A stretch of 64,000 bases of DNA from Motilibacter rhizosphaerae. GTDB taxonomy: Bacteria; Actinomycetota; Actinomycetes; Motilibacterales; Motilibacteraceae. Shown in pieces: positions 1 to 64,000 of the stretch. How positions within the stretch are numbered: the stretch's first letter is position 1; the number at the start of each line of letters is the position of its first letter. Position numbers and translations under genes: made by a program. Location: the NCBI RefSeq assembly GCF_004216915.1, contig NZ_SGXD01000001.1, forward strand, positions 434,001 to 498,000, given 5' to 3'. The notes below the pieces were generated by a model that had not been told where the DNA came from, did no database searches, and was given only the letters and a program-made list of their open reading frames with translations.

Positions 1-2
1 GC

Positions 3-863
3 AAGCTCTACCAGCTGCCGTGGAAGACCAACCCGGTCATGCTGTTCTACAACAAGAAGGTCTTCGCGAAGGCCGGCCTCGATCCGGACCACCCGCAGCT
101 CCAGACGTACGCGCAGGTGCTCGCCGCCGCGCGCACGCTCAAGCAGAAGGGCGGCGTGAAGGCGGCGATCTGGCCGGCCCCGAGCAACGAGTACTTCCAG
201 TCGTGGTTCGACTTCTACCCGCTGTTCGCGGCGGCGACCGGCGGGCAGCAGCTGCTCAAGGGGGACACCCCGCAGTTCGACTCGCCGCAGGGACTGGCGG
301 TGGCGCAGTTCTACCGCACGCTCTACGACGAGGGCCTGGCGCCGCGCGAGACCTACAACGGCGACAGCTTCGCCGAGGGCAAGGCCGCGATGTCCTTCGC
401 CGGCCCGTGGGCGGTCGCGGCGTACAAGGGCAAGGTCGACTGGGGCGCCGTCCCGGTGCCGACGCCCACGGGCGAACCCGCCGACCAGGTGCACACGTTC
501 TCGGACGCGAAGAACATCGCGATCTACTCCGCGTGCAAGAACCAGGCGACGGCGTGGGACGTCGCGAAGTTCGCCACCAGCCCGGAGCAGGACGGCAAGC
601 TGCTCCAGATGACGGGGCAGATGCCGCTGCGCCAGGGGCTGACGAGCGCCTACGCCTCCTACTTCGAGAAGAACCCCGCGTACAAGGACTTCGCCTCCGC
701 GGCGTCGCGCACCGTCGAGGTGCCCAACACGCTCAACTCGACGGCGGTGTGGCAGGCGTTCCGCGACGAGTGGGGCAGGGGCGTCATCTTCGGCAAGGAG
801 TCGCCGCAGCAGGACCTGAGCAAGGCCGCCAGGAAGATCTCTACCACCGTCACGAAGTCCTGA
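3..863 (+). CDS. Sugar ABC transporter substrate-binding protein, 3' part (5' end outside window)
   Basis: The frame is open from the left edge, so the N-terminus and lipoprotein signal are missing; about 286 residues are visible. The visible part has the C-lobe pattern of family 1 extracellular solute-binding proteins: LFYNKKVFAKAGLD near the start, then a FAEGKAAMSFAGPWAV segment typical of the hinge and ligand-cleft region. It would capture an oligosaccharide outside the membrane and deliver it to the two permeases that follow at a 10-nt gap. No ATPase gene is in the operon, so a shared MsiK/UgpC-like ATPase is probably used (inference). The GH130 gene downstream points to a mannoside or a related oligosaccharide. 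The ATG at 39 is internal, not the real start. Confidence 0.9.
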   Translation, partial: KLYQLPWKTNPVMLFYNKKVFAKAGLDPDHPQLQTYAQVLAAARTLKQKGGVKAAIWPAPSNEYFQSWFDFYPLFAAATGGQQLLKGDTPQFDSPQGLAVAQFYRTLYDEGLAPRETYNGDSFAEGKAAMSFAGPWAVAAYKGKVDWGAVPVPTPTGEPADQVHTFSDAKNIAIYSACKNQATAWDVAKFATSPEQDGKLLQMTGQMPLRQGLTSAYASYFEKNPAYKDFASAASRTVEVPNTLNSTAVWQAFRDEWGRGVIFGKESPQQDLSKAARKISTTVTKS

Positions 864-873
864 GGGAGAAGCG

Positions 874-1851
874 ATGTCCAGAGTCGAGCACGCACCCTCG
901 CTCACCAAGCACCGCCTGCAGGTCCTCCACTCCCACGAGCCGAGAGCGAGCAAGGGCCGCCGCCTCTCCGGCGGGCGTGCCGGCCGGCAGCCCATCGGCG
1001 CGGTCTTCTCCCTGCCGTACGTCGCCTTCCTCGCCGTCGTCTTCGCCTACCCGCTCGGCTCGGCGGTCTGGATCTCGCTGCACGACTACTTCTTCGCCGC
1101 CCCCGGCGCGAAGGTGTCCCGCCCCTGGGTCGGCCTCGAGAACTACCGCGCCGCGCTGAGCGACCCCGCAGTGCACAGCGCCTTCCTGCACGTGCTCGTG
1201 TTCCTCGTCATCAACGTTCCGCTGACGGTGGTCCTCTCGCTCGTCCTCGCGAGCGCGCTCAACGCCGCCATCCCGTTCCGGTCGTTCTTCCGCACGAGCT
1301 ACTACCTGCCCTACGTCACGGCGAGCGTCGCGGTGGTCGGCGTCTGGCTCTTCCTCTTCAGCTCCGACGGCATCGTCAACAAGGGCCTCGGTGGCCTGGC
1401 GCCCAACCCCTCCTGGCTCGTCAACGAGCACCTCGCGATGCCGGTCATCGCGGTGTTCGTGACGTGGAAGCAGCTCGGCTTCTTCATCCTGCTCTACCTC
1501 GCCGCGCTGCAGAACGTGCCGAAGGAGCTCTACGAGAGCGCCTCGGTCGACGGAGCCTCGCGCTTGCAGGCCTTCCGGTCGGTGACGGTCCCCGGCGTAC
1601 GCCCCGCGACGACGCTCGTCGTCATCCTCGCGACCATCACCGGCGCGAACCTCTTCACCGAACCGTACCTCCTCACCGGCGAGGGCGGTCCGAACGGCGC
1701 GTCCACGACGCCCGTGCTGCTGATGTACCAGAAGGGCCTCGAGCAGACCGACCCCGACATCGCCGCCGCGATCGGCGTGATCCTCGTCATCGGCGTGCTG
1801 CTGCTCGCCGGCCTCCAGCGCCTGCTCCTCGAGAGGAACGATGCCCGATGA
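874..1851 (+). CDS. Sugar ABC transporter permease, MalF/UgpA type
   Basis: 325-residue inner-membrane permease. The N-terminal 45 residues are basic and cytoplasmic, followed by about six hydrophobic segments starting at SLPYVAFLAVVFAYPL. The EAA loop that contacts the ATPase is visible around residues 215-235 (ELYESASVDGASRLQAF). The start ATG at 874 follows a GGGAGA ribosome site at 864-869. The gene lies 10 nt after the binding-protein gene and its TGA overlaps the start of the next permease (ATGA), so the two permeases are probably translationally coupled. Family assignment is firm; the sugar is inferred only from the neighbours. Confidence 0.93.
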   Translation: MSRVEHAPSLTKHRLQVLHSHEPRASKGRRLSGGRAGRQPIGAVFSLPYVAFLAVVFAYPLGSAVWISLHDYFFAAPGAKVSRPWVGLENYRAALSDPAVHSAFLHVLVFLVINVPLTVVLSLVLASALNAAIPFRSFFRTSYYLPYVTASVAVVGVWLFLFSSDGIVNKGLGGLAPNPSWLVNEHLAMPVIAVFVTWKQLGFFILLYLAALQNVPKELYESASVDGASRLQAFRSVTVPGVRPATTLVVILATITGANLFTEPYLLTGEGGPNGASTTPVLLMYQKGLEQTDPDIAAAIGVILVIGVLLLAGLQRLLLERNDAR

Positions 1852-2717
1852 GCACGTCCACGACCTCCCGCGCACCGATGCGCGGCTCGACCGGCGGGCG
1901 GGCGACCCGCCTGGTGCTGCTCGCGATCGGTGCCGTGGTCTTCCTCTTCCCCTTCTACTACATGATCGTCGGCGCCCTGCAGCGCAAGCACGACACCTCG
2001 CTCTCCGGCATCATCCCGTGGCCGCACAACCTGACGCTGGGCAACTTCTCGCAGATCGACGGGCGCATCCACCTGTGGCGCAGCCTGCTCAACTCCGGGA
2101 TCGTCACCGGCTCGGTGCTGCTGCTGACGCTCGTCTTCGGCGTGCTGGTGGGCTACGCCCTGGCCCAGCTGGAGTTCCGCGGGCGAGGCACGGTCTTCGC
2201 ACTCGTGCTGCTGGCGCAGGTCATCCCGTTCCAGCTGTTGCTGGTGCCGCTCTACGTGCTCATCGTCCGCGACTACGGGCTGGCCGACAACTACCTCGGC
2301 ATGATCCTGCCCTTCGCCATCAACTCGACGGCGGTGTTCGTCTTCCGCCAGTACTTCCTGCAGGTGCCGAAGGACCTCTTCGACGCCGCGCGCATCGACG
2401 GCGCCGGTGAGGTGGCCGTCCTGTGGCGGGTGGCCGTCCCCCTCGTGCGCCCCGCCATCCTCACCGCGCTCCTGCTGACGTTCATCGGCCCGTGGAACGA
2501 GTTCCTCTGGCCCTTCCTCGTGACGAAGGACCAGGACCTGCAGCCGCTGGCCGTCTCCCTGGCGAACTACATCAGCAGCGTGGCGGCGTCGGCCGCCAAC
2601 CCGTACGGCGCGATCCTCGCCGGCGCCTGCGTCCTCGCAGCGCCCGCCGTCGTGCTCTTCGTGGCCTTCCAGCGCCACTTCACCTCCACCGACATCGGCT
2701 CCGGCGTGAAGGGCTGA
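1848..2717 (+). CDS. Sugar ABC transporter permease, MalG/UgpE type
   Basis: 289-residue permease, second half of the membrane channel. I chose ATG 1848, which overlaps the preceding stop codon, rather than the much longer open frame upstream, because the hydrophobic segment LVLLAIGAVVFLFPFYYMIVG then begins near residue 18, as is usual for MalG-type proteins. The EAA loop is at roughly residues 180-200 (DLFDAARIDGAGEVAVLWRV). About six membrane segments are visible. The GH130 gene begins 2 nt after its stop. Confidence 0.93.
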   Translation: MSTSTTSRAPMRGSTGGRATRLVLLAIGAVVFLFPFYYMIVGALQRKHDTSLSGIIPWPHNLTLGNFSQIDGRIHLWRSLLNSGIVTGSVLLLTLVFGVLVGYALAQLEFRGRGTVFALVLLAQVIPFQLLLVPLYVLIVRDYGLADNYLGMILPFAINSTAVFVFRQYFLQVPKDLFDAARIDGAGEVAVLWRVAVPLVRPAILTALLLTFIGPWNEFLWPFLVTKDQDLQPLAVSLANYISSVAASAANPYGAILAGACVLAAPAVVLFVAFQRHFTSTDIGSGVKG

Positions 2718-2719
2718 CC

Positions 2720-3796
2720 ATGACCACTGCGACCTCGACCCTCCCCTGGACCCTCACGCGACTCGGCGTCGTCATGACACCGGACCCTGCAGAACCCCAT
2801 GAGCACGAGGGGGTCCTCAACCCCGCGACGGCGCACGAGCCGGACGGCACGCTCTACCTGCTCCCCCGCCTCGTCGCGGAGGGCAACGTCTCCCGCATCG
2901 GGCTCGCCCGGGTCGTCGTCGAGGACGGCGTCCCCGTGGGAGTGCAGCGCGAGGGCTTCGTCCTCGCGCCTGACGAGGGATGGGAGCGCGGGCTGACCAA
3001 CGCCGGCGTGGAGGACCCGCGCGTCACGTGGGTCCCTGCGCTCGGGCTGCACGTCATGACCTACGTCGCGTACGGGCCGCTCGGCCCCCGGCTCGCGCTC
3101 GCCGTCTCGAGCGGTGCCCGCCGCTGGCGGCGTCTCGGGCCGGTGACGTACGCGTACCAGCCCTCGCTGGACACCGACCTCGGGCTGTTCCCCAACAAGG
3201 ACGCGGTGTTCTTCCCCGAGCCGGTGCCCGGCCCCGGCGGCCGCGAGTGCTTCGCCGTGCTGCACCGCCCGATGTGGGACCTCGGCTGGTTCCGCGAGGG
3301 CGAGGGCGTCCACCTCCCCGCCGGGGTGGACGACGAGCGGCCCGGCATCTGGATCTCGTACGTGCCGGTGGAGGACGTCCAGCGCGACCTCTCCGCGCTC
3401 ACCCACTGGCGCGACCACCGGCTCGTCGCGATGCCGGAAGCGCCCTTCGAGGAGCTGAAGATCGGCGCCGGCCCGCCGCCGCTCCGCGTCGAGGAGGGCT
3501 GGCTGCTCGTCCACCACGGGGTGACCGGCGAGCAGCCGAAGGGATTCGACCCGACCACGCAGAAGGTGGAGTACGCCGCCGGCTGCATGCTGCTCGACGC
3601 CGCGGACCCGTCGCGGGTGCTGGCGCGCAGCAGCGAGCCCGTGCTCGCCCCCGAGACCGCCGAGGAGCGCGCGGGCACGGTGCCCAACGTCGTCTTCCCG
3701 ACGGCGTGGGCGGAGATCGAGGGCACGCACTTCGTGTTCTACGGCATGGCCGACTCCGCGATCGGCGTCGCCCGGCTCGACCGGCGCGCGTCATGA
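2720..3796 (+). CDS. GH130 family glycoside phosphorylase/hydrolase (mannoside-active type)
   Basis: 358-residue cytoplasmic protein with the five-bladed propeller pattern of GH130. Visible motifs are VLNPATAHEPDGTLYLLPR near the N-terminus, AGVEDPRVTWV around residue 95 (its Asp is the proposed acid in this family), and a C-terminal TVPNVVFPTAW segment. Characterised GH130 enzymes split beta-1,4- or beta-1,2-mannosides by phosphorolysis or hydrolysis. I cannot decide between these from the sequence. ATG 2720 lies 2 nt after the permease stop; its own stop overlaps the next start (ATGA at 3793). It would process the sugar imported by the adjoining ABC system. Confidence 0.85.
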   Translation: MTTATSTLPWTLTRLGVVMTPDPAEPHEHEGVLNPATAHEPDGTLYLLPRLVAEGNVSRIGLARVVVEDGVPVGVQREGFVLAPDEGWERGLTNAGVEDPRVTWVPALGLHVMTYVAYGPLGPRLALAVSSGARRWRRLGPVTYAYQPSLDTDLGLFPNKDAVFFPEPVPGPGGRECFAVLHRPMWDLGWFREGEGVHLPAGVDDERPGIWISYVPVEDVQRDLSALTHWRDHRLVAMPEAPFEELKIGAGPPPLRVEEGWLLVHHGVTGEQPKGFDPTTQKVEYAAGCMLLDAADPSRVLARSSEPVLAPETAEERAGTVPNVVFPTAWAEIEGTHFVFYGMADSAIGVARLDRRAS

Positions 3797-5748
3797 GGCT
3801 GTGCGGCGCACTGGCGGCCGGAGTCCTGGTGGCCGCGATGGTCTCTGCCGCGCCGTCCGCCCGCGCCGACGACGGCACGCTCGCCAACCTCGCGCACCTC
3901 GACTTCCTCGGCGCAGACGTCACTCCTCCCGCCCAGGCGGGCCACACCACGTGGCAGCTCGACCAGGAGCCGCACGTCGGCGTGCTGTGGACCTATGCGA
4001 ACCGGCAGGACGACGGCGGCTACGAGAAGATCGGCGGCGGCGCGTACGACGCGGCGACGGACACCTACGGCCAGGGCGCCTTCAACGCCGACGACATCGC
4101 GCGGGCGGCGGTCGCGTACCTGCGCTACCACCAGCAGCACGGCGACGCGCACAGCCTCGACCGCGCGCGCGAGCTGCTGCGCGGGCTGACGTACCTGCAG
4201 ACGACGACCGGGCCGCATGCCGGCGACGTCGTGCTCTGGATGCAGCCCGACGGCACGCTGCACCCGAGCGCGACCCCTGCGGATGTGCCCGACCCGTCCG
4301 ACAGCGGCCCGAGCTACTGGCTGGCGCGCACCGTCTGGGCGCTCGGCGAGGGCTACGCCGACCTCCGCACCGCGGACCCGGCCTTCGCCGGGTTCCTCCA
4401 GCAGCGGCTGGACCTCGCTGTCGGTGCACTCGAGCGCGAGGTCCTCGTCCACTACGGGACCTACGCCGTGGCCGACGGGAAGCGCGTGCCCCGCTGGCTG
4501 GTCGTCGACGGCTCGGACGCGAGCGCAGAAGCGGTCCTCGGGCTGTCGGCGTACGCGTCGTCCGCTCCCACCGGGGCCCTGCGCGACCGGGTCGTCACCG
4601 CGACGCGCGAGCTCGCCGAGGGGATTGCCGACCTGCAGGGCGGCGGGCCGCGGACCTGGCCGTACGGCGCCATCCTCCCGACCACGACATCGCGGTCGCT
4701 CTGGCACGCCTGGTCCTCGCAGCAGGCGGCGGCCCTCGCGGCAGCCGCACGTGCGACCGGGAACCGTGGCCTGCTGCGCCCGGCCCTGCTCGACGCCAGC
4801 GAGTTCACCGCGCGGCTGCTCGTCGACGACGGGCCGGACAACGGCTGGCAGCCGACGCCGAGCGACCGGACGCAGATCGCGTACGGCGTGGACTCGCGGC
4901 TCGAGGATGCATTGGCACTGGTCGACCCCTCGCGAAGTCCGGGGCTGCGCGAGCTGGCTGCCGTGGACGCAGCCTGGTTCTTCGGGGCCAACCGCGCCGG
5001 TCAGCCGATGTACGACAGGAGCACCGGCCGCGGTTATGACGGGCTCGCCCCCGACGGCACGATCAACCACGGCGCAGGTGCGGAGTCGACGATCCACGCG
5101 GTCCTGGCGATGCTCGCGCTCGACGCGCATCCGGACGTGCGCGCCGCCGCGCTGGCGCTGAGGGGGATCGGGACGCGCGACGCCACGCAGGTGGTGGAGG
5201 GCGAGTCGGGCACCCTGTCGCGCGGGGCGAGCGTGACGCCGGTCAGCACGACCTGGGACGGCGAGTCGCTCGTCAGCGGGACAGGCGTAGCGACGCTCCC
5301 TCCGGGCTCGAGTGGCACGTGGACGATCCCCGGCTCAGGACCGCGCCTGCTGCAGGCGGTCCTGCGCCTGCCCGAGAGGGGCACGACCTCGCTGCTCTGG
5401 CGCTCGACGCACCAGCCCGGCTGGACAGCCTCGCGCGGCGTGGGCGCGCAGGGAGTCACTCCGGCGCCGGGCGCCCTGCTGCCGGGCCCGGTGCCGCTCG
5501 TGACCCGGTCGTCCACGGTGACCGCCGTCGCCGGAGGCAGGCAGTCGTCGGTGCTCGACGCGATCCTCGTGACGCCGGTGGTCTCGACCGTCGAGCTGAC
5601 CGGCACCGGGCACGAGGTGCTCGAGGTCAACGGGGACGTCCTGCCGCACCGCGTGGTCGGGAGGGGCCGGGACGTTCGGGTCTTCGACCGCAGCGGCCGC
5701 GCGGTCCGCGGGCTGATCCCGCCCGGCGGGTACGCGGTGCTGCGCTGA
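3793..5748 (+). CDS. Secreted protein, alpha/alpha-toroid glycosidase-like with C-terminal beta domain
   Basis: 651 residues. A Sec signal peptide is clear (MRLCGALAAGVLVAAMVSAA, cleavage likely after ARA near residue 27). Residues about 30-460 carry spaced aromatic/Gly-rich helical repeats (YEKIGGGAYDAATDTYGQGAFNADD, SYWLARTVWALGEGY, RSLWHAWSSQQAAAL) like six-hairpin glycosidases. Residues about 465-651 look like a beta-sandwich carbohydrate-binding domain ending in a short Ig-like piece (VEGESGTLSRGASVTP). No CAZy family can be assigned by eye. ATG 3793 overlaps the GH130 stop, making this the last gene of the sugar operon, followed by a strong hairpin. Likely role: extracellular release or binding of the imported glycan (inference). 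Confidence 0.7.
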   Translation: MRLCGALAAGVLVAAMVSAAPSARADDGTLANLAHLDFLGADVTPPAQAGHTTWQLDQEPHVGVLWTYANRQDDGGYEKIGGGAYDAATDTYGQGAFNADDIARAAVAYLRYHQQHGDAHSLDRARELLRGLTYLQTTTGPHAGDVVLWMQPDGTLHPSATPADVPDPSDSGPSYWLARTVWALGEGYADLRTADPAFAGFLQQRLDLAVGALEREVLVHYGTYAVADGKRVPRWLVVDGSDASAEAVLGLSAYASSAPTGALRDRVVTATRELAEGIADLQGGGPRTWPYGAILPTTTSRSLWHAWSSQQAAALAAAARATGNRGLLRPALLDASEFTARLLVDDGPDNGWQPTPSDRTQIAYGVDSRLEDALALVDPSRSPGLRELAAVDAAWFFGANRAGQPMYDRSTGRGYDGLAPDGTINHGAGAESTIHAVLAMLALDAHPDVRAAALALRGIGTRDATQVVEGESGTLSRGASVTPVSTTWDGESLVSGTGVATLPPGSSGTWTIPGSGPRLLQAVLRLPERGTTSLLWRSTHQPGWTASRGVGAQGVTPAPGALLPGPVPLVTRSSTVTAVAGGRQSSVLDAILVTPVVSTVELTGTGHEVLEVNGDVLPHRVVGRGRDVRVFDRSGRAVRGLIPPGGYAVLR

Positions 5749-5762
5749 CGCCCCCGACGAGT

Positions 5763-5811
5763 GAACGGGGGCACCCAGTGGCGCTCAGAGCTTCACTGGG
5801 TGCCCCCGTTC
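5763..5811 (+). terminator. Intrinsic-terminator-like hairpin after the sugar operon
   Basis: A perfect 18-bp inverted repeat: GAACGGGGGCACCCAGTG at 5763-5780 and its exact reverse complement at 5794-5811, with a 13-nt loop. It lies 14 nt after the last stop of the operon and before the next plus-strand gene. There is no U-tract, as is common in high-G+C actinobacteria. Confidence 0.7.
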
Positions 5812-5944
5812 GATGGCAGGGCAGGCCGCGACCACCTCCGCGCCGCGAGGTTCACCTCCCCGGCACGTCCCGCTCACTCTCGCGCCACCCGCCCGGGGCG
5901 AGCACCGGCCACCCTTGGGCCTCCGTGCAGGGACGAGGGGGGCT

Positions 5945-7933
<1,989 letters not shown>

Positions 7934-7949
7934 GCGCCACACTGGCCCC

Positions 7950-8213
7950 ATGACGGTCTTCCGCACCACGCTCGAGCCCACGGGCGGCAACAACGTCGGC
8001 ATCGTCGTGCCGGAGGAGGTCGTGCTGGCCTTCGACCGCGGCAAGCGCGTGCCGGTCGTCGTGACGATCGACGGCGGCTACACGTACCGGACGAGGATCG
8101 GCGTCATGGGCGGGCGCTACCTCGTGTCGTTCAACGCCGAGACCCGCAAGCAGACCGGCCGCGGCGCGGGTGACGAGGTCGAGGTAGAGCTGGTCGTCGA
8201 CCCCGACAGGTGA
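7950..8213 (+). CDS. DUF1905 domain protein
   Basis: 87-residue small beta-barrel-like protein matching the DUF1905 pattern: FRTTLEPTGGNNVGIVVPEEVV at the start, GYTYRTRIGVMGGRYLVSF in the middle, and a C-terminal TGRGAGDEVEVELVVD. The family function is unknown. ATG 7950 is 16 nt after the preceding stop without a clear ribosome site. It stands between the orphan PstS-like gene and a convergent membrane gene. Confidence 0.8.
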   Translation: MTVFRTTLEPTGGNNVGIVVPEEVVLAFDRGKRVPVVVTIDGGYTYRTRIGVMGGRYLVSFNAETRKQTGRGAGDEVEVELVVDPDR

Positions 8214-8226
8214 GCCGCGGCGAGCG

Positions 8227-8625
8227 TCAGCAGGGTCCGCCCTGCACCACCATCGCGCCGAGAGCTGCGAGCAGCCCCGCGCCGAAGCCGGCACCGACGA
8301 GCCCCAGGGTGACCGGGTGGGCCGCCCACAGGGGCTGATCGCCTGCTTGCTGTCGTTGCTGCCGGAGCACGGCCACGAGGACCACCGCCGCGAGGAGCGG
8401 CGCGGTCATCAGCACCAGGTCCGGCCGCGGCAGGGGGTCCTGGGTCGTCTGGACGCCGAACCCGACCAGGCAGAACGCGGCCCAGAGCCATCCCGCGCGG
8501 CCGCGTGGTCGCGCGGCAGCGGGTCGCGCCACTGCCGCGACCACGACCACGACCAGGCCGAGCCCCGCGCCGACTGCCGCGGGGAAGAGCCACTCCGGTC
8601 CGCCGCTCTCCCAGCACCGGTCCAC
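8227..8625 (-). CDS. Small hypothetical membrane protein
   Basis: 132 residues from GTG 8625, 8 nt after the GntP gene stop, so in the same operon. Four hydrophobic stretches are visible: WLFPAAVGAGLGLVVVVVA, WLWAAFCLVGFG, LVLMTAPLLAAVVLVAVL and LGLVGAGFGAGLLAALGAMV, joined by short Arg/Pro/Gln-rich loops. The much longer open frame upstream of GTG 8625 is a shadow of gntP and was left out. I do not recognise the family. Its position suggests co-expression with the gluconate-type permease. Confidence 0.55.
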   Translation of the reverse strand: MDRCWESGGPEWLFPAAVGAGLGLVVVVVAAVARPAAARPRGRAGWLWAAFCLVGFGVQTTQDPLPRPDLVLMTAPLLAAVVLVAVLRQQRQQAGDQPLWAAHPVTLGLVGAGFGAGLLAALGAMVVQGGPC

Positions 8626-8633
8626 CTCGTCGG

Positions 8634-10073
8634 CTACACCACGACCGACAGCACCAGCACCACGACGATCCCGACCACCGAGAGGATCGTCTCGAGGATC
8701 GACCACGTCTTGAACGTCTGCGCGACGCTCAGCCCCAGGAACTGCTTGACGAGCCAGAACCCCGCGTCGTTCACGTGCGAGAAGAACAGCGACCCCGCCC
8801 CGATCGCGAGCACCAGAAGCGAGAGGTGCGAGCTCGAGAGGTGCGCCCCGGCCGGGGCGAGGATGCCTGCAGCGGTCGTCGTCGCGACCGTGGCCGACCC
8901 CGTCGCGAGCCGCAGGGCGACGGCGATGAGCCAGGCGAGGAACAGCGTCGAGATGCTGCTGCCCTCGACCCAGCCCGAGATGGTCTTCGAGATCCCGCTG
9001 TCCACCAGCACCTGCTTGAAGCCGCCGCCGGCGGCCACGATGAGCAGGATCCCGACGATCGGGGCGAGCGAGCGCTCCAGGACGGCGTTCGTGCGCGCCC
9101 GGTCCAGCCCGAGGGAGAAGCCGAACGTCCACATCGCCACCAGCACGCCGATCAGCAGGGCGACGGTCGGGTCGCCGATGAAGTCGAGCGCCTTGCGCGG
9201 CATGGCGCCCTTGTCGTCCTGCAGGATGTCCGCGAGCGAGCGTGCCAGCATGAGGACCACCGGCAGCAGCACAGTCGCGAGCGTGACGGGGAACGACGGG
9301 CGGCGCTCGGGCCGGGTCGCCGGCTCGCCGGTCGCCGCGTCGGGGTTGTCCTCGGACCCGTCGTCGCCTGAGGAGAAGAGCTCGGGAGCGCCGACGGGCG
9401 CCAGGCGCACCGCCACGCTCGAGAAGACCGGGCCGGCCAGGACGAGCGCCGGGACCGCCACGAGGATGCCGAGGCCCAGCGTCAGGCCGAGGTCGGCCTT
9501 CAGCAGGCCGATCGCAGCGAGCGGACCCGGGTGCGGCGGCACGAACCCGTGCATGGCCGACAGGCCGGCGATGGCGGGGACCGCGACGCGCATCAGCGGC
9601 TGCTCCGTACGCCTCGCGACCAGCACGATCACCGGCATGAGCAGCACGAGGCCGATCTCGAAGAACATCGGCAGGCCGATGAGCGCACCGACCAGGCCCA
9701 TCGCCCAGGGCAGCAGCCGTGGTCCGGCCCGCCCGACGAGCGTGTCGACGATCTGCGCGGCTCCGCCGGAGTCGACGAGGAGCCTGCCGAGCATCGCGCC
9801 GAGCGCGACGAGGATGCCGACGCTCGCGGTCGTGGCGCCGAAGCCCTTCGTGTAGCTCGCCAGCCCCGCCGGCAGGCCGCTCCCGGCCACAGCCGCGGTG
9901 ACGAGCGCGCCCACGGTCAGGCTGAGGAACGGGTGGAGCTTCAGCAGCGTGATCAGCAGGATGATCAGCGCGATGCCGACGAGCGCGGCCAGGACGAGGC
10001 GCGTGTCGGAGCCCGCCGCCTGGTCGGCGGCGAGCAGTCGGCTGGACATGACAGTGGCGGCACCGGCGGCCAT
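8634..10073 (-). CDS. GntP-family permease (gluconate/hydroxy-acid:H+ symporter)
   Basis: 479-residue polytopic membrane protein of the GntP family. Visible hallmarks are KLHPFLSLTVGALVTAAVAG near residue 40, GFGATTASVGILVALGAMLG near residue 70, and HGFVPPHPGPLAAIGLL near residue 180, a signature segment. About 12 membrane segments. ATG 10073 was chosen because GAGGGAG lies 7 nt upstream; ATG 10115 and ATG 10049 are in frame but have no ribosome site. No gluconate kinase gene is next to it, so the substrate is open. It is divergent from femX. Confidence 0.88.
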   Translation of the reverse strand: MAAGAATVMSSRLLAADQAAGSDTRLVLAALVGIALIILLITLLKLHPFLSLTVGALVTAAVAGSGLPAGLASYTKGFGATTASVGILVALGAMLGRLLVDSGGAAQIVDTLVGRAGPRLLPWAMGLVGALIGLPMFFEIGLVLLMPVIVLVARRTEQPLMRVAVPAIAGLSAMHGFVPPHPGPLAAIGLLKADLGLTLGLGILVAVPALVLAGPVFSSVAVRLAPVGAPELFSSGDDGSEDNPDAATGEPATRPERRPSFPVTLATVLLPVVLMLARSLADILQDDKGAMPRKALDFIGDPTVALLIGVLVAMWTFGFSLGLDRARTNAVLERSLAPIVGILLIVAAGGGFKQVLVDSGISKTISGWVEGSSISTLFLAWLIAVALRLATGSATVATTTAAGILAPAGAHLSSSHLSLLVLAIGAGSLFFSHVNDAGFWLVKQFLGLSVAQTFKTWSILETILSVVGIVVVLVLSVVV

Positions 10074-10176
10074 CGGGTCGCTCCCTCGCGAGGCGGACGG
10101 CAGTTCCCGGCACACGTGCCCACCGAAGATCGCCAGAAACGCGCGGTCGAGGTACGGGCCGGCCCCGTCCTCTGGC

Positions 10177-10182
10177 TAGGCT
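10177..10182 (+). promoter_or_regulatory. Probable -10 box of a leaderless promoter for femX
   Basis: TAGGCT lies 8 nt before ATG 10191, with no Shine-Dalgarno sequence. This places the transcription start at or next to the start codon, as in many actinobacterial leaderless genes. Confidence 0.45.
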
Positions 10183-10190
10183 CTTGCCCC

Positions 10191-11309
10191 ATGCTGGTCC
10201 GACCCGTCCTCCGCGACGAGCACCTCGCCTTCGTGGCCGAGCGGGGCAGCGCGAGCTTCCTCCAGCTGCCCTCCTGGGCGGGCGTGAAGACGGAGTGGGG
10301 CTCGGAGTCGCTCGGCTGGTTCGACGACGCGGGCGTCCTGCGGGGCGTGGGCCTCGTGCTCCACCGCCGGCTGCCGAGGCTCGGGCGCTCCCTCGCGTAC
10401 CTCCCCGAGGGGCCGGTGCTCGACTGGGCCGCGGTCGCCGCGGACCCGGCGGCGTGGCTCGACCCGCTGGTCGCGCACCTCAGGCGCAAGGGAGCCTTCG
10501 GCGTCCGCATGGGCCCGCCGGTCGTGACCCGCCGCTGGGGCGCCGACGTCCTCAAGGCGGCCATCGCCGCGGGTGGCGCGGGGCAGCTCGCCGACGTGGT
10601 GCCCACCAGCGTCGACGCTCTCGGTACGCAGCTGACGACCGCCCTGCGCGCCGCCGGCTGGCGCGCCCCCCAGTCCGGGCACGGCTTCCGCGCGGGCCAG
10701 CCGCAGTACGTCTTCCAGCTCCCGCTCGCCGGGCGCACCGAGGACGACGTGCTGCGCGGCTTCAACCAGCTGTGGCGCCGCAACATCAAGAAGGCCGAGA
10801 AGGCCGGCGTCACCGTCGAGACCGGCACGACCGCTGACCTGCCGGCGTTCCACGCGCTCTACGTCGAGACCGCGCGGCGGGACGGGTTCACGCCGCGGCC
10901 GCTGGCGTACTTCGAGCGGATGTTCCGTGCGATGGACGACGAGGACCCCGAGCGCATCACGCTGCTGCTCGCGCGCCGCGAGGGCGTGCTGCTCGCCGCC
11001 ACGACGCTCGTCCGCGTCGGCCGCCACGCGTGGTACTCCTACGGCGCCTCCTCGACCGAGGGCCGCGAGCACCGCGGGTCCAACGCCGTGCAGTGGGAGA
11101 TGGTGCGCCGCTCCCTCGCCGCGGGCTGCGAGGTCTACGACCTGCGCGGCATCACCGACACCATCGCCGAGTCCGACCCGCACTTCGGGCTGATCCAGTT
11201 CAAGCTGGGCACCGGTGGCGAGGCCGTGGAGTACGTCGGAGAGTGGGACCTGCCGCTGAACCGCTTGCTCTACAAGGCGTTCGACACCTACATGTCCCGG
11301 AGGGGATAG
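10191..11309 (+). CDS. FemABX-type peptidyltransferase (lipid II interpeptide bridge)
   Basis: 372 residues, the usual size of FemX/MurM-type enzymes that add an amino acid from aminoacyl-tRNA to the lipid II peptide. Two GNAT-like halves are visible, with FLQLPSWAGVKTEWG near residue 25, LRGFNQLWRRNIKKAEKAGV around residue 190 (the basic helix preceding the coiled arm) and YDLRGITDTIAESDPHFGLIQFKLGTGG near residue 325. The stop TAG overlaps the GTG of the next gene by one base, so both are probably one transcript acting on peptidoglycan. Confidence 0.88.
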   Translation: MLVRPVLRDEHLAFVAERGSASFLQLPSWAGVKTEWGSESLGWFDDAGVLRGVGLVLHRRLPRLGRSLAYLPEGPVLDWAAVAADPAAWLDPLVAHLRRKGAFGVRMGPPVVTRRWGADVLKAAIAAGGAGQLADVVPTSVDALGTQLTTALRAAGWRAPQSGHGFRAGQPQYVFQLPLAGRTEDDVLRGFNQLWRRNIKKAEKAGVTVETGTTADLPAFHALYVETARRDGFTPRPLAYFERMFRAMDDEDPERITLLLARREGVLLAATTLVRVGRHAWYSYGASSTEGREHRGSNAVQWEMVRRSLAAGCEVYDLRGITDTIAESDPHFGLIQFKLGTGGEAVEYVGEWDLPLNRLLYKAFDTYMSRRG

Positions 11310-12310
11310 TGCCGCTCACCCTGCACGTCGACGCGGCGGCGTGGCGCGCCCACCTCGCCGAGGTCCTCGACGCCAACCCCGGCCTCGTCCCCGTCATCAA
11401 GGGCAACGGCTACGGCTTCGGGGTCGCGCGCCTCGCCGCCGAGGCCCGGCGGCTGCGCGTCCCGACCGTGGCCGTCGGCGTACCGGCCGAGGTGTCTCTA
11501 GTGCGCCAGAACTTCGACGGCGACATCGTCGTGCTCGAGCCGTGGCACCCGGCGCTGTCGGCGCCGAGGTTCGACGACCCGCGGGTGATCCGTACGCTCG
11601 CGCACCCCGAGGCCGTCGCCGCCCTGGCCGGCACCAACCACCGGGTGCTCGTCGAGCTGCGCACGGCCATGCAGCGCCACGGCTTCCTGCCGCCGCTGCC
11701 GACCGGCCGCGTCCGCTCCGAGGGGTACGCCCTCCACCTCCCGCTCGAGGGCGACGGCGTCGCCGAGGCCGAGCGGACCCTGCGCGCCGCGGGGGTCAGC
11801 GAGGGGCCGGTGTGGGTGAGCCACCTGCTCGGGAAGCGGCTGGCGGAGCTGCGCCGCCGCGTACCCGGGGTCGAGCTGCGGCCCCGCGTCGGCACCGCGC
11901 TCTGGCTCGGCGACCGGTCGTCCTTCCGGGCGAGGTCGACCGTCATCGACGTCCACGAGCTGCCGCGTGGCACCAAGGTCGGCTACCGACAGCACCGGAT
12001 GATCAAGCCCGGATACCTGCTCGTCCTCGCCGGTGGCACCGCCCACGGCATCGCGCTCGAGGCGCCGAAGCCCGTGCCCTCGCTGGAGGCGCGGGCGAAG
12101 GTGCTCGCCACCGGCACGCTGGGCGCTGCGGGCCTGACCCTGTCACCGTTCACGATCGACGGGCGGCAGCGGTGGTTCGCCGAGCCGCCGCACATGCAGG
12201 TCTCGCTCGTCCTGCTCGCCCAGGACGCCACGCCGCCGGCGATCGGCGACGAGGTGCCGGTCGAGGTGCGGATGACGACGGCGACGTTCGACCGGGTGGA
12301 GCTGGTCTAG
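11309..12310 (+). CDS. Alanine-racemase-like PLP protein, atypical
   Basis: 333 residues from GTG 11309, preceded by GGAGGGG at 11299-11305 inside femX. The N-terminal barrel carries VIKGNGYGFG (about residues 26-35), where the Lys matches the PLP lysine of alanine racemase (VKANAYGHG). The C-terminal part has VGYRQHRM, matching the SYG(R/G)TY segment, but the later GYADGYPR region with the catalytic Tyr is AGGTAHGIALE here. So the second catalytic base seems absent. It may be a racemase-fold protein with another substrate or mechanism. Pairing with femX suggests a cell-wall peptide role (inference). Confidence 0.7.
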   Translation: MPLTLHVDAAAWRAHLAEVLDANPGLVPVIKGNGYGFGVARLAAEARRLRVPTVAVGVPAEVSLVRQNFDGDIVVLEPWHPALSAPRFDDPRVIRTLAHPEAVAALAGTNHRVLVELRTAMQRHGFLPPLPTGRVRSEGYALHLPLEGDGVAEAERTLRAAGVSEGPVWVSHLLGKRLAELRRRVPGVELRPRVGTALWLGDRSSFRARSTVIDVHELPRGTKVGYRQHRMIKPGYLLVLAGGTAHGIALEAPKPVPSLEARAKVLATGTLGAAGLTLSPFTIDGRQRWFAEPPHMQVSLVLLAQDATPPAIGDEVPVEVRMTTATFDRVELV

Positions 12311-12400
12311 CGGCGCCGACGTCCTGCGGTCCGGGCGGGGTGTTTCCCTCAAGATCAGCCAGGGCACAGCAGGCGCAGGACGTGGGCCGGGAGGTCGCCC

Positions 12401-14575
12401 GTGGACGAGTCGCTGGGACCGGTCGGGGACGTCGCCCGTGCGGTCGCGCTCGACCGGGTGGGCGAGCGGCTCGCCGAGCTGTGGCGGGGTGAGCCGACGC
12501 TGCAGGACGCCGCTCGCGTCGTGGTCGACACCGTCGCCGGGGCGACCGGGGACAGCTGCTCGGTGCTCCTCCTCAACGAGGAGCGGCCGGAGCTGGAGGC
12601 CGTCGCCGACGCCGGGCCGGGCGACCCGCTCGCTGCGCCGGTCCCCGGCGGACGCTCAGGCGACGGCGGGACCGCGTCGGCCCCGGTCCTCCTCAGCGGG
12701 CTCTGCCGCGGCACCGTCACCCTGCGCCCGAGCTCCCGGCTCCCCGACGAGGGCGACCGGCGCTTCGCCCGGGCGCTGGCCGACCGCACCGCGCTGTTCC
12801 TCGCCAACGCCTCGCTCCACGAGCGTCGCCGGCGCGGGATCGAAGTGGAGCGTGACGCTGCGGTCGGGAACCTCGAGTCCGCGCGCCGCGTGGCCGAGGT
12901 CCTCGACGCGATGCCGATCCTGCTCATGACCCTCGACGCCGACGGGCGCATCGAGCTGGTCAACTCCGCGCTCATGGCCTCACCCGCGACCAGCCGGCGC
13001 CAGCTCGAGCTGCTCGAGCGCTTCGACCAGCACTACGCCGACGCGCTGCGCGCGCTCGCGCAGATGACGTCCAACTCCACCATCGCCAGCTTCGCCGACG
13101 GGCTCGACGACGTACGGCTCGGCCGCATCCCGCGCTACGAGGCGGACCTCCATGCCGCACCCGACGGCGTCGAGCACTGGTGGCACGCGATCGTGGTGCC
13201 GCACCGTACGGGCGGCGGCGTCATCATCACGCACGACGAGATCACCGAGCGCCGCCAGGCGGAGCTGGCGGCGGCGCACCGGGCGACGCACGACGCGCTG
13301 ACCGGTCTGCCCAACCGCGCGCTGCTCACGGACCGGCTCGACCACGCGCTGGCCCGCCTCGAGCGGTACCGCAGCACGCTCGCGGTGATCTTCATCGACC
13401 TCGACCACTTCAAGCTCGCCAACGACACGCACGGGCACGGCTTCGGCGACGAGCTCCTCGTGCAGGTGGTGACCCGGCTCTCCGCCGTCGTCCGCCCCGA
13501 GGACACCCTCGCCCGCTTCGGCGGCGACGAGTTCGTGCTGCTCTGCGACGGCCTGGACTCCCGGGAGCAGGCCGAGCAGGTCGCCGACCGGCTCCTCCAC
13601 GCGCTCGACGAGCCGGTGCGCGTGGGGGGCCGCACGCTCCGGCAGAGCGCGAGCCTCGGCGTCGCCATCGCCGCGGCCGGTGCCGACGCGTCGACCCTGC
13701 TCGCCGAGGCCGACGCCGCGCTCTTCCTGGCGAAGGAGCGCGGACGGGCCCGGGTCGCGATGTTCGACGAGGGGAGCCGCCGGGAGTCCGTCCGCCGGCT
13801 CGATCTCATGCAGGCCCTGCACCGCGCCATCGAGGAGGAGGAGCTCGAGCTCCACTTCCAGCCCATCGTCTCCCTGCCGGACGGCGAGGTGGCCGGGGTC
13901 GAGTCGCTGCTCCGCTGGCGCCGGGGGAACCTCGTCCTCGGTCCCCACGAGTTCCTCGACGTCGCGGACTCGCTCGGCCTGACGCTGCCGCTCGGGCGGT
14001 GGGTCCTCGGAGCAGCGTGCCGCCAGGCCGCCGCCTGGCGGGCCGAGGGTCTGCGGCGCCGGGTCTACGTCAACGTGTCGGCCGACCACCTCGGCGCCGG
14101 CCTCGAGCGCGACCTCGGCCTCGTGCTCGACCGGTACGCCCTGGACGGCAGCGCCATCGGCGTCGAGATCACCGAGACGACGCTGATGCACGATCCCGTC
14201 GCCTCGATCCGCTGCCTGCACCTGCTGCGCGACATGGGCGTGAGCACGGAGGTCGACGACTTCGGGACCGGCTACTCCTCGCTCGCGTACCTCAAGGACC
14301 TCGCGCCCTACGGCCTGAAGATCGACCGGACCTTCGTCGCCGGCGTGCACCGTGACGACCGTGACCGGCAGATCGTGGGGGCGGTCATCTCGCTGGCGCG
14401 CGGGCTCGGCATCCGGTCCACGGCCGAGGGCATCGAGCTGCCCGAGCAGCTGGCGACGCTGATCGAGCTGGGCTGCGACGCGGCCCAGGGGTTCCTGCTC
14501 CGGCGCCCGGCCCCCGCCCACGACCCCTGCCCGAGGACCATCGACCTCCGCGCCCTCGCCGGCCAGCGGGGCTGA
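12401..14575 (+). CDS. GAF-PAS-GGDEF-EAL c-di-GMP turnover protein
   Basis: 724 residues, soluble, GTG start. Order: GAF-like domain (about 20-145), PAS-like domain (about 165-285, MPILLMTLDADGRIELVNS), GGDEF (about 295-455) with intact RFGGDEF near 372 and an RPED inhibitory I-site just before it, and EAL (about 475-720). The EAL motif reads ESLLRW, but the metal and catalytic residues appear kept: VNVSADHL, ITET, DDFGTGYSS, LKIDRTF, AEGIE and QGFLL. Diguanylate cyclase and phosphodiesterase activities are thus both possible. The gene converges on a second GGDEF gene with only 2 nt between stops. Confidence 0.9.
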   Translation: MDESLGPVGDVARAVALDRVGERLAELWRGEPTLQDAARVVVDTVAGATGDSCSVLLLNEERPELEAVADAGPGDPLAAPVPGGRSGDGGTASAPVLLSGLCRGTVTLRPSSRLPDEGDRRFARALADRTALFLANASLHERRRRGIEVERDAAVGNLESARRVAEVLDAMPILLMTLDADGRIELVNSALMASPATSRRQLELLERFDQHYADALRALAQMTSNSTIASFADGLDDVRLGRIPRYEADLHAAPDGVEHWWHAIVVPHRTGGGVIITHDEITERRQAELAAAHRATHDALTGLPNRALLTDRLDHALARLERYRSTLAVIFIDLDHFKLANDTHGHGFGDELLVQVVTRLSAVVRPEDTLARFGGDEFVLLCDGLDSREQAEQVADRLLHALDEPVRVGGRTLRQSASLGVAIAAAGADASTLLAEADAALFLAKERGRARVAMFDEGSRRESVRRLDLMQALHRAIEEEELELHFQPIVSLPDGEVAGVESLLRWRRGNLVLGPHEFLDVADSLGLTLPLGRWVLGAACRQAAAWRAEGLRRRVYVNVSADHLGAGLERDLGLVLDRYALDGSAIGVEITETTLMHDPVASIRCLHLLRDMGVSTEVDDFGTGYSSLAYLKDLAPYGLKIDRTFVAGVHRDDRDRQIVGAVISLARGLGIRSTAEGIELPEQLATLIELGCDAAQGFLLRRPAPAHDPCPRTIDLRALAGQRG

Positions 14576-14577
14576 GC

Positions 14578-15594
14578 TCACCTGGCCTGCGGGCGGGCGC
14601 GCTTCGCCTCGTACATCGCTGCGTCCGCCGCGGCGAGCAGCTGGTCGGCACCCAGCGTCCCGGCCTCGCACGCAGCGACACCCACGGTCGCCGTGAGCGG
14701 CAGCGGCCGGGTGTCGAGGTGGAACGGCTCGGACAGGACGCGGTCCACCCGCGCGGCGATGCTCGCGAGGGCCTTGCGCCCGCGAGTGGCGCAGACCATG
14801 ACGAACTCGTCCCCGCCGAGCCGGCCCACGAGGTCACCTGCACGGAGGCAGGCCCGCAGCCGGCGGGCGACCTCCTTGAGGGCGAGGTCCCCCGCCGCGT
14901 GCCCGTGGGTGTCGTTGAGCGCCTTGAAGGCGTCGAGGTCGATGAACAGCAGGCCCACGACGCCTCCGTCCCGCTGCGCGCGGGCGAGCACCTCGGCGAG
15001 GTGCACCTGGAGCAGCGCCCTGTTGGGCAGGTCCGTGAGCACGTCGTAGTCCGCGCGCCTGGCGAGCTCCTCGTTGCGCTGCTCGAGCTGGGCCCGCGCG
15101 GCATGGAGGATCCGCGCGTCCCGGGCGCGCTCGAACAGCGCGACCACCACGGTCGCCGCGTCCTCCAGCACCGCGAGCTGCTGCGGGGTCGGCTGGAGGA
15201 TGCCGTCGTCGAACACGCACAGGGTGCCGAGGACCGCCCCGTCGCCGGTGACGAGAGGGGCGGAGGCGTAGAAGCGGACCGCTCCCAGCTCCCCGGTCAC
15301 CCACGGGTTCGTCCGGAAGGACGGGTCTGTGCGCGCGTCCGCCGTCCACACGACGCGGCGCTCGGCGAGGTGCACGGCGCACATGGAGTCGCTCCGGCTG
15401 CTGACCGCGCCGGCGAACCCGACCGGGGCCAGCTGGCACTGCTGGTCGCCGTCGATGATGTTGATCACGGCCTTGCCCACCCCGAGCGCGGCCGCGACGA
15501 GCCGGACGACCGCGAGCAGGTCGGCGCCGGGGACCAGCCCGGGCAGGCCGAGCTCGCGGAGCGCCGACTGCTGCTGCTCCCGCTCGTCGTCCAT
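14578..15594 (-). CDS. GAF-GGDEF diguanylate cyclase
   Basis: 338 residues. The GAF domain (about 20-165; CQLAPVGFAGAV, MCAVHLAERRVVWTADA, SAPLVTGDGAVLGTLCVFD) resembles light/redox-type GAFs of cyclases. The GGDEF domain (about 180-335) has intact GRLGGDEFVMV and a RAGD I-site, so c-di-GMP synthesis with product inhibition is likely. ATG 15594 was preferred to ATG 15657 because GGAGGG lies about 10 nt upstream and the extra 21 residues look non-coding. Convergent with the GGDEF-EAL gene, so the two are separately controlled. Confidence 0.88.
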   Translation of the reverse strand: MDDEREQQQSALRELGLPGLVPGADLLAVVRLVAAALGVGKAVINIIDGDQQCQLAPVGFAGAVSSRSDSMCAVHLAERRVVWTADARTDPSFRTNPWVTGELGAVRFYASAPLVTGDGAVLGTLCVFDDGILQPTPQQLAVLEDAATVVVALFERARDARILHAARAQLEQRNEELARRADYDVLTDLPNRALLQVHLAEVLARAQRDGGVVGLLFIDLDAFKALNDTHGHAAGDLALKEVARRLRACLRAGDLVGRLGGDEFVMVCATRGRKALASIAARVDRVLSEPFHLDTRPLPLTATVGVAACEAGTLGADQLLAAADAAMYEAKRARPQAR

Positions 15595-15775
15595 GCGAGT
15601 CGGTCCCTCCGGATGATCGTTCTGGCTGCAACCAGTAAGCAACCGAACCGTGCGCACAGCAAGCCCTTGGTCCTCGCCCGCCCACGAGCAGACCGGCCAT
15701 CAGTCTCGGGGAACCCGCACGACCGGGAGGACGCCGGTGCCATAGTGCGCCCAACAGGAAGAGCGGGAGGGGCAC

Positions 15776-16306
15776 ATGCGCAGCACCCGGAGCAGGACGG
15801 CCACGGTCCTCGGCCTCGTACCGACGTTCGTCGTGCTCTCCGCGGCGGCAGTCGCACACCCCGCCGCGGCTGCCAAGACCTACCCGGAGCCGGGGCGCGA
15901 CGACCCCAAGTGCGCGTACTCGATCCAGGTGACGGACCCTGACGCGCTCGTCCGCGACAGCCACGGCACCCGGGTCCACGGCTTCAAGATGACCATCAAG
16001 CTGGAGAGCCTCTTCAGCGGTCCCGCACAGGACTGGCGCTTCTGGTGGAGCCCGAATCTGCGCACCAACCTCGGCTACTACGTCACCGCCTCGTCCCACC
16101 AGGCCGACGTCTTCCCGGAGGAGGAGGAGTTCTCCTACTACGACGCGGCCTGGCGTGGGGTCCCGCTGAAGTCGCACAAGTGGATCACGGTCCACCTCAC
16201 GGGCATCGGGCCGGTGGCGACGCCCTCCCACTTCGGACTCGGCAACTCGGACTACCACTACCCGGACACCGGCATCTCCGACTGCACCGCAGCACCTGCC
16301 AGCTGA
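15776..16306 (+). CDS. Secreted protein of unknown family
   Basis: 176 residues with a clear signal peptide (VLGLVPTFVVLSAAAVAHPAAA, cleavage near residue 33). The mature part is rich in aromatic residues and has two Cys (PKCAYSIQV near the start, ISDCTAAP at the end), which may pair. GGAGGG at 15766-15771 precedes ATG 15776. I do not recognise the fold; the alternating beta pattern (TRVHGFKMTIKL, HKWITVHLTGIG) suggests a small beta-sandwich. It stands alone between the GGDEF gene and convergent glycosyltransferase genes. Confidence 0.7.
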   Translation: MRSTRSRTATVLGLVPTFVVLSAAAVAHPAAAAKTYPEPGRDDPKCAYSIQVTDPDALVRDSHGTRVHGFKMTIKLESLFSGPAQDWRFWWSPNLRTNLGYYVTASSHQADVFPEEEEFSYYDAAWRGVPLKSHKWITVHLTGIGPVATPSHFGLGNSDYHYPDTGISDCTAAPAS

Positions 16307-16327
16307 GCGACCAGCCGCGGTGAGTGC

Positions 16328-17473
16328 CTACCCCGCCCATTTCCCCGTGACGAACAGGTAGACCCAGACGACGCTCACCGGCACGACGAGCACGACCCAC
16401 GCCAGAAGCCACGTGGTGGAGCGCACCGTCTGCCGCGCGACGCCGATCCAGAGCGGCCACCACAGCAGGCTCGCGCGGGGCACCGAGAGGTACCACGTCG
16501 AGGTGCCGAGTGCCAGGACGCTGAGCCCGACGAACGTCGCCTCCCCCCAGCGCGCCCGCCACAGCAGCCAGAGCGTCACGACGACGCCGACCGCCATCAT
16601 GAGGATCTCGAGCCGGAAGTTGATCCGGAACTCCGGCACCTGGCCGCGCCCGAACGCCGCGTCCCACGTCGTCATGAAGCAGCTGACCGGGTCGCTGAGG
16701 TGGCGGTCCCAGCCCTTCTCCTGGGCGTGCTCCCAGGCGAGCCAGTCGCCCTTCGTCCGGTCGAGGTACCAGGCGTAGGACAGCAGCGGGACGACCGGCA
16801 GCAGCAGGAACGGCGCCTGGCGCCACTTGCGCCCGACCGGCGAGGTGAGGAACTCGACGACGAGGGCCGCCGCGAGGAACGCCCCGGAGATGCGGATGCC
16901 GGTCGTCGCCGCGGCGAGCGCCGAGGCCGCCCACCAGTCGCCGCGCCGGGCGAACCACCAGGCAGGCAGGGCGAGCCCGAGGAACAGCGCCTCGGCGTAC
17001 CCCGCGAAGAGGAAGACCGCGGCCGGCGAGAGCGCGAGCACGAGGACCGCCCGCTCCCCCACCCCTCGCGGGCCGTCGAGCTCGGCGAGCCGGGCGAGGA
17101 AGACCGCCGCGACCCCGCCCGCGACGAACGAGACCAGCAGCCCCGCCTCCACCCACGGCACGCCGACCGCGTGGACGGCCTTGAGCACGAGGGGGAAGCC
17201 GGGGAAGAACGCCTCGTCGTTCGGCTTGACGTAGCCGTGCTCGGCGATGTCCTGGAAGTGCAGCCAGTCCCACTGCGACCAGCGGCGGGAGAACGTCGCG
17301 AGACCGCCCGTGGCCGTCCCGTAGACCGCGACCGTGGAGACGATGAGCACGCCGAGGCGGGTGCCGAGCCAGGCGAGCAGCGCCCGCCCCACGACCGTAC
17401 GGGCCGGCGGGGCCCCGGGGTCGGTCTCCACCTCGAGGCGGTCCCGGGCGCCGAGCGCGGCGGCCGAGCTCAC
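16328..17473 (-). CDS. GT-C mannosyltransferase, PIG-V family type
   Basis: 381 residues, about 9-10 membrane segments. The WDWLHFQDIAEHGYV segment near residue 70 fits the first extracytoplasmic loop of GT-C enzymes, followed by EAFFPGFPLVLKAV, as in bacterial PIG-V homologues. They transfer sugars from polyprenyl-phosphate donors outside the membrane, usually to lipids or proteins. GTG 17473 overlaps the stop of the upstream GT87 gene (GTGA), indicating coupled translation. The long open frame upstream is a shadow. Confidence 0.82.
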   Translation of the reverse strand: MSSAAALGARDRLEVETDPGAPPARTVVGRALLAWLGTRLGVLIVSTVAVYGTATGGLATFSRRWSQWDWLHFQDIAEHGYVKPNDEAFFPGFPLVLKAVHAVGVPWVEAGLLVSFVAGGVAAVFLARLAELDGPRGVGERAVLVLALSPAAVFLFAGYAEALFLGLALPAWWFARRGDWWAASALAAATTGIRISGAFLAAALVVEFLTSPVGRKWRQAPFLLLPVVPLLSYAWYLDRTKGDWLAWEHAQEKGWDRHLSDPVSCFMTTWDAAFGRGQVPEFRINFRLEILMMAVGVVVTLWLLWRARWGEATFVGLSVLALGTSTWYLSVPRASLLWWPLWIGVARQTVRSTTWLLAWVVLVVPVSVVWVYLFVTGKWAG

Positions 17474-18903
17474 GCAGGCGCCCCGGCCAGGCGGCGCACG
17501 TCGGGCGCGCCGTCGAAGACGCCGCCGGTGGGGTCGTCGTCGATGCCGTCGGCGCGGACCGGGTCGAGCGCCGGGTCGAGCACGTCGCGCACGATGACGC
17601 CGGCGAGCCACAGCGTGCCGGCGATGTGGGCCAGCACCGTCCAGGTGTACGCCGTGTCCCCCAGCGCGCGGTTGGCGTTGGCGTACTGCCCGAGGTAGAG
17701 CCAGATCCCCGCGAAGTGCAGCAGCTCCCCCGCCTGCCAGATCCAGAAGTCGCGCCAGCGCGGCCGGGCAAGGGCGGCGAGGGGCACGAGCCAGAGGAGG
17801 TACTGCGGCGAGTAGACCTTGTTGGCGAGCAGGAACGCCGCCACCACGAGGAAGGCGAGCTGGGCGAAGCGCGGGCGGCGGGGCGCGAGCAGCGCGAGCC
17901 CGGCGACCGCCCCGAGCAGCACGAGCGTCAGTCCGGAGGCCCAGGGGTTGAGCGGGGTGAGGCCGTTGCCGTGCAGCTGCAGGAGGTACCAGATCGAGGA
18001 GAAGCCGGCGGGGCGCTGCTGGCTCAGCCGGTAGAACTCGAACCAGCCGTCGAAGTTCGCGACGATGAAGATGATGTTGACGTTGACCCAGGCCAGCGCG
18101 GCCCACCCGGCAGCCTCGGCGACCGGGCGCAGCTTGCCGGTGCGCCAGCCCAGGCAGAGCAGCGGCAGCAGCAGGAGCACGGGGTAGAGCTTCGCCGCCG
18201 TGCCGAGTCCGAGCAGCACGCCGGCCAGGGCTGGTCGTTCGCGCGCCCACGCGTACATCGCGCCGGCGAGCAGCACCACCGCGAGCATGTCCCAGTTGAT
18301 CGTCAGCGTGAGCGCGGCCGCGGGGCAGAGCGCGACGAGCATCGCGTCCCACGGGCGGCGCCGCGCGGTCAGCGCGGTGAGGACGACGGTGCCGAGCAGG
18401 AAGGCCGCCTCGACGATGACGTTGACGTCGTAGAACGTCGTCGCCGGGTCCTTCCCGCCCTTGGGGAACAGGTGCGCCTCGACCCACATGAGCAGGCCGG
18501 TGAGCACGGGGTACTCGACCGGCGACTCGACGCCCTTCTGCGCGAGCGTCGCCGCGCTCGTGAGGTACGGCACCACCCCCCGGTCGAGCCCACGCGCGGA
18601 GTAGAGCGCGGGCGCGTCGCTGTAGCAGAGGTGGAAGTAGTTGACGTTCTGCGACCAGCCGCCCGCAGGGCACGAGTGCTTGGCCCCGACGCTGAAGACG
18701 ACGACGACGAGCGCAGCGACGAGCAGGCAGACGCGCACCGGGGTCCACCAGCGGCGTACGGGCCGGAGCCGCCGCCCCGCCGGCCCACCGAGCGCGGTGC
18801 TCGCGGTCCGCACGACCGGGTCGTCGAGGGAGGGCAGCACCCAGCCCTCGGACGTCCGGGGGCTCGCCGCGTCGGTCGCCGGTCGGGTCGTCTGCGTCGT
18901 CAC
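17470..18903 (-). CDS. GT87/DUF2029-type polyprenyl-phosphate mannosyltransferase
   Basis: 477 residues from GTG 18903, with about 10-12 membrane segments and a 50-residue cytoplasmic N-terminus. The region LCYSDAPALYSARGLDRGVVPY with following SPVEYPVLTGLLMW (around residues 95-150) carries the acidic motif of the family. Related actinobacterial proteins add mannose or arabinose to lipid-linked envelope glycans. It is followed by the PIG-V-type gene with a 4-bp overlap and preceded, 10 nt away, by the PBP gene. Confidence 0.82.
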   Translation of the reverse strand: MTTQTTRPATDAASPRTSEGWVLPSLDDPVVRTASTALGGPAGRRLRPVRRWWTPVRVCLLVAALVVVVFSVGAKHSCPAGGWSQNVNYFHLCYSDAPALYSARGLDRGVVPYLTSAATLAQKGVESPVEYPVLTGLLMWVEAHLFPKGGKDPATTFYDVNVIVEAAFLLGTVVLTALTARRRPWDAMLVALCPAAALTLTINWDMLAVVLLAGAMYAWARERPALAGVLLGLGTAAKLYPVLLLLPLLCLGWRTGKLRPVAEAAGWAALAWVNVNIIFIVANFDGWFEFYRLSQQRPAGFSSIWYLLQLHGNGLTPLNPWASGLTLVLLGAVAGLALLAPRRPRFAQLAFLVVAAFLLANKVYSPQYLLWLVPLAALARPRWRDFWIWQAGELLHFAGIWLYLGQYANANRALGDTAYTWTVLAHIAGTLWLAGVIVRDVLDPALDPVRADGIDDDPTGGVFDGAPDVRRLAGAPA

Positions 18904-18913
18904 GAGGACGTTC

Positions 18914-21178
18914 CTACCGCTTCTGCGCCTGCGGTGCCGCAGCGCCCGGCGTCGCCCCGCCGCCGGGAGCCTCCACGGGGGGCTCGGCCGGCGTGGAGCG
19001 CGACGGGCTCGGCGACGGCGAGGGCTGCACCGGGGCGCTGGGCGTCGGGCTCGCCGACGGCGACGGGGCCGGCGCCGAGGCGGTCGGGCTCGAGGAGGGC
19101 TGGGGGCCCGAGCTCGTCCCGGCGGACGGCTCCGAGGTCACCGCGCCACCCCCGCGCCCGTTGCAGTTCACGCACGCCAACGGCGGGAAGTCGCCCTTGG
19201 GCGCGTAGGCCGGCATCGCCGACACCGCCTTCATGTACGCGGTCCACACCGACGCGGGGAAGCCGCCGCCGAAGAACGCCCGGTGCGTGTCGCCGCCGAC
19301 GCCGTCGAGGTCCTGCAGCCCGTCGCCACGGTAGAAGTCGACCGCGGTCGCGACGGTCGGCGTGAACCCGACGAACCACGCCGAGAGCGTGTTGTCCTGG
19401 ACCCCGTTGGTGCCGGTCTTGGCAGCGACCGGAGCACCGACCCCGAGCGCCGCCGTGCCGGTGCCGGAGGTGACGACCTTGTGCAGCGCGAAGGTCACGT
19501 CAGCCGCGACGTCGCCGTCGAAGGCCTTCACGGTCTTCGTGGCGTCAGGCTTCGTGACGCGCTTCGGGTGCGTGGCCTGGAAGACGTGGTCGATGACCTG
19601 CGGGGCCTCGGCGCGTACGCCGTGGTTGGCGAACGCGCTGTAGCCCAGCGCCATCTGCAGCGGGCTGACGTCGGCCGTGCCGAGCGGGATGCTCGGGACC
19701 GCCTGCAGGCCGGGGGTGTCCGCCGGGATGCCGGCGGCCTCGATCGCCGCCTTCACCTTCTTGGGGCCGATCTGCTGGGCCTCGTCGACGTAGACGGTGT
19801 TGATCGACTCCTGCAGGCCGTAGAGCAGGCTGACGTGCGAGCCGTAACTCTGCCCGAACTCGTTGCGCGTCTTCGTGGACGGGAGCGGGCTGTTGCCCCA
19901 GAAGGTGCTGTAGAGGCTCAGTCCGTCCTTCAGGCCCGCTGCGAGCGCGAACGGCTTGAACGACGAGCCGGGCGCCCGGCCGTGGACCGCGTCGTTGATC
20001 TGGCGTTTGAGGTAGTCCGGGCCGCCGTACATCGCGATGAGCCGGCCGGTCTTCACGTCGATGCTCGCGAGCCCGGCGTGGACGTCGCTCGCGTCGTCGG
20101 GGAACTGCCCGCCGTCCTTCTTCGGCTTCATCGCCTGCACGGCCGCGGCCTGCGCGTCCTTGTCCAGGGTGGTGATGATGCGGTAGCCGCCGCCCTCGAT
20201 CTGCTCGTCGCTCCAGCCGGTCTCGGCCTGCAGCTGCGCGTGGACGTAGTCGAGCAGGTAGCCGTTCGTGCCCTTGTAGTAGTTCGTCCGCGACGGGCGG
20301 GCGAGCTGCGGCAGCTTCGCCTCCTGCGCCTGCTGCTGGGTGATCCAGCCCTTCTTGAGCATCCCGGCGATGACGTAGTCGAAGCGCGCCTTCGCCCGCG
20401 CCTGCCTCGTCGCGTCGATGGTGCCGTCCGCGCGCTGGTAGTCGAACGTGTCCGGCGCCTGGATGACCGCGGCGAGGAACGCCGACTGGTCGAGCGTGAG
20501 GCTCTTGTAGTCGTTGGCCCCGCGCGGGAACCACGCCTTCGCGGCCGCCTGCAGGCCGTAGGACCGGCGCCCCCACCAGATGGTGTTGAGGTAGTCCTGC
20601 AGGATCTGGTCCTTGCTCTTCTCCTGGTTGATCTTGATCGCCAGGATGGCCTCGCGGACCTTGCGCTGGTAGGTCTTCTGCGACCCGACGTCCTGGTAGT
20701 AGTTGCGCACGAACTGCTGGGTGATCGTCGAGCCGCCCTGGCCCTTCGAGTCGCTCGTGAGGTTGCTCACCAGGGCTCGTGCGATGCCGCGCGGGGAGAT
20801 GCCGCGGTTCTGGTAGAAGTCGCGGTCCTCCGCGGAGATCACCGCGTGCTCGAGCACCGGGGGGACGTTCTTGATCGCGACGTTGGTGCGGTTGCTGCCG
20901 CCGGAGAACTGGCCGAGGAAGTCGCCGTTGGACCAGAACACCTGCGTGCTCTGCGCGACCGCGGCCTTGTCGGCCTCGGGGATCGCGATCGCCTGGTACG
21001 CGTAGGCGAACGCCCCGAGCACCACGGCGACACCCACCAGCCCGAGGAGCAGCACCTGGCGCCACGAGGGGATGAGCTTCCAGGGCCAGCGGCGCCCGGC
21101 GCGCGGGTAGTCGATGATCCGGGTGTCCACCTTCGGGCGCGTCGCGCGCGCACTCGGCGGCTTGGCACTGCTGCTCAA
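18914..21178 (-). CDS. Class A penicillin-binding protein (PBP1a type)
   Basis: 754 residues, bifunctional peptidoglycan synthase. Short cytoplasmic tail, membrane segment about 35-55 (VLLLGLVGVAVVLGAFAYAY), GT51 transglycosylase (about 70-250) with AEDRDFYQNRG near 118 and GGSTITQQ near 148, then transpeptidase with SSFK near 404, SIN near 458 and KTG near 584. The last 100 residues are a Ser/Pro/Ala-rich tail. TTG 21178 overlaps the stop of the DUF5318 gene (TTGA) and has GAGG 7 nt before it. Together with the upstream DUF5318 gene this is a recurring actinobacterial pair. Confidence 0.92.
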   Translation of the reverse strand: MSSSAKPPSARATRPKVDTRIIDYPRAGRRWPWKLIPSWRQVLLLGLVGVAVVLGAFAYAYQAIAIPEADKAAVAQSTQVFWSNGDFLGQFSGGSNRTNVAIKNVPPVLEHAVISAEDRDFYQNRGISPRGIARALVSNLTSDSKGQGGSTITQQFVRNYYQDVGSQKTYQRKVREAILAIKINQEKSKDQILQDYLNTIWWGRRSYGLQAAAKAWFPRGANDYKSLTLDQSAFLAAVIQAPDTFDYQRADGTIDATRQARAKARFDYVIAGMLKKGWITQQQAQEAKLPQLARPSRTNYYKGTNGYLLDYVHAQLQAETGWSDEQIEGGGYRIITTLDKDAQAAAVQAMKPKKDGGQFPDDASDVHAGLASIDVKTGRLIAMYGGPDYLKRQINDAVHGRAPGSSFKPFALAAGLKDGLSLYSTFWGNSPLPSTKTRNEFGQSYGSHVSLLYGLQESINTVYVDEAQQIGPKKVKAAIEAAGIPADTPGLQAVPSIPLGTADVSPLQMALGYSAFANHGVRAEAPQVIDHVFQATHPKRVTKPDATKTVKAFDGDVAADVTFALHKVVTSGTGTAALGVGAPVAAKTGTNGVQDNTLSAWFVGFTPTVATAVDFYRGDGLQDLDGVGGDTHRAFFGGGFPASVWTAYMKAVSAMPAYAPKGDFPPLACVNCNGRGGGAVTSEPSAGTSSGPQPSSSPTASAPAPSPSASPTPSAPVQPSPSPSPSRSTPAEPPVEAPGGGATPGAAAPQAQKR

Positions 21179-21696
21179 AGCTCGTCCTCGATCGTCGGCT
21201 GTCGTCGCGGGGGCCTGCGGGCGACCCCGTCGCCCACGACGTACGACAGGACCAGGGAGTTCCATCCGCAGCCGCGCTGCCGGGGACGGGTGCCCGGCCG
21301 CCGCCAGTCGCGGACGGGGCCGATGCGGGGCAGCTCGGGCGCCCCGGGGACCACCAGGGGCCCCGCGCACACCTCGACGACGAACACCCGGAGCTCGCCG
21401 TGCGCCGCAGCCAGGGCCGCGACGTCCGCGCTCGAGCGTACGCGGCCGGAGAACTGGCCCAGCTCGTCGCCGTAGACGTAGGTGATCTGCAGCAGCCGCT
21501 CGCGCCGGCAGACGGGGCAGAGCCGCTCGCTCTGCTCGCCGAGGTGCGTGGCGGCCCGACGGAGGTACGGCTGGGCGTCGCACGCGTCCTCCGCCGCGAG
21601 CGCTCCGGAACGCAGGGCGGCGAGCGTCGCGCGGCGCTGGAGGGCGTAGCTCACCACGTCGCGGACCCCGGAGGGCTCGGTGCGCGCGGCGGTCAC
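21175..21696 (-). CDS. DUF5318 family protein
   Basis: 173 residues from GTG 21696. It shows the family pattern of a Cys pair (CPVCRRERL, about residue 95) followed by [14 protein letters not shown] and a C-terminal basic, Pro-rich tail. A zinc-ribbon-like fold is possible. The function is unknown; the fixed position before class A PBP genes suggests a link to wall synthesis. The stop overlaps the PBP start by 4 bp. An in-frame ATG lies at 21807 but would run through the PadR-type palindromes, so GTG 21696 was preferred. Confidence 0.78.
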
Positions 21697-21775
21697 GGCA
21701 CCCCAGCGTACGCAGCGGTGGACATCCCGGGCGTGTCGGAGTTTGCGGCCGGGCGGACGGGGACCTATCGTCTGG

Positions 21776-21794
21776 ATGTATCGACTCGATACAT
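21776..21794. promoter_or_regulatory. Palindromic operator, probably for the PadR regulator
   Basis: ATGTATCGACTCGATACAT is a perfect palindrome with 9-bp arms around one base. ATGT...ACAT ends are typical of PadR-family operators. It lies 48 nt before the padR-like start and between divergent transcripts, fitting autoregulation. Confidence 0.6.
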
Positions 21795-21805
21795 CGGATC
21801 GAGTC
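21783..21805. promoter_or_regulatory. Second, overlapping inverted repeat
   Basis: GACTCGAT at 21783-21790 and ATCGAGTC at 21798-21805, with a 7-nt spacer, overlap the right half of the 19-bp palindrome. This could be a second site or part of one extended operator. Confidence 0.45.
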
Positions 21806-21842
21806 ATCCGCGGTCGTGCGGCAAGACCCCCAGGAGGTGGAC

Positions 21843-22466
21843 GTGGCAGCGAAGCGGAGCGGAGTGCTCGAGCTGGCGGTCCTCGGCCTCCTCCACGAGG
21901 GCCCGATGCACGGCTACGAGCTGCGCAAGCGGCTCAACCTGCTGCTCGGGACCTTCCGGGCGTTCTCCTACGGCTCGCTCTACCCGGCGCTGCGCGGCAT
22001 GCTCGCGTCCGGGTGGATCGCCCAGGAGGACCCCGCGGACCCGGCCGCCGGACCGGCGACGGCGGGCAAGCGCGCCCGCATCGTCTACAAGATCACCGCG
22101 GAGGGCAAGGAGGAGTTCCACCAGCTCCTCGCCGACGCGGGCCCCGACACCTGGGAGGACGAGCGGTTCGGCGTCCACCTGGCGTTCTTCGCCCACGCCG
22201 ACGCGGCGACCCGCATGCGGGTCCTCGAGGGCCGGCGCTCCCGGCTCGAGGAGCGCCGGGAGAGGTTCGGGGCGTCGCTCTCGCGCACGCGGGAACGGCT
22301 CGACACCTACACCCTCGCGCTGCAGCGGCACGGCCTCGAGTCGGTCGAGCGCGAGGTGCGCTGGCTCGGCGAGCTCATCGACGACGAGCGCGCCGCGTCC
22401 GCGGACAGCGCTCAGCGCACCCCCCACGAAGACGTGACCGGCCCGTCCGGCGCGCAGTCAGCATGA
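21843..22466 (+). CDS. PadR-family transcriptional regulator
   Basis: 207 residues. The N-terminal winged helix is standard: [23 protein letters not shown] (residues about 8-30), [19 protein letters not shown] and [18 protein letters not shown]. The C-terminal half is helical and charged, as in PadR-s2 dimerisation regions. GTG 21843 is 5 nt after AGGAGG (21832-21837). It probably binds the palindromes just upstream. The next gene, ino1, starts 17 nt after its stop, an arrangement often seen in actinobacteria, so it may control inositol synthesis (inference). Confidence 0.9.
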
Positions 22467-22483
22467 AAGAGAGAGGTCATCGG

Positions 22484-23563
22484 ATGGGTTCCGTACGCGT
22501 AGCCATCGTCGGCGTGGGCAACTGCGCCTCGTCCCTCGTCCAGGGCGTCGAGTACTACAAGGACGCGGACCCCGAGGGCCGCGTGCCCGGGCTCATGCAC
22601 GTCCAGTTCGGCCCGTACCACGTCCGCGACGTGGAGTTCGTGGCCGCGTTCGACGTGGACGCCAAGAAGGTCGGCCAGGATCTGGCCCACGCGATCTTCG
22701 CCTCCGAGAACAACACCATCAAGTTCGCCGACGTCGCGCCGACCGGTGTGACCGTGCAGCGCGGCCACACCCACGACGGCCTGGGCAAGTACTACTCCCA
22801 GACCATCGAGGAGTCCGACGAGGCCGCGGTCGACGTCGTGCAGGCGCTCAAGGACGCGAAGGTCGACGTCCTCGTCTCCTACCTCCCGGTGGGCTCGGAG
22901 GTGGCCGACAAGTTCTACGCGCAGTGCGCGATCGACGCGAAGGTCGCCTTCGTCAACGCCCTCCCGGTCTTCATCGCCTCCGACCCCGAGTGGGCGGCGA
23001 AGTTCACCGAGGCCGGCGTCCCGATCGTCGGTGACGACATCAAGTCGCAGGTCGGCGCGACCATCACGCACCGCGTGCTGGCGAAGCTGTTCGAGGACCG
23101 CGGCGTGCAGCTGGACCGCACGTACCAGCTCAACGTCGGCGGCAACATGGACTTCAAGAACATGCTCGAGCGCGAGCGCCTGGAGTCCAAGAAGATCTCG
23201 AAGACGCAGGCCGTCACCTCGAACCTCCAGCACGACCTGGGCGCCCGCAACGTCCACATCGGCCCGTCGGACTACGTCCAGTGGCTCGACGACCGCAAGT
23301 GGGCGTACGTCCGCCTCGAGGGCCGCGCGTTCGGCGACGTCCCGCTGAACCTCGAGTACAAGCTCGAGGTCTGGGACAGCCCGAACTCCGCCGGCATCAT
23401 CATCGACGCCGTGCGCGCCGCGAAGATCGCCCTCGACCGCGGCATCGGCGGCCCGATCCTGTCCGCCGCGTCGTACTTCATGAAGTCCCCGCCGGTGCAG
23501 TACGCCGACGACGTGGCGCGCAAGCAGGTCGAGGAGTACATCCTCGGGAACGTCGAGCGCTGA
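22484..23563 (+). CDS. ino1: Inositol-3-phosphate synthase
   Basis: 359 residues, normal for the actinobacterial enzyme that turns glucose 6-phosphate into inositol 3-phosphate with NAD, feeding mycothiol and phosphatidylinositol. The NAD-binding start [20 protein letters not shown] is clear, as are [20 protein letters not shown] and [17 protein letters not shown] (active-site region). ATG 22484 has GAGAGAGG at 22469-22476; ATG 22463, which overlaps the padR stop, is the in-frame alternative and would add seven residues. A strong hairpin follows at 23661. Confidence 0.96.
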
Positions 23564-23660
23564 GCCGACGGAGGTAGGGCGACGCAGGAGCCCTGCCGGA
23601 GGAGGCGAAGCGGGAGACGTTCCCCGTGTGGGAGGAACGTCGAGCGCTAGTCCACACAGC

Positions 23661-23691
23661 GAGGTCCCCGGTGCTGAGCACCGGGGACCTC
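23661..23691. terminator. Bidirectional terminator hairpin between ino1 and the convergent dehydrogenase
   Basis: GAGGTCCCCGGTGCT (23661-23675) is followed, after one base, by its exact reverse complement (23677-23691). The real loop will open to about 5-7 nt, leaving a 12-13 bp stem. It sits 97 nt after ino1 and 26 nt after the end of the minus-strand dehydrogenase. Confidence 0.75.
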
Positions 23692-23717
23692 CTGCTGCGT
23701 ACGGGGGACGGCGACGG

Positions 23718-24872
<1,155 letters not shown>

Positions 24873-24970
24873 GGTGCTCCCTCGGTCGCAGGCGGTGCTG
24901 CCTCTGCGTGCGCCGACCTCCTGCCGGCGCGGCAACGACCTCATCGGACACCCGCCGGCAGCGCAGCGGC

Positions 24971-24988
24971 ATCGGCAGACCTGCCGAT
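24971..24988. promoter_or_regulatory. Palindrome ATCGG-N8-CCGAT, copy 1
   Basis: ATCGGCAGACCTGCCGAT is a palindrome with 8-bp arms and a 2-bp centre, in the divergent spacer between the dehydrogenase and DUF2254 genes. Two related copies lie at 25021 and 27493. Confidence 0.5.
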
Positions 24989-25020
24989 ACCGGGTGATGC
25001 GCAGCGGGGCCAGGGCGGGA

Positions 25021-25038
25021 ATCGGTCATCCTGCCGAT
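25021..25038. promoter_or_regulatory. Palindrome ATCGG-N8-CCGAT, copy 2
   Basis: ATCGGTCATCCTGCCGAT keeps the outer ATCGG/CCGAT and the CCTGCCGAT right half of copy 1. It differs from copy 3 at only one base. Confidence 0.5.
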
Positions 25039-25104
25039 GGGCCGACCCGGCGGGTCCGCGTTCGATGGGCTGCGTCCACCGACCGCCGACACCGAGGGGC
25101 GAGC

Positions 25105-25143
25105 ATGACGCGCCACCAGCACCGCAGGGTGCGCGCCGCATGA
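25105..25143 (+). CDS. Putative 12-residue leader peptide (MTRHQHRRVRAA)
   Basis: ATG 25105 has GAGGGG (25094-25099) at good spacing and reads 12 residues, rich in Arg and His, to a TGA that overlaps the ATG of the DUF2254 gene (ATGA at 25140). The DUF2254 start has no ribosome site of its own, so it may be translated by coupling to this short frame. No known family. Confidence 0.35.
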   Translation: MTRHQHRRVRAA

Positions 25144-26453
25144 GCGTGCTGCGCGTCCAGCGCTTCGTCCGCACCAGCATGTGGCTGCTGCCCGTCGCGT
25201 GCCTCGCCGTCGGCATCCTGCTCGCCCTCGGCACGCTCGAGATCGACCGCGCCACGTCGTACGACCTCGTGCCGCAGGACATCACCGGGACACCGTCGGA
25301 CGCGCAGACGATCCTGTCGTCGTTCGCCAGCGCCATGGTGTCGCTCACCACGCTCGTCCTCACAGTCACCCTCGTCGCGGTGCAGCTGGCGATGGGGCAG
25401 TTCTCCCCCCGGATCGTGGGGGCCCTGCTCAACGACCGGTGGAGCCAGCTGGCGATCGGGCTGTTCGGAGCCAGCTTCCTGGTCTCGGTGCTCACGCTGC
25501 GCGAGGTCCGGGACTCCGGCGACGGCACGGTCCCCGGGCTGTCGATGCTGCTGTGCTACCTGCTGATGCTCGTCAGCGTCGTCGTGCTCGTGCTCTACGT
25601 GCACCACGCCGGCCAGGGCCTGCGCGTCTCCGGGCTGATCGACCTGGTCGGCGACCGCACCCGCGCACTCATCGTGCGCGAGCACGGCGACGCACCCGAC
25701 ACGACGAGCGCGGAGAGCATCGCGGCGTACGGGCCGGGCAACGTCGTCCGGGTCGACCGCCCCGCCCTGGTCGCCGCCGCCCGGCAGGCGGGGTGCGTGC
25801 TCGAGCTGGTGCCCGTCATGGGCGACTTCGTCGTCGGGGGGACTCCGCTGCTGCGGGTGCACCCCGACCCGTCCGCCGCCGGAGGCGCCGAGGGCGTGGT
25901 CGCCCGGCTGCGCGAGGGCGACGTGACCCGGCACGTCCTGCTCGGCGAGGAGCGCGTGCACACCGAGGACCTGGCCTACGGCTTCCGCAAGCTGGTCGAC
26001 ATCGCGGTGCGCTCCGTCGCCGAGCCGTTCAACGACCCGACCACGACCGTCCAGGCGCTGCACCGGCTGCACGACCTGCTCCGCCAGCTCGCGCCCCGCC
26101 CGCTGCCCTGCGGCGAGCACCGCGACGTGGACGGCGTGGTGCGGCTCGTGGAGCGGACCGTGAGCTGGGAGGGGTACGTCCGGCTCGCCTTCGACGAGAT
26201 CCGCCTCGCCGGCGCCTCCGAGCCGCAGGTGAGCCGGCGGATCTGCGCGGCCCTGGCCGACCTCAAGTCCGTCGCGCCGCCGGAGCGGCAGGCGCCGCTG
26301 GACCGTCAGCTCCGGCTGCTCGAGGGCGCCGTCCGGAAGGCCCACGACGACGAGGACGACGTCCGCGCCGCGCTCGTCCCCGACACGGAGGGCATCGGGT
26401 CGGGAGCCGACGTCACCGCGCCCCCCGCGCTCCTCGACCGGTCCGGCCCGTGA
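25140..26453 (+). CDS. DUF2254 membrane protein
   Basis: 437 residues. Four membrane segments lie in the first 150 residues (WLLPVACLAVGILLALG, ILSSFASAMVSLTTLVLTVTLVAVQLA, LAIGLFGASFLVSVL, LLCYLLMLVSVVVLVLYV). The QFSPRIVGALLNDRW and VHHAGQGLRVSGLI segments are typical of DUF2254. The C-terminal 280 residues are cytoplasmic. The role is unknown. ATG 25140 overlaps the end of the putative leader peptide; its stop overlaps the next gene's GTG (26450), so the regulator gene is in the same operon. Confidence 0.85.
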   Translation: MSVLRVQRFVRTSMWLLPVACLAVGILLALGTLEIDRATSYDLVPQDITGTPSDAQTILSSFASAMVSLTTLVLTVTLVAVQLAMGQFSPRIVGALLNDRWSQLAIGLFGASFLVSVLTLREVRDSGDGTVPGLSMLLCYLLMLVSVVVLVLYVHHAGQGLRVSGLIDLVGDRTRALIVREHGDAPDTTSAESIAAYGPGNVVRVDRPALVAAARQAGCVLELVPVMGDFVVGGTPLLRVHPDPSAAGGAEGVVARLREGDVTRHVLLGEERVHTEDLAYGFRKLVDIAVRSVAEPFNDPTTTVQALHRLHDLLRQLAPRPLPCGEHRDVDGVVRLVERTVSWEGYVRLAFDEIRLAGASEPQVSRRICAALADLKSVAPPERQAPLDRQLRLLEGAVRKAHDDEDDVRAALVPDTEGIGSGADVTAPPALLDRSGP

Positions 26454-27481
26454 CCCCTCCCGACCCGGCAGCCCTGCGCGGCGAGCTCGTCGCCGCGGTC
26501 TCGACGCCCGGAGCCCCGGAGGACCGCGCGCGGCAGGTGCTCGAGGTCCTCGCGGGGGTCCTGGCCTTCGACGCCGCGTGGCTCGCGGTCCGTGACCCCG
26601 AGCGCCGGTGGCACACGCCCCTCGCCACCCGTGGACCGGTCGACCCGCTGCACCGCTACTTCCAGACACCGGAGGCGGATGCGGAGGTGGAGCGGCTGGG
26701 CCTCGGCCGGCGGCGGGAACCGACGCTCACGGGCGAACTCCCCGTTCCGCTCGAGGAGGTGCGGGCATGGGAGGAGCACCTGCTGCCCGCCGGTTTCCGC
26801 GCGGGACTCGCCGCCGGGCTGTTCACCTCGGACGGGCGCCTCGTCGGGTTCCTCAGCCTGCTGAGCGACGACCCCCGCGGGCCCGGCCCGGACGAGAGCC
26901 GGGCCGTCGCCGCGGTGAGCACGCTGCTGGCCGACGGGCTCGACCGGGCCCGGCAGATCGGCCAGACGGCCAGCGCGCTCGGGACGGCGACCGGCGGCGT
27001 GCTGCTGACCAGGTCCGGGGAGGTCCTGCCGCTGCCTGGTCTGCCCGCGGACCCGCTGCTGCGCAGGCAGTCCCCCGTGCTCGTCGTGGCGCGGCGCGAG
27101 CTCGCCGGTGGCGGCGCGTACGCCAGCTTCCTGGTGCCGGACGACCGCGCGCCCGACGGGCTCGTCCGCGTGACGGCGCTGGACTGCAGCGACGCCCGGG
27201 ACCACCTCACCGCCGCGCTGCTGCTCTCACCACCCGGCGACCTGCGCGGGCTGGGCGAGCTGGACCTGGAGGTCCTGGGGCTGCTGGTCGAGGGGACCAC
27301 CTCGCTCCGCGTGATCGCCGGCGCGCTCGGCGTGAGCACCGCTCAGGCGGGCCGGGCCCTGGAGGCGGCGCTGCTCGCCCTGTCCGCACCCTCCCTCCCC
27401 GCGGCTGCCGCACGGGCCGTCCGCGCCGGACTGCGGATCCCGCCGGCGCTGGCGCGTACGCGCCGCGGCGGCGGCCGCTGA
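26450..27481 (+). CDS. LuxR-type regulator paralogue with GAF-like domain and degenerate HTH
   Basis: 343 residues from GTG 26450. The N-terminal 200 residues resemble a GAF-type sensor and match the regulator at 29495 (FDAAWLAV, LLPAGFRAGLAAGLF versus LHPSGFHEALAVALF, LSPPGDLRGL versus LSPPGHLRGL). The C-terminal LuxR helix-turn-helix is altered: the paralogue's LTPRELEVLGLVVEG is LGELDLEVLGLLVEG, and the recognition helix region reads GVSTAQAGRALEAALLAL in place of VAPRTVATHLEHILEKV. It may bind another sequence or act without DNA. Same operon as DUF2254. Confidence 0.72.
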   Translation: MTPPDPAALRGELVAAVSTPGAPEDRARQVLEVLAGVLAFDAAWLAVRDPERRWHTPLATRGPVDPLHRYFQTPEADAEVERLGLGRRREPTLTGELPVPLEEVRAWEEHLLPAGFRAGLAAGLFTSDGRLVGFLSLLSDDPRGPGPDESRAVAAVSTLLADGLDRARQIGQTASALGTATGGVLLTRSGEVLPLPGLPADPLLRRQSPVLVVARRELAGGGAYASFLVPDDRAPDGLVRVTALDCSDARDHLTAALLLSPPGDLRGLGELDLEVLGLLVEGTTSLRVIAGALGVSTAQAGRALEAALLALSAPSLPAAAARAVRAGLRIPPALARTRRGGGR

Positions 27482-27492
27482 GCGACGGCGGG

Positions 27493-27510
27493 ATCGGTCG
27501 TCCTGCCGAT
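27493..27510. promoter_or_regulatory. Palindrome ATCGG-N8-CCGAT, copy 3
   Basis: ATCGGTCGTCCTGCCGAT, upstream of the SRPBCC-dehydrogenase operon. Its right half also forms a 9-bp inverted repeat with TCGGCAGGA at 27515-27523. Confidence 0.5.
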
Positions 27511-27595
27511 GGTGTCGGCAGGAGAGGAGGGGATGTGCTGGGGCGACGGAGCAGGAGCACCGCCGCACCAGACCCCACGGGAGGACCGGACCGAG

Positions 27596-28135
27596 ATGGA
27601 GCTGACCTCGAGCACGACCGTCACCAGCCCGCCGGAGGAGGTGTACGCGCTCTGGCGCCAGCTCGACCGGCTGCCGGAGTTCATGGCGCACCTCGAGGAG
27701 GTGCGCGTGACAGCGCCCGGCCGCAGCCACTGGCGGGCGAGCGCGCCGTTCGGCAAGGACGTGGAGTGGGACGCGGAGACCACGGACGACGTCCCCGGGC
27801 AGCGCCTCGCGTGGCGCTCGCTCGAGGGCGCCGACGTCCCCAACGCGGGCGAGGTGCGCTTCGTGCCCGCGCCCGGCGGCCGGGGCACCGAGGTGCACGT
27901 GCGGCTGAGCTACGACCTGCCGGGCGGTGCGCTCGGCAAGGCCGTCGCGACGTACTTCGGCGAGGAGCCCTCCCAGCAGCTCGACGACGACCTGCGGCGG
28001 TTCAAGCAGGTCCTCGAGGTCGGGGAGGTCGTCTGCAGCGACGGCGCGCCGCGCGGCAAGCACGCGCGCGAGGAGTTCCCGCAGCACCCCGCCCGACCGT
28101 TGAGCCCCGAGGAGCGCGCGGAGGTGCTCGCATGA
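27596..28135 (+). CDS. SRPBCC (cyclase/dehydrase-like) protein
   Basis: 179 residues. The START/SRPBCC pattern is visible: MELTSSTTVTSPPEEVYALWRQLDRLPEFMAHLEEV at the start, then GKDVEWDAETTDDVPGQRLAW and GTEVHVRLSYDLPGG. Such folds bind hydrophobic ligands; this subgroup is often found beside dehydrogenases in actinobacteria. ATG 27596 has GGGAGGA at 27579-27585. Its TGA overlaps the dehydrogenase start (ATGA at 28132). Confidence 0.82.
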   Translation: MELTSSTTVTSPPEEVYALWRQLDRLPEFMAHLEEVRVTAPGRSHWRASAPFGKDVEWDAETTDDVPGQRLAWRSLEGADVPNAGEVRFVPAPGGRGTEVHVRLSYDLPGGALGKAVATYFGEEPSQQLDDDLRRFKQVLEVGEVVCSDGAPRGKHAREEFPQHPARPLSPEERAEVLA

Positions 28136-29307
28136 AGGCCACCTGCTGGGTCAGCCGCAACGAGGTCGAGGTGCAGGAGGTCCCCGACCCCACCATCCTC
28201 AACGCCCGCGACGCGGTCGTCCGCATCACCTCCACCGCGATCTGCGGCTCCGACCTGCACCTGCTCGACGGCTACGTGCCGACGATGCAGGAGGGCGACG
28301 TCATGGGCCACGAGTTCATGGGGGAGGTCGTCGAGGTCGGGCCGGGCGTCGACCGCGAGAAGCTGCGTGTCGGCGACCGCGTCGTGGTCCCGTTCCCCAT
28401 CGGCTGCGGCGCCTGCGCCGCGTGCCGCAGCGGGCTGTGGTCCTGCTGCGAGAACACCAACCCCAACGCCGGGGTGGCCGAGAAGATGTTCGGCCACCCC
28501 GTCGCCGGCATCTACGGCTACTCGCACCTGACCGGGGGCTTCGCCGGCGGCCAGGCGGAGTACGCCCGCGTCGTGCTCGCCGACGTCAACCCGCTGAAGA
28601 TCGAGTCCGACCTCACCGACGAGCAGGTGCTCTTCCTCTCCGACATCCTGCCGACCGGCTACATGGGCGCGGAGATGTGCGACATGACCGACGTTGACGT
28701 CGTCGCGGTGTGGGGAGCCGGGCCGGTCGGGCAGTTCGCCATGGACAGCGCACGGGTGCTCGGCGCGGCCAAGGTCATCGCGATCGACGACGTGCCGTAC
28801 CGGCTGGAGATGGCGGCTTCCCAGGGCTACGAGACGATCGACTTCTCGGACACGGACGTGCGCTCCGCCCTGCTCGAGCTCACCGGCGGCCGCGGCCCCG
28901 ACAAGTGCATCGACGCCGTCGGGCTCGAGGCCACGCACGGCGCCGCCCACGTCGGCCTCTACGACCGGGCCAAGCAGGCGGTGCGGTCCGAGACGGACCG
29001 GCCCCACGCCCTGCGCCAGGCGATCACCTCCTGCCGCAGCGGGGGGATCGTCTCGGTCATCGGCGTCTACGGCGGGTTCATCGACAAGTTCCCGGCAGGC
29101 GCGTGGATGAACAGGGCGATCACGCTGCGGACCGGGCAGTGCCACGTCCAGCGCTACATGCGCCCGCTGCTCGAGCGGATCGAGCGCGGCGAGATCGACC
29201 CGACGCGGGTCATCACCCACCGCCTCCCCCTGGCCGAAGCGGCGCACGGGTACGACGTCTTCAAGCACAAGGCGGACGGCTGCGAGAAGGTCGTCCTCAA
29301 GCCCTGA
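28132..29307 (+). CDS. Zinc-dependent alcohol dehydrogenase
   Basis: 391-residue medium-chain dehydrogenase. Catalytic zinc motif AICGSDLH (about 36) and MGHEFMGEVVEV (about 60); structural zinc motif CGACAACRSGLWSCC (about 89-103); Rossmann segment VVAVWGAGPVGQFAMDSARV (about 195). The FLSDILPTGYMGAEM segment matches the formaldehyde-dehydrogenase-like branch, so it is related to the enzyme at 23718. Coupled to the SRPBCC gene by a 4-bp overlap. Confidence 0.88.
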   Translation: MKATCWVSRNEVEVQEVPDPTILNARDAVVRITSTAICGSDLHLLDGYVPTMQEGDVMGHEFMGEVVEVGPGVDREKLRVGDRVVVPFPIGCGACAACRSGLWSCCENTNPNAGVAEKMFGHPVAGIYGYSHLTGGFAGGQAEYARVVLADVNPLKIESDLTDEQVLFLSDILPTGYMGAEMCDMTDVDVVAVWGAGPVGQFAMDSARVLGAAKVIAIDDVPYRLEMAASQGYETIDFSDTDVRSALLELTGGRGPDKCIDAVGLEATHGAAHVGLYDRAKQAVRSETDRPHALRQAITSCRSGGIVSVIGVYGGFIDKFPAGAWMNRAITLRTGQCHVQRYMRPLLERIERGEIDPTRVITHRLPLAEAAHGYDVFKHKADGCEKVVLKP

Positions 29308-29415
29308 GGCCGGTGGAGGCGCCCCGGACCGGCGATGCGGGTCCGGGGCGGGTCCTCCGAACGGCGGAGGGCCGCGCGCGGATTTGCCGTGCCGCCCCCG
29401 TCGGACGGTTGCGCA

Positions 29416-29438
29416 CCGGTCGCTCGGGTAGCGACCGG
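29416..29438. promoter_or_regulatory. Inverted repeat between dehydrogenase and luxR-type gene
   Basis: CCGGTCGCT (29416-29424) and AGCGACCGG (29430-29438), with a 5-nt spacer, lie about 110 nt after the dehydrogenase stop and 57 nt before ATG 29495. It may be a terminator stem or an operator. Confidence 0.4.
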
Positions 29439-29494
29439 GGGCAGGGCCGGACACACGCGGGCTCTCCCCTGGTTCCCGCGTGCAGAGAGGTCGA

Positions 29495-30514
29495 ATGGAC
29501 GAGCCCACCGTCATGGACCTGGTCGCGACGTCCTCGTCCTCGGGCCCGGTCGCCCAGCGGGCCGAGGGCATGCTCCGCTCGCTCCGCCAGCTGGTGCCGT
29601 TCGATGCGGCGTGGCTCGCGCTGTCGGACTCCACCAGCGGGAGCTACACCTCGCTCGCGAGCGTCGACCTGCCGGCCAGCACGCTGCGCTACCTCAGCGG
29701 CCCGCGGATGGCCCGCGACATCGAGGTGACGCAGACCGACCGCCTCCGGCCGCCGCTGAGCCCGTCGGACCTGCCCTACTCCGCCGCGGAGCTGCCCACG
29801 TGGGCGGAGTGCCTGCACCCGTCGGGCTTCCACGAGGCGCTCGCCGTCGCGCTGTTCGAGGACGGGGGGCGGCGCCACGTCGGGTTCCTCGCCCTGCTGT
29901 CCGCGGGGACCGAGCCACCACGTGCCGACGTGCGGCAGCGCCTGCACGAGCTGACCCCGGTGCTCGCCCGCGGCATCGACCCCGTGCGCGCCCTCGCCGC
30001 CGCGGCCCGGATGGTCAAGGGCGCGACCGCGGGGGCGCTGCTCTGCGCCAGCAGCGCGGTCCTCCCCCTGTCCGGCCTGGAGGGACACCCGCTGCTGACC
30101 GGGTCCTCGCCGCTGGTCGCCGTCGCGCGCAGCTCGGTGGCGGAGGGCGCGGCGTACCGGTCGTTCGTGTGGCCGCTCGGCGGTCACCACGCGCCCGACG
30201 GGCACGTGCGGGTCACCGTCCTCGCGGGTGGCACCGACCCGTCCCCGGGCCTCGTCGGGACCGTCGTGCTGTCCCCTCCCGGGCACCTGCGCGGCCTCAC
30301 CCCGCGCGAGCTCGAGGTCCTCGGCCTCGTCGTGGAGGGCTGCTCCAACCAGCAGATCGCCCACACCCTCGTCGTCGCCCCGCGGACCGTCGCCACCCAC
30401 CTCGAGCACATCCTCGAGAAGGTGGGCGCCTCGTCCCGCACGCTCGCGGCGGTGCGAGCCGAGCGCGAGGGCCTGTACGTCCCGGCCGCCGCGGGGACCT
30501 CCGCGAGGAGGTGA
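29495..30514 (+). CDS. LuxR-type regulator with GAF-like sensor domain
   Basis: 339 residues. The sensor region covers about 1-265 and the LuxR HTH about 272-335 (LTPRELEVLGLVVEGCSNQQIA, then APRTVATHLEHILEKVGASSR), with all usual contact positions present. It is a paralogue of the regulator at 26450. ATG 29495 follows AGAGAGG at 29484-29490; GTG 29480 is possible. It probably controls this stress-like gene group and may bind the nearby palindromes (inference). Confidence 0.85.
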   Translation: MDEPTVMDLVATSSSSGPVAQRAEGMLRSLRQLVPFDAAWLALSDSTSGSYTSLASVDLPASTLRYLSGPRMARDIEVTQTDRLRPPLSPSDLPYSAAELPTWAECLHPSGFHEALAVALFEDGGRRHVGFLALLSAGTEPPRADVRQRLHELTPVLARGIDPVRALAAAARMVKGATAGALLCASSAVLPLSGLEGHPLLTGSSPLVAVARSSVAEGAAYRSFVWPLGGHHAPDGHVRVTVLAGGTDPSPGLVGTVVLSPPGHLRGLTPRELEVLGLVVEGCSNQQIAHTLVVAPRTVATHLEHILEKVGASSRTLAAVRAEREGLYVPAAAGTSARR

Positions 30515-30559
30515 CCCGCGCCTCCGATGAGGGCTCGGGCGCTGCGTCGTCGTACCGCC

Positions 30560-30934
30560 ATGACGATGACGACGAGCGTGCTGAGCGTGACGCTGACGGT
30601 GGCGGACCTGGACGCGGCGGTCGCGTTCTGGACCGGAGTCCTCGGCTGCGAGCTGCGCTACGACGTGGAGGCGATGCCGGGGGCGCGGATGGTCGAGGTG
30701 GTGCCGCCCGGGTCGTCGGTGGGGATCGTGCTCCTGCCTCCGGGCAGCCCCGTCCCGGCGGCGGTGCGTCTCGGCACGACCGACGCCGACGCCGCGTACG
30801 CCGCGCTGGCGCAGGTGGAGGGCGTGGTGCTGCACAACGGCGACGTGCTGCGGTGGCCGGGCGTGCCGCCGATGTTCCACTTCAGCGACCCGGACGGCAA
30901 CGGGCTGGTCTACCTCGAGACCCCGCCCGCCTAG
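30560..30934 (+). CDS. VOC (glyoxalase/bleomycin-resistance) superfamily protein
   Basis: 124 residues with two beta-alpha-beta halves: LSVTLTVADLDAAVAFWTGVLG at the start and a C-terminal MFHFSDPDGNGLVYLETPP, typical of VOC proteins with a metal-binding Glu near the end. The substrate is unknown. ATG 30560 has no ribosome site; ATG 30566 or the earlier in-frame start at 30527 are alternatives. It may be read through from the luxR-type gene 46 nt upstream. Confidence 0.8.
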   Translation: MTMTTSVLSVTLTVADLDAAVAFWTGVLGCELRYDVEAMPGARMVEVVPPGSSVGIVLLPPGSPVPAAVRLGTTDADAAYAALAQVEGVVLHNGDVLRWPGVPPMFHFSDPDGNGLVYLETPPA

Positions 30935-30975
30935 CCCGCCGTGCGGAGGGCCGTCCCTCGGCGGGCCCGGACGTG

Positions 30976-31010
30976 CCGGTGGGCCGGAGCTGCGTGCTCC
31001 GGCCCACCGG
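30976..31010. terminator. Bidirectional terminator hairpin
   Basis: A perfect 15-bp stem: CCGGTGGGCCGGAGC (30976-30990), loop TGCGT, and the exact complement at 30996-31010. It lies between two convergent genes. Confidence 0.75.
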
Positions 31011-31055
31011 TCTGTCGAGTGCCGCCCGCGGGTGCGGGCGTCGTGCGGTCGCGGC

Positions 31056-32954
31056 CTACGGGAAGGTGACGACCTGGACGGGGACGTCCGGGTTGACCGC
31101 GCTGGCGGCAGCGCCACCGGTGCTGTTGATGACGTGGTCGATCGTGCCGAAGTCGAAGCCGTTCGCCTTGGCGTTCAGCGCGATCGTCGTCAGGCCGTGG
31201 ATCTGGACACCGGGCTTCACGGGAGCCTCGAAGGACCGCGAGGCGTGCAGTCCGGAGGTCTTGTTCGTGAAGATGTAGCTGCCCATGCCGTAGCCCTGGA
31301 ACGTCTTCACCGAGTCGGTCACCTTGAACGCGGCGTAGCCGAGGGAGCCCCGGTGCGCCCACGCGGCCTGGCTCGGCGCGTCGTAGGGCAGCTCGTTCTG
31401 GAAGAACACCACGGTGCCGCCGTTGCCGTTCCAGATCACGTTGTACTGCTGGAAGTGCTCGACGAACAGGCCGGTCGCGGTGACGTCGTTCCCGTTGACC
31501 ACGAGGCCGTTGTCCGAGGTGTTGACCGTCCAGCCGACCGAGCCCTCGACGCCGTGGTCCGCGCGCCACACCCACAGGTCGTCGAGCAGGACGCCGTTGG
31601 TGTTGACCTCGAGCGCCTCCTCGGCCTTGCCCACGTGCGGGCCGCCGACGCGGAAGAACACGTCCTGCAGCGCGACCGGACGAGCCGGGTCGGTCTGCTG
31701 GCCGGGGGCGTTGTGGATGCCGATCTTCACGAGGGCGCGGGAGCTGACCGGGCCGGCGTCGACCGTGAGGCCGGCGATGTCGATGCCGGGGACGCTGTCG
31801 GTCCGCAGCGCGGTCGCGCCGTGCTGCGCCGTCAGCGTCGGGAGTCCGAGGCCGAGCACGACGGTGTCGGGGTGCGTGACCTTGATGGTCTTGGCCACGT
31901 CGTAGACGCCCGGCGTCAGGAGCAGGTTCTGGCCCTTGTCCAGCGCCTTGTTGATGTCCTTCACCGAGTCGCCCGGCTTGGCGATGAAGAAGCTCGACAG
32001 CGGCAGCGAGGTGCCGGGCGTGTGGCCGCCGGCCCACGTGGTGCCGGACGAGCCCCGCTGCGCCGACGGGACGAAGACCGCCCAGTTCCCGGAGCCGTCG
32101 AGGTAGAGGTACGGCTTCTCCTTGCTCAGCGGCGTCGTCGCGAGCGTGGTGTAGACGTTGCCGTCGCCGCCGAAGTTCTGCGCGGGAGCGTTGACGTCAC
32201 CGGAGAAGACCTGGTTCCACACACCGTTGGACCAGCCGCCGCCGAGGTTGCTGTTGCGCACGTAGAACTGCTGCTGCGAGCCGTTCAGCGCCCCGGCCTC
32301 GAGGTACGAGTCGGCGACGAAGCCGCCGCTCGCGAAGTTGGGGTTCTCGCAGTACGGCATGAACGTCGTGTAGCCCTTGACGTCCACGCGGCGCATCGGC
32401 GCGGCCTGCGAGACGGCCCACATCTCGTTGGAGGTGTGGCAGTCGCCGGGGAGGCCCTTGAAGTTGATGGTGAGGTTGGAGACCGAGCGCCAGAACGTGT
32501 CGAGCGCGCCGCTGCCGTCGTGGCCGTACGCCGTGACCGCACCGTTGATGGTGACGCCCGAGGGGTCCTGGCCGAGGCCGTCGACCTCGGTGTAGTAGCC
32601 GACCTTGATGTTGAGCGGCTTGTCCGGGGTGCCGTAGGTCCCCGGCTTGAACAGCAGCGCGTAGCGCGCCGTGCCCATCTCGTTGGTGTCCTGCTGGGCG
32701 AAGATCGCGTCAGCCTGCGCCTGGATGTCGTCCTGCGACATGCTCGGGTCGAAGACGATGACGTTGGGGCCGAGGACCGAGCTGCCGACCGGGAGCGGAG
32801 CGGCGCTGGCGACACCAGCGACGCCGGCCAGACCCAGGGAGGTCGCGGCGAGCGAGCCGACGGCGAGGCCGGCGAGCAGCCCGCGCCGGCGGACCGACGA
32901 GCGGGCGGGGCGGACGGGCACGTGGCCGGCCGCGGAGGGCTGCGGAAGACGCAA
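31056..32954 (-). CDS. Secreted right-handed beta-helix protein (GH55-like)
   Basis: 632 residues from TTG 32954, which has AAGGAG 6 nt upstream. A long twin-arginine-like signal (SVRRRGLLAGLAVGSLA, cleavage near residue 51) is followed by PLPVGSSVLGPNVIVFDPSM and many short beta-strand turns (DTVVLGLGLPTLTAQ, GIDIAGLTVDAGP, VALQDVFFRVGG, GVLLDDLWVWRADHG), the look of a pectate-lyase/GH55 double helix. Streptomyces relatives are often labelled adenylyl cyclase, which nothing here supports. A likely substrate is a beta-1,3-glucan or another polysaccharide. A LacI-type palindrome lies 89 nt upstream. Confidence 0.68.
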   Translation of the reverse strand: MRLPQPSAAGHVPVRPARSSVRRRGLLAGLAVGSLAATSLGLAGVAGVASAAPLPVGSSVLGPNVIVFDPSMSQDDIQAQADAIFAQQDTNEMGTARYALLFKPGTYGTPDKPLNIKVGYYTEVDGLGQDPSGVTINGAVTAYGHDGSGALDTFWRSVSNLTINFKGLPGDCHTSNEMWAVSQAAPMRRVDVKGYTTFMPYCENPNFASGGFVADSYLEAGALNGSQQQFYVRNSNLGGGWSNGVWNQVFSGDVNAPAQNFGGDGNVYTTLATTPLSKEKPYLYLDGSGNWAVFVPSAQRGSSGTTWAGGHTPGTSLPLSSFFIAKPGDSVKDINKALDKGQNLLLTPGVYDVAKTIKVTHPDTVVLGLGLPTLTAQHGATALRTDSVPGIDIAGLTVDAGPVSSRALVKIGIHNAPGQQTDPARPVALQDVFFRVGGPHVGKAEEALEVNTNGVLLDDLWVWRADHGVEGSVGWTVNTSDNGLVVNGNDVTATGLFVEHFQQYNVIWNGNGGTVVFFQNELPYDAPSQAAWAHRGSLGYAAFKVTDSVKTFQGYGMGSYIFTNKTSGLHASRSFEAPVKPGVQIHGLTTIALNAKANGFDFGTIDHVINSTGGAAASAVNPDVPVQVVTFP

Positions 32955-33043
32955 CGAGACTCCTTCGTCTTCAGTGCTGGGGCGGTCCCGCCCTGGTGGC
33001 GGGGCCGGAGTGCAGCGTCACCGTAGTTGGCGGTCTGCCGTGG

Positions 33044-33057
33044 TGCAAGCGCTTGCA
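33044..33057. promoter_or_regulatory. LacI-type operator
   Basis: TGCAAGCGCTTGCA is a perfect 14-bp palindrome with the central CG of LacI/GalR-family sites. It lies upstream of the secreted beta-helix gene. The LacI-family gene in this window (56317) is a candidate regulator. Confidence 0.6.
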
Positions 33058-33197
33058 GAGGCTTCTCTCACGGCATGGACGAAGCGTCACCCCCGTGCAG
33101 TGCACGCGGTGATGCGGCGACCACGAGCCGTTGGTGCACGAGCGGGAGGAACCCCTCACCTGGTCCCGTTCTGCCCCCGCACGGCCGGTCTGCGCCC

Positions 33198-34220
33198 TCA
33201 GCCGCCGGTGCCGGACGTCCGCAGCACCACGACGCGGTCGCCGTCCTGCAGCGTCGCCGCCTGCGGGTCGTCGTAGAGCAGGGTGCGCCCGCCGCGCACG
33301 ACCGCGAGCACCGGGACGCCGAGGGAGGAGGCGGCACGGCCCACCTCGTCGGGCGCGACGCCGCGGTCGAGGACGTCGAGGCCCGTACCGAACGACAGGA
33401 GGTCCTCCACCACGTCGACCGCGGCCGGGCTGCCCGTCGCGAGCCCGAGCAGCCGTCCCGTCGTCTCCGAGGAGACGATGACCGAGCTCGCGCCGCTCTG
33501 CCGCAGCAGCTCGGCGTTGTCCGCCTCGCGGGCCGCGGCGACGACCGTCACCTGCGGCGCCTGGCGGCGGACGGCGAGGGAGGCGAGCACCGCCGTGTCG
33601 TCGGCCCCGAGCGCGACGACCACGGTGGCGGCCCGCTCGACCAGCGCTTCGGCCAGCGCCCGGCGGTCCGTCGCGGACCCGACCACCGCGACGAGCCCGT
33701 CCGCGGCGGCGGACGCGGTGGCCCGCTCGTCGGCGTCCACGACCACGACCTGCTCGCGCGGGTGGCCCTGGAGGAGCAGGGCGCGGACGGCGTTGCGCCC
33801 CTTGGTGCCGTAGCCCAGCACGACGACGTGACGGTCCACGCGCGACCTCCATCGGGACAGGCGGAGCTCCTGGCGGGAGCGCTCGGTGAGCGCGGAGATC
33901 GTGGTCCCCACGAGCACGACGACGAACAGCAGGCGCATCGGCGTCACCACGAGGGCGTTGACCAGCCGCGCGCTGGTCGTCACCGGCGTGATGTCGCCGT
34001 AGCCGGTCGTCGAGAGCGTGACCGTCGTGTAGTACAGCGCGTCCACCACCGAGACGTGGCCGTCGGCGTTGTCGGTGTAGCCGCCCCGCTCCACGAGGAC
34101 CAGCCCCCAGTTGAGCAGCACGAGCACTCCGGCGAACGCGAAGCGCTTTGCGATGGCCACGAGCGGGCGGCCGGGAGCGCGCGTCGGGAGGCGGACGCGC
34201 AGGGGCGCGGGCTGCTGCAC
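33198..34220 (-). CDS. Two-TM potassium channel with RCK domains
   Basis: 340 residues from GTG 34220 with GGGGAGG just upstream. Two membrane segments flank a pore loop with the selectivity filter TTGYGD (about residues 70-75), followed by an RCK-N Rossmann domain (HVVVLGYGTKGRNAVRALL, about 130) and a C-terminal TrkA-C-like domain (about 255-335). So it should form a gated K+ channel in the plasma membrane, with NAD or a similar ligand at the RCK ring. No operon partners. Confidence 0.9.
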   Translation of the reverse strand: MQQPAPLRVRLPTRAPGRPLVAIAKRFAFAGVLVLLNWGLVLVERGGYTDNADGHVSVVDALYYTTVTLSTTGYGDITPVTTSARLVNALVVTPMRLLFVVVLVGTTISALTERSRQELRLSRWRSRVDRHVVVLGYGTKGRNAVRALLLQGHPREQVVVVDADERATASAAADGLVAVVGSATDRRALAEALVERAATVVVALGADDTAVLASLAVRRQAPQVTVVAAAREADNAELLRQSGASSVIVSSETTGRLLGLATGSPAAVDVVEDLLSFGTGLDVLDRGVAPDEVGRAASSLGVPVLAVVRGGRTLLYDDPQAATLQDGDRVVVLRTSGTGG

Positions 34221-34266
34221 GGGCCTCCCCTACCACCGGTGCGGCAGGGGAACCGCCGGGACGGAC

Positions 34267-34563
34267 CTAGGGCGCGTCGACGTCGGTGAGGAACTCGACG
34301 CGCACGTCGCGGGTGAGCGGGCCGATCTCGTGGAGGAACGCCGCCGTCGCCGGGCGCGCCTCGTGGTCGGCGTGGCCCTGCTCGTCGCGGTAGAGCTCGT
34401 AGAACACGCGGGCCAGCGGGTCGTCCTTCACGTGGTGGGTCGTGTAGACGAGCGTGCCCGGCTCCTCGCTCCGGATCCCCGGCAGCACCTCGGCGACCAG
34501 CGCGTCGAACCGCGCGGCGGCTGCCTCGTCCTGCAGGTCGAAGCGGACGACGATCCCGAACAT
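34267..34563 (-). CDS. Antibiotic-biosynthesis-monooxygenase (ABM/YgiN-like) domain protein
   Basis: 98 residues: MFGIVVRFDLQDEAAAARFDALV, then EEPGTLVYTTHHVKDDPLARVFYELYRDEQGHADH, matching the dimeric ferredoxin-like ABM fold of quinol monooxygenases. ATG 34563 has GGAGA upstream; the longer in-frame extension to 34764 looks non-coding. The role is unknown. Confidence 0.82.
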   Translation of the reverse strand: MFGIVVRFDLQDEAAAARFDALVAEVLPGIRSEEPGTLVYTTHHVKDDPLARVFYELYRDEQGHADHEARPATAAFLHEIGPLTRDVRVEFLTDVDAP

Positions 34564-34778
34564 GCGCGTCTCCTGTCCCACGGCTGGCCTGCCCGTCCGG
34601 CGGCCCGCTGGAAGCCTCGCACCCCCGTGGGCGCGGTCGGCCAGCGGCACCCGCTCTGCGGCGACCGGGTGATCCTCCTCGTCCGTCCTCGGGCGAGCGC
34701 GGCTGCGGGCCGAGGGGGAGGGCGGACCTGCCGCCCAGCCCAGCCAGCCAGCCACACCTGACAAGCCGAGGAGCCGAC

Positions 34779-35147
34779 GTGCCCGCCCTGCTCGCCCGTA
34801 CCCTCCTCGCGGTCGTCGGCACGGTCGGCGCCGCCACCGCCGGCGTCGTGCTCACGACCAGCCCGGCGAGCGGCGCCGCGCCCGCCGTGGAGCGAGGAAC
34901 CACGCACGCTCCCGCCCCCGTGCCGTACGCCGTGCTGCACCAGCGCTCCGCTTGGCACCACCGGGTGACGAAGGGCGACGGCCCTCCCGGGAACATCACC
35001 GCGGTGATCCCGAACCTCTTCTCCTGCAGCACCGTGACCGAGCTCTGCGTGCAGCAGAACGGGCCGCACGCGCGCAAGATCCCCGACGTGTGCGTCTGGC
35101 GCCGCCCCGGGCAGAGCGCGGTCGTCCGCGTCGACCAGCCCTGCTGA
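34779..35147 (+). CDS. Small secreted protein, unknown
   Basis: 122 residues from GTG 34779, with GAGGAG at 34768-34773. Signal peptide LARTLLAVVGTVGAATAGVV, cleavage near residue 33. The mature part has three Cys (LFSCSTVTELCVQQ, DVCVW) plus a C-terminal Cys, so two disulfides are possible. I do not recognise it. It converges on the last gene of the pst-WxL cluster with a 10-nt gap. Confidence 0.65.
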   Translation: MPALLARTLLAVVGTVGAATAGVVLTTSPASGAAPAVERGTTHAPAPVPYAVLHQRSAWHHRVTKGDGPPGNITAVIPNLFSCSTVTELCVQQNGPHARKIPDVCVWRRPGQSAVVRVDQPC

Positions 35148-35157
35148 GCGGTGGGCC

Positions 35158-36762
35158 TCAGCCCCCGACGACGGTCAGCGTGATGACGCCGGAGTAGGTC
35201 CCGGGCGGGGTCGAGGACGGCGCCTCCACGGTGAGCCGGCCGGCGAGCGAGACGGTCCCGCTCCCCTGCGGGGCGTGCGCGATGACGTGCGGCTGGCCGC
35301 CCAGCCCGTCCGTACCGGGGTCGCCCGGGCCCACCGGGGACGCGGGAGCCGGGACGTCGGTCGTCGTCAGCGTCCGCACCACTCCGTCAGCGTCGGGCAC
35401 GGAGGTCGAGGTGACCCCGGTCAGCCCGACGTTCTGCCCGTTGATCGCCGCCGCGCCGCTGCGCAGGTCCCCCGCCTGCGCCTGCAGGGTCCACGGGAGG
35501 TCGCCCGCGCGGCTGTCGCTGACCTGGATCCCGTCGAGGTCTCCCGTCGTGACGAACCTCGTGCCGTCGGGGTCGAGCTCCAGGGTGCCGAGGTCGAGCG
35601 GGTGGTCCGCGGTGTAGGGCGTCGTGATCGTGATGACGCCGGCAGGCGGCGCGTCGGCCGCCGCGTCCTGCTCGGCGACGGCGGCGCGGTGCACGACGAC
35701 CGGCCCGGGCTCCGCCGGCGGCGCGTCGGACGCGCCGGGGACGAGCAGCGGGCTCCTCAGGACGGCACCGAGCGGCGGGACGGCCGGCGCGCTGGGCACC
35801 GGAGCCAGGTCGGTGGGGGCGGCCGGGCTGGAGGCGACGGCCGGCGACGGGACGGAGGCGGCACTCGGCGACGGGCTGACGGGCGACGCGACCAGCGCGG
35901 CCGGCGCTGGGGGCGCTGAGGGCGCGGCGGGCAGCGGCTGGGCCGAGGGCTCCTGCGGCGACGGGGCGGGGGCTGCCGTCGCGCTCACCGGCGGCGCGTC
36001 GCCGCTGGCCGGCGCGGGGGGCTCGTCGGCGGGCGCAGGGGTCGTCGACGGGTCGGTCGGTGACGTGGGGTCCGGCGGCGACGGGGAGTCCGATGGCGAC
36101 GGGGAGTCCGGCGGCGACGGCGCACCCGTCGGAGGCGCAGGAAGCGGGGCGGGGTCCGCAGGGGCGGTCTCTGCGGGAGCGGAGGACGCTGCGGGCGCGA
36201 CCGTCGCGCTCGGGCTGCTCGAGGGCGGGAGCGTGCCGTAGGTGCCGTCCGCCGTGACGTCGACACCGGTGCTCGCCGTGCCCAGCACCACGCCGGCGGG
36301 GTCGAGGCACTCCAGCTCGACGACGTACGCACCGGCAGGCACATCGTCTCCGGCGGGCGCGGCGACCGCCTGCACGTCCAGCGCGCCCGTCGCAGCGGGG
36401 AGCGGCGTCGCGGGCACGAGCACGGCCCCGTCCTGCGGCAGCGACGCGCCGAACAGGTGCACGGCGTACGCGCCCGTCGCAGCGGGGAGCGGCGTCGCGG
36501 GCACGAGCACGGCCCCGTCCTGCGGCAGCGACGCGCCGAACAGGTGCACGGCGTACGCGCTCGCCGCCGGGTCCGGGCACCCGTCGGGGGCCTGCACCGC
36601 GAAGGGCCCGGACAGGGCCCCGCGGGCGGGGACCAGGACGAGCGGAGCGGTCGTGCTCGCCGGTGGGTCCACGGGCTCGGCCCCGGCCCGGGCGGCCAGC
36701 GGCAGCGTCACCGCCGCGGCGAGGGCAGCAGCGAGCGCCGCCCTGCCACGGGACCTCCCCAC
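35158..36762 (-). CDS. Surface protein with Cys-pair module, Pro/Ser/Ala linker and WxL-like domain
   Basis: 534 residues from GTG 36762 (GGGGAG 7 nt before). Signal peptide, then a module (about 33-165) with the conserved Cys pair of this cluster (PDGCPDP, ELECLDP), inside which 29 residues are exactly repeated. Residues about 170-375 are a Pro/Ser/Ala linker. The C-terminal 155 residues match the end of the protein at 42559: ITTPYTADHPLDLGTLELDPDGT, DSRAGDLPWTL, INGQNVGLTGV and PPGTYSGVITLTV. The W-x-L and final beta strand resemble WxL wall-binding domains, the second motif being L-T-V. Probably surface-bound. Last gene of the cluster, 62 nt after pstB. Confidence 0.7.
   Translation of the reverse strand: MGRSRGRAALAAALAAAVTLPLAARAGAEPVDPPASTTAPLVLVPARGALSGPFAVQAPDGCPDPAASAYAVHLFGASLPQDGAVLVPATPLPAATGAYAVHLFGASLPQDGAVLVPATPLPAATGALDVQAVAAPAGDDVPAGAYVVELECLDPAGVVLGTASTGVDVTADGTYGTLPPSSSPSATVAPAASSAPAETAPADPAPLPAPPTGAPSPPDSPSPSDSPSPPDPTSPTDPSTTPAPADEPPAPASGDAPPVSATAAPAPSPQEPSAQPLPAAPSAPPAPAALVASPVSPSPSAASVPSPAVASSPAAPTDLAPVPSAPAVPPLGAVLRSPLLVPGASDAPPAEPGPVVVHRAAVAEQDAAADAPPAGVITITTPYTADHPLDLGTLELDPDGTRFVTTGDLDGIQVSDSRAGDLPWTLQAQAGDLRSGAAAINGQNVGLTGVTSTSVPDADGVVRTLTTTDVPAPASPVGPGDPGTDGLGGQPHVIAHAPQGSGTVSLAGRLTVEAPSSTPPGTYSGVITLTVVGG
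36383..36556 (-). repeat. Exact 87-bp tandem duplication (2 copies)
   Basis: 36383-36469 and 36470-36556 are identical, each encoding 29 residues (YAVHLFGASLPQDGAVLVPA... and following). It is in frame and lies inside the Cys-pair module. Lack of any mismatch suggests a recent event or an assembly artefact. Confidence 0.9.
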
Positions 36763-36824
36763 CTGCGTCTCCCCTGCCCTCGCTCGACCTCCGACCCCCG
36801 CCCGCCGCCCCGACCGCTGACCGG

Positions 36825-37631
36825 TCAGCCGAAGCGGCCGTTGACGTAGTCGAAGGTCCGCGGGTCCTCCGGCGCTTCGAAGACCTGCTGGGTGCTCCCC
36901 TGCTCCACGATGTGGCCGGGCTGCCCCTGCTCCGCGAGGAAGAACGCGCAGACGTCGGAGACGCGCGCCGCCTGCTGCATGTTGTGCGTGACGATGACGA
37001 TCGTCACCTCGCGCTTGAGCTCGTGGATCGTCTCCTCGATGCGGCGCGTCGAGGTCGGGTCGAGCGCCGAGCACGGCTCGTCCATGAGCAGCACCTTCGG
37101 CTGCACCGCGAGCGAGCGGGCGATGCAGAGCCGCTGCTGCTGGCCGCCGGAGAGACCGCCGCCGGGCTGGCGCAGGCGCGTGCGCACCTCGTTCCACAGG
37201 CCCGCCTTGCTGAGGCACGACTCGACGAGCACGTCCTTCTCGTCGCGACCGGCCTTGCGCCCGGTGAGCTTGAGCCCGGCGAGCACGTTGTCGTAGATGC
37301 TCATGGCCGGGAAGGGGTTCGGCTTCTGGAAGACCATGCCGATGTCCCTGCGCGCCTCGGTCAGCCGGCGCTGCGGGGCGTAGATGTCCTCGCCGTCCAG
37401 CAGGACCTCGCCGGCCAGTGAGGCGGAGGGCACGAGCTCGTGCATCCGGTTGAGGATGCGCAGGAACGTCGACTTGCCGCAGCCCGACGGCCCGATCAGC
37501 GCCGTCACCTGACCGGCGGGCATGACGAGGTCGACGCGGTCGAGGACCTTGTGGTCCCCGAACCACGCGGAGACGCTGCGGCCCTCCAGGCTCGCGAGCT
37601 GGACGGTCTCGGGCTCGAGCAGCGCGGTCAT
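36825..37631 (-). CDS. pstB: Phosphate ABC transporter ATP-binding protein PstB
   Basis: 268 residues, typical PstB. Walker [10 protein letters not shown] (about residues 45-53), Q-loop [12 protein letters not shown], signature [16 protein letters not shown] (about 158), Walker [17 protein letters not shown] and switch [16 protein letters not shown]. The C-terminus ends in YVNGRFG, as is usual. ATG 37631 has GGAGACAGC just before it; two upstream in-frame ATGs lack this. It should power PstC-PstA, whose genes lie 13 kb upstream on the same strand, separated by the surface-protein genes. Confidence 0.95.
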
Positions 37632-37713
37632 GCTGTCTCCTCGCTGGTGCGGCATGGCACGGTCGGACGGGTGGGGTGTCGTCATGGCGGCAGCTGCTCG
37701 GATCCCTGCTGGT

Positions 37714-38700
37714 CTAGAGGATGTTCGGGAGGAGGCGGGCCGCCTCGTGGGCGGTGGAGAGGGCGACGTACGCGAGCACCGGCACGCCGGCGAGCCACGC
37801 GTGCCAGCCGTCCCAGCGGAGGCGCAGCCAGGCGAAGCCCGCCGCGACCAGCAGGAGTGCCTGCGACCACAGCAGCAACGGCGTCAGCGCGGAGGAGTCG
37901 CGGCCGAAGGGCTTCTCGTCGTCCGGGACGTCCTCCAGCACCTTCGCGCTGCGCGGGACGGGCGTGCCCTGCAGCTGCGCGTCGACGCGCAGCACACCGC
38001 TCGGAGCCCACCAGGGGCCGTCGGTCGTCACGAGGGTCAGGCGTCCCGTGTGCGGCTGCAGCTGCGGGATCGGGTCGCCCGCACGGCGGAGGTCCTGGAC
38101 GACGTAGGTGAAGGGCTGCTGGCCCTTCGCCGGTCCCTGGCCGGTCGTGACGAGGATCGTGTCGCCCGCCTTGAGCTCGTGCAGCCGCCGGAACGGCGCG
38201 CCGTAGGCCAGTCCCCGCCCGTAGACGACGGCCGGCCCGTACTGCCCGGGCAGCGCGGTGTCCCGCTCGTGCCCCGGGCCCGAGCGCAGCACCGTCGACG
38301 ACGACCCCTCGAGCACCACCTGGCGCAGCCCGATCGTGGGGATCTGCATCACCGCGACGGGCGCGCCGAGCGGGAGCAGCTGCTTGTGCACCGTGTCCGT
38401 CTGCCCGATGGGGGCGAGCCCCTTGGCCAGCTGGACGCGGAACTGGGCGTAGGTCGTGCGCTGGTCGCGGGCCTCGCGCAGCGCCCCGACGCCGACCATC
38501 TCGAGGGCGAGGGTGCCGGCGAGCAGGGCGATGACGAGCAGCGCGGAGTGGAGGAGGTACGGCGTGCTGCCCCGGTCGAGCGGCTGCTTGGCCGGGACCA
38601 GCTGGAGGACCCGTCTCCCCGCCGGCATGCGCCGACGGGGAGACGGGGTGACGGCGCCGGCGGGGACGGCCGGGCGCTCGTCGGTGAGCGACGAGCTCAC
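37714..38700 (-). CDS. Sortase-fold membrane protein lacking the catalytic residues (pseudo-sortase)
   Basis: 328 residues. GTG 38700 overlaps the stop of the upstream Ig-protein gene (GTGA). An N-terminal membrane segment ([24 protein letters not shown], about 50), an extracellular sortase-like barrel (about 110-260) and two C-terminal membrane segments (about 280-325). Barrel landmarks are clear: [47 protein letters not shown] and [11 protein letters not shown]. The position of the catalytic His (AGHRTTYGAPF in class E) is [11 protein letters not shown], that of the Cys (LTLITC) is LTLVTT, and the Arg (RLVV) is VLRV. All three are missing, so transpeptidation is unlikely; a binding or scaffold role is more probable. 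Confidence 0.8.
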
Positions 38701-39944
38701 TTCACCGACACCGGGCGGCTGGTCGCCGTGCCAGCGGTGTACGTCGCGAGGGAGCCGGTCTCGACGACCGTCAGCTTGTGGCCCTTGTCGGCCTTGGTCA
38801 CGACGTAGGTCGCCTTGGTGGCGCCCTTGATGGCCTTGCCGTCGCGCAGCCACTGGTACTTCAGCGCCTTGGCCTTCGGCTTGAAGACTGCCGCGGTGGC
38901 GGTGAGCTTCGACCCGACCTTGCCGGCACCCGTGATCCGGGGCGCGGTCTTCACCGGCAGCAGCTGCGGGCCGACCTTGACGGCCTTGCTGGTCGAGACC
39001 GTCGAGCCGGCGGCGTTGGTCGCGGTCGCCTTGCACGCCTCGCTCTTGCCGAGCTCGGTCTTGGCGATGGTGCGCGAAGCCGAGCTGCCGGCGACGGCCT
39101 TGCCGCCCACCAGCCAGGAGTACGCCACGCTCGAGGCGCCCGTGAACGACGCGGTGCACGAGACCTTCTGGCCCACCAGGACCTTGCCCGTGATGCTCGC
39201 CGCCTTGACGACCGCGGGGGCGGGCTGCGGCTGGGCCGCCGTGGACTGCGGCGGGGCCGTCGTCACCGGGGGCGCCGGGGGCATCGTCACCGGCGCCGCG
39301 GGCGGCGTGGTGACGGGGGCAGCGGGCGGAGTCGTCACCGGCGCCGCGGGCGGCGTGGTGACCGGGACCTCGGTGGGCGTCGGCGTCGGCGTGGGGGTCG
39401 GCGTCGGGGTCGGGGTCGGCGTAGGGGTGGGAGTCGGCGTCGGCGTGCTCGTCTGGCAGCTGCCCGTCGTCGTCCAGTGGTGGGCGTCGCAGAAGTCCAC
39501 GCCGGCGGTGAAGGTCTTGTAGATCTTCGTCGTCCAGTCCACGCACTGCAGCTCGACGACGTAGTGGCCGGGCGCGATGCTCGGCAGGCCGCCGACGACG
39601 GTCGCCGCGTCGATCCAGCTCTTCGTCGCGTCGACCGTGACGGGGTGCGTCGACGACCACTGCAGGTTGTTGTTGTCGACGAAGAGGATGCCGTCGTCAG
39701 CGTTGGCCATGCCGTACCAGTAGCCGGTGTAGCTGTCCGAGCCCGCCGGGCAGGCGGTGGACGTCGTCAGCGTGGGTCGGTCGGTGTCCAGGCCCGAGGA
39801 CGGGGTGATCGTGAGGGCGGCGCCCGTGGCGGGCAGCTTCCCCTGCGCAGACGCGGGTCCGGCGGTGACCAGACCGCTCACCCCGACCACGGCAGAGGCA
39901 GCGGCCGCCAGGGCGACGAGGACGGAAGCGCGAGCTGATCGCAC
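38697..39944 (-). CDS. Surface protein: Cys-pair module, Thr/Pro linker, tandem Ig-like domains
   Basis: 415 residues from GTG 39944, with a signal peptide (VLVALAAAASAVVGVSGLV). Residues about 33-160 are the Cys-pair module (LPATGAALTITPSSG, STACPAGSDSYTGYWYG, GHYVVELQCVDW). Then a (TP)n tract and repeats of PVTTPPAA (about 165-235), and two Ig-like domains (about 240-415; SITGKVLVGQKVSCTASFTG, ITGAGKVGSKLTATAAVF, YQWLRDGKAI). These two domains match the C-terminus of the orphan PstS at 5945. There is no membrane anchor, so it is secreted or held by partners. Coupled to the pseudo-sortase gene by a 4-bp overlap. Confidence 0.75.
   Translation of the reverse strand: MRSARASVLVALAAAASAVVGVSGLVTAGPASAQGKLPATGAALTITPSSGLDTDRPTLTTSTACPAGSDSYTGYWYGMANADDGILFVDNNNLQWSSTHPVTVDATKSWIDAATVVGGLPSIAPGHYVVELQCVDWTTKIYKTFTAGVDFCDAHHWTTTGSCQTSTPTPTPTPTPTPTPTPTPTPTPTPTEVPVTTPPAAPVTTPPAAPVTTPPAAPVTMPPAPPVTTAPPQSTAAQPQPAPAVVKAASITGKVLVGQKVSCTASFTGASSVAYSWLVGGKAVAGSSASRTIAKTELGKSEACKATATNAAGSTVSTSKAVKVGPQLLPVKTAPRITGAGKVGSKLTATAAVFKPKAKALKYQWLRDGKAIKGATKATYVVTKADKGHKLTVVETGSLATYTAGTATSRPVSVK
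39365..39444 (-). repeat. Thr-Pro hexanucleotide repeat
   Basis: On the plus strand this reads as repeated GTCGGC/GTGGGG hexamers, coding (TP)n on the minus strand. It is the same kind of slip-prone linker as at 7200-7368, and 39240-39365 adds repeated PVTTPPAA units. Confidence 0.75.
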
Positions 39945-40109
39945 GGTAGGACTCTCTCTTTCGTGACGGGCGCACCTGGCGGCGAGCCGTTCGAGGATGG
40001 CGCGGAGGGGCGGCCGCCCGGTGAACGCCGCGCAACCCGGGGGCCAACGCGACAGGGATCTCCCTGCGGCACAGGACGAACAGGGTCAATCAGCAGGCCG
40101 AGTGGTGGA

Positions 40110-41189
40110 TCACACGGACGGGCGGGGCCGACGCCCGGCGAGACGTCGGGACAGCGCGAGCAGCGGTCCTCCCAGCCCGACCAGGAGCGCGACGACGACG
40201 CCGGCGACGAGGGCCGCGGTGAGACGCTGGTGGTCGCCCTTCCGCTGCGCCGCGGCGGAGACGCGCTGCTGCGGCAGCGAGCGCACGGACGGAGAGAGGA
40301 CGGTCCAGGACGTCTGGGCGCTGACCGACATCTGCTCCTTGGAGCCGGAGGGCGTGAACGTCGCGGAGATGACGTGCTCGCCGACCCCCAGCGTCCCCAC
40401 CGACATCACCGCGGTCCCGTCGGCCCCGAGGGCGCCGCGACCGAGCATGCGGTTGCCGTCGAAGAAGGTCACGAACCCTGCGGGGTGCCCGCCGGTGAGG
40501 TCGCGGACGTGCGCGGTGAACGTGAAGGGTCCTGCGCTGCCGAGCTTCTTGGGCATCGCACTGGTGAGGGTCGTGACCGTGATGGCCGTCCCCCCGGAGG
40601 TCCGGGTCACGTCTCCGGCACCAGGAGCGGCGGCGGGTGCGCCCGCCGGACCCGAGGACGTGCGCCTCACTGCCGGCCGGACGACGTGGTAGTGCTGGTG
40701 GGCATCGAACACGACCTTCGCGTCGAAGGTCCGCATCGTCTCGGTGAACTCGCCCTGGCAGACGACCCGCAGGGTGTAGGTGCCCTTCATGCGGTGGCCA
40801 CCGCCGTACATCGCGGCGACGTCGTAGAAGCTCAAGGACGCCTTGAAGGAGAACGGCTTCGTGAGCGAGATGCCGAGGTCGTTCACCGTACGGATCGGCT
40901 CGCCGTCCTTCGGGAAGCCCGGACCGAGCACCAGCGCGTAGAACGTCGCTGACCCGGCAGGGCAAGGTGCGCTCGTCCTGAACGTCGGGATGGTCGTGTC
41001 CTTGCCGGTCGCGGGCGTCACCCCGGCCGTACGCGCCGGTGCCGTCGCGGCGAGGGCCGGCAGGGCGGCACCCGCCGTCCCACCGAGGAGGGTCGCGACC
41101 GCGACCACGAGGCGGGCCAGTCCCCAGCCGGGTGCGCGGCGCACGGAAGCGCTCCGCTCGACGGGTACGGCGGCGCTCGAGCTGCTCAT
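40110..41189 (-). other. Possible internal translation start within the DUF916 fusion gene
   Basis: ATG 41189 is in frame, preceded by CCAGGAG at ideal distance, and begins a 359-residue product with its own signal-like sequence (LARLVVAVATLLGGTAGAALPALAA). This looks like a former separate gene fused to the DUF916 gene by loss of the stop, or a gene giving two products. Confidence 0.4.
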
Positions 41190-42287
41190 CACGGGCTCCT
41201 GGTCCTCGGAGGGGAGGGACGGCGCGGGGGTGGGGGCCGCAGGAGGACGTCGCCGGCGCCGCCACGCCCACCCGCCGCCGAGGACGGCGAGCAGGAGGAG
41301 GCCGAGGACGAGCCAGGGCAGCGCCCAGAACTGGACGCGGGCCTCGACGGGCCGCAGGGTCGGGTCGATGTCGCCCGCGCGCTTGGTCGGGTCGAGCCGG
41401 ACGAGCGCGGTCATGCGCAGCGCGGCACGCACGTGCGTCACGGTCGTGTGGACCGTGAGCGAGCCCTTGGGGAGCAGCTCAGGGACGGGGTGCAGGGACG
41501 CGCCGCTGACCGCGGTCCCGCCGAGCCAGCCGGTGATCCGCACGATCTGCTTCGCGCTCAGGCGCACGTTGCCCGTGTTGGTCACGGTGTAGCTCACGTC
41601 GGCCCTGCCCGCCAGCGGGTTCCACGACGCGTGGTAGCGGGCCCTGAGCCCGGTGATGGACAGCGAGGGGCGCAGCGGGCCCGTCACGCGCACGGTGAGC
41701 CGAGCGCCGACGCGCTGGTCGAGCCGGATGCGGTCCCCGTTCTTGTTGCGCGCGTACGTCGCGAGCGACGCGATGACGGCGCCGGTGTGGTCGCCCGGTG
41801 TCGCGTCGGCCGGGACCTTCAGCGTCACGGGGACGATCACGCTGCTGCGGGCCGGCACCGTCACCTCCCGCGCACCACCGAGCGAGACCCAGGACCCCAC
41901 GTCCTTGGGGCGGGAAGCCGCTGGCAGCAGGGCGAAGGACCCGTCGGTGGTGGTCTCGGCGTCGGTCGGGTATACCGCCACGACGATCGGCACGACGCTG
42001 AGGTTGATGATGGCGGCCTCGTCCTTGGCCGTCGCCCCGGGAGTCGCGGTGTAGCTGAACCCGGTACGCGGGTCCGCCTTGCCGCCCGACGCGGGCTGCA
42101 CGCCGAAGGTGACCTTGGTGCCGGCCGGCACGGGTGCGGTCGACGAGGCGCCTGCCGGCCTGGGAGCGGCGAGGGCGACCGCCGGCGGGAACGCGATCCC
42201 GGCTGCGGCGGCGGCCGTCGCAGCGAGGACAGCAGCACGACGCCTGGGGTGGCGACGGGCTGGCGGGGGCACGCGGAGCGCGATCAT
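40110..42287 (-). CDS. DUF916 (WxL-interacting protein) fused to a Cys-pair surface module
   Basis: 725 residues from ATG 42287. Part 1: signal, DUF916-like domain (about 45-190; VTFGVQPASGGKADPRTGFSY, SSVIVPVTLKVPADATPGDHTGAV), a DUF3324-like beta domain (about 195-310; RPSLSITGLRARYH, YTVTNTGNVRLS) and a membrane segment near 325 with RRRRR after it. Part 2, from an internal Met 367: a second signal-like segment, the Cys-pair module (SAPCPAGSATFYALVLGPG, RVVCQGE), an Ig-like domain and a C-terminal membrane anchor (about 690-713). No stop separates the parts, but ATG 41189 has AGGAG 7 nt before it, so part 2 may also be made alone. DUF916 proteins assist WxL proteins at the Firmicutes cell wall. 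Confidence 0.72.
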   Translation of the reverse strand: MIALRVPPPARRHPRRRAAVLAATAAAAAGIAFPPAVALAAPRPAGASSTAPVPAGTKVTFGVQPASGGKADPRTGFSYTATPGATAKDEAAIINLSVVPIVVAVYPTDAETTTDGSFALLPAASRPKDVGSWVSLGGAREVTVPARSSVIVPVTLKVPADATPGDHTGAVIASLATYARNKNGDRIRLDQRVGARLTVRVTGPLRPSLSITGLRARYHASWNPLAGRADVSYTVTNTGNVRLSAKQIVRITGWLGGTAVSGASLHPVPELLPKGSLTVHTTVTHVRAALRMTALVRLDPTKRAGDIDPTLRPVEARVQFWALPWLVLGLLLLAVLGGGWAWRRRRRPPAAPTPAPSLPSEDQEPVMSSSSAAVPVERSASVRRAPGWGLARLVVAVATLLGGTAGAALPALAATAPARTAGVTPATGKDTTIPTFRTSAPCPAGSATFYALVLGPGFPKDGEPIRTVNDLGISLTKPFSFKASLSFYDVAAMYGGGHRMKGTYTLRVVCQGEFTETMRTFDAKVVFDAHQHYHVVRPAVRRTSSGPAGAPAAAPGAGDVTRTSGGTAITVTTLTSAMPKKLGSAGPFTFTAHVRDLTGGHPAGFVTFFDGNRMLGRGALGADGTAVMSVGTLGVGEHVISATFTPSGSKEQMSVSAQTSWTVLSPSVRSLPQQRVSAAAQRKGDHQRLTAALVAGVVVALLVGLGGPLLALSRRLAGRRPRPSV

Positions 42288-42483
42288 GCGACGGGCCTTC
42301 TCTGCATGAGCGACGGTCGCTGCCCGCGCAGCATGCGCGGCAGACCCCGGAGACATCCGGCAGACCGTCGGTGGACGAGCAGAAGTCTATGCGCAGCAGG
42401 GGTTCTTGTGACCCGTACGGCGAGATGAACTGCCTGTGTACGAGGGGTTTCTGCAGCACCGCATGTTCTCCGGAAACGCCCAA

Positions 42484-42514
42484 GAGGGGGCGGGGCCGAC
42501 GGCCCCACCCCCTC
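42484..42514 (-). terminator. Hairpin after the WxL-like gene
   Basis: GAGGGGG-c-GGGGCC (42484-42497), loop GAC, GGCCCC-a-CCCCCTC to 42514. It lies 45 nt past the stop of the gene at 42559 and separates it from the DUF916 fusion gene, suggesting separate transcripts. Confidence 0.6.
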
Positions 42515-42558
42515 CTGCAGCGGCGGTCCCTCGGGAGAGACTGCCGCTGGCCGAGCGA

Positions 42559-44157
42559 TCAGCTGCCGGCGACCGTGAAGGTCACGACACCGGTGTACTT
42601 GCCGGGGTGCGTCGAGGTGGGAGCCTCGAGCGTCAGCGTGCCGTCCAGCTTGACCGTGCCCGCACCCTTGGCGGCGTGCGCGATCGGGTGGGCCTGGCCG
42701 CCGAGACCCGCGGTGCCCGTGGTGCCGGGCGCGACGGGGAGGGCGGGGACGGCGTTCGCCGAGACCGTGACGGGGTTCGACGCGTTCAGCGCGTTGCCGG
42801 CCAGGTAGGTCGGCGCCAGGTCGGTGAGGCCGACGTTCTGCCCGCTGATCGTGTCGTTCACGTCCGACCCGCCGTTGGCGAGGTCGCCGGCCTGGGCGGA
42901 CAGCGTCCAGGGGAGGTCACCCGCGCGGGTGTCGACGACCTGGATGTTCTGGAACGGCGCCGAGGCGGAGAACTTCGTGCCGTTCGGGTCGATCGCCAGC
43001 GTGCCGAGGTCCAGCGGGCTGCTGGCGGTGTACGGCGTGCTGATGACGATCGTGCCGGCCGGGATCGTGCCCGTGATGGTCTGGACGTCGGGGGTGAACT
43101 GCGCCGCGGCGACCGAGACCGGGACGACCGCGGACTGCGAGGCGACGTAGTCCGTGGGGTCGGCCGGGGTGAACTTCGCCTGCAGCGAGTGGTCACCGGC
43201 CGCGAAGGTCGGCTGGAACGTCGCCGTGCCGCCGACGACGCTCGTGCTGCCGATCTGCGTGGTGCCGTCGAACAGCTGGACGGAGCCCACAGCACCGGCC
43301 GGCGTCACCGCGGCGCTGATGGTCGTGGGCGAGCCCGCGCTGATGTTGTTCGGGACCGTCAGGGAGACCTGCGTCGCCGCAGCTGCCCCCTTGGCCACCG
43401 AGTACGCCACGACCGGGGACGTGGACGTGTTGAACGCGGTGTCGCCGGAGTAGACCGCCTTGTAGCTGTAGGCGCCCTGGCCGACCCCGTTCACCGTGAG
43501 GCTCGCGGAGCCGGCGGCGACCGCCACCGTGCCGAGGCTGGTCGAGCCGTTGAAGAACTCCACGGTGCCCGAGGGCGAGCCGCCGGAGCCCGCGACGGTC
43601 GCCGTCAGGGTGACGTTGACCGGCGCCTGCTGGCCGCTGGCCGGCGTGACCGCGAGGGCGGTGGTGCTGTCGGTCTTCGGCGCCGCCGAGACCGTCGCCT
43701 GGCCGCCGGCGATGTCGAGGCCCTGGGTGAAGGTCCCGAGGATCCCGGAGAAGTCGTCGAGGCAGGCGAACTCGAGCACGTAGTGGCCGTCGACGAGGCC
43801 GGAGGCCCCACCGAGGACCGTGGCCGTGTCGAGGTAGCTGTTGCCGGCCTTGATGGTCATCGACTTCGTGGCGGAGAAGCCGAGGTTGTTGGTGCCGAGG
43901 ATCGGGGCACCGTCGTCGGGCAGGCCGGGGCCGAAGAAGAGGCCCTCGTACTGCGAAGCGCCGGGCTGGTCGCAGCCCTTGCTGGTGACGAACGTCGGGA
44001 TGGTCGTGCCGACCGGGCCGTTGCCGCCGGTGATGGACAGCGCGGCGCCGTTGGCGGGGAGCGTGCCGAGGGCGAAGGCCGGCGTCGCGACGAGGCCGCT
44101 GGCGACGATCGCCGCGCCCCCCGTCAGGGAGGCGGCGAGCGCCTTGTTGATCTTCAC
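42559..44157 (-). CDS. Surface protein: Cys-pair module, two Ig-like domains, WxL-like C-terminus
   Basis: 532 residues; ATG 44157 has AAGGAG upstream. Signal peptide to about residue 29, Cys-pair module (about 30-150; LPANGAALSITGGNG, SKGCDQPGASQYEGLFFGPGLPDDG, EFACLDD), two bacterial Ig-like domains of the type-3/5 kind (about 160-345; SGTVEFFNGSTSLGTV, GSVQLFDGTTQIGS), and a C-terminal domain (about 355-532) matching that at 35158: ISTPYTASSPLDLGTLAIDPNGT, DTRAGDLPWTLSAQAGDL, GQNVGLTDL, HPGKYTGVVTFTV. The WTL and final strand are WxL-like. Candidate client of the DUF916 protein encoded next. Confidence 0.75.
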   Translation of the reverse strand: MKINKALAASLTGGAAIVASGLVATPAFALGTLPANGAALSITGGNGPVGTTIPTFVTSKGCDQPGASQYEGLFFGPGLPDDGAPILGTNNLGFSATKSMTIKAGNSYLDTATVLGGASGLVDGHYVLEFACLDDFSGILGTFTQGLDIAGGQATVSAAPKTDSTTALAVTPASGQQAPVNVTLTATVAGSGGSPSGTVEFFNGSTSLGTVAVAAGSASLTVNGVGQGAYSYKAVYSGDTAFNTSTSPVVAYSVAKGAAAATQVSLTVPNNISAGSPTTISAAVTPAGAVGSVQLFDGTTQIGSTSVVGGTATFQPTFAAGDHSLQAKFTPADPTDYVASQSAVVPVSVAAAQFTPDVQTITGTIPAGTIVISTPYTASSPLDLGTLAIDPNGTKFSASAPFQNIQVVDTRAGDLPWTLSAQAGDLANGGSDVNDTISGQNVGLTDLAPTYLAGNALNASNPVTVSANAVPALPVAPGTTGTAGLGGQAHPIAHAAKGAGTVKLDGTLTLEAPTSTHPGKYTGVVTFTVAGS

Positions 44158-44228
44158 GCGAGGAACTCCTTGTTTTTCGTCAGCGAAGAACGAGAGGGGG
44201 GAGGAGGTTCAGCTGCCGCGGGGCAGGC

Positions 44229-45218
44229 TCAGTTGCTGCCGCAGCTGGCGGTGGGGAGGAAGCCCTGGCGACCGATCGAGGCGGTCTGCGCGCAGACCAG
44301 CGAGTTCGGGCCCTTGAAGACCTGCTGCAGCAGCGCGTCGTCGGGCGAGCTGCTGTTGAGGCGCGCGGTGGAGACCACGTTGTAGACGGTGCGGACGCCG
44401 GCGCCGGCACCGTTCGAGGCCAGTCCGGGGATGCTGTTGATCGCGCCGAGCGCCGAGACGCCGTGCACGTCGGAGATGACGCCCGCGGTCTGCGCGGCCC
44501 ACTGGGAGGACGAGTACGGCATGACCGCGAACTTGTCGGTGCCCAGGCTGGTGCCGTCGTTCTCCTGGATCTTGTCGTTGATGCAGGCGGGGAGCGCCGC
44601 GTCGGTGATGCCCATGAGGTTCTCCCAGACCGAGCGCGAGCCCGAGCCGGCCTGCGGGAGCAGCGGGTGGATCGTCGGCACCTTGCACTGGTAGATCGAC
44701 TGCAGCTGCGCCAGCGTGAACTTCTTCGACAGACCGGAGTCCGAGCGCACGGCGTACGTCAGCGTGTCGACCGCGAGCGCGAGCTTCGTCTGGTCGGCCT
44801 TGGTGCTGCCGGAGGACGAGCGGGCGAAGTCGAGGCAGCCGAAGTACGCGTTGCTCGGGTCCATGGCCTCCTCGAGGCGGTCACGGCCTGCACCCGAGCC
44901 GTCGGGGCGGATCCCGGCGCCGGCGGCGACGCCCGCGTTGCCGGCGTAGGAGCAGCCCGCGGCGCTGCCGTTGGTGTCGAAGGCACCGCCCTTGGCCGAC
45001 CAGTTGCCGATGACCGGGACGCCGCCCACCTTGACGTTGTTGGCGATGTCGGTCATCAGCTCCTCGGTGGTGTCCGAGCCGCCACCGTTGAGCGCGTACG
45101 GGTAGGCGCTCGAGGAGGTGTCGGGGTCCGCGTTCGCGACACCGGTGACCGCCATGGCGGTCGGGACGGCGACGACGCCCGCGACGAGCGCGAGCACAGT
45201 GCGCGCGACGAGCTTCAT
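44229..45218 (-). CDS. PstS-like substrate-binding protein, short form
   Basis: 329 residues; ATG 45218 with GAAAGGAC upstream. Signal peptide VLALVAGVVAVPTAMAVTGVANA. The PstS-like order of elements is seen: YALNGGGSDTTEELMTDIAN near residue 41, GIRPDGSGAGRDRLEEAM near 100, LDFARSSSGS near 130 (in the place of the Asp-containing loop), FTLAQLQSIYQCKV near 170 and PQAGSGSRSVWENLMG near 188. It is distant from the main PstS and carries several Cys. It is not tethered. Likely ligand: phosphate or another anion; not determinable here. Confidence 0.7.
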   Translation of the reverse strand: MKLVARTVLALVAGVVAVPTAMAVTGVANADPDTSSSAYPYALNGGGSDTTEELMTDIANNVKVGGVPVIGNWSAKGGAFDTNGSAAGCSYAGNAGVAAGAGIRPDGSGAGRDRLEEAMDPSNAYFGCLDFARSSSGSTKADQTKLALAVDTLTYAVRSDSGLSKKFTLAQLQSIYQCKVPTIHPLLPQAGSGSRSVWENLMGITDAALPACINDKIQENDGTSLGTDKFAVMPYSSSQWAAQTAGVISDVHGVSALGAINSIPGLASNGAGAGVRTVYNVVSTARLNSSSPDDALLQQVFKGPNSLVCAQTASIGRQGFLPTASCGSN

Positions 45219-45240
45219 GTGCGATGTCCTTTCGGTTCGT

Positions 45241-45289
45241 TCCGGGCCCGCCGTGGGCCCGGAGCTGCGCCGGAGACGTGCTCCGGCGC
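45241..45289 (-). terminator. Two tandem hairpins after the 960-residue gene
   Basis: TCCGGGCCC/GGGCCCGGA (45241-45249 with 45255-45263, loop 5) and GCGCCGGAG/CTCCGGCGC (45267-45275 with 45281-45289, loop 5). They lie between the large binding-protein-like gene and the short PstS-like gene and may end or attenuate the pstC-pstA-pstS transcript. Confidence 0.55.
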
Positions 45290-45315
45290 TCCCTGGTGGT
45301 GCAGGGGGAGGGGCG

Positions 45316-48198
45316 TCACCTGCGGCGGGCGGGCACCCGGCGCAGGGCCTGGCTCGTCGTCCCCGCGAGGAGGGCGACCAGCAAGCAGATGAAGAGGGCG
45401 AACCTGATCCCGCCGACCTTGGTCGCCGGGGTCGTCGCGGAGACGAGCTGCACCTCGGGCTGCGGGGTCGCCGTTGCCGTCGGTACTGGACTTTGTAGTG
45501 AGGTGGGCTTTCCCGAGGGCGTCGGGGTCGCTCGGGAGCCGCTAACCACAGGTGAACTTCCGGTGCCGCCGGACGGGTGGAAGGGCGTCCCGGGATGCGA
45601 CGCCGGCGACGAGGGGCGGGCCGACGTCGCGAGAGTGTGGCTCGGCGACGGCGACGCAGTGGCAGAGGACGTGGGGCTCGTCGACACCGTCGGGGCGGCG
45701 GAGGGCGTGGTTGCCGAGACCGTCGTGCTGGCAGGCGGATCGGCGGTGACCGAGGGGCTCGGCTTCGCTGCGACGCCCGCCACTGCCGTACTCGCCGGGC
45801 TCGAGGAGGGCGCCGGAGTCACCGCCCTGCTCGTGCTCTGCGGGGCAGGTGTCGGCGACGCCGTACGCGTCACGGTCGAGCTCGGCGTGGGTGTCGGGGT
45901 CGAAGTCGGGTCGGGCGCCACACCCGCCTCGTCCCGGATCTCCTCGGCCGCGACGACCGCCTCGGACTTGAGCTCCTGCGTCAGCGGGAGGTACCCCTCC
46001 GGAAGCTGGCCGACGGAGGGTCCCTGCTCCTGGCCGTGGAACGCGCTGTACTGCAGCAGGTCCGCGTACGCGTCCCCCTCCTCCGGCGTGATGCGGGAGG
46101 GCACCGTCGCGACGTACTGCGGCACCGTCAAGGGGTACGCACCGGCGACCGCTGTCGAGGGGTCGGGCACGAGGACGCCGTTGTCGTCGGTGTCCATCCC
46201 GTCCACGGCCGCCTGCAGGGAATGCGCGTCGGGTGCCACGAAGTCCCCGTGGGCGTTGAGGAGCTGGGCACTGCGCAGCCCGAACCGCGCCGCGCTGACC
46301 GTGTCGGTGAGGACCAGCTCGGCCCGCCGGCCGACGAGGTCGCGCGGTGCCGACCCGAAGCCGGAGAAGAAGTCGGCCCGGAAGTTGTCGACCGGGTTGA
46401 ACGTCCCTCGCTTCGGGTCACCCTTCGCCGCCGCGATGGCCGCGGCCTCGAGGTTCGCGGCGTACTTGTTGTAGTCGATGCCGCACAGCGGCGGGACCGC
46501 GGGGCGCGTGTCCACGTCGGCGCACCACGGGTCGGGCTTCGGGAAGTCGTCCCGTGCCTGCAGCGCGTTCTTGAACGCCGGGTTCACCTTCATCCCGTGC
46601 TCGTCCGGCTGGCCCGACAGGAAGGCGCGGGCGGAGGGGTCCGCCAGGACCCACTGCCAGAGCTCGCCGTACTCGTTGGCCCGGCCGAAGGGGACGACGA
46701 GGTTCGTCAGCGAGTACTGGTGCTGGTAGTCGAGGGCGGCGAGATCGGGGTTCAGCGCCGTGAACTCGGGATCGTCGAGCAGGCCGAGCCGTGCGCCCTT
46801 GAGGTTCGGGTCGTCGTGCTGCGGGTCGTCCGCGCTCCGCACGTCGAGGCGCGACGGTGGCATGGACCCGCGGTAGGACTGGGTCAGCAGCTTCGCCACG
46901 AGGCGCGGTGTGAGCTTCAGCTGGGTGACGAGCTCCCCGTTGTGGTCCAGCTGGTCCTGCGGGGTGCCCTGCACGCCGCCGTCGGCGTCGAAGTAGAGGT
47001 CGCTGTAGTAACGGTCGATCAGGAAGACGATCGAGAGGCTCGCGACGGCCACCGGCGCGTACACCGTGTCGGACGGGGCGCCGGGCACCGAGCGCGTGAC
47101 GGCCTGCAGCCCCGGGTCCTTCGCCGAGGTGACCGAGCTCTCGCGGATGAGGTCCGCGGTGGACAGGTAGGAGTACGACCGGCCGGTGGAGGAGCAGAGG
47201 CTCGAGGTCCACGACGATGCTGCCGCCGCGAGCAGCGGGCTGCCGGTGATCGAGGTCTTCGTCGCGCTGCGGGCGCAGGACGAGGAGAGCGAGGAGAAGT
47301 CCAGCGGGATGAACATCGCGTTCTTCCACACGGACCAGGCGAACGGCGACTGGGCCCCGTCCGTGCGGCTGGTCGGCACTCCCCTGGGCACGACGGCGAT
47401 CCAGCACTTCGGCACCACGCCTGACGCCCTGGCCTGCCCGCAACCGAGGGAGCTGTTCTCCAGCCCGGTCTGCACCTCGAAGGGCATGGAGCCGGTGCCG
47501 TCGACGGCGCTCGGCGCGTAGTCGATCTCGTTGGTGATCTGCTGGTCGAACCACGGGTTGTCGACGTCGCTGTTGCCGCTGCCGTCGTACGCCGTGCCGC
47601 TGACCGGCTTGAACGGCACGAACCCGTCGTTCGCCTCCTGCGAGCCGTGGAGGTCGAGCGCCCACGCGTCGTGCTGCGCCTGCAGGGCGCGCGCGTTGGC
47701 AGCCTTGTCCTCGTCCGAGGTCGCCCCCGGCTTGAAGCCGACCAGGGTGGGCTTCACGACCTTGCGGAGGTACGCGCTCGCGGACGCGTAGTACCCGCCC
47801 GGCACGCTCGACGCGTTGCCGGCGTAGGTACTGCCGAAGGCGCCGAAGTAGCACTGGTCCCGCAAGGTGTCGCGGTCGGCGTCCGTGCTGACCTGCTGCA
47901 GCGAGGGATCGCTCCAGCACTGCATGATCTGCAGGTAGTCGGTGGGCCCGGACTGGTTCTGGGTGTCGCTCTGGCCCAGGCCCTTCCACGAGACGTCGAC
48001 GACCTGGTGCCCCAGCTGCTGCGTGCGGTCCACGCTCACGCTGAGTCCGGCGAAGGACCCGCTGCCGCGCACCGTCACCGAGGAGTCGCTCGCGCTGTCG
48101 GCCCGGGCGGTGCTGATCGTCATCCCGGGGACCGCGAGCCCGACCGCCAGCGCCGCGGCCAGGACGACGCGGGCACGGCGCAGGGCAGGGGTCCTCAC
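45316..48198 (-). CDS. 960-residue membrane-anchored binding-protein-like surface protein
   Basis: GTG 48198 overlaps the pstS stop (GTGA). Signal peptide to about residue 33, then RGSGSFAGLSVSVDRTQQLGHQVVDVSWKGLGQ, a large folded region to about 750 with scattered Cys, and elements typical of type 2 binding proteins (VVPFGRANEYGELWQWVLADPS, YPLTVPQYVATVPSRITPEEGDAYADLLQYS, EGYLPLT). Residues about 755-925 are a Thr/Ser/Pro linker. One membrane segment (FALFICLLVALLAGTTSQAL, about 930-950) and a basic tail complete it, with the linker and folded part outside. The GYLPL and VPQYVATVPS segments resemble the C-terminal part of PstS. It is far larger than any PstS I know; the function is unknown. 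Confidence 0.65.
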   Translation of the reverse strand: MRTPALRRARVVLAAALAVGLAVPGMTISTARADSASDSSVTVRGSGSFAGLSVSVDRTQQLGHQVVDVSWKGLGQSDTQNQSGPTDYLQIMQCWSDPSLQQVSTDADRDTLRDQCYFGAFGSTYAGNASSVPGGYYASASAYLRKVVKPTLVGFKPGATSDEDKAANARALQAQHDAWALDLHGSQEANDGFVPFKPVSGTAYDGSGNSDVDNPWFDQQITNEIDYAPSAVDGTGSMPFEVQTGLENSSLGCGQARASGVVPKCWIAVVPRGVPTSRTDGAQSPFAWSVWKNAMFIPLDFSSLSSSCARSATKTSITGSPLLAAAASSWTSSLCSSTGRSYSYLSTADLIRESSVTSAKDPGLQAVTRSVPGAPSDTVYAPVAVASLSIVFLIDRYYSDLYFDADGGVQGTPQDQLDHNGELVTQLKLTPRLVAKLLTQSYRGSMPPSRLDVRSADDPQHDDPNLKGARLGLLDDPEFTALNPDLAALDYQHQYSLTNLVVPFGRANEYGELWQWVLADPSARAFLSGQPDEHGMKVNPAFKNALQARDDFPKPDPWCADVDTRPAVPPLCGIDYNKYAANLEAAAIAAAKGDPKRGTFNPVDNFRADFFSGFGSAPRDLVGRRAELVLTDTVSAARFGLRSAQLLNAHGDFVAPDAHSLQAAVDGMDTDDNGVLVPDPSTAVAGAYPLTVPQYVATVPSRITPEEGDAYADLLQYSAFHGQEQGPSVGQLPEGYLPLTQELKSEAVVAAEEIRDEAGVAPDPTSTPTPTPSSTVTRTASPTPAPQSTSRAVTPAPSSSPASTAVAGVAAKPSPSVTADPPASTTVSATTPSAAPTVSTSPTSSATASPSPSHTLATSARPSSPASHPGTPFHPSGGTGSSPVVSGSRATPTPSGKPTSLQSPVPTATATPQPEVQLVSATTPATKVGGIRFALFICLLVALLAGTTSQALRRVPARRR

Positions 48199-50156
48199 GA
48201 CGACCTGCGCTTCGAGACGAGCCGCGCGACGAGCGGAGGTGCCGCGACCGTGAGCACGAGCGTCAGCGCCAGCAGGGCGATGAGGGCGTTGGTGCCGACC
48301 CCGCCGCTCAGGCTGGTCGACGTCGAGACGGGTACGGCGCCGGCGAGGACCGTGCCTCCCCCTGCCACCGTCCCGGAAGCACCGGCGACGGCTCCGGCAG
48401 CAGCGCTCGCCCCGGCGGTCCCGACCGTTCCGCCACCGGTCGCGCTGCTCCCGGTCGCTGCGCTCACCGGGACGGTCTTCACCTCACCGGTCTCGGGGTC
48501 GACCACGGTCTTGGTCGGGCTGCCCGCGGCGGCACCGCCCCCGCCGGAGCCGGAGCCGCCCCCGGTCGGGACGGTCTTCACCTCACCGGTGTTCGGGTCG
48601 ACGACGGTCGTGGTCCCCCCGGCCGCGCCCGTGGTCCCAGGCTTCGCCCCGGCGACCGTGCCGCCCGCCGCAGCACCACCGGCGCCCGCGGCCGCCCCGC
48701 CCGCAGCAGTCCCTCCACCTGGTGCGGCTCCGCCTGCCGCTGCGGGCGCCGTCGTGCCCCCAGCGGGAGCCGCGCCACCGCCACCGGAGCCGCTGTCGGC
48801 GGGCGTCACGCCGCCGGGCGCACCGTTGGGGTCCGTCGTCGCGGGCTGCTGGACCCCGCCGGCACCACCGCAGTCCGCACCCTGCTTGTCGCAGGCGTCA
48901 GGCTGCGGCGCGTTCTGCGCCAGGAGGTTCACGTCGAGGTGCTTGCCGTCGAAGGTCGGGTTGCCGCAGTTGGCGATGTCGATGCTCTGCTCGTCGACCC
49001 CCGGGATCTTCGACACCTGCTCGAGGGCGGCCTGCACGAGGTTCACCGGCAGCGGGGAGTACCCGAGCTTGTCGGCGTCCTGCTGCCCCTCGCAGAGGAA
49101 GTAGTACGCGAACGCCCCGAGCGTCTTGCCCTTGTCGTTGTTGAACTTCCCGGCCACCTGCGTCGGCACGATGAAGTAGCTGTAGCTCGACAGCGGGTAG
49201 GTCCGCGGGTCCGGGTTGGTGTAGACGTCGCTCAGGTCCTGGGTCAGGTAGTGCGCCGGGTCGTTCTGGTTCGTGTTGATCTTCGCGGCCGTCAGCGCCA
49301 CGGCGTCGTTCTGCGCCGTCGGCAGCGCGAAGTAGCCCGCCGCGTTGAGGATCTTGGCGACCGGGTAGCCGCTGAGCTTGGCGTAGGAGTACTCGTCGTA
49401 GCCGATCGTGCCGTCGTTCTCCTTGATGTACTCCGCCGACCCCGTCGAGCTGGACTGCGCGACGAAGCTCGAGTTGTCGGGGTAGGGGAAGAACGACGTG
49501 ACGCCGCAGGAGGAGCGCTTCAGGGAGCCGCAGTAGGCGTTCCACTTGCTGGAGAACTGCTGGTTGAGCCAGGACGTGATCTCGGCCGTCGTGCCGGAGC
49601 CGTCACTGCGGGCGATGGGGATGATCGAGGAGTGCGGCAGCGCGACGCCGGGGTTGCTCGCCACGATCTCGGGGTCGTCCCAGTAGTGCACGTTGTTGGT
49701 GAAGATGTCCGCGACCGCCGCCTGGGTCAGCTTCAGGTTGGTGAAGAGCTGCCCGCCGATCTCCAGGTGGTACATGAACGCCGTGCCGCCGGCGACGATC
49801 GGCATGTACGCGTACGAGCCGGCCGGCGGGGTGACCTCGTTGGGGTCGTCGAACTTGTACGGGATCTCGGAGACGGCGAAGTCCACGGTGTTGTCGTGGA
49901 AGTTCTGCCGACCGGCCGAGGAGCCGTTGTCGTTGTAGTTGATGGAGATGCCCTGCTGCCGGATGTTCGCGATCCAGTCACTCAGCGCGTTGGCCGCCCA
50001 GCTCGAGCCGGAGCCGGTGATCGAGACGTAGTCGTCCGCCATGGCGGGGCCCGCGGACAGCAGGCCGACGGGCAGCAGCGCGGCGAGCACGACGACCAGC
50101 TTCAGGACCGCGGCACGCCGCCTCCGGCCGACCGCACCGGCGAGGTTCGTCCTCAC
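48195..50156 (-). CDS. pstS: Phosphate-binding protein PstS, membrane-anchored by a long C-terminal extension
   Basis: 653 residues from GTG 50156 (AGGAG 8 nt before). Signal peptide, then a PstS domain (about 40-410): YVSITGSGSSWAANALSDW, DNGSSAGRQNF, VDFAVSEIPYKF and IARSDGSGTTAEITSWL near 185. The phosphate loop SDGSGTT is intact, but the Asp equivalent to E. coli Asp56 is Glu here (about residue 97). Residues about 430-620 are Gly/Ala-rich with two copies of TVVDPxTGEVKTVP, then a membrane segment (ALIALLALTLVLTVAAPPLVA) and a basic tail. Typical PstS proteins are lipoproteins of about 370 residues; this one is tethered from the C-terminus. Coupled to the 960-residue protein gene. Confidence 0.88.
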   Translation of the reverse strand: MRTNLAGAVGRRRRAAVLKLVVVLAALLPVGLLSAGPAMADDYVSITGSGSSWAANALSDWIANIRQQGISINYNDNGSSAGRQNFHDNTVDFAVSEIPYKFDDPNEVTPPAGSYAYMPIVAGGTAFMYHLEIGGQLFTNLKLTQAAVADIFTNNVHYWDDPEIVASNPGVALPHSSIIPIARSDGSGTTAEITSWLNQQFSSKWNAYCGSLKRSSCGVTSFFPYPDNSSFVAQSSSTGSAEYIKENDGTIGYDEYSYAKLSGYPVAKILNAAGYFALPTAQNDAVALTAAKINTNQNDPAHYLTQDLSDVYTNPDPRTYPLSSYSYFIVPTQVAGKFNNDKGKTLGAFAYYFLCEGQQDADKLGYSPLPVNLVQAALEQVSKIPGVDEQSIDIANCGNPTFDGKHLDVNLLAQNAPQPDACDKQGADCGGAGGVQQPATTDPNGAPGGVTPADSGSGGGGAAPAGGTTAPAAAGGAAPGGGTAAGGAAAGAGGAAAGGTVAGAKPGTTGAAGGTTTVVDPNTGEVKTVPTGGGSGSGGGGAAAGSPTKTVVDPETGEVKTVPVSAATGSSATGGGTVGTAGASAAAGAVAGASGTVAGGGTVLAGAVPVSTSTSLSGGVGTNALIALLALTLVLTVAAPPLVARLVSKRRSS

Positions 50157-50167
50157 GTCAACAGCTC

Positions 50168-51403
50168 CTAGTGCTTCTCGAAGACGACGGACAGACCAGC
50201 GTCGCCGTCAGTGGGGGTGTGACCCTCCGCGCGGAGGGTGAGCAGGGTGGTGATCCGCCGGTCGTCGCGCACCGAGCGGGTCGCGGCGCGGCGCCGCTGC
50301 CGGACGCTCTGGTGGCCCGGGCCGCGACCACCGAGCAGGCGGGCGATGACGAAGAGCACGAGGACGAGCGCGAGCAGGACCGCCGCGGCACCGAACGCCC
50401 GGGCGACCATGTTCGGGTCCGGCGAGTGCGCCATCTTGAAGACGAACAGCGGCAGTGAGACCTGCGGCTCCTGCAGCGGGTCCCAGTTGTAGGCGGTCGT
50501 GAAGCCCGCCGTGATGAGCACCGGCGACGTCTCCCCGATGCCGCGGGCCATGCCGAGGATCACGGCGGTGGCGAGACCGGAGCGCGCGGTGGGCAGCACG
50601 ACGTACCGGACTGCCTGCCACTGCGGCGCTCCGAGCGCGTACGCCGCCTCGAGCAGTGTGCTCGGGACCAGGCGGAGCACGACCACGGCGGTGCGGATGA
50701 TGATGGGCAGCATCTCGACCGACAGCGCCAGAGCTGCGGCGTGGCCGGAGAAGCGCAGTCCGAACGCCAGGATGTACGCCGCGTAGACGAAGAGCCCGGC
50801 CACGATCGACGGGAGCGCGGTCATGGCCTCGGTCAGCGTGCGGAGGAACATGCTGAGCTTGGTCCGGGTCTGCGTGATGTAGACCGCGGCGCTGATCCCG
50901 AGCGGGACCGTGAGCACGAGGGCGATGCTGATCTGCTCGGCGGTGCCGACGATCGCGTGGCCGATGCCCCCGCTGGTGAGCGGCGACAGGGGTGGCGTCG
51001 TCGTCATGTCCTGCGTGAAGAAGTTCCTGTGCATCAGGGCGGAGTGGCCCTGCCACCCGATGTAGACGAGGATCCCCACGAGGGCGCTGAGCACGACCAG
51101 CGCTGCTGTGTGCGCGAGCGCGGCGACGAGCCTGTCCTTGACGACGAGCGGGCCCTCGTCCAGCGAGACCAGCGTCCCGTAGAGCACGAGGAACAGCGCG
51201 TACGCCGTGGCGAGGAAGCCGATGGTGCCGCTGTACGGCCCGAGGTCGAACAGCAGCGCGGTGAGGCACGTCGCCGAGATCGCCGCACCGATGACGGCCA
51301 GCACGTCGGTCGAGCGGACGCTCCGGAGGTCGCGGCGCTCCTCGACGAGCAGGCGCGGCTCCTCGCGGACCTCGGGAGCGCGGGAGAGGGTCGGCGTGCT
51401 CAC
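50168..51403 (-). CDS. pstA: Phosphate ABC transporter permease PstA
   Basis: 411 residues, somewhat long for PstA because of a 35-residue N-terminus and a basic C-terminal tail (VRQRRRAATRSVRDDRRITT). About eight membrane segments. The permease loop is visible as VPSTLLEAAYALGAPQWQAVRYVVLP (about 265) and the ligand-path segment as GIGETSPVLITAGF. GTG 51403 overlaps the pstC stop (GTGA). The pstS gene follows after 11 nt. Confidence 0.93.
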   Translation of the reverse strand: MSTPTLSRAPEVREEPRLLVEERRDLRSVRSTDVLAVIGAAISATCLTALLFDLGPYSGTIGFLATAYALFLVLYGTLVSLDEGPLVVKDRLVAALAHTAALVVLSALVGILVYIGWQGHSALMHRNFFTQDMTTTPPLSPLTSGGIGHAIVGTAEQISIALVLTVPLGISAAVYITQTRTKLSMFLRTLTEAMTALPSIVAGLFVYAAYILAFGLRFSGHAAALALSVEMLPIIIRTAVVVLRLVPSTLLEAAYALGAPQWQAVRYVVLPTARSGLATAVILGMARGIGETSPVLITAGFTTAYNWDPLQEPQVSLPLFVFKMAHSPDPNMVARAFGAAAVLLALVLVLFVIARLLGGRGPGHQSVRQRRRAATRSVRDDRRITTLLTLRAEGHTPTDGDAGLSVVFEKH

Positions 51404-52437
51404 AGGTCCGCCGCCCCGGAGCGCGAGCGGGACACGATGACCGCAGCGAGCGAGTTCACGGCCAGCGTGACGAAGAAGAGCGTGAGCCCGGCCGCCATGA
51501 GCGCGGAGAGCGCGAGACCGTTGGCATCACCGAAGCGCAGCGCGATCAGCGACGAGATCGAGATGGCGCCCTTCTGCAGGATGTGCGGCTGGATGACGAA
51601 GACCGGCGACACGATCATGTAGACCGCGACGGTCTCCCCGAGCGCGCGGCCGAGGCCGAGCATCGTCCCGCCGATGATGCCGCCGAGGCCGTACGGCAGC
51701 ACGACCGAGCGGATCATCCCCCAGCGCGTGGCCCCCAGCGCGTACGCGCCCTCGCGCTCTCCCAGCGGGGCCTGCTGGAAGACCTCGCGCATGATCGAGC
51801 TCATGATCGGCGTGAGCATGAAGCCGACGACGAGGCCGGCGTTGAAGGACGACGCGGTGTAGACCGTCCCGGTGGCCAGCGGGTTGCGCGGGTCGGCGCC
51901 GCTCACGTGGAAGAAGGGGAAGAAGCCGAAGTACGTCGCCAGCCACCGCGGCAGGCCGTCGCCCTGCGGCCCGTTGACCAGGATGTCCGGCTGCAGGAAG
52001 AACGCGCCGAAGATGCCGTAGACCACGCTGGGGATCGCGGCCATGAGGTCGACGAGGCTCACCAGCAGGCGGCGCAGGCCGCGCGGGGAGTACTCCGAGA
52101 TGTAGAGCGCCGTGCCGAGCGAGAGCGGCAGGGCCACCACGATCGCGACGACCGCGATGATGAAGGTCCCGACGAGGATCGCGAGGACGCCGAACCTGCC
52201 GCCCTGCTCGGTGTGCCAGGACTGGGTGGTGAAGAAGGAGAACCCGGCCTTGCGCAGGGCCTCGCCTGCCCGCAGTGACAGGAAGGAGCCGATGAGCACC
52301 ATGACGACGAGGACGACGAGGCCCGCGCCGAGCACGTAGCTGCGGAACGTCCGGTCAGCCGCCGTGGGCCGGTCGCGGAGCGTACGCCGCTGCTCGTCCG
52401 TGGACCCGGACGGGGGAACGGCGACCAGGGCGCTCAA
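51400..52437 (-). CDS. pstC: Phosphate ABC transporter permease PstC
   Basis: 345 residues, six or more membrane segments (SYVLGAGLVVLVVMVLIGSF first). Family marks: SLVDLMAAIPSVVYGIFGAFFL (about 130), APLGEREGAYALGATRWGMIRSVVLP (EAA-type loop, about 225) and GRALGETVAVYMIVS. TTG 52437 is the best start; AGGGA lies about 8 nt before. It is the first gene of the phosphate operon. I found no confident PHO box in its leader. Confidence 0.93.
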   Translation of the reverse strand: MSALVAVPPSGSTDEQRRTLRDRPTAADRTFRSYVLGAGLVVLVVMVLIGSFLSLRAGEALRKAGFSFFTTQSWHTEQGGRFGVLAILVGTFIIAVVAIVVALPLSLGTALYISEYSPRGLRRLLVSLVDLMAAIPSVVYGIFGAFFLQPDILVNGPQGDGLPRWLATYFGFFPFFHVSGADPRNPLATGTVYTASSFNAGLVVGFMLTPIMSSIMREVFQQAPLGEREGAYALGATRWGMIRSVVLPYGLGGIIGGTMLGLGRALGETVAVYMIVSPVFVIQPHILQKGAISISSLIALRFGDANGLALSALMAAGLTLFFVTLAVNSLAAVIVSRSRSGAADL

Positions 52438-52733
52438 GCCGACCGTCCCTGTCGCCGAGAGGACGAGGGCCGGACCCGTGCGCCGGGCCGGAGCACCGGG
52501 CGCGCGTCGGTGCGCCCGCGCTGCAGGTGGGTGTGCATGCGGTTCCTGTTCGTACGTGCGCCGGTGCCGGCGCGAGCGGGGAGGGACGGCGGCGCCTCAG
52601 GCAGAGCCGTCCCACCGGCTCCGAGGGTCGACCCGCGCCATGACCCGGGCGGGGCCCGCAGGTGTACGCCCGATGACGAGGCCGCAAGGCCTGCTGCGGG
52701 AAGGGACATCCGCGGTCGAACCCGCGCAGGTGG
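52438..52733. other. Spacer upstream of pstC
   Basis: 296 nt between the pstC start and the end of the DUF1508-like gene. It must hold the pst promoter. I see no repeated GTTCACC-like half-sites of a PHO box and no terminator better than a 6-bp stem (GAGCCG/CGGCTC, 52604-52621). Confidence 0.3.
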
Positions 52734-53144
52734 TCACGTCTCCGTCCGCACGGCCGGACGGCCCGCCATCCGCAGGTCGACCGTCGCGCGGACGGGGGCG
52801 TCGGGCTCGAGGAGCACGGCGGCCGGCGCCGCGGCGCGGAACCCGCTGAGGGCACTGGTCGCCTCGGTGCGCCGGGCGTAGCTGTGCGGGGCGCAGGCCA
52901 GCGGCTCGCCGGCAGCGGACACCAGCCGCCAGGTCCAGCGCCCCTCGGTGGGGATGACCGTCGCGGTCCCACCGGGCAGCTCGCGCAGCAGCCGACCGAC
53001 CGCGCGGCGGCAGGCCTCGAGGTCGACCGAGGGGAGGGCGGCCCGCCCCAGCTCCCGGTTGTTGCCGGCGAGCAGGCGCCACTCCACGCCCGGCGCGACG
53101 GAGGCGCGGCGGGAGAAGAAGTGGAAGCGCGCAGCGCTCGTCAT
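52734..53144 (-). CDS. Small DUF1508/YegP-like protein
   Basis: 136 residues. Two similar halves are visible: VEWRLLAGNNRELGRAALPSVDLEACRRAVGRL and WTWRLVSAAGEPLACAPHSYARRTEATSALSGF. The W-R-L-...-G-x-x-L-A pattern with a following helix is that of DUF1508 repeats (YegP family), but it is weaker than usual. ATG 53144 follows a GGAG-containing leader. It is 296 nt upstream of pstC and probably separate from it. Confidence 0.5.
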   Translation of the reverse strand: MTSAARFHFFSRRASVAPGVEWRLLAGNNRELGRAALPSVDLEACRRAVGRLLRELPGGTATVIPTEGRWTWRLVSAAGEPLACAPHSYARRTEATSALSGFRAAAPAAVLLEPDAPVRATVDLRMAGRPAVRTET

Positions 53145-53335
53145 GGGTGGGGCTCCCGGGGTGTCGGGCCGGGCCCGGGCACGGGACGGTCCCGCCGGGT
53201 CGGCCCGAGCAGGCTGGCCGGGGCGGGACGCGCGCAGTCGTCGCCCGAGGGACCGACGGACGATCGGGACGTGAACACCAGTGCGCGACCGGGCAAAGCG
53301 GCCGAGCCGGACGCATCCCGGCCCGGGAACGCCAC

Positions 53336-53365
53336 GAGGGCCCCCGGCGTGCGCCGGGGGCCCTC
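53336..53365 (-). terminator. Terminator hairpin of the GH3 gene
   Basis: GAGGGCCCCCGGC (53336-53348), loop GTGC, exact complement to 53365. It begins 22 nt past the GH3 stop on the minus strand. Confidence 0.75.
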
Positions 53366-53387
53366 GGAGTCTCGCTGCTGCTGCGGA

Positions 53388-56099
<2,712 letters not shown>

Positions 56100-56205
56100 T
56101 GGCGGTCCGTCCTTGGCCGTCGTGGCGGCGCGCCTCCCGCGCCGCGCGCCCGAATCCTGGTCCCCTCCTCCTCCCGCGTCAAGGTCTGCAGAAAGGGCTT
56201 TCACG

Positions 56206-56239
56206 GCGTTCCCCGCGTGACCGGTCACGCGGAGAACGC
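56206..56239. promoter_or_regulatory. 34-bp near-perfect palindrome between GH3 and lacI genes
   Basis: The core CCGCGTGACCGGTCACGCGG (56213-56232) is perfect; extended to 17-bp arms there is only one mismatch. A second, smaller site GAAAGGGCTTTC lies at 56191-56202. Both fit operators for the divergent pair. Confidence 0.55.
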
Positions 56240-56316
56240 GCTTCCGCTGTGCAGCGCTCCGTCCTGCGCCACGATGTGGGCAGGAGCGGACCGCCGTCCG
56301 GAGGAGAGGAGGGAGC

Positions 56317-57342
56317 GTGGCCCCGCGCAGCACCACCCGCCCGGCCGTCCCGACGCTCGCCACCGTGGCCGCCGCGGCCGGCGTCTCCCCCGCCACCGCC
56401 TCGCGGGTCATCAACGGCAGCGCGCGGGTCTCCGACGGCCACCGCGCCGCCGTCGAGGCCGCCGTCGCCCGGCTCGGGTACGTCCCCAACCGCGCCGCGC
56501 GCAGCCTCGCCACCCGCCGCACGGGCGCCCTGGCGCTCGTCGTGCGCGAGCCGGTGTCCTTCGGGGTCAGCGACCCGTACCTCAGCACGTGCGTGATCGC
56601 CGCCAGCCAGGCGCTCGTGGGGACCGGCTCGCACCTCGTCGTCATGGTCGGCCGCGACGAGGAGGAGGCGGCGGCGGTCGGCGATTTCGTGCGCTCGGGC
56701 CACGTCGACGGGGTGCTGCTGCTCTCCGTGCACCGCGGCGACCCGCTGCCCGCGCAGCTGCAGGCCGTGGGCGTCCCGCTCGTGCTGGGCGGCCGCCCGC
56801 CGGACCCGCTCCCCGGCGCGGCGTACGTCGACGTCGACAACCTCGGTGGCGGCGCGTCGGCCGCGCGCCACCTGCTCGAGCGCGGTCGCCGCGTGGTCGC
56901 CGCCTTGGCGGGCCCCGCGGACATGCCGGCCGCCGCGGACCGGCTGCGCGGGTTCCGCACCGCCCTGCGCGAGGAGGGGCGGGACACGGGCCTCGTCGCG
57001 TACGCCCCCTTCACCCGTGCCGGCGGCGAGCGCGCCGTCCGCGAGCTGCTCGAGGCCGAGCCGGCGATCGACGCGGTCTTCGCCGGCAGCGACGTCATGG
57101 CCGCCGGCGCGCTGCGCGCGCTCGCCGACGCCGGGCGCCGGGTCCCCGACGACGTCGCGGTCGTGGGCTTCGACGACGTCGAGCTCGCGCGCTACACCGC
57201 GCCCGCGCTGACCACCGTGCGCCAGCCCACCGGCGAGCAGGTGCGGCTGCTGGTCGAGGCCCTGCTCGCGCAGGTGGAGGGGCGCGCGACCGCCGAGCCG
57301 GTGGTGCTGCCGACCGAGCTGGTCGTCCGCTCCTCGAGCTAG
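56317..57342 (+). CDS. LacI-family transcriptional regulator
   Basis: 341 residues from GTG 56317 with GGAGGAGAGGAGGGAG before it. The HTH is clear (TLATVAAAAGVSPATASRVINGSARVSD, hinge helix NRAARSLATRRTGALALVV). The periplasmic-binding-type effector domain follows, with DAVFAGSDVMAAGALRAL and VVGFDDVELARYTAPALTTVRQP. It likely senses a sugar or glucan breakdown product and controls the divergent GH3 gene through the palindrome, and perhaps the TGCAAGCGCTTGCA site at 33044 (inference). Confidence 0.92.
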   Translation: MAPRSTTRPAVPTLATVAAAAGVSPATASRVINGSARVSDGHRAAVEAAVARLGYVPNRAARSLATRRTGALALVVREPVSFGVSDPYLSTCVIAASQALVGTGSHLVVMVGRDEEEAAAVGDFVRSGHVDGVLLLSVHRGDPLPAQLQAVGVPLVLGGRPPDPLPGAAYVDVDNLGGGASAARHLLERGRRVVAALAGPADMPAAADRLRGFRTALREEGRDTGLVAYAPFTRAGGERAVRELLEAEPAIDAVFAGSDVMAAGALRALADAGRRVPDDVAVVGFDDVELARYTAPALTTVRQPTGEQVRLLVEALLAQVEGRATAEPVVLPTELVVRSSS

Positions 57343-58280
57343 CCCGCGGCCCGGACGGCGTCGACGGCCTCGGCGACGCGCAGCGACTCGGACAGCGGCA
57401 CGACGTACGCCGACTCGTCCCCGCGCACGCGGCGGGAGACGGCCGCGACCATGAGCTCGTACGGGTCGCACGGGGCGAAGCGCTCCACCCGGTCACCCAC
57501 GGTCATCTCCGCGACCTCGAAGCGCGAGGTGAAGGCGGGGAAGCGCCACTCGAGCCGCGCCTCGCTCCCCTCGACCAGCACGCTCTGCTCGGGCGCGTCG
57601 CGCATGCCGAAGCGCACCTCGCCGACGGTCGCGCCGAGCTGCAGCCGCGCGGTCCCGCGCACGTCGACGCCCTCGGAGGTGCGGTCGAACGACGCCTCGA
57701 CCCCGGCGAGCGGCGCCCAGCCTGCCGCCCAGAGCACGACGGAGACGCTGTAGCAGCCGACGTCGTAGAGCGCGCCGCCGCCCGCGCGCGGGTCGAAGCG
57801 GTAGTTCGCGCTGTCACCGCCCCCGCCCGTGAAGCCGGAGTACGCCCGGGTGACCTCGCCGAGCAGACCGGCCCGGACGAGCGCCTCGGTGCGGACGGTG
57901 CGCGGGTGCCAGCGGTACCACGAGGCCTCCACCGCGAGCAGCCCCGCGTCCTCCGCCTCGCTGGTGAGCAGCTGGACCTCGTCGGCGTCGAGCCCGAGCG
58001 GCTTCTCGCAGAGGACGTGCTTGCCCGCGGCGAGCGCCCGCCGCGCCCACGGCACGTGGGCGTCGTTCGGGAGCGCGATGTAGACCGCGTCGACGTCGGA
58101 GTCGGCGAGCACCGCGTCGTACGCGTCGTACGCCCGGACCGGTCCCAGCCGCGCCGCGCGCGCCGCGTCCCGCGCCCCGACGGCCTGCAGCACCGCACCC
58201 TCGGCCGCGTGCACGCTCGGCGCGATCGTGCGCGCCATCCAGCCCGCGCCGAGGAAGCCCCACCGCACCGGTGCCGCCAC
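57339..58280 (-). CDS. Gfo/Idh/MocA family oxidoreductase
   Basis: 313 residues from GTG 58280 with AGGAGG upstream. Rossmann start RWGFLGAGWMARTIAPSVHA, cofactor loop VDAVYIALPNDAHVPWARRALAAGKHVLCEKPLGL (the EKP motif with catalytic Lys about 95), and a C-terminal beta sheet with DPRAGGGALYDVGCYSV (the GG-x-L-x-D-x-G-x-H/Y segment). Substrate probably a sugar or polyol. It converges on lacI with a 4-nt overlap and is divergent from the MFS gene. Confidence 0.9.
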   Translation of the reverse strand: MAAPVRWGFLGAGWMARTIAPSVHAAEGAVLQAVGARDAARAARLGPVRAYDAYDAVLADSDVDAVYIALPNDAHVPWARRALAAGKHVLCEKPLGLDADEVQLLTSEAEDAGLLAVEASWYRWHPRTVRTEALVRAGLLGEVTRAYSGFTGGGGDSANYRFDPRAGGGALYDVGCYSVSVVLWAAGWAPLAGVEASFDRTSEGVDVRGTARLQLGATVGEVRFGMRDAPEQSVLVEGSEARLEWRFPAFTSRFEVAEMTVGDRVERFAPCDPYELMVAAVSRRVRGDESAYVVPLSESLRVAEAVDAVRAAG

Positions 58281-58342
58281 CGTCCACCTCCTGCTCAGCG
58301 CCCGGGTCCGGGCGGGGACGGCCAGTCTCGCCCACCCGCCCG

Positions 58343-58348
58343 TAGGGT
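58343..58348 (+). promoter_or_regulatory. Probable -10 box of a leaderless promoter for the MFS gene
   Basis: TAGGGT ends 6 nt before GTG 58355, with no ribosome site. Confidence 0.4.
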
Positions 58349-58354
58349 GGGCCG

Positions 58355-59680
58355 GTGCCGCGCCCGGGGTCCTTCGTCGGCGACCTGCTCGACGTCCTCG
58401 AGGCGGCCGGCTTCCGCCGGCTCTACGCCAACCGCCTGCTCGCGCAGGCCGCGGACGGCATGACGACGGTGGCGCTCACGTCGTACGTCTTCTTCTCGCC
58501 GGAGCGGCAGGCCACGGCGGGTGACGTGGCAGCGGCCTTCGCGGCGACCCTGCTGCCCTACAGCCTGGCCGGGCCGTTCGCCGGCGTGCTGCTCGACCGC
58601 TGGCGCCGCCAGCGCATCCTCGTGCTCGCCAGCCTGCTCAAGGCGGTGCTCGTGCTCGCGCTCGGCGTGCTCGTCGCGCTCGGCGACGCCGGGCCCGGCT
58701 TCTTCGCCGTGGGCCTGCTCGTGCTGTCGGTCAACCGGTTCTACCTCTCCGCGCTGTCGGCAGCGCTGCCCCACGTGGTGCCGGGCCGCGAGCTCGTCAT
58801 GGCCAACAGCGTGTCGACGACGTCGGGGACCGCCAGCGGCCTCGTGGGTGCGGGGGTCGCCTTCGGCCTGCGCGCGGCCCTCGGCGACGACGCCTCGACC
58901 TCGACGGCCGTGCTCGTCGTCGCGGCGCTGACGTCCTGCAGCGCGGCGGCGGTCGCGACGCGCATCGGTCCGGCCGAGCTGGGCCCGGACGACGCCGCGG
59001 CCCCGCCCCCGCTGCGCCGCGCCCTGGCGGTCGTCGCCCGCGGCATGGTCGGCGGCGCGGTGCACGTCGCGCGCTGCCGCCCCGCGGCCCGCGCGCTCAG
59101 CGCCATCGCCGCCCACCGGCTCGTCTACGGGCTGTGGACCGTGGCGACCCTGCTCGTCTACCGGAACACGCTGCACGACCCCCGCGACACCGACGCCGCG
59201 CTGGCCGGGCTCGCCCAGGTCGTCGCCGCGAGCGGGGTGGGCTACTTCCTCGCCGCGGTGCTCACGCCCGAGGCGACGCTGCGCATCCGCAAGAGCACCT
59301 GGGTCGCCTGCCTGCTCGGCCTCGCCGCGCTCACGCAGGCGGTGGGCGCGGTGGCCCCCGTCCGGCACGTCCCGATCGTCGTCGAGGCGCTGGTGCTGGG
59401 CGTCTGCGCGCAGGGCGTGAAGATCTGCGTCGACACGATCGTCCAGGAGTCGGTGGAGGACGCGTACCGCGGGCGGGTGTTCGCGCTCTACGACACCGTC
59501 TTCAACGTCACCTTCGTGGCGGCGGCCGCGCTGGCGGCGGTCCTCGTCCCTGCGAGCGGCACCTCGGGCGCGCTGCGCTGGGGGCTGTCCGGCGGGTACC
59601 TGGTCGTCACCGCGGCGTACGCCACGGCGGTGGCGCGGCGCCCGCTCTCCGCCGAGGGGCGGGTGGCCGCAGCGGCGTGA
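58355..59680 (+). CDS. MFS transporter
   Basis: 441 residues, about 12 membrane segments, from GTG 58355. The A-like loop GVLLDRWRRQRILVLASLLKAV (about 70) is the conserved cytoplasmic loop 2-3 of the family; FYLSALSAALPHVVPGRELVMANS resembles the MFS branch annotated as macrolide-type or multidrug efflux (MFS_3-like). No substrate can be deduced. From memory, an MFS gene often sits near the CCA-enzyme gene in actinobacteria. Confidence 0.85.
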   Translation: MPRPGSFVGDLLDVLEAAGFRRLYANRLLAQAADGMTTVALTSYVFFSPERQATAGDVAAAFAATLLPYSLAGPFAGVLLDRWRRQRILVLASLLKAVLVLALGVLVALGDAGPGFFAVGLLVLSVNRFYLSALSAALPHVVPGRELVMANSVSTTSGTASGLVGAGVAFGLRAALGDDASTSTAVLVVAALTSCSAAAVATRIGPAELGPDDAAAPPPLRRALAVVARGMVGGAVHVARCRPAARALSAIAAHRLVYGLWTVATLLVYRNTLHDPRDTDAALAGLAQVVAASGVGYFLAAVLTPEATLRIRKSTWVACLLGLAALTQAVGAVAPVRHVPIVVEALVLGVCAQGVKICVDTIVQESVEDAYRGRVFALYDTVFNVTFVAAAALAAVLVPASGTSGALRWGLSGGYLVVTAAYATAVARRPLSAEGRVAAAA

Positions 59681-59856
59681 GCCTGCAGGGAACGATGCCC
59701 GATATGCCCGGCTCGTGCTAGGGGTACGCTGCAGGTCCCGGGACTCTCTCGACCCCCAGGAGGGGCAGCGGGAGCGCGGTCCGACCACTGGACGCGGCCC
59801 CGTCGGTAGCGCGAGCGGTCTGCTCGCGCCAGCACCGACTGCCCCAGGAGGCTCTC

Positions 59857-59970
59857 GTGAGCACCCCCCTCGTCCCGCTCCCCTCGCGCGGGCGAGCCGT
59901 CCCCGTGGTCCTGCACGGATCCCGCCTGCGCCTCCCGCCGGGGCTGCTCGCGCTCGGGACCCTCGGGTGA
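59857..59970 (+). CDS. Putative 37-residue peptide coupled to the ANTAR regulator
   Basis: GTG 59857 is 5 nt after AGGAGG (59846-59851). The frame reads 37 residues rich in Leu, Pro and Arg (VSTPLVPLPSRGRAVPVVLH and 17 more) and stops at a TGA overlapping GTG 59967 of the next gene. Good ribosome site plus overlap suggest real translation, perhaps only as a coupling leader. No known family. Confidence 0.4.
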   Translation: MSTPLVPLPSRGRAVPVVLHGSRLRLPPGLLALGTLG

Positions 59971-61274
59971 GCGCGCCCGACGCCCGGGCCGCCGCGCCGG
60001 AGCTGCTGGCCCGGACGGCCATGACCGTCGACCTCGTCGCCCTCGAGCAGCGGGTCGAGCGGCTGCGGGCGCGCATCCTGCCCGACAGCGAGGCGCTCGA
60101 CCTCGCGCTCGCCGAGCTCGAGGTCTGCGCGGACGAGCTCCGCGTCGTCGCCGAGCGGTACGCCTCCCCGCTGCCCGCCGGCGGCGACGGCCTCCTCGCG
60201 GCGGTGGAGGCCGTCCCCGTGCCGACCCTCGTGACCGACGCCGGGGGGCTGGTCCTCGCCGGCAGCCGCACCGCCGCCCAGCTGCTCCGCGTGCACTGGC
60301 CGCTGCCGGCCGAGCCGGTGCTCGTCCACGTCGACCTGCCCTCGCGCTCCGCCGCCCGCGCGGTGCTGCGCGAGGCGGCCTCCGGCACCGAGGTGCGCGA
60401 GCTCCCGCTGCGGGTCCTGCCGCGCGGGCCGGCGCCCGAGGACGTCCGCGCCGTGCTGCAGCGGGTCCCCGGCCGTGTTCTGGTGCTCTGGTCGCTCGTG
60501 CCGCAGGTCCGGGGAGAGGGCGCTGCGACGGAGGTGCACGGCGCCGCGACGCTGGCCGAGCTCAGCCGCGGGCTGGGGAGCGGCTCGCAGGGGCTGGAGC
60601 AGCGCGTGGTGGCCGCGGCCAGCGAGGTGCTCCCCGGTGCGAGCTCCTGCGGCCTGGTGGCGCTCGGGGGAGCGGTCCCGCAGGTCCTCGCCGCGAGCGA
60701 CGAGCGGGCCGCGTGCCTGGACGCGGCGCAGCTCGTCGACGGTCCGGTGTGGACCGCGTGGCAGGCGCAGCGCGAGGTGCACGGCGCGCAGGAGGAGCTG
60801 GGCGGGCTGTGGCCGGCGTGGTCCCCCGTGGCGCGGGAGGAGGGGGTCACGACGGTGCTCGCCGTCCCCCTGCCGGGCGCCTACGGCTCCAGCACGCCGG
60901 TCGCCGTGCTCACGGCGTACGCGCGGGACCCTGCCGTCATGTGGCCGCGGCTCCTCCCCGGCCTGCTCGCCGACACCGCCGCCGGCCTGCTCGCGACCGT
61001 CCAGCGCGAGCGCGCCGCCGTGACCCGCTCCGCCCAGCTCACCGAGGCCCTCACCAGCAGGGCGGTCATCGACCAGGCGAAGGGCATCGTCATGGCGCAG
61101 CGCCGCTGCACCGCGGACCAGGCCTTCGCGGTGCTCGTCCAGGTGAGCCAGGCGCGCAACGTCCGGCTCCGCGTCGTGGCGGAGCGGCTGGTCGCTGCCA
61201 CGACCGCGCCGCCGGTCGCCCCGGGTCAGCCGCTGCCTGCCGGAGTGGTCAGGGGACCGGGTCCACCACGATGA
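59967..61274 (+). CDS. PAS/GAF-ANTAR regulator (RNA-binding antiterminator type)
   Basis: 435 residues from GTG 59967; ATG 60021 is an alternative. A short coiled coil (LVALEQRVERLRARI) leads to a PAS-like region (about 75-150), a GAF-like domain (about 190-335; ASSCGLVALGGAVP, TTVLAVPLPGAYG) and a C-terminal ANTAR domain (about 355-412; LTSRAVIDQAKGIVMAQRRCTADQAFAVLVQVSQ). ANTAR domains bind paired RNA hairpins and prevent termination. The signal and RNA targets are unknown. It follows a 37-residue frame with a 4-bp overlap. Confidence 0.85.
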   Translation: MSAPDARAAAPELLARTAMTVDLVALEQRVERLRARILPDSEALDLALAELEVCADELRVVAERYASPLPAGGDGLLAAVEAVPVPTLVTDAGGLVLAGSRTAAQLLRVHWPLPAEPVLVHVDLPSRSAARAVLREAASGTEVRELPLRVLPRGPAPEDVRAVLQRVPGRVLVLWSLVPQVRGEGAATEVHGAATLAELSRGLGSGSQGLEQRVVAAASEVLPGASSCGLVALGGAVPQVLAASDERAACLDAAQLVDGPVWTAWQAQREVHGAQEELGGLWPAWSPVAREEGVTTVLAVPLPGAYGSSTPVAVLTAYARDPAVMWPRLLPGLLADTAAGLLATVQRERAAVTRSAQLTEALTSRAVIDQAKGIVMAQRRCTADQAFAVLVQVSQARNVRLRVVAERLVAATTAPPVAPGQPLPAGVVRGPGPPR

Positions 61275-61323
61275 CCGGGGCGACGATCTGCCCCCTCCGT
61301 CGCACCCCCCGCGGGCGGGTCGG

Positions 61324-62736
61324 TCAACCCGCCTGCTGCGCGTACCAGGCGCGGAGCTCGGCCTCGGCCTCCTCGCGCGGCAGCGGCCCGCGCTCCGTGC
61401 GCAGCTCGAGCAGGTGCTTGTAGGCCCGGCCGACGACCGGGCCCGGGGGGACGCCGAGCAGCGCCATGATCTCGTTGCCGTCGAGGTCGGGCCGCAGCGC
61501 GTCGATCTCCTCCTGCTCGCGCAGCTCGGCGATGCGCTGCACGAGGGAGTCGTACGCCGCCTGCAGCGCCGCGGCCTTGCGCTTGTTGCGGGTGGTGGAG
61601 TCGGAGCGGGTCAGCGCGTGCAGCCGCTCGAGCAGGGGCCCCGCGTCGCGGACGTAGCGGCGCACGGCGGCATCGGTCCAGGCACCCTCGGCGTAGCCGT
61701 GGAAGCGCAGGTGCAGCTCGACCAGGCGGGACACGTCCTCGATGGTCTGCTTGTCGTAGCGCAGCGCCTTGAGCCGGCTGCGGGCCATCCGCGCGCCCAC
61801 GACCTCGTGGAAGTGGAAGCTGACGCCGCCATCGTCCTCGAAGGTGCGCGTGCGCGGCTTGCCGATGTCGTGGAGCAGGGCGGCGAGGCGCAGCACGAGG
61901 TCCGGGCCGCCGCCCGGGAGCGCCGGCTCCAGGGCGATCGCCTGCTCGAGCACGGTCAGGGTGTGCTCGTAGACGTCCTTGTGCCGGTGGTGCTCGTCGA
62001 TCTCGAGCGCGAGCGCCGGCAGCTCCGGGAGCACGACCTCGGCGAGCCCGGTCTCGACGAGCACCCGCAGGCCCGCCCGGGGGTGCGCGCCGAGCAGCAG
62101 CTTGCTGAGCTCGGCCTGGACCCGCTCGGCCGAGACGATCTCCAGGCGCCCGGCCATGGCCCGCATCGCGTCGAGCACCTCGGGGGCGACGGCGAAGCCG
62201 AGCTGGGAGGCGAACCGCGCGGCACGCAGCATCCGCAGCGGGTCGTCGGAGAACGAGTCCTCCGGCGCTCCCGGCGTGCGCAGGACCCGGGCGGCGAGGT
62301 CCGCGCGGCCGTCGAAGGGGTCGACGAGCTCGAGCGCGGGCAGCGCGACGGCCATGGCGTTGACGCGGAAGTCGCGGCGCAGCAGGTCGCCCTCGAGCGA
62401 GTCGCCGTAGGCCACCTCGGGCTTGCGCGACTCCCGGTCGTAGCTCTCCGACCGGTACGTCGTGATCTCCAGGTCCCAGCCGTCCCTGCGGGCCCCGACC
62501 GTGCCGAAGGCGATCCCCACGTCCCAGACGGCCTCCGCCCAGCCCTTCAGCACCCGGAGCACCTGCTCGGGCCGCGCGTCGGTGGTGAAGTCCAGGTCGG
62601 TGCCCACCCGGCCGAGCAGCGCGTCGCGCACGGGACCCCCGACGAGGGCCAGCGCGTGGCCCTCCGCGGCGAAGCGCCGGCCCAGCTCCTCGGCGACCGG
62701 GGCGAAGGCGAGGGCGGGCGGGGGAGGTCCGGGCAC
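61324..62736 (-). CDS. cca: CCA tRNA nucleotidyltransferase
   Basis: 470 residues from GTG 62736. Nucleotidyltransferase head LALVGGPVRDALLGRVGTDLDFTTDA (about 28-55; DLD binds metal), RRDFRVNAMAV (about 118), DPLRMLRAARFASQLGF (about 165), and an HD domain LLHDIGKPRTRTFEDDGG (about 287). It adds or repairs the 3' CCA of tRNAs. It has no ribosome site; a TACCCT -10 box precedes it. Divergent from the NUDIX gene, as is common in actinobacteria near oriC (from memory). Confidence 0.94.
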   Translation of the reverse strand: MPGPPPPALAFAPVAEELGRRFAAEGHALALVGGPVRDALLGRVGTDLDFTTDARPEQVLRVLKGWAEAVWDVGIAFGTVGARRDGWDLEITTYRSESYDRESRKPEVAYGDSLEGDLLRRDFRVNAMAVALPALELVDPFDGRADLAARVLRTPGAPEDSFSDDPLRMLRAARFASQLGFAVAPEVLDAMRAMAGRLEIVSAERVQAELSKLLLGAHPRAGLRVLVETGLAEVVLPELPALALEIDEHHRHKDVYEHTLTVLEQAIALEPALPGGGPDLVLRLAALLHDIGKPRTRTFEDDGGVSFHFHEVVGARMARSRLKALRYDKQTIEDVSRLVELHLRFHGYAEGAWTDAAVRRYVRDAGPLLERLHALTRSDSTTRNKRKAAALQAAYDSLVQRIAELREQEEIDALRPDLDGNEIMALLGVPPGPVVGRAYKHLLELRTERGPLPREEAEAELRAWYAQQAG

Positions 62737-62744
62737 GGGACATC

Positions 62745-62750
62745 AGGGTA
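62745..62750 (-). promoter_or_regulatory. Probable -10 box of a leaderless promoter for cca
   Basis: TACCCT on the minus strand, 8 nt before GTG 62736, without a Shine-Dalgarno sequence. Confidence 0.45.
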
Positions 62751-62787
62751 CGGGGGCGGCCCGCCCCGCCGGCCGGGCGCCGGGGGC

Positions 62788-63044
62788 CCCGTTGATCGGG
62801 GCCCCCGGTCGAACGGGCGTCAGCACGGTGGCACCTGCTCGAGGTCATCCCCACCCGCTCGCGGCGGCCCCCACGTGCTCGGCACCGCCCGTACCCGCCC
62901 GTACCCGCCCGTCTCCGCCCGTCTCCGCGCGGCGCGCTGGCGCGTGCCGCCCCCGTTGATCGGGGGCCTCGATCAACTGGGGCTCGGTGCGGGGGCACCT
63001 GCTCGAGGTCACCCCCACCTGCTCGGGACGCCCCCCACCTGCTC
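62788..63044. repeat. Imperfect tandem repeat of 164-bp period in the cca-NUDIX spacer
   Basis: The 398-nt spacer holds two diverged copies: CCCGTTGATCGGGG at 62788 and 62952, and GCACCTGCTCGAGGTCA plus a CCCCACC-GCTCG end at 62831-62861 and 62995-63025, both spaced 164 nt. Copy 2 can fold as CCCC-GTTGATCG / CGATCAAC-t-GGGG (62951-62982). Four 10-bp units GCCCGTacCC/GCCCGTctCC lie at 62887-62926. No gene is visible. Confidence 0.65.
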
Positions 63045-63122
63045 GTCCCGCGCGCCGGGCGGACCCCTCCCCGGGAGCCCGGCGGTGCTCGCGGCGGACC
63101 GGGCTGCGGGGCGGCCGGCGGA

Positions 63123-63128
63123 TACCAT
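63123..63128 (+). promoter_or_regulatory. Probable -10 box of a leaderless promoter for the NUDIX gene
   Basis: TACCAT ends 6 nt before ATG 63135; no ribosome site is present. Confidence 0.45.
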
Positions 63129-63134
63129 CGGGGC

Positions 63135-64000
63135 ATGGGTCGAGACGGGGAGGAGGGCGGGCAGGGCGCAGCGCCGGGCGGCGGCGCGCAGGTGCCGCAG
63201 CCGTCCTCGCCGGGCCGCCGGCCGCGCCGTGCCCGCCGCCCCGCGGGTCCTCCCCAGGAGGGGCGCGGAGCGCTCCCCGCCGCAGCAGCGCCCGCCCCGG
63301 CACCCGCTCCGGCTCCCGTCGACGCGGCCCCCGGGGGCACCCCGGGCACGTCGGGTCCGAGCGCCCCCGGGGCCGGCGAGCCCGGCGCAGCACCGCGCCG
63401 CCGCCGTCCCCGCCGACGGGCGGGACGAGGACGAGGTGGCTCCGCCACCACCGCTGCCGCGTCCCCCGCCGCGGAGGCAGCAGCGCCCGCGGCCCCCGCG
63501 CCCGGCGGCCGCTCCCGCCGCACGGGGGACCCCGCCGCCCAGCCCTCCCGCAGCCGGCAGCAGGGCGACGTCGGCGCAGGGCAGCCCGGGCAGCCCGCGG
63601 GCCGGCGGAGGGCCGGCGCGCCCCGGGATGCCGTGCGGCGGCGGCTGACCAAGGTCGAGGAGACGTCGGCCGGCGGGCTCGTCGTCGACCTCGCGCAGCG
63701 GCGGGCCGCGCTGATCGGGCGCCTCGACCGCCGCGGGCGCCTGCTCTGGTCGCTGCCCAAGGGCCACATCGAGGCCGGCGAGACGAGCGAGGACGCCGCC
63801 GTCCGCGAGGTCGAGGAGGAGACCGGCATCCGCGGGGCGGTGATGGCGCCGCTGGGGACCGTCGACTTCTGGTTCGTCGCCGAGGACCGCCGCGTGCACA
63901 AGACCGTGCACCACTACCTGCTCGAGGCCCTCGGGGGCGAGCTGTCCGACGCGGACGTCGAGGTCACGGAGGTGGCCTGGGTCCCGCTCGACCAGGTGCG
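63135..64000 (+). CDS. NUDIX hydrolase with long basic Ala/Pro/Arg N-terminus (3' end outside window)
   Basis: 288 residues are visible and the frame is open at the right edge. Residues 1-175 are low-complexity, rich in Ala, Pro, Gly and Arg ([23 protein letters not shown]), probably disordered and positively charged. The NUDIX domain starts near 178 ([13 protein letters not shown]) and has a complete Nudix box [20 protein letters not shown] (about 213-235, with REVEEETGI). It would cleave a nucleoside diphosphate derivative. From memory, actinobacterial genomes have such a gene between cca and murJ. Confidence 0.9.

Follow-up and report, generated by a model that had tools for sequence, protein, structure and literature searches.

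A class E-like sortase has probably become a fixed, non-cutting subunit of a second Pst-type importer with surface extensions, in which it would act as a docking partner (probability of about 0.55). The protein, referred to here as the pseudosortase, is encoded on the reverse strand at positions 37714..38700 of the window (the whole 64,000-nucleotide stretch of DNA that was analyzed), with a GTG start codon and a length of 328 amino acids. To judge from its aligned sequences, the family to which it belongs is almost certainly non-catalytic, and the pseudosortase very likely belongs to the machine of a Pst-type operon.

Fold and membrane topology

The Pfam sortase profile PF04203 scored 56.4 bits against the window pseudosortase (cut-off, 26.6; E value, 3e-15) and was matched by 77 of the 77 members of the family alignment at E <= 1e-5, whereas the class E sortase model NF033747 scored 57.8 bits, far below its cut-off of 160. 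The fold is recognized, yet by this score the protein stands far apart from the class E sortases. A sequencing or frame artefact was rejected, given that the reading frame is open and full-length relatives are present in many genomes. The start codon of the gene overlaps the TGA stop codon of the upstream Ig gene in the sequence GTGA (38697..38700, reverse strand), as read in the DNA.

We obtained a structure model of the pseudosortase from 77 sequences (mean pLDDT, 89.4; pTM, 0.83). A disordered cytoplasmic N-terminus precedes one long helix (residues 45-92), which would serve as a transmembrane segment plus stalk, and this helix is followed by the sortase barrel (residues ~114-244) and by two predicted C-terminal helices (residues 269-295 and 298-322). 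The hydrophobicity of the latter suggests that they lie in the membrane, and the protein has a conserved end, LLPN(L/I)L. The model matched solved sortases with Z scores of 14-19, including the class D sortase 4d70 (Z of 18.6, 2.6 Å over 152 residues), sortase E 5go6 (Z of 15.3, 2.0 Å over 125 residues), sortase E of S. avermitilis (Z of 15.2-15.3 at 2.0-2.2 Å), and class C sortases (Z of 14-18). A structural search for viral proteins returned no match at E <= 0.001. The original prediction had described a membrane-embedded sortase-fold protein and proposed superposition on sortase E as a check; the superposition recovered the sortase barrel at a Z of ~15, the fold is borne out by this match together with the PF04203 score, and the membrane embedding is supported as a prediction by the N-terminal and C-terminal helices.

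Active site and family of the pseudosortase

Alignment to intact class E sortases, together with the DNA sequence, placed R162 (codon 38215..38217), T226 (38023..38025), and V236 (37993..37995; all on the reverse strand) at the positions of the catalytic His, Cys, and Arg, respectively, which confirms the loss of these three residues as originally proposed. We examined the same positions in a family alignment of 81 members, comprising the window protein and the best 80 of 317 relatives; the 317 came from scanning one genome per species with an alignment and may include canonical sortases. Among these 81 members, the His site is occupied by R in 77, H in three, and K in one; the Cys site by A in 70, G in six, T in four, and S in one, but never by Cys; and the Arg site by V in 52, L in 12, A in seven, T in five, and I in five, but never by Arg. 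The substitutions are thus kept across the family, an intact triad being found in none of its members, and as read from the alignment the pattern is more than chance. Given that the triad is absent throughout the 81 members, it was lost long ago and has not been regained. The only pseudosortases with His at the catalytic position are three Dactylosporangium proteins (L080, L087, and L118), which lack the Cys and the Arg. Reconstruction of the active site around a Cys located elsewhere in the barrel was excluded because the barrel contains no Cys in any of the 81 members (best 80 of 317 relatives plus the window protein), 40 of which lack Cys altogether; a His-Cys pair supplied from elsewhere, which the original prediction had named as a possible refutation, was therefore not found in a model that has the sortase fold.

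As judged from the alignment, the loss exceeds the triad: the tyrosine of class E sortases is missing as well, and the β6/β7 loop region is shorter by about 10 residues. The triad of Streptomyces coelicolor SrtE1 consists of His251, Cys320, and Arg329, and its Tyr229, in the β3/β4 loop, has been proposed to recognize the Ala of LAXTG (PMC5148588). Alignment of the genome's own SrtE with SrtE1 identified Tyr229 as the Tyr of GHY, the counterpart of position 145 in the window protein. Of 17 canonical sortases, 15 have Tyr here; the pseudosortases have Arg in 70 of 81 (best 80 of 317 plus the window protein) and never Tyr, and the window protein has Glu (E145, codon 38266..38268, reverse strand). 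The stretch of residues 201-220, which holds the β6/β7 loop, comprises 20 residues in 70 of the same 81 sequences versus ~30 residues in the SrtE of this genome, as counted in the alignment.

Other residues have become conserved in the family and differ from those of canonical sortases: R145, R146, D147, R162, GQG at 187-189, R205, R206, R220, and D240, with G228 and P233 also among the newly conserved residues. Positions 145, 146, 162, 205, 206, and 220 are Arg or Lys in >80% of the 81 pseudosortases (best 80 of 317 plus the window protein), with R220 not being exclusive to them in that it is also found in three of the 17 canonical sortases. Conserved Ser/Thr columns are present at 133, 148, 186, and 225, the last of which is Thr or Ser in canonical sortases too. 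Sortase topology suggests that several of the newly conserved residues lie on the old substrate side.

The pseudosortases form one fully supported clade under purifying selection, apart from the genome's working class E sortase. In a search of 60 related genomes, full-length relatives stood clearly apart from the matches to canonical sortases, which were shorter. In a tree built from 135 columns, with a few catalytic columns kept in, a branch with 100/100 support separates 46 pseudosortases from 17 canonical sortases, and dN/dS was 0.07-0.43 in 25 close pairs of pseudosortases. Hosts among the best 80 of 317 relatives include Micromonosporaceae, Pseudonocardiaceae, Streptomycetaceae, Cellulomonadaceae, Microbacteriaceae, Bifidobacteriaceae, Jiangellaceae, Ilumatobacteraceae, and others. 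The distribution is patchy: the gene was found in 31 of 247 sampled genomes of its class and in 10 of 296 genomes of an even draw across the phylum, family members being present in other classes too, and it is absent from one genus mate. A plasmid-borne origin was rejected, a comparison with a plasmid collection having given no match.

The second pst operon and its surface proteins

The pseudosortase operon is a second, divergent pst operon, with a canonical pst operon that has its own pstB being present elsewhere in the same genome. In the window the genes run in the order pstC, pstA, PstS1, PstS-long, PstS3, WxL/Ig, WxLIP/Ig, Ig, pseudosortase, and pstB, all on the reverse strand. The permeases PstC (51400..52437; TIGR02138, 254.3 bits) and PstA (50168..51403; TIGR00974, 204.6 bits) scored above their cut-offs of 196.45 and 193.45, respectively. 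PstS1 (48195..50156) has an intact RSDGSGTT motif, a C-terminal transmembrane segment, and a basic tail; PstB (36825..37685), encoded directly downstream of the pseudosortase, has the ABC motifs. From these sequence features the second Pst transporter looks intact. Membership of the Pst family suggests phosphate as the solute, with PstS1 (TIGR00975, 195.7 bits; cut-off, 205) and PstB (TIGR00972, 338.1 bits; cut-off, 343.2) falling just under their curated cut-offs. Pho-box-like direct repeats (GTTCA N6 GTTCA) numbered 14 in the window versus 14.3 expected, and none lies upstream of pstC.

Among the best 80 of 317 relatives, 60 have at least 8 kb of sequence on both sides. Both pstB and the gene for PstS-long are present in 60 of these 60 loci and pstS is present in 55, whereas a WxLIP-like protein is encoded in 46, PstS3 in 46, and a WxL-like protein in 40. 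The surface genes thus vary between loci, and there is therefore no constant docked partner besides PstS-long. The original prediction had read the context as pairing with a surface protein; the translational coupling is real, as the shared GTGA attests, but membership in the second pst operon had been missed, and the Ig protein does not stand as the special partner, given that only PstS-long matches the transporter in strictness of presence.

PstS-long (45316..48198, reverse strand; 960 amino acids) adopts a PstS fold at residues 310-760, with a Z of 30 to M. tuberculosis PstS-1, and has in addition an extra N-terminal domain, a linker rich in Pro, Ser, and Thr, a C-terminal transmembrane segment, and a basic tail. 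The phosphate-binding motif RxDxSGT is absent from 72 of 72 copies of PstS-long and also from the short PstS-type protein PstS3 (44229..45218, reverse strand). The further domain before the PstS fold (residues 40-300) has invariant Cys residues at 94, 116, 253, and 265. The C-terminus of both PstS-long and PstS1 consists of a membrane segment and a basic tail, mostly without a sorting motif. Of the 247 genomes, 33 hold PstS-long and 31 the pseudosortase. Each of the 31 also holds PstS-long, and 31 of the 33 PstS-long genomes hold a pseudosortase; in both exceptions the contig breaks off at this point, and in one of them a truncated pseudosortase is present. In several lineages the start of the pseudosortase gene overlaps the stop codon of the PstS-long gene.

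Three surface protein genes lie between PstS3 and the pseudosortase on the reverse strand. The first encodes an Ig (Big_3_5) protein that matches WxL weakly (42559..44157; PF13731, 16.8 bits; cut-off, 25), the second a WxLIP-like protein with Big_3_5 Ig and a C-terminal transmembrane segment in one frame (40110..42356; PF06030, 26.8 bits; cut-off, 27.3), and the third a secreted Ig/PKD-like protein (38697..39944), coupled to the pseudosortase, that has neither a C-terminal transmembrane segment nor a sorting signal. The curated cut-off is reached by neither the WxL nor the WxLIP domain. The frame at 40110-42356 contains an internal second signal-like segment, and its relatives usually have two overlapping genes. 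Elsewhere in the window, an orphan PstS-type protein (5813-7933, forward strand; 173 bits to TIGR00975; PBP_like_2) carries terminal Ig-like repeats similar to the C-terminal part of the Ig protein encoded at 38697-39944; these repeats link the Ig module directly to PstS proteins. Downstream of pstB, from 35158 to ~36800 on the reverse strand, is a gene for a secreted protein with a WxL-like motif and no Pfam match, which contains an exact tandem duplication, AYAVHLFGASLPQDGAVLVPATPLPAATG occurring twice.

None of six window proteins tested has an LPxTG-like sorting signal. Of the 64 assessable genes directly upstream of a pseudosortase in other loci, 27 encode a LAxTG/LPxTG-type signal, 19 a motif-less membrane tail, and 18 neither; the original statement that the neighbors lack an LPxTG-like signal thus holds for the window proteins but not for the family. 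The one other sortase gene of the genome encodes an intact class E sortase (SrtE) with GHR, TLTTC, and RLIV motifs, and 30 of the 31 pseudosortase genomes have at least one further sortase-domain match. In the remaining genome (G248, 95% complete), the pseudosortase is the only sortase-domain match at E <= 1e-5.

Possible roles and related systems

The pseudosortase is most likely a non-catalytic subunit of a Pst-type importer or surface complex, where it would dock a partner or bind a ligand. In the mechanism that we favor, a class E-like sortase would have lost catalysis together with the LAXTG-reading tyrosine, and the derived protein would have two membrane helices at its C-terminus and, around the former substrate side, a set of conserved arginines. 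It would sit in the membrane beside PstC and PstA, and its extracytoplasmic barrel would bind a partner that is either close to the membrane or anchored to the wall and would leave it uncut. The likeliest partners are PstS-long and/or the product of the gene immediately upstream, which is of Ig, WxL, or LAxTG type. Such docking would keep PstS1, as the phosphate-binding protein, and the proteins bound to the wall in place beside the transporter. The contact with the transporter and the groove as binding site are both presumed, a shared operon and co-occurrence being no proof of contact. Docking is the best fit because of the strict pairing, the membrane topology, and the loss of cutting, and on these grounds the docking or assembly part of the docking or chaperone role that was originally proposed is probably correct.

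An unlikely alternative is that the pseudosortase regulates the working sortase or acts as its decoy, binding LAxTG-type precursors encoded in the operon and delaying them or passing them to SrtE. The signals on 27 of 64 upstream genes, the other sortase match in 30 of 31 genomes, and the intact SrtE of the window's genome are in keeping with such a role, which is made less likely by the loss of the LAXTG-reading tyrosine, where 70 of 81 members (best 80 of 317 plus the window protein) have Arg, and of the loop, its region being ~10 residues shorter. Moreover, 37 of the 64 upstream genes lack such a signal, as does that of the window, genome G248 has no other sortase match, and the strict association with PstS-long and PstB would be left unexplained. 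We also consider it rather doubtful that the pseudosortase is an anion-binding or sensing subunit whose putative arginine-rich groove has phosphate, an anionic polymer of the wall, or a lipid-linked precursor as its ligand and signals to or feeds the importer. Six positions that are Arg or Lys in >80% of members, atypical of canonical sortases, in an operon for a phosphate-type importer would suit this role, but R220 also occurs in three of 17 canonical sortases, position 145 is Glu in the window protein, and the conserved arginines could equally form salt bridges or hold acidic protein partners.

That the protein is still an enzyme of different chemistry, with a new active site built in the same groove from other residues, seems quite improbable. 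The strong conservation of altered residues (R162, D240, R205, and TGQG) and the clear purifying selection are reminiscent of an active site, yet the old site has no conserved nucleophile, with the Cys position being mostly Ala and the barrel free of Cys, and the only conserved Ser/Thr columns are 133, 148, 186, and 225, the last shared with canonical sortases. Loss of key residues, the patchy distribution (31 of 247 genomes in the class), and absence from a genus mate might be expected of a decaying, functionless duplicate of SrtE, but such decay is ruled out by purifying selection (dN/dS of 0.07-0.43) and conservation, the gene forming a deep single clade with intact frames and a constant operon.

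In class C sortases, the pilin polymerases, a C-terminal membrane segment follows the barrel. The pseudosortase resembles them in this predicted feature and in structure (Z of 14-18), but it lacks the catalytic residues and has two C-terminal helices rather than one as well as constant pst-type neighbors. With class E sortases (Streptomyces SrtE1, 5cuw; S. avermitilis SrtE, 5go5) it shares the barrel (Z of ~15, 2.0-2.2 Å), a sequence identity of up to 39% across the aligned barrel, an N-terminal membrane anchor, and the landmarks GPGH...LPGQ.G and G.PF. It differs from them in lacking His, Cys, Arg, and the LAXTG-reading tyrosine (SrtE1 Tyr229; PMC5148588), in its β6/β7 stretch of 20 versus ~30 residues, in its two extra C-terminal helices, and in its fixed pst-type operon. 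The operon itself is similar to that of a PstSCAB importer, with PstC and PstA above curated cut-offs, RSDGSGTT in PstS1, and ABC motifs in PstB, whereas it is a divergent second copy beside the canonical operon and adds the pseudosortase, two motif-less PstS-type proteins, and WxL/Ig surface proteins. WxL-like and WxLIP-like proteins are also encoded together in WxL/WxLIP clusters, which, according to the available text of two reports (PMC10599100, PMC9772566), often include LPxTG-type proteins; that text mentions neither a sortase gene nor phosphate transport. Unlike those clusters, the window genes belong to a pst-type operon that also includes a pseudosortase, and their domain matches are below cut-off. 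A literature search, the coverage of which was incomplete, did not find a natural inactive sortase family, a link between a sortase and pst genes, or an operon of this kind.

More tentatively, the operon may represent an undescribed kind of importer found across the phylum, in which a sortase and a phosphate-binding protein have both become structural or sensing subunits that no longer catalyze or bind phosphate, thereby extending the reach of an ABC transporter across the cell wall, and in which the dead groove serves as an anion- or protein-binding site. The tie between pseudosortase and pst genes in many actinobacteria points to an undescribed multi-protein surface machine. Genes called sortase from a domain match alone should not be counted as wall-anchoring enzymes. 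A conserved branch of apparently dead sortases would be a new use of the fold, with an enzyme fold being reusable as a structural or binding part.
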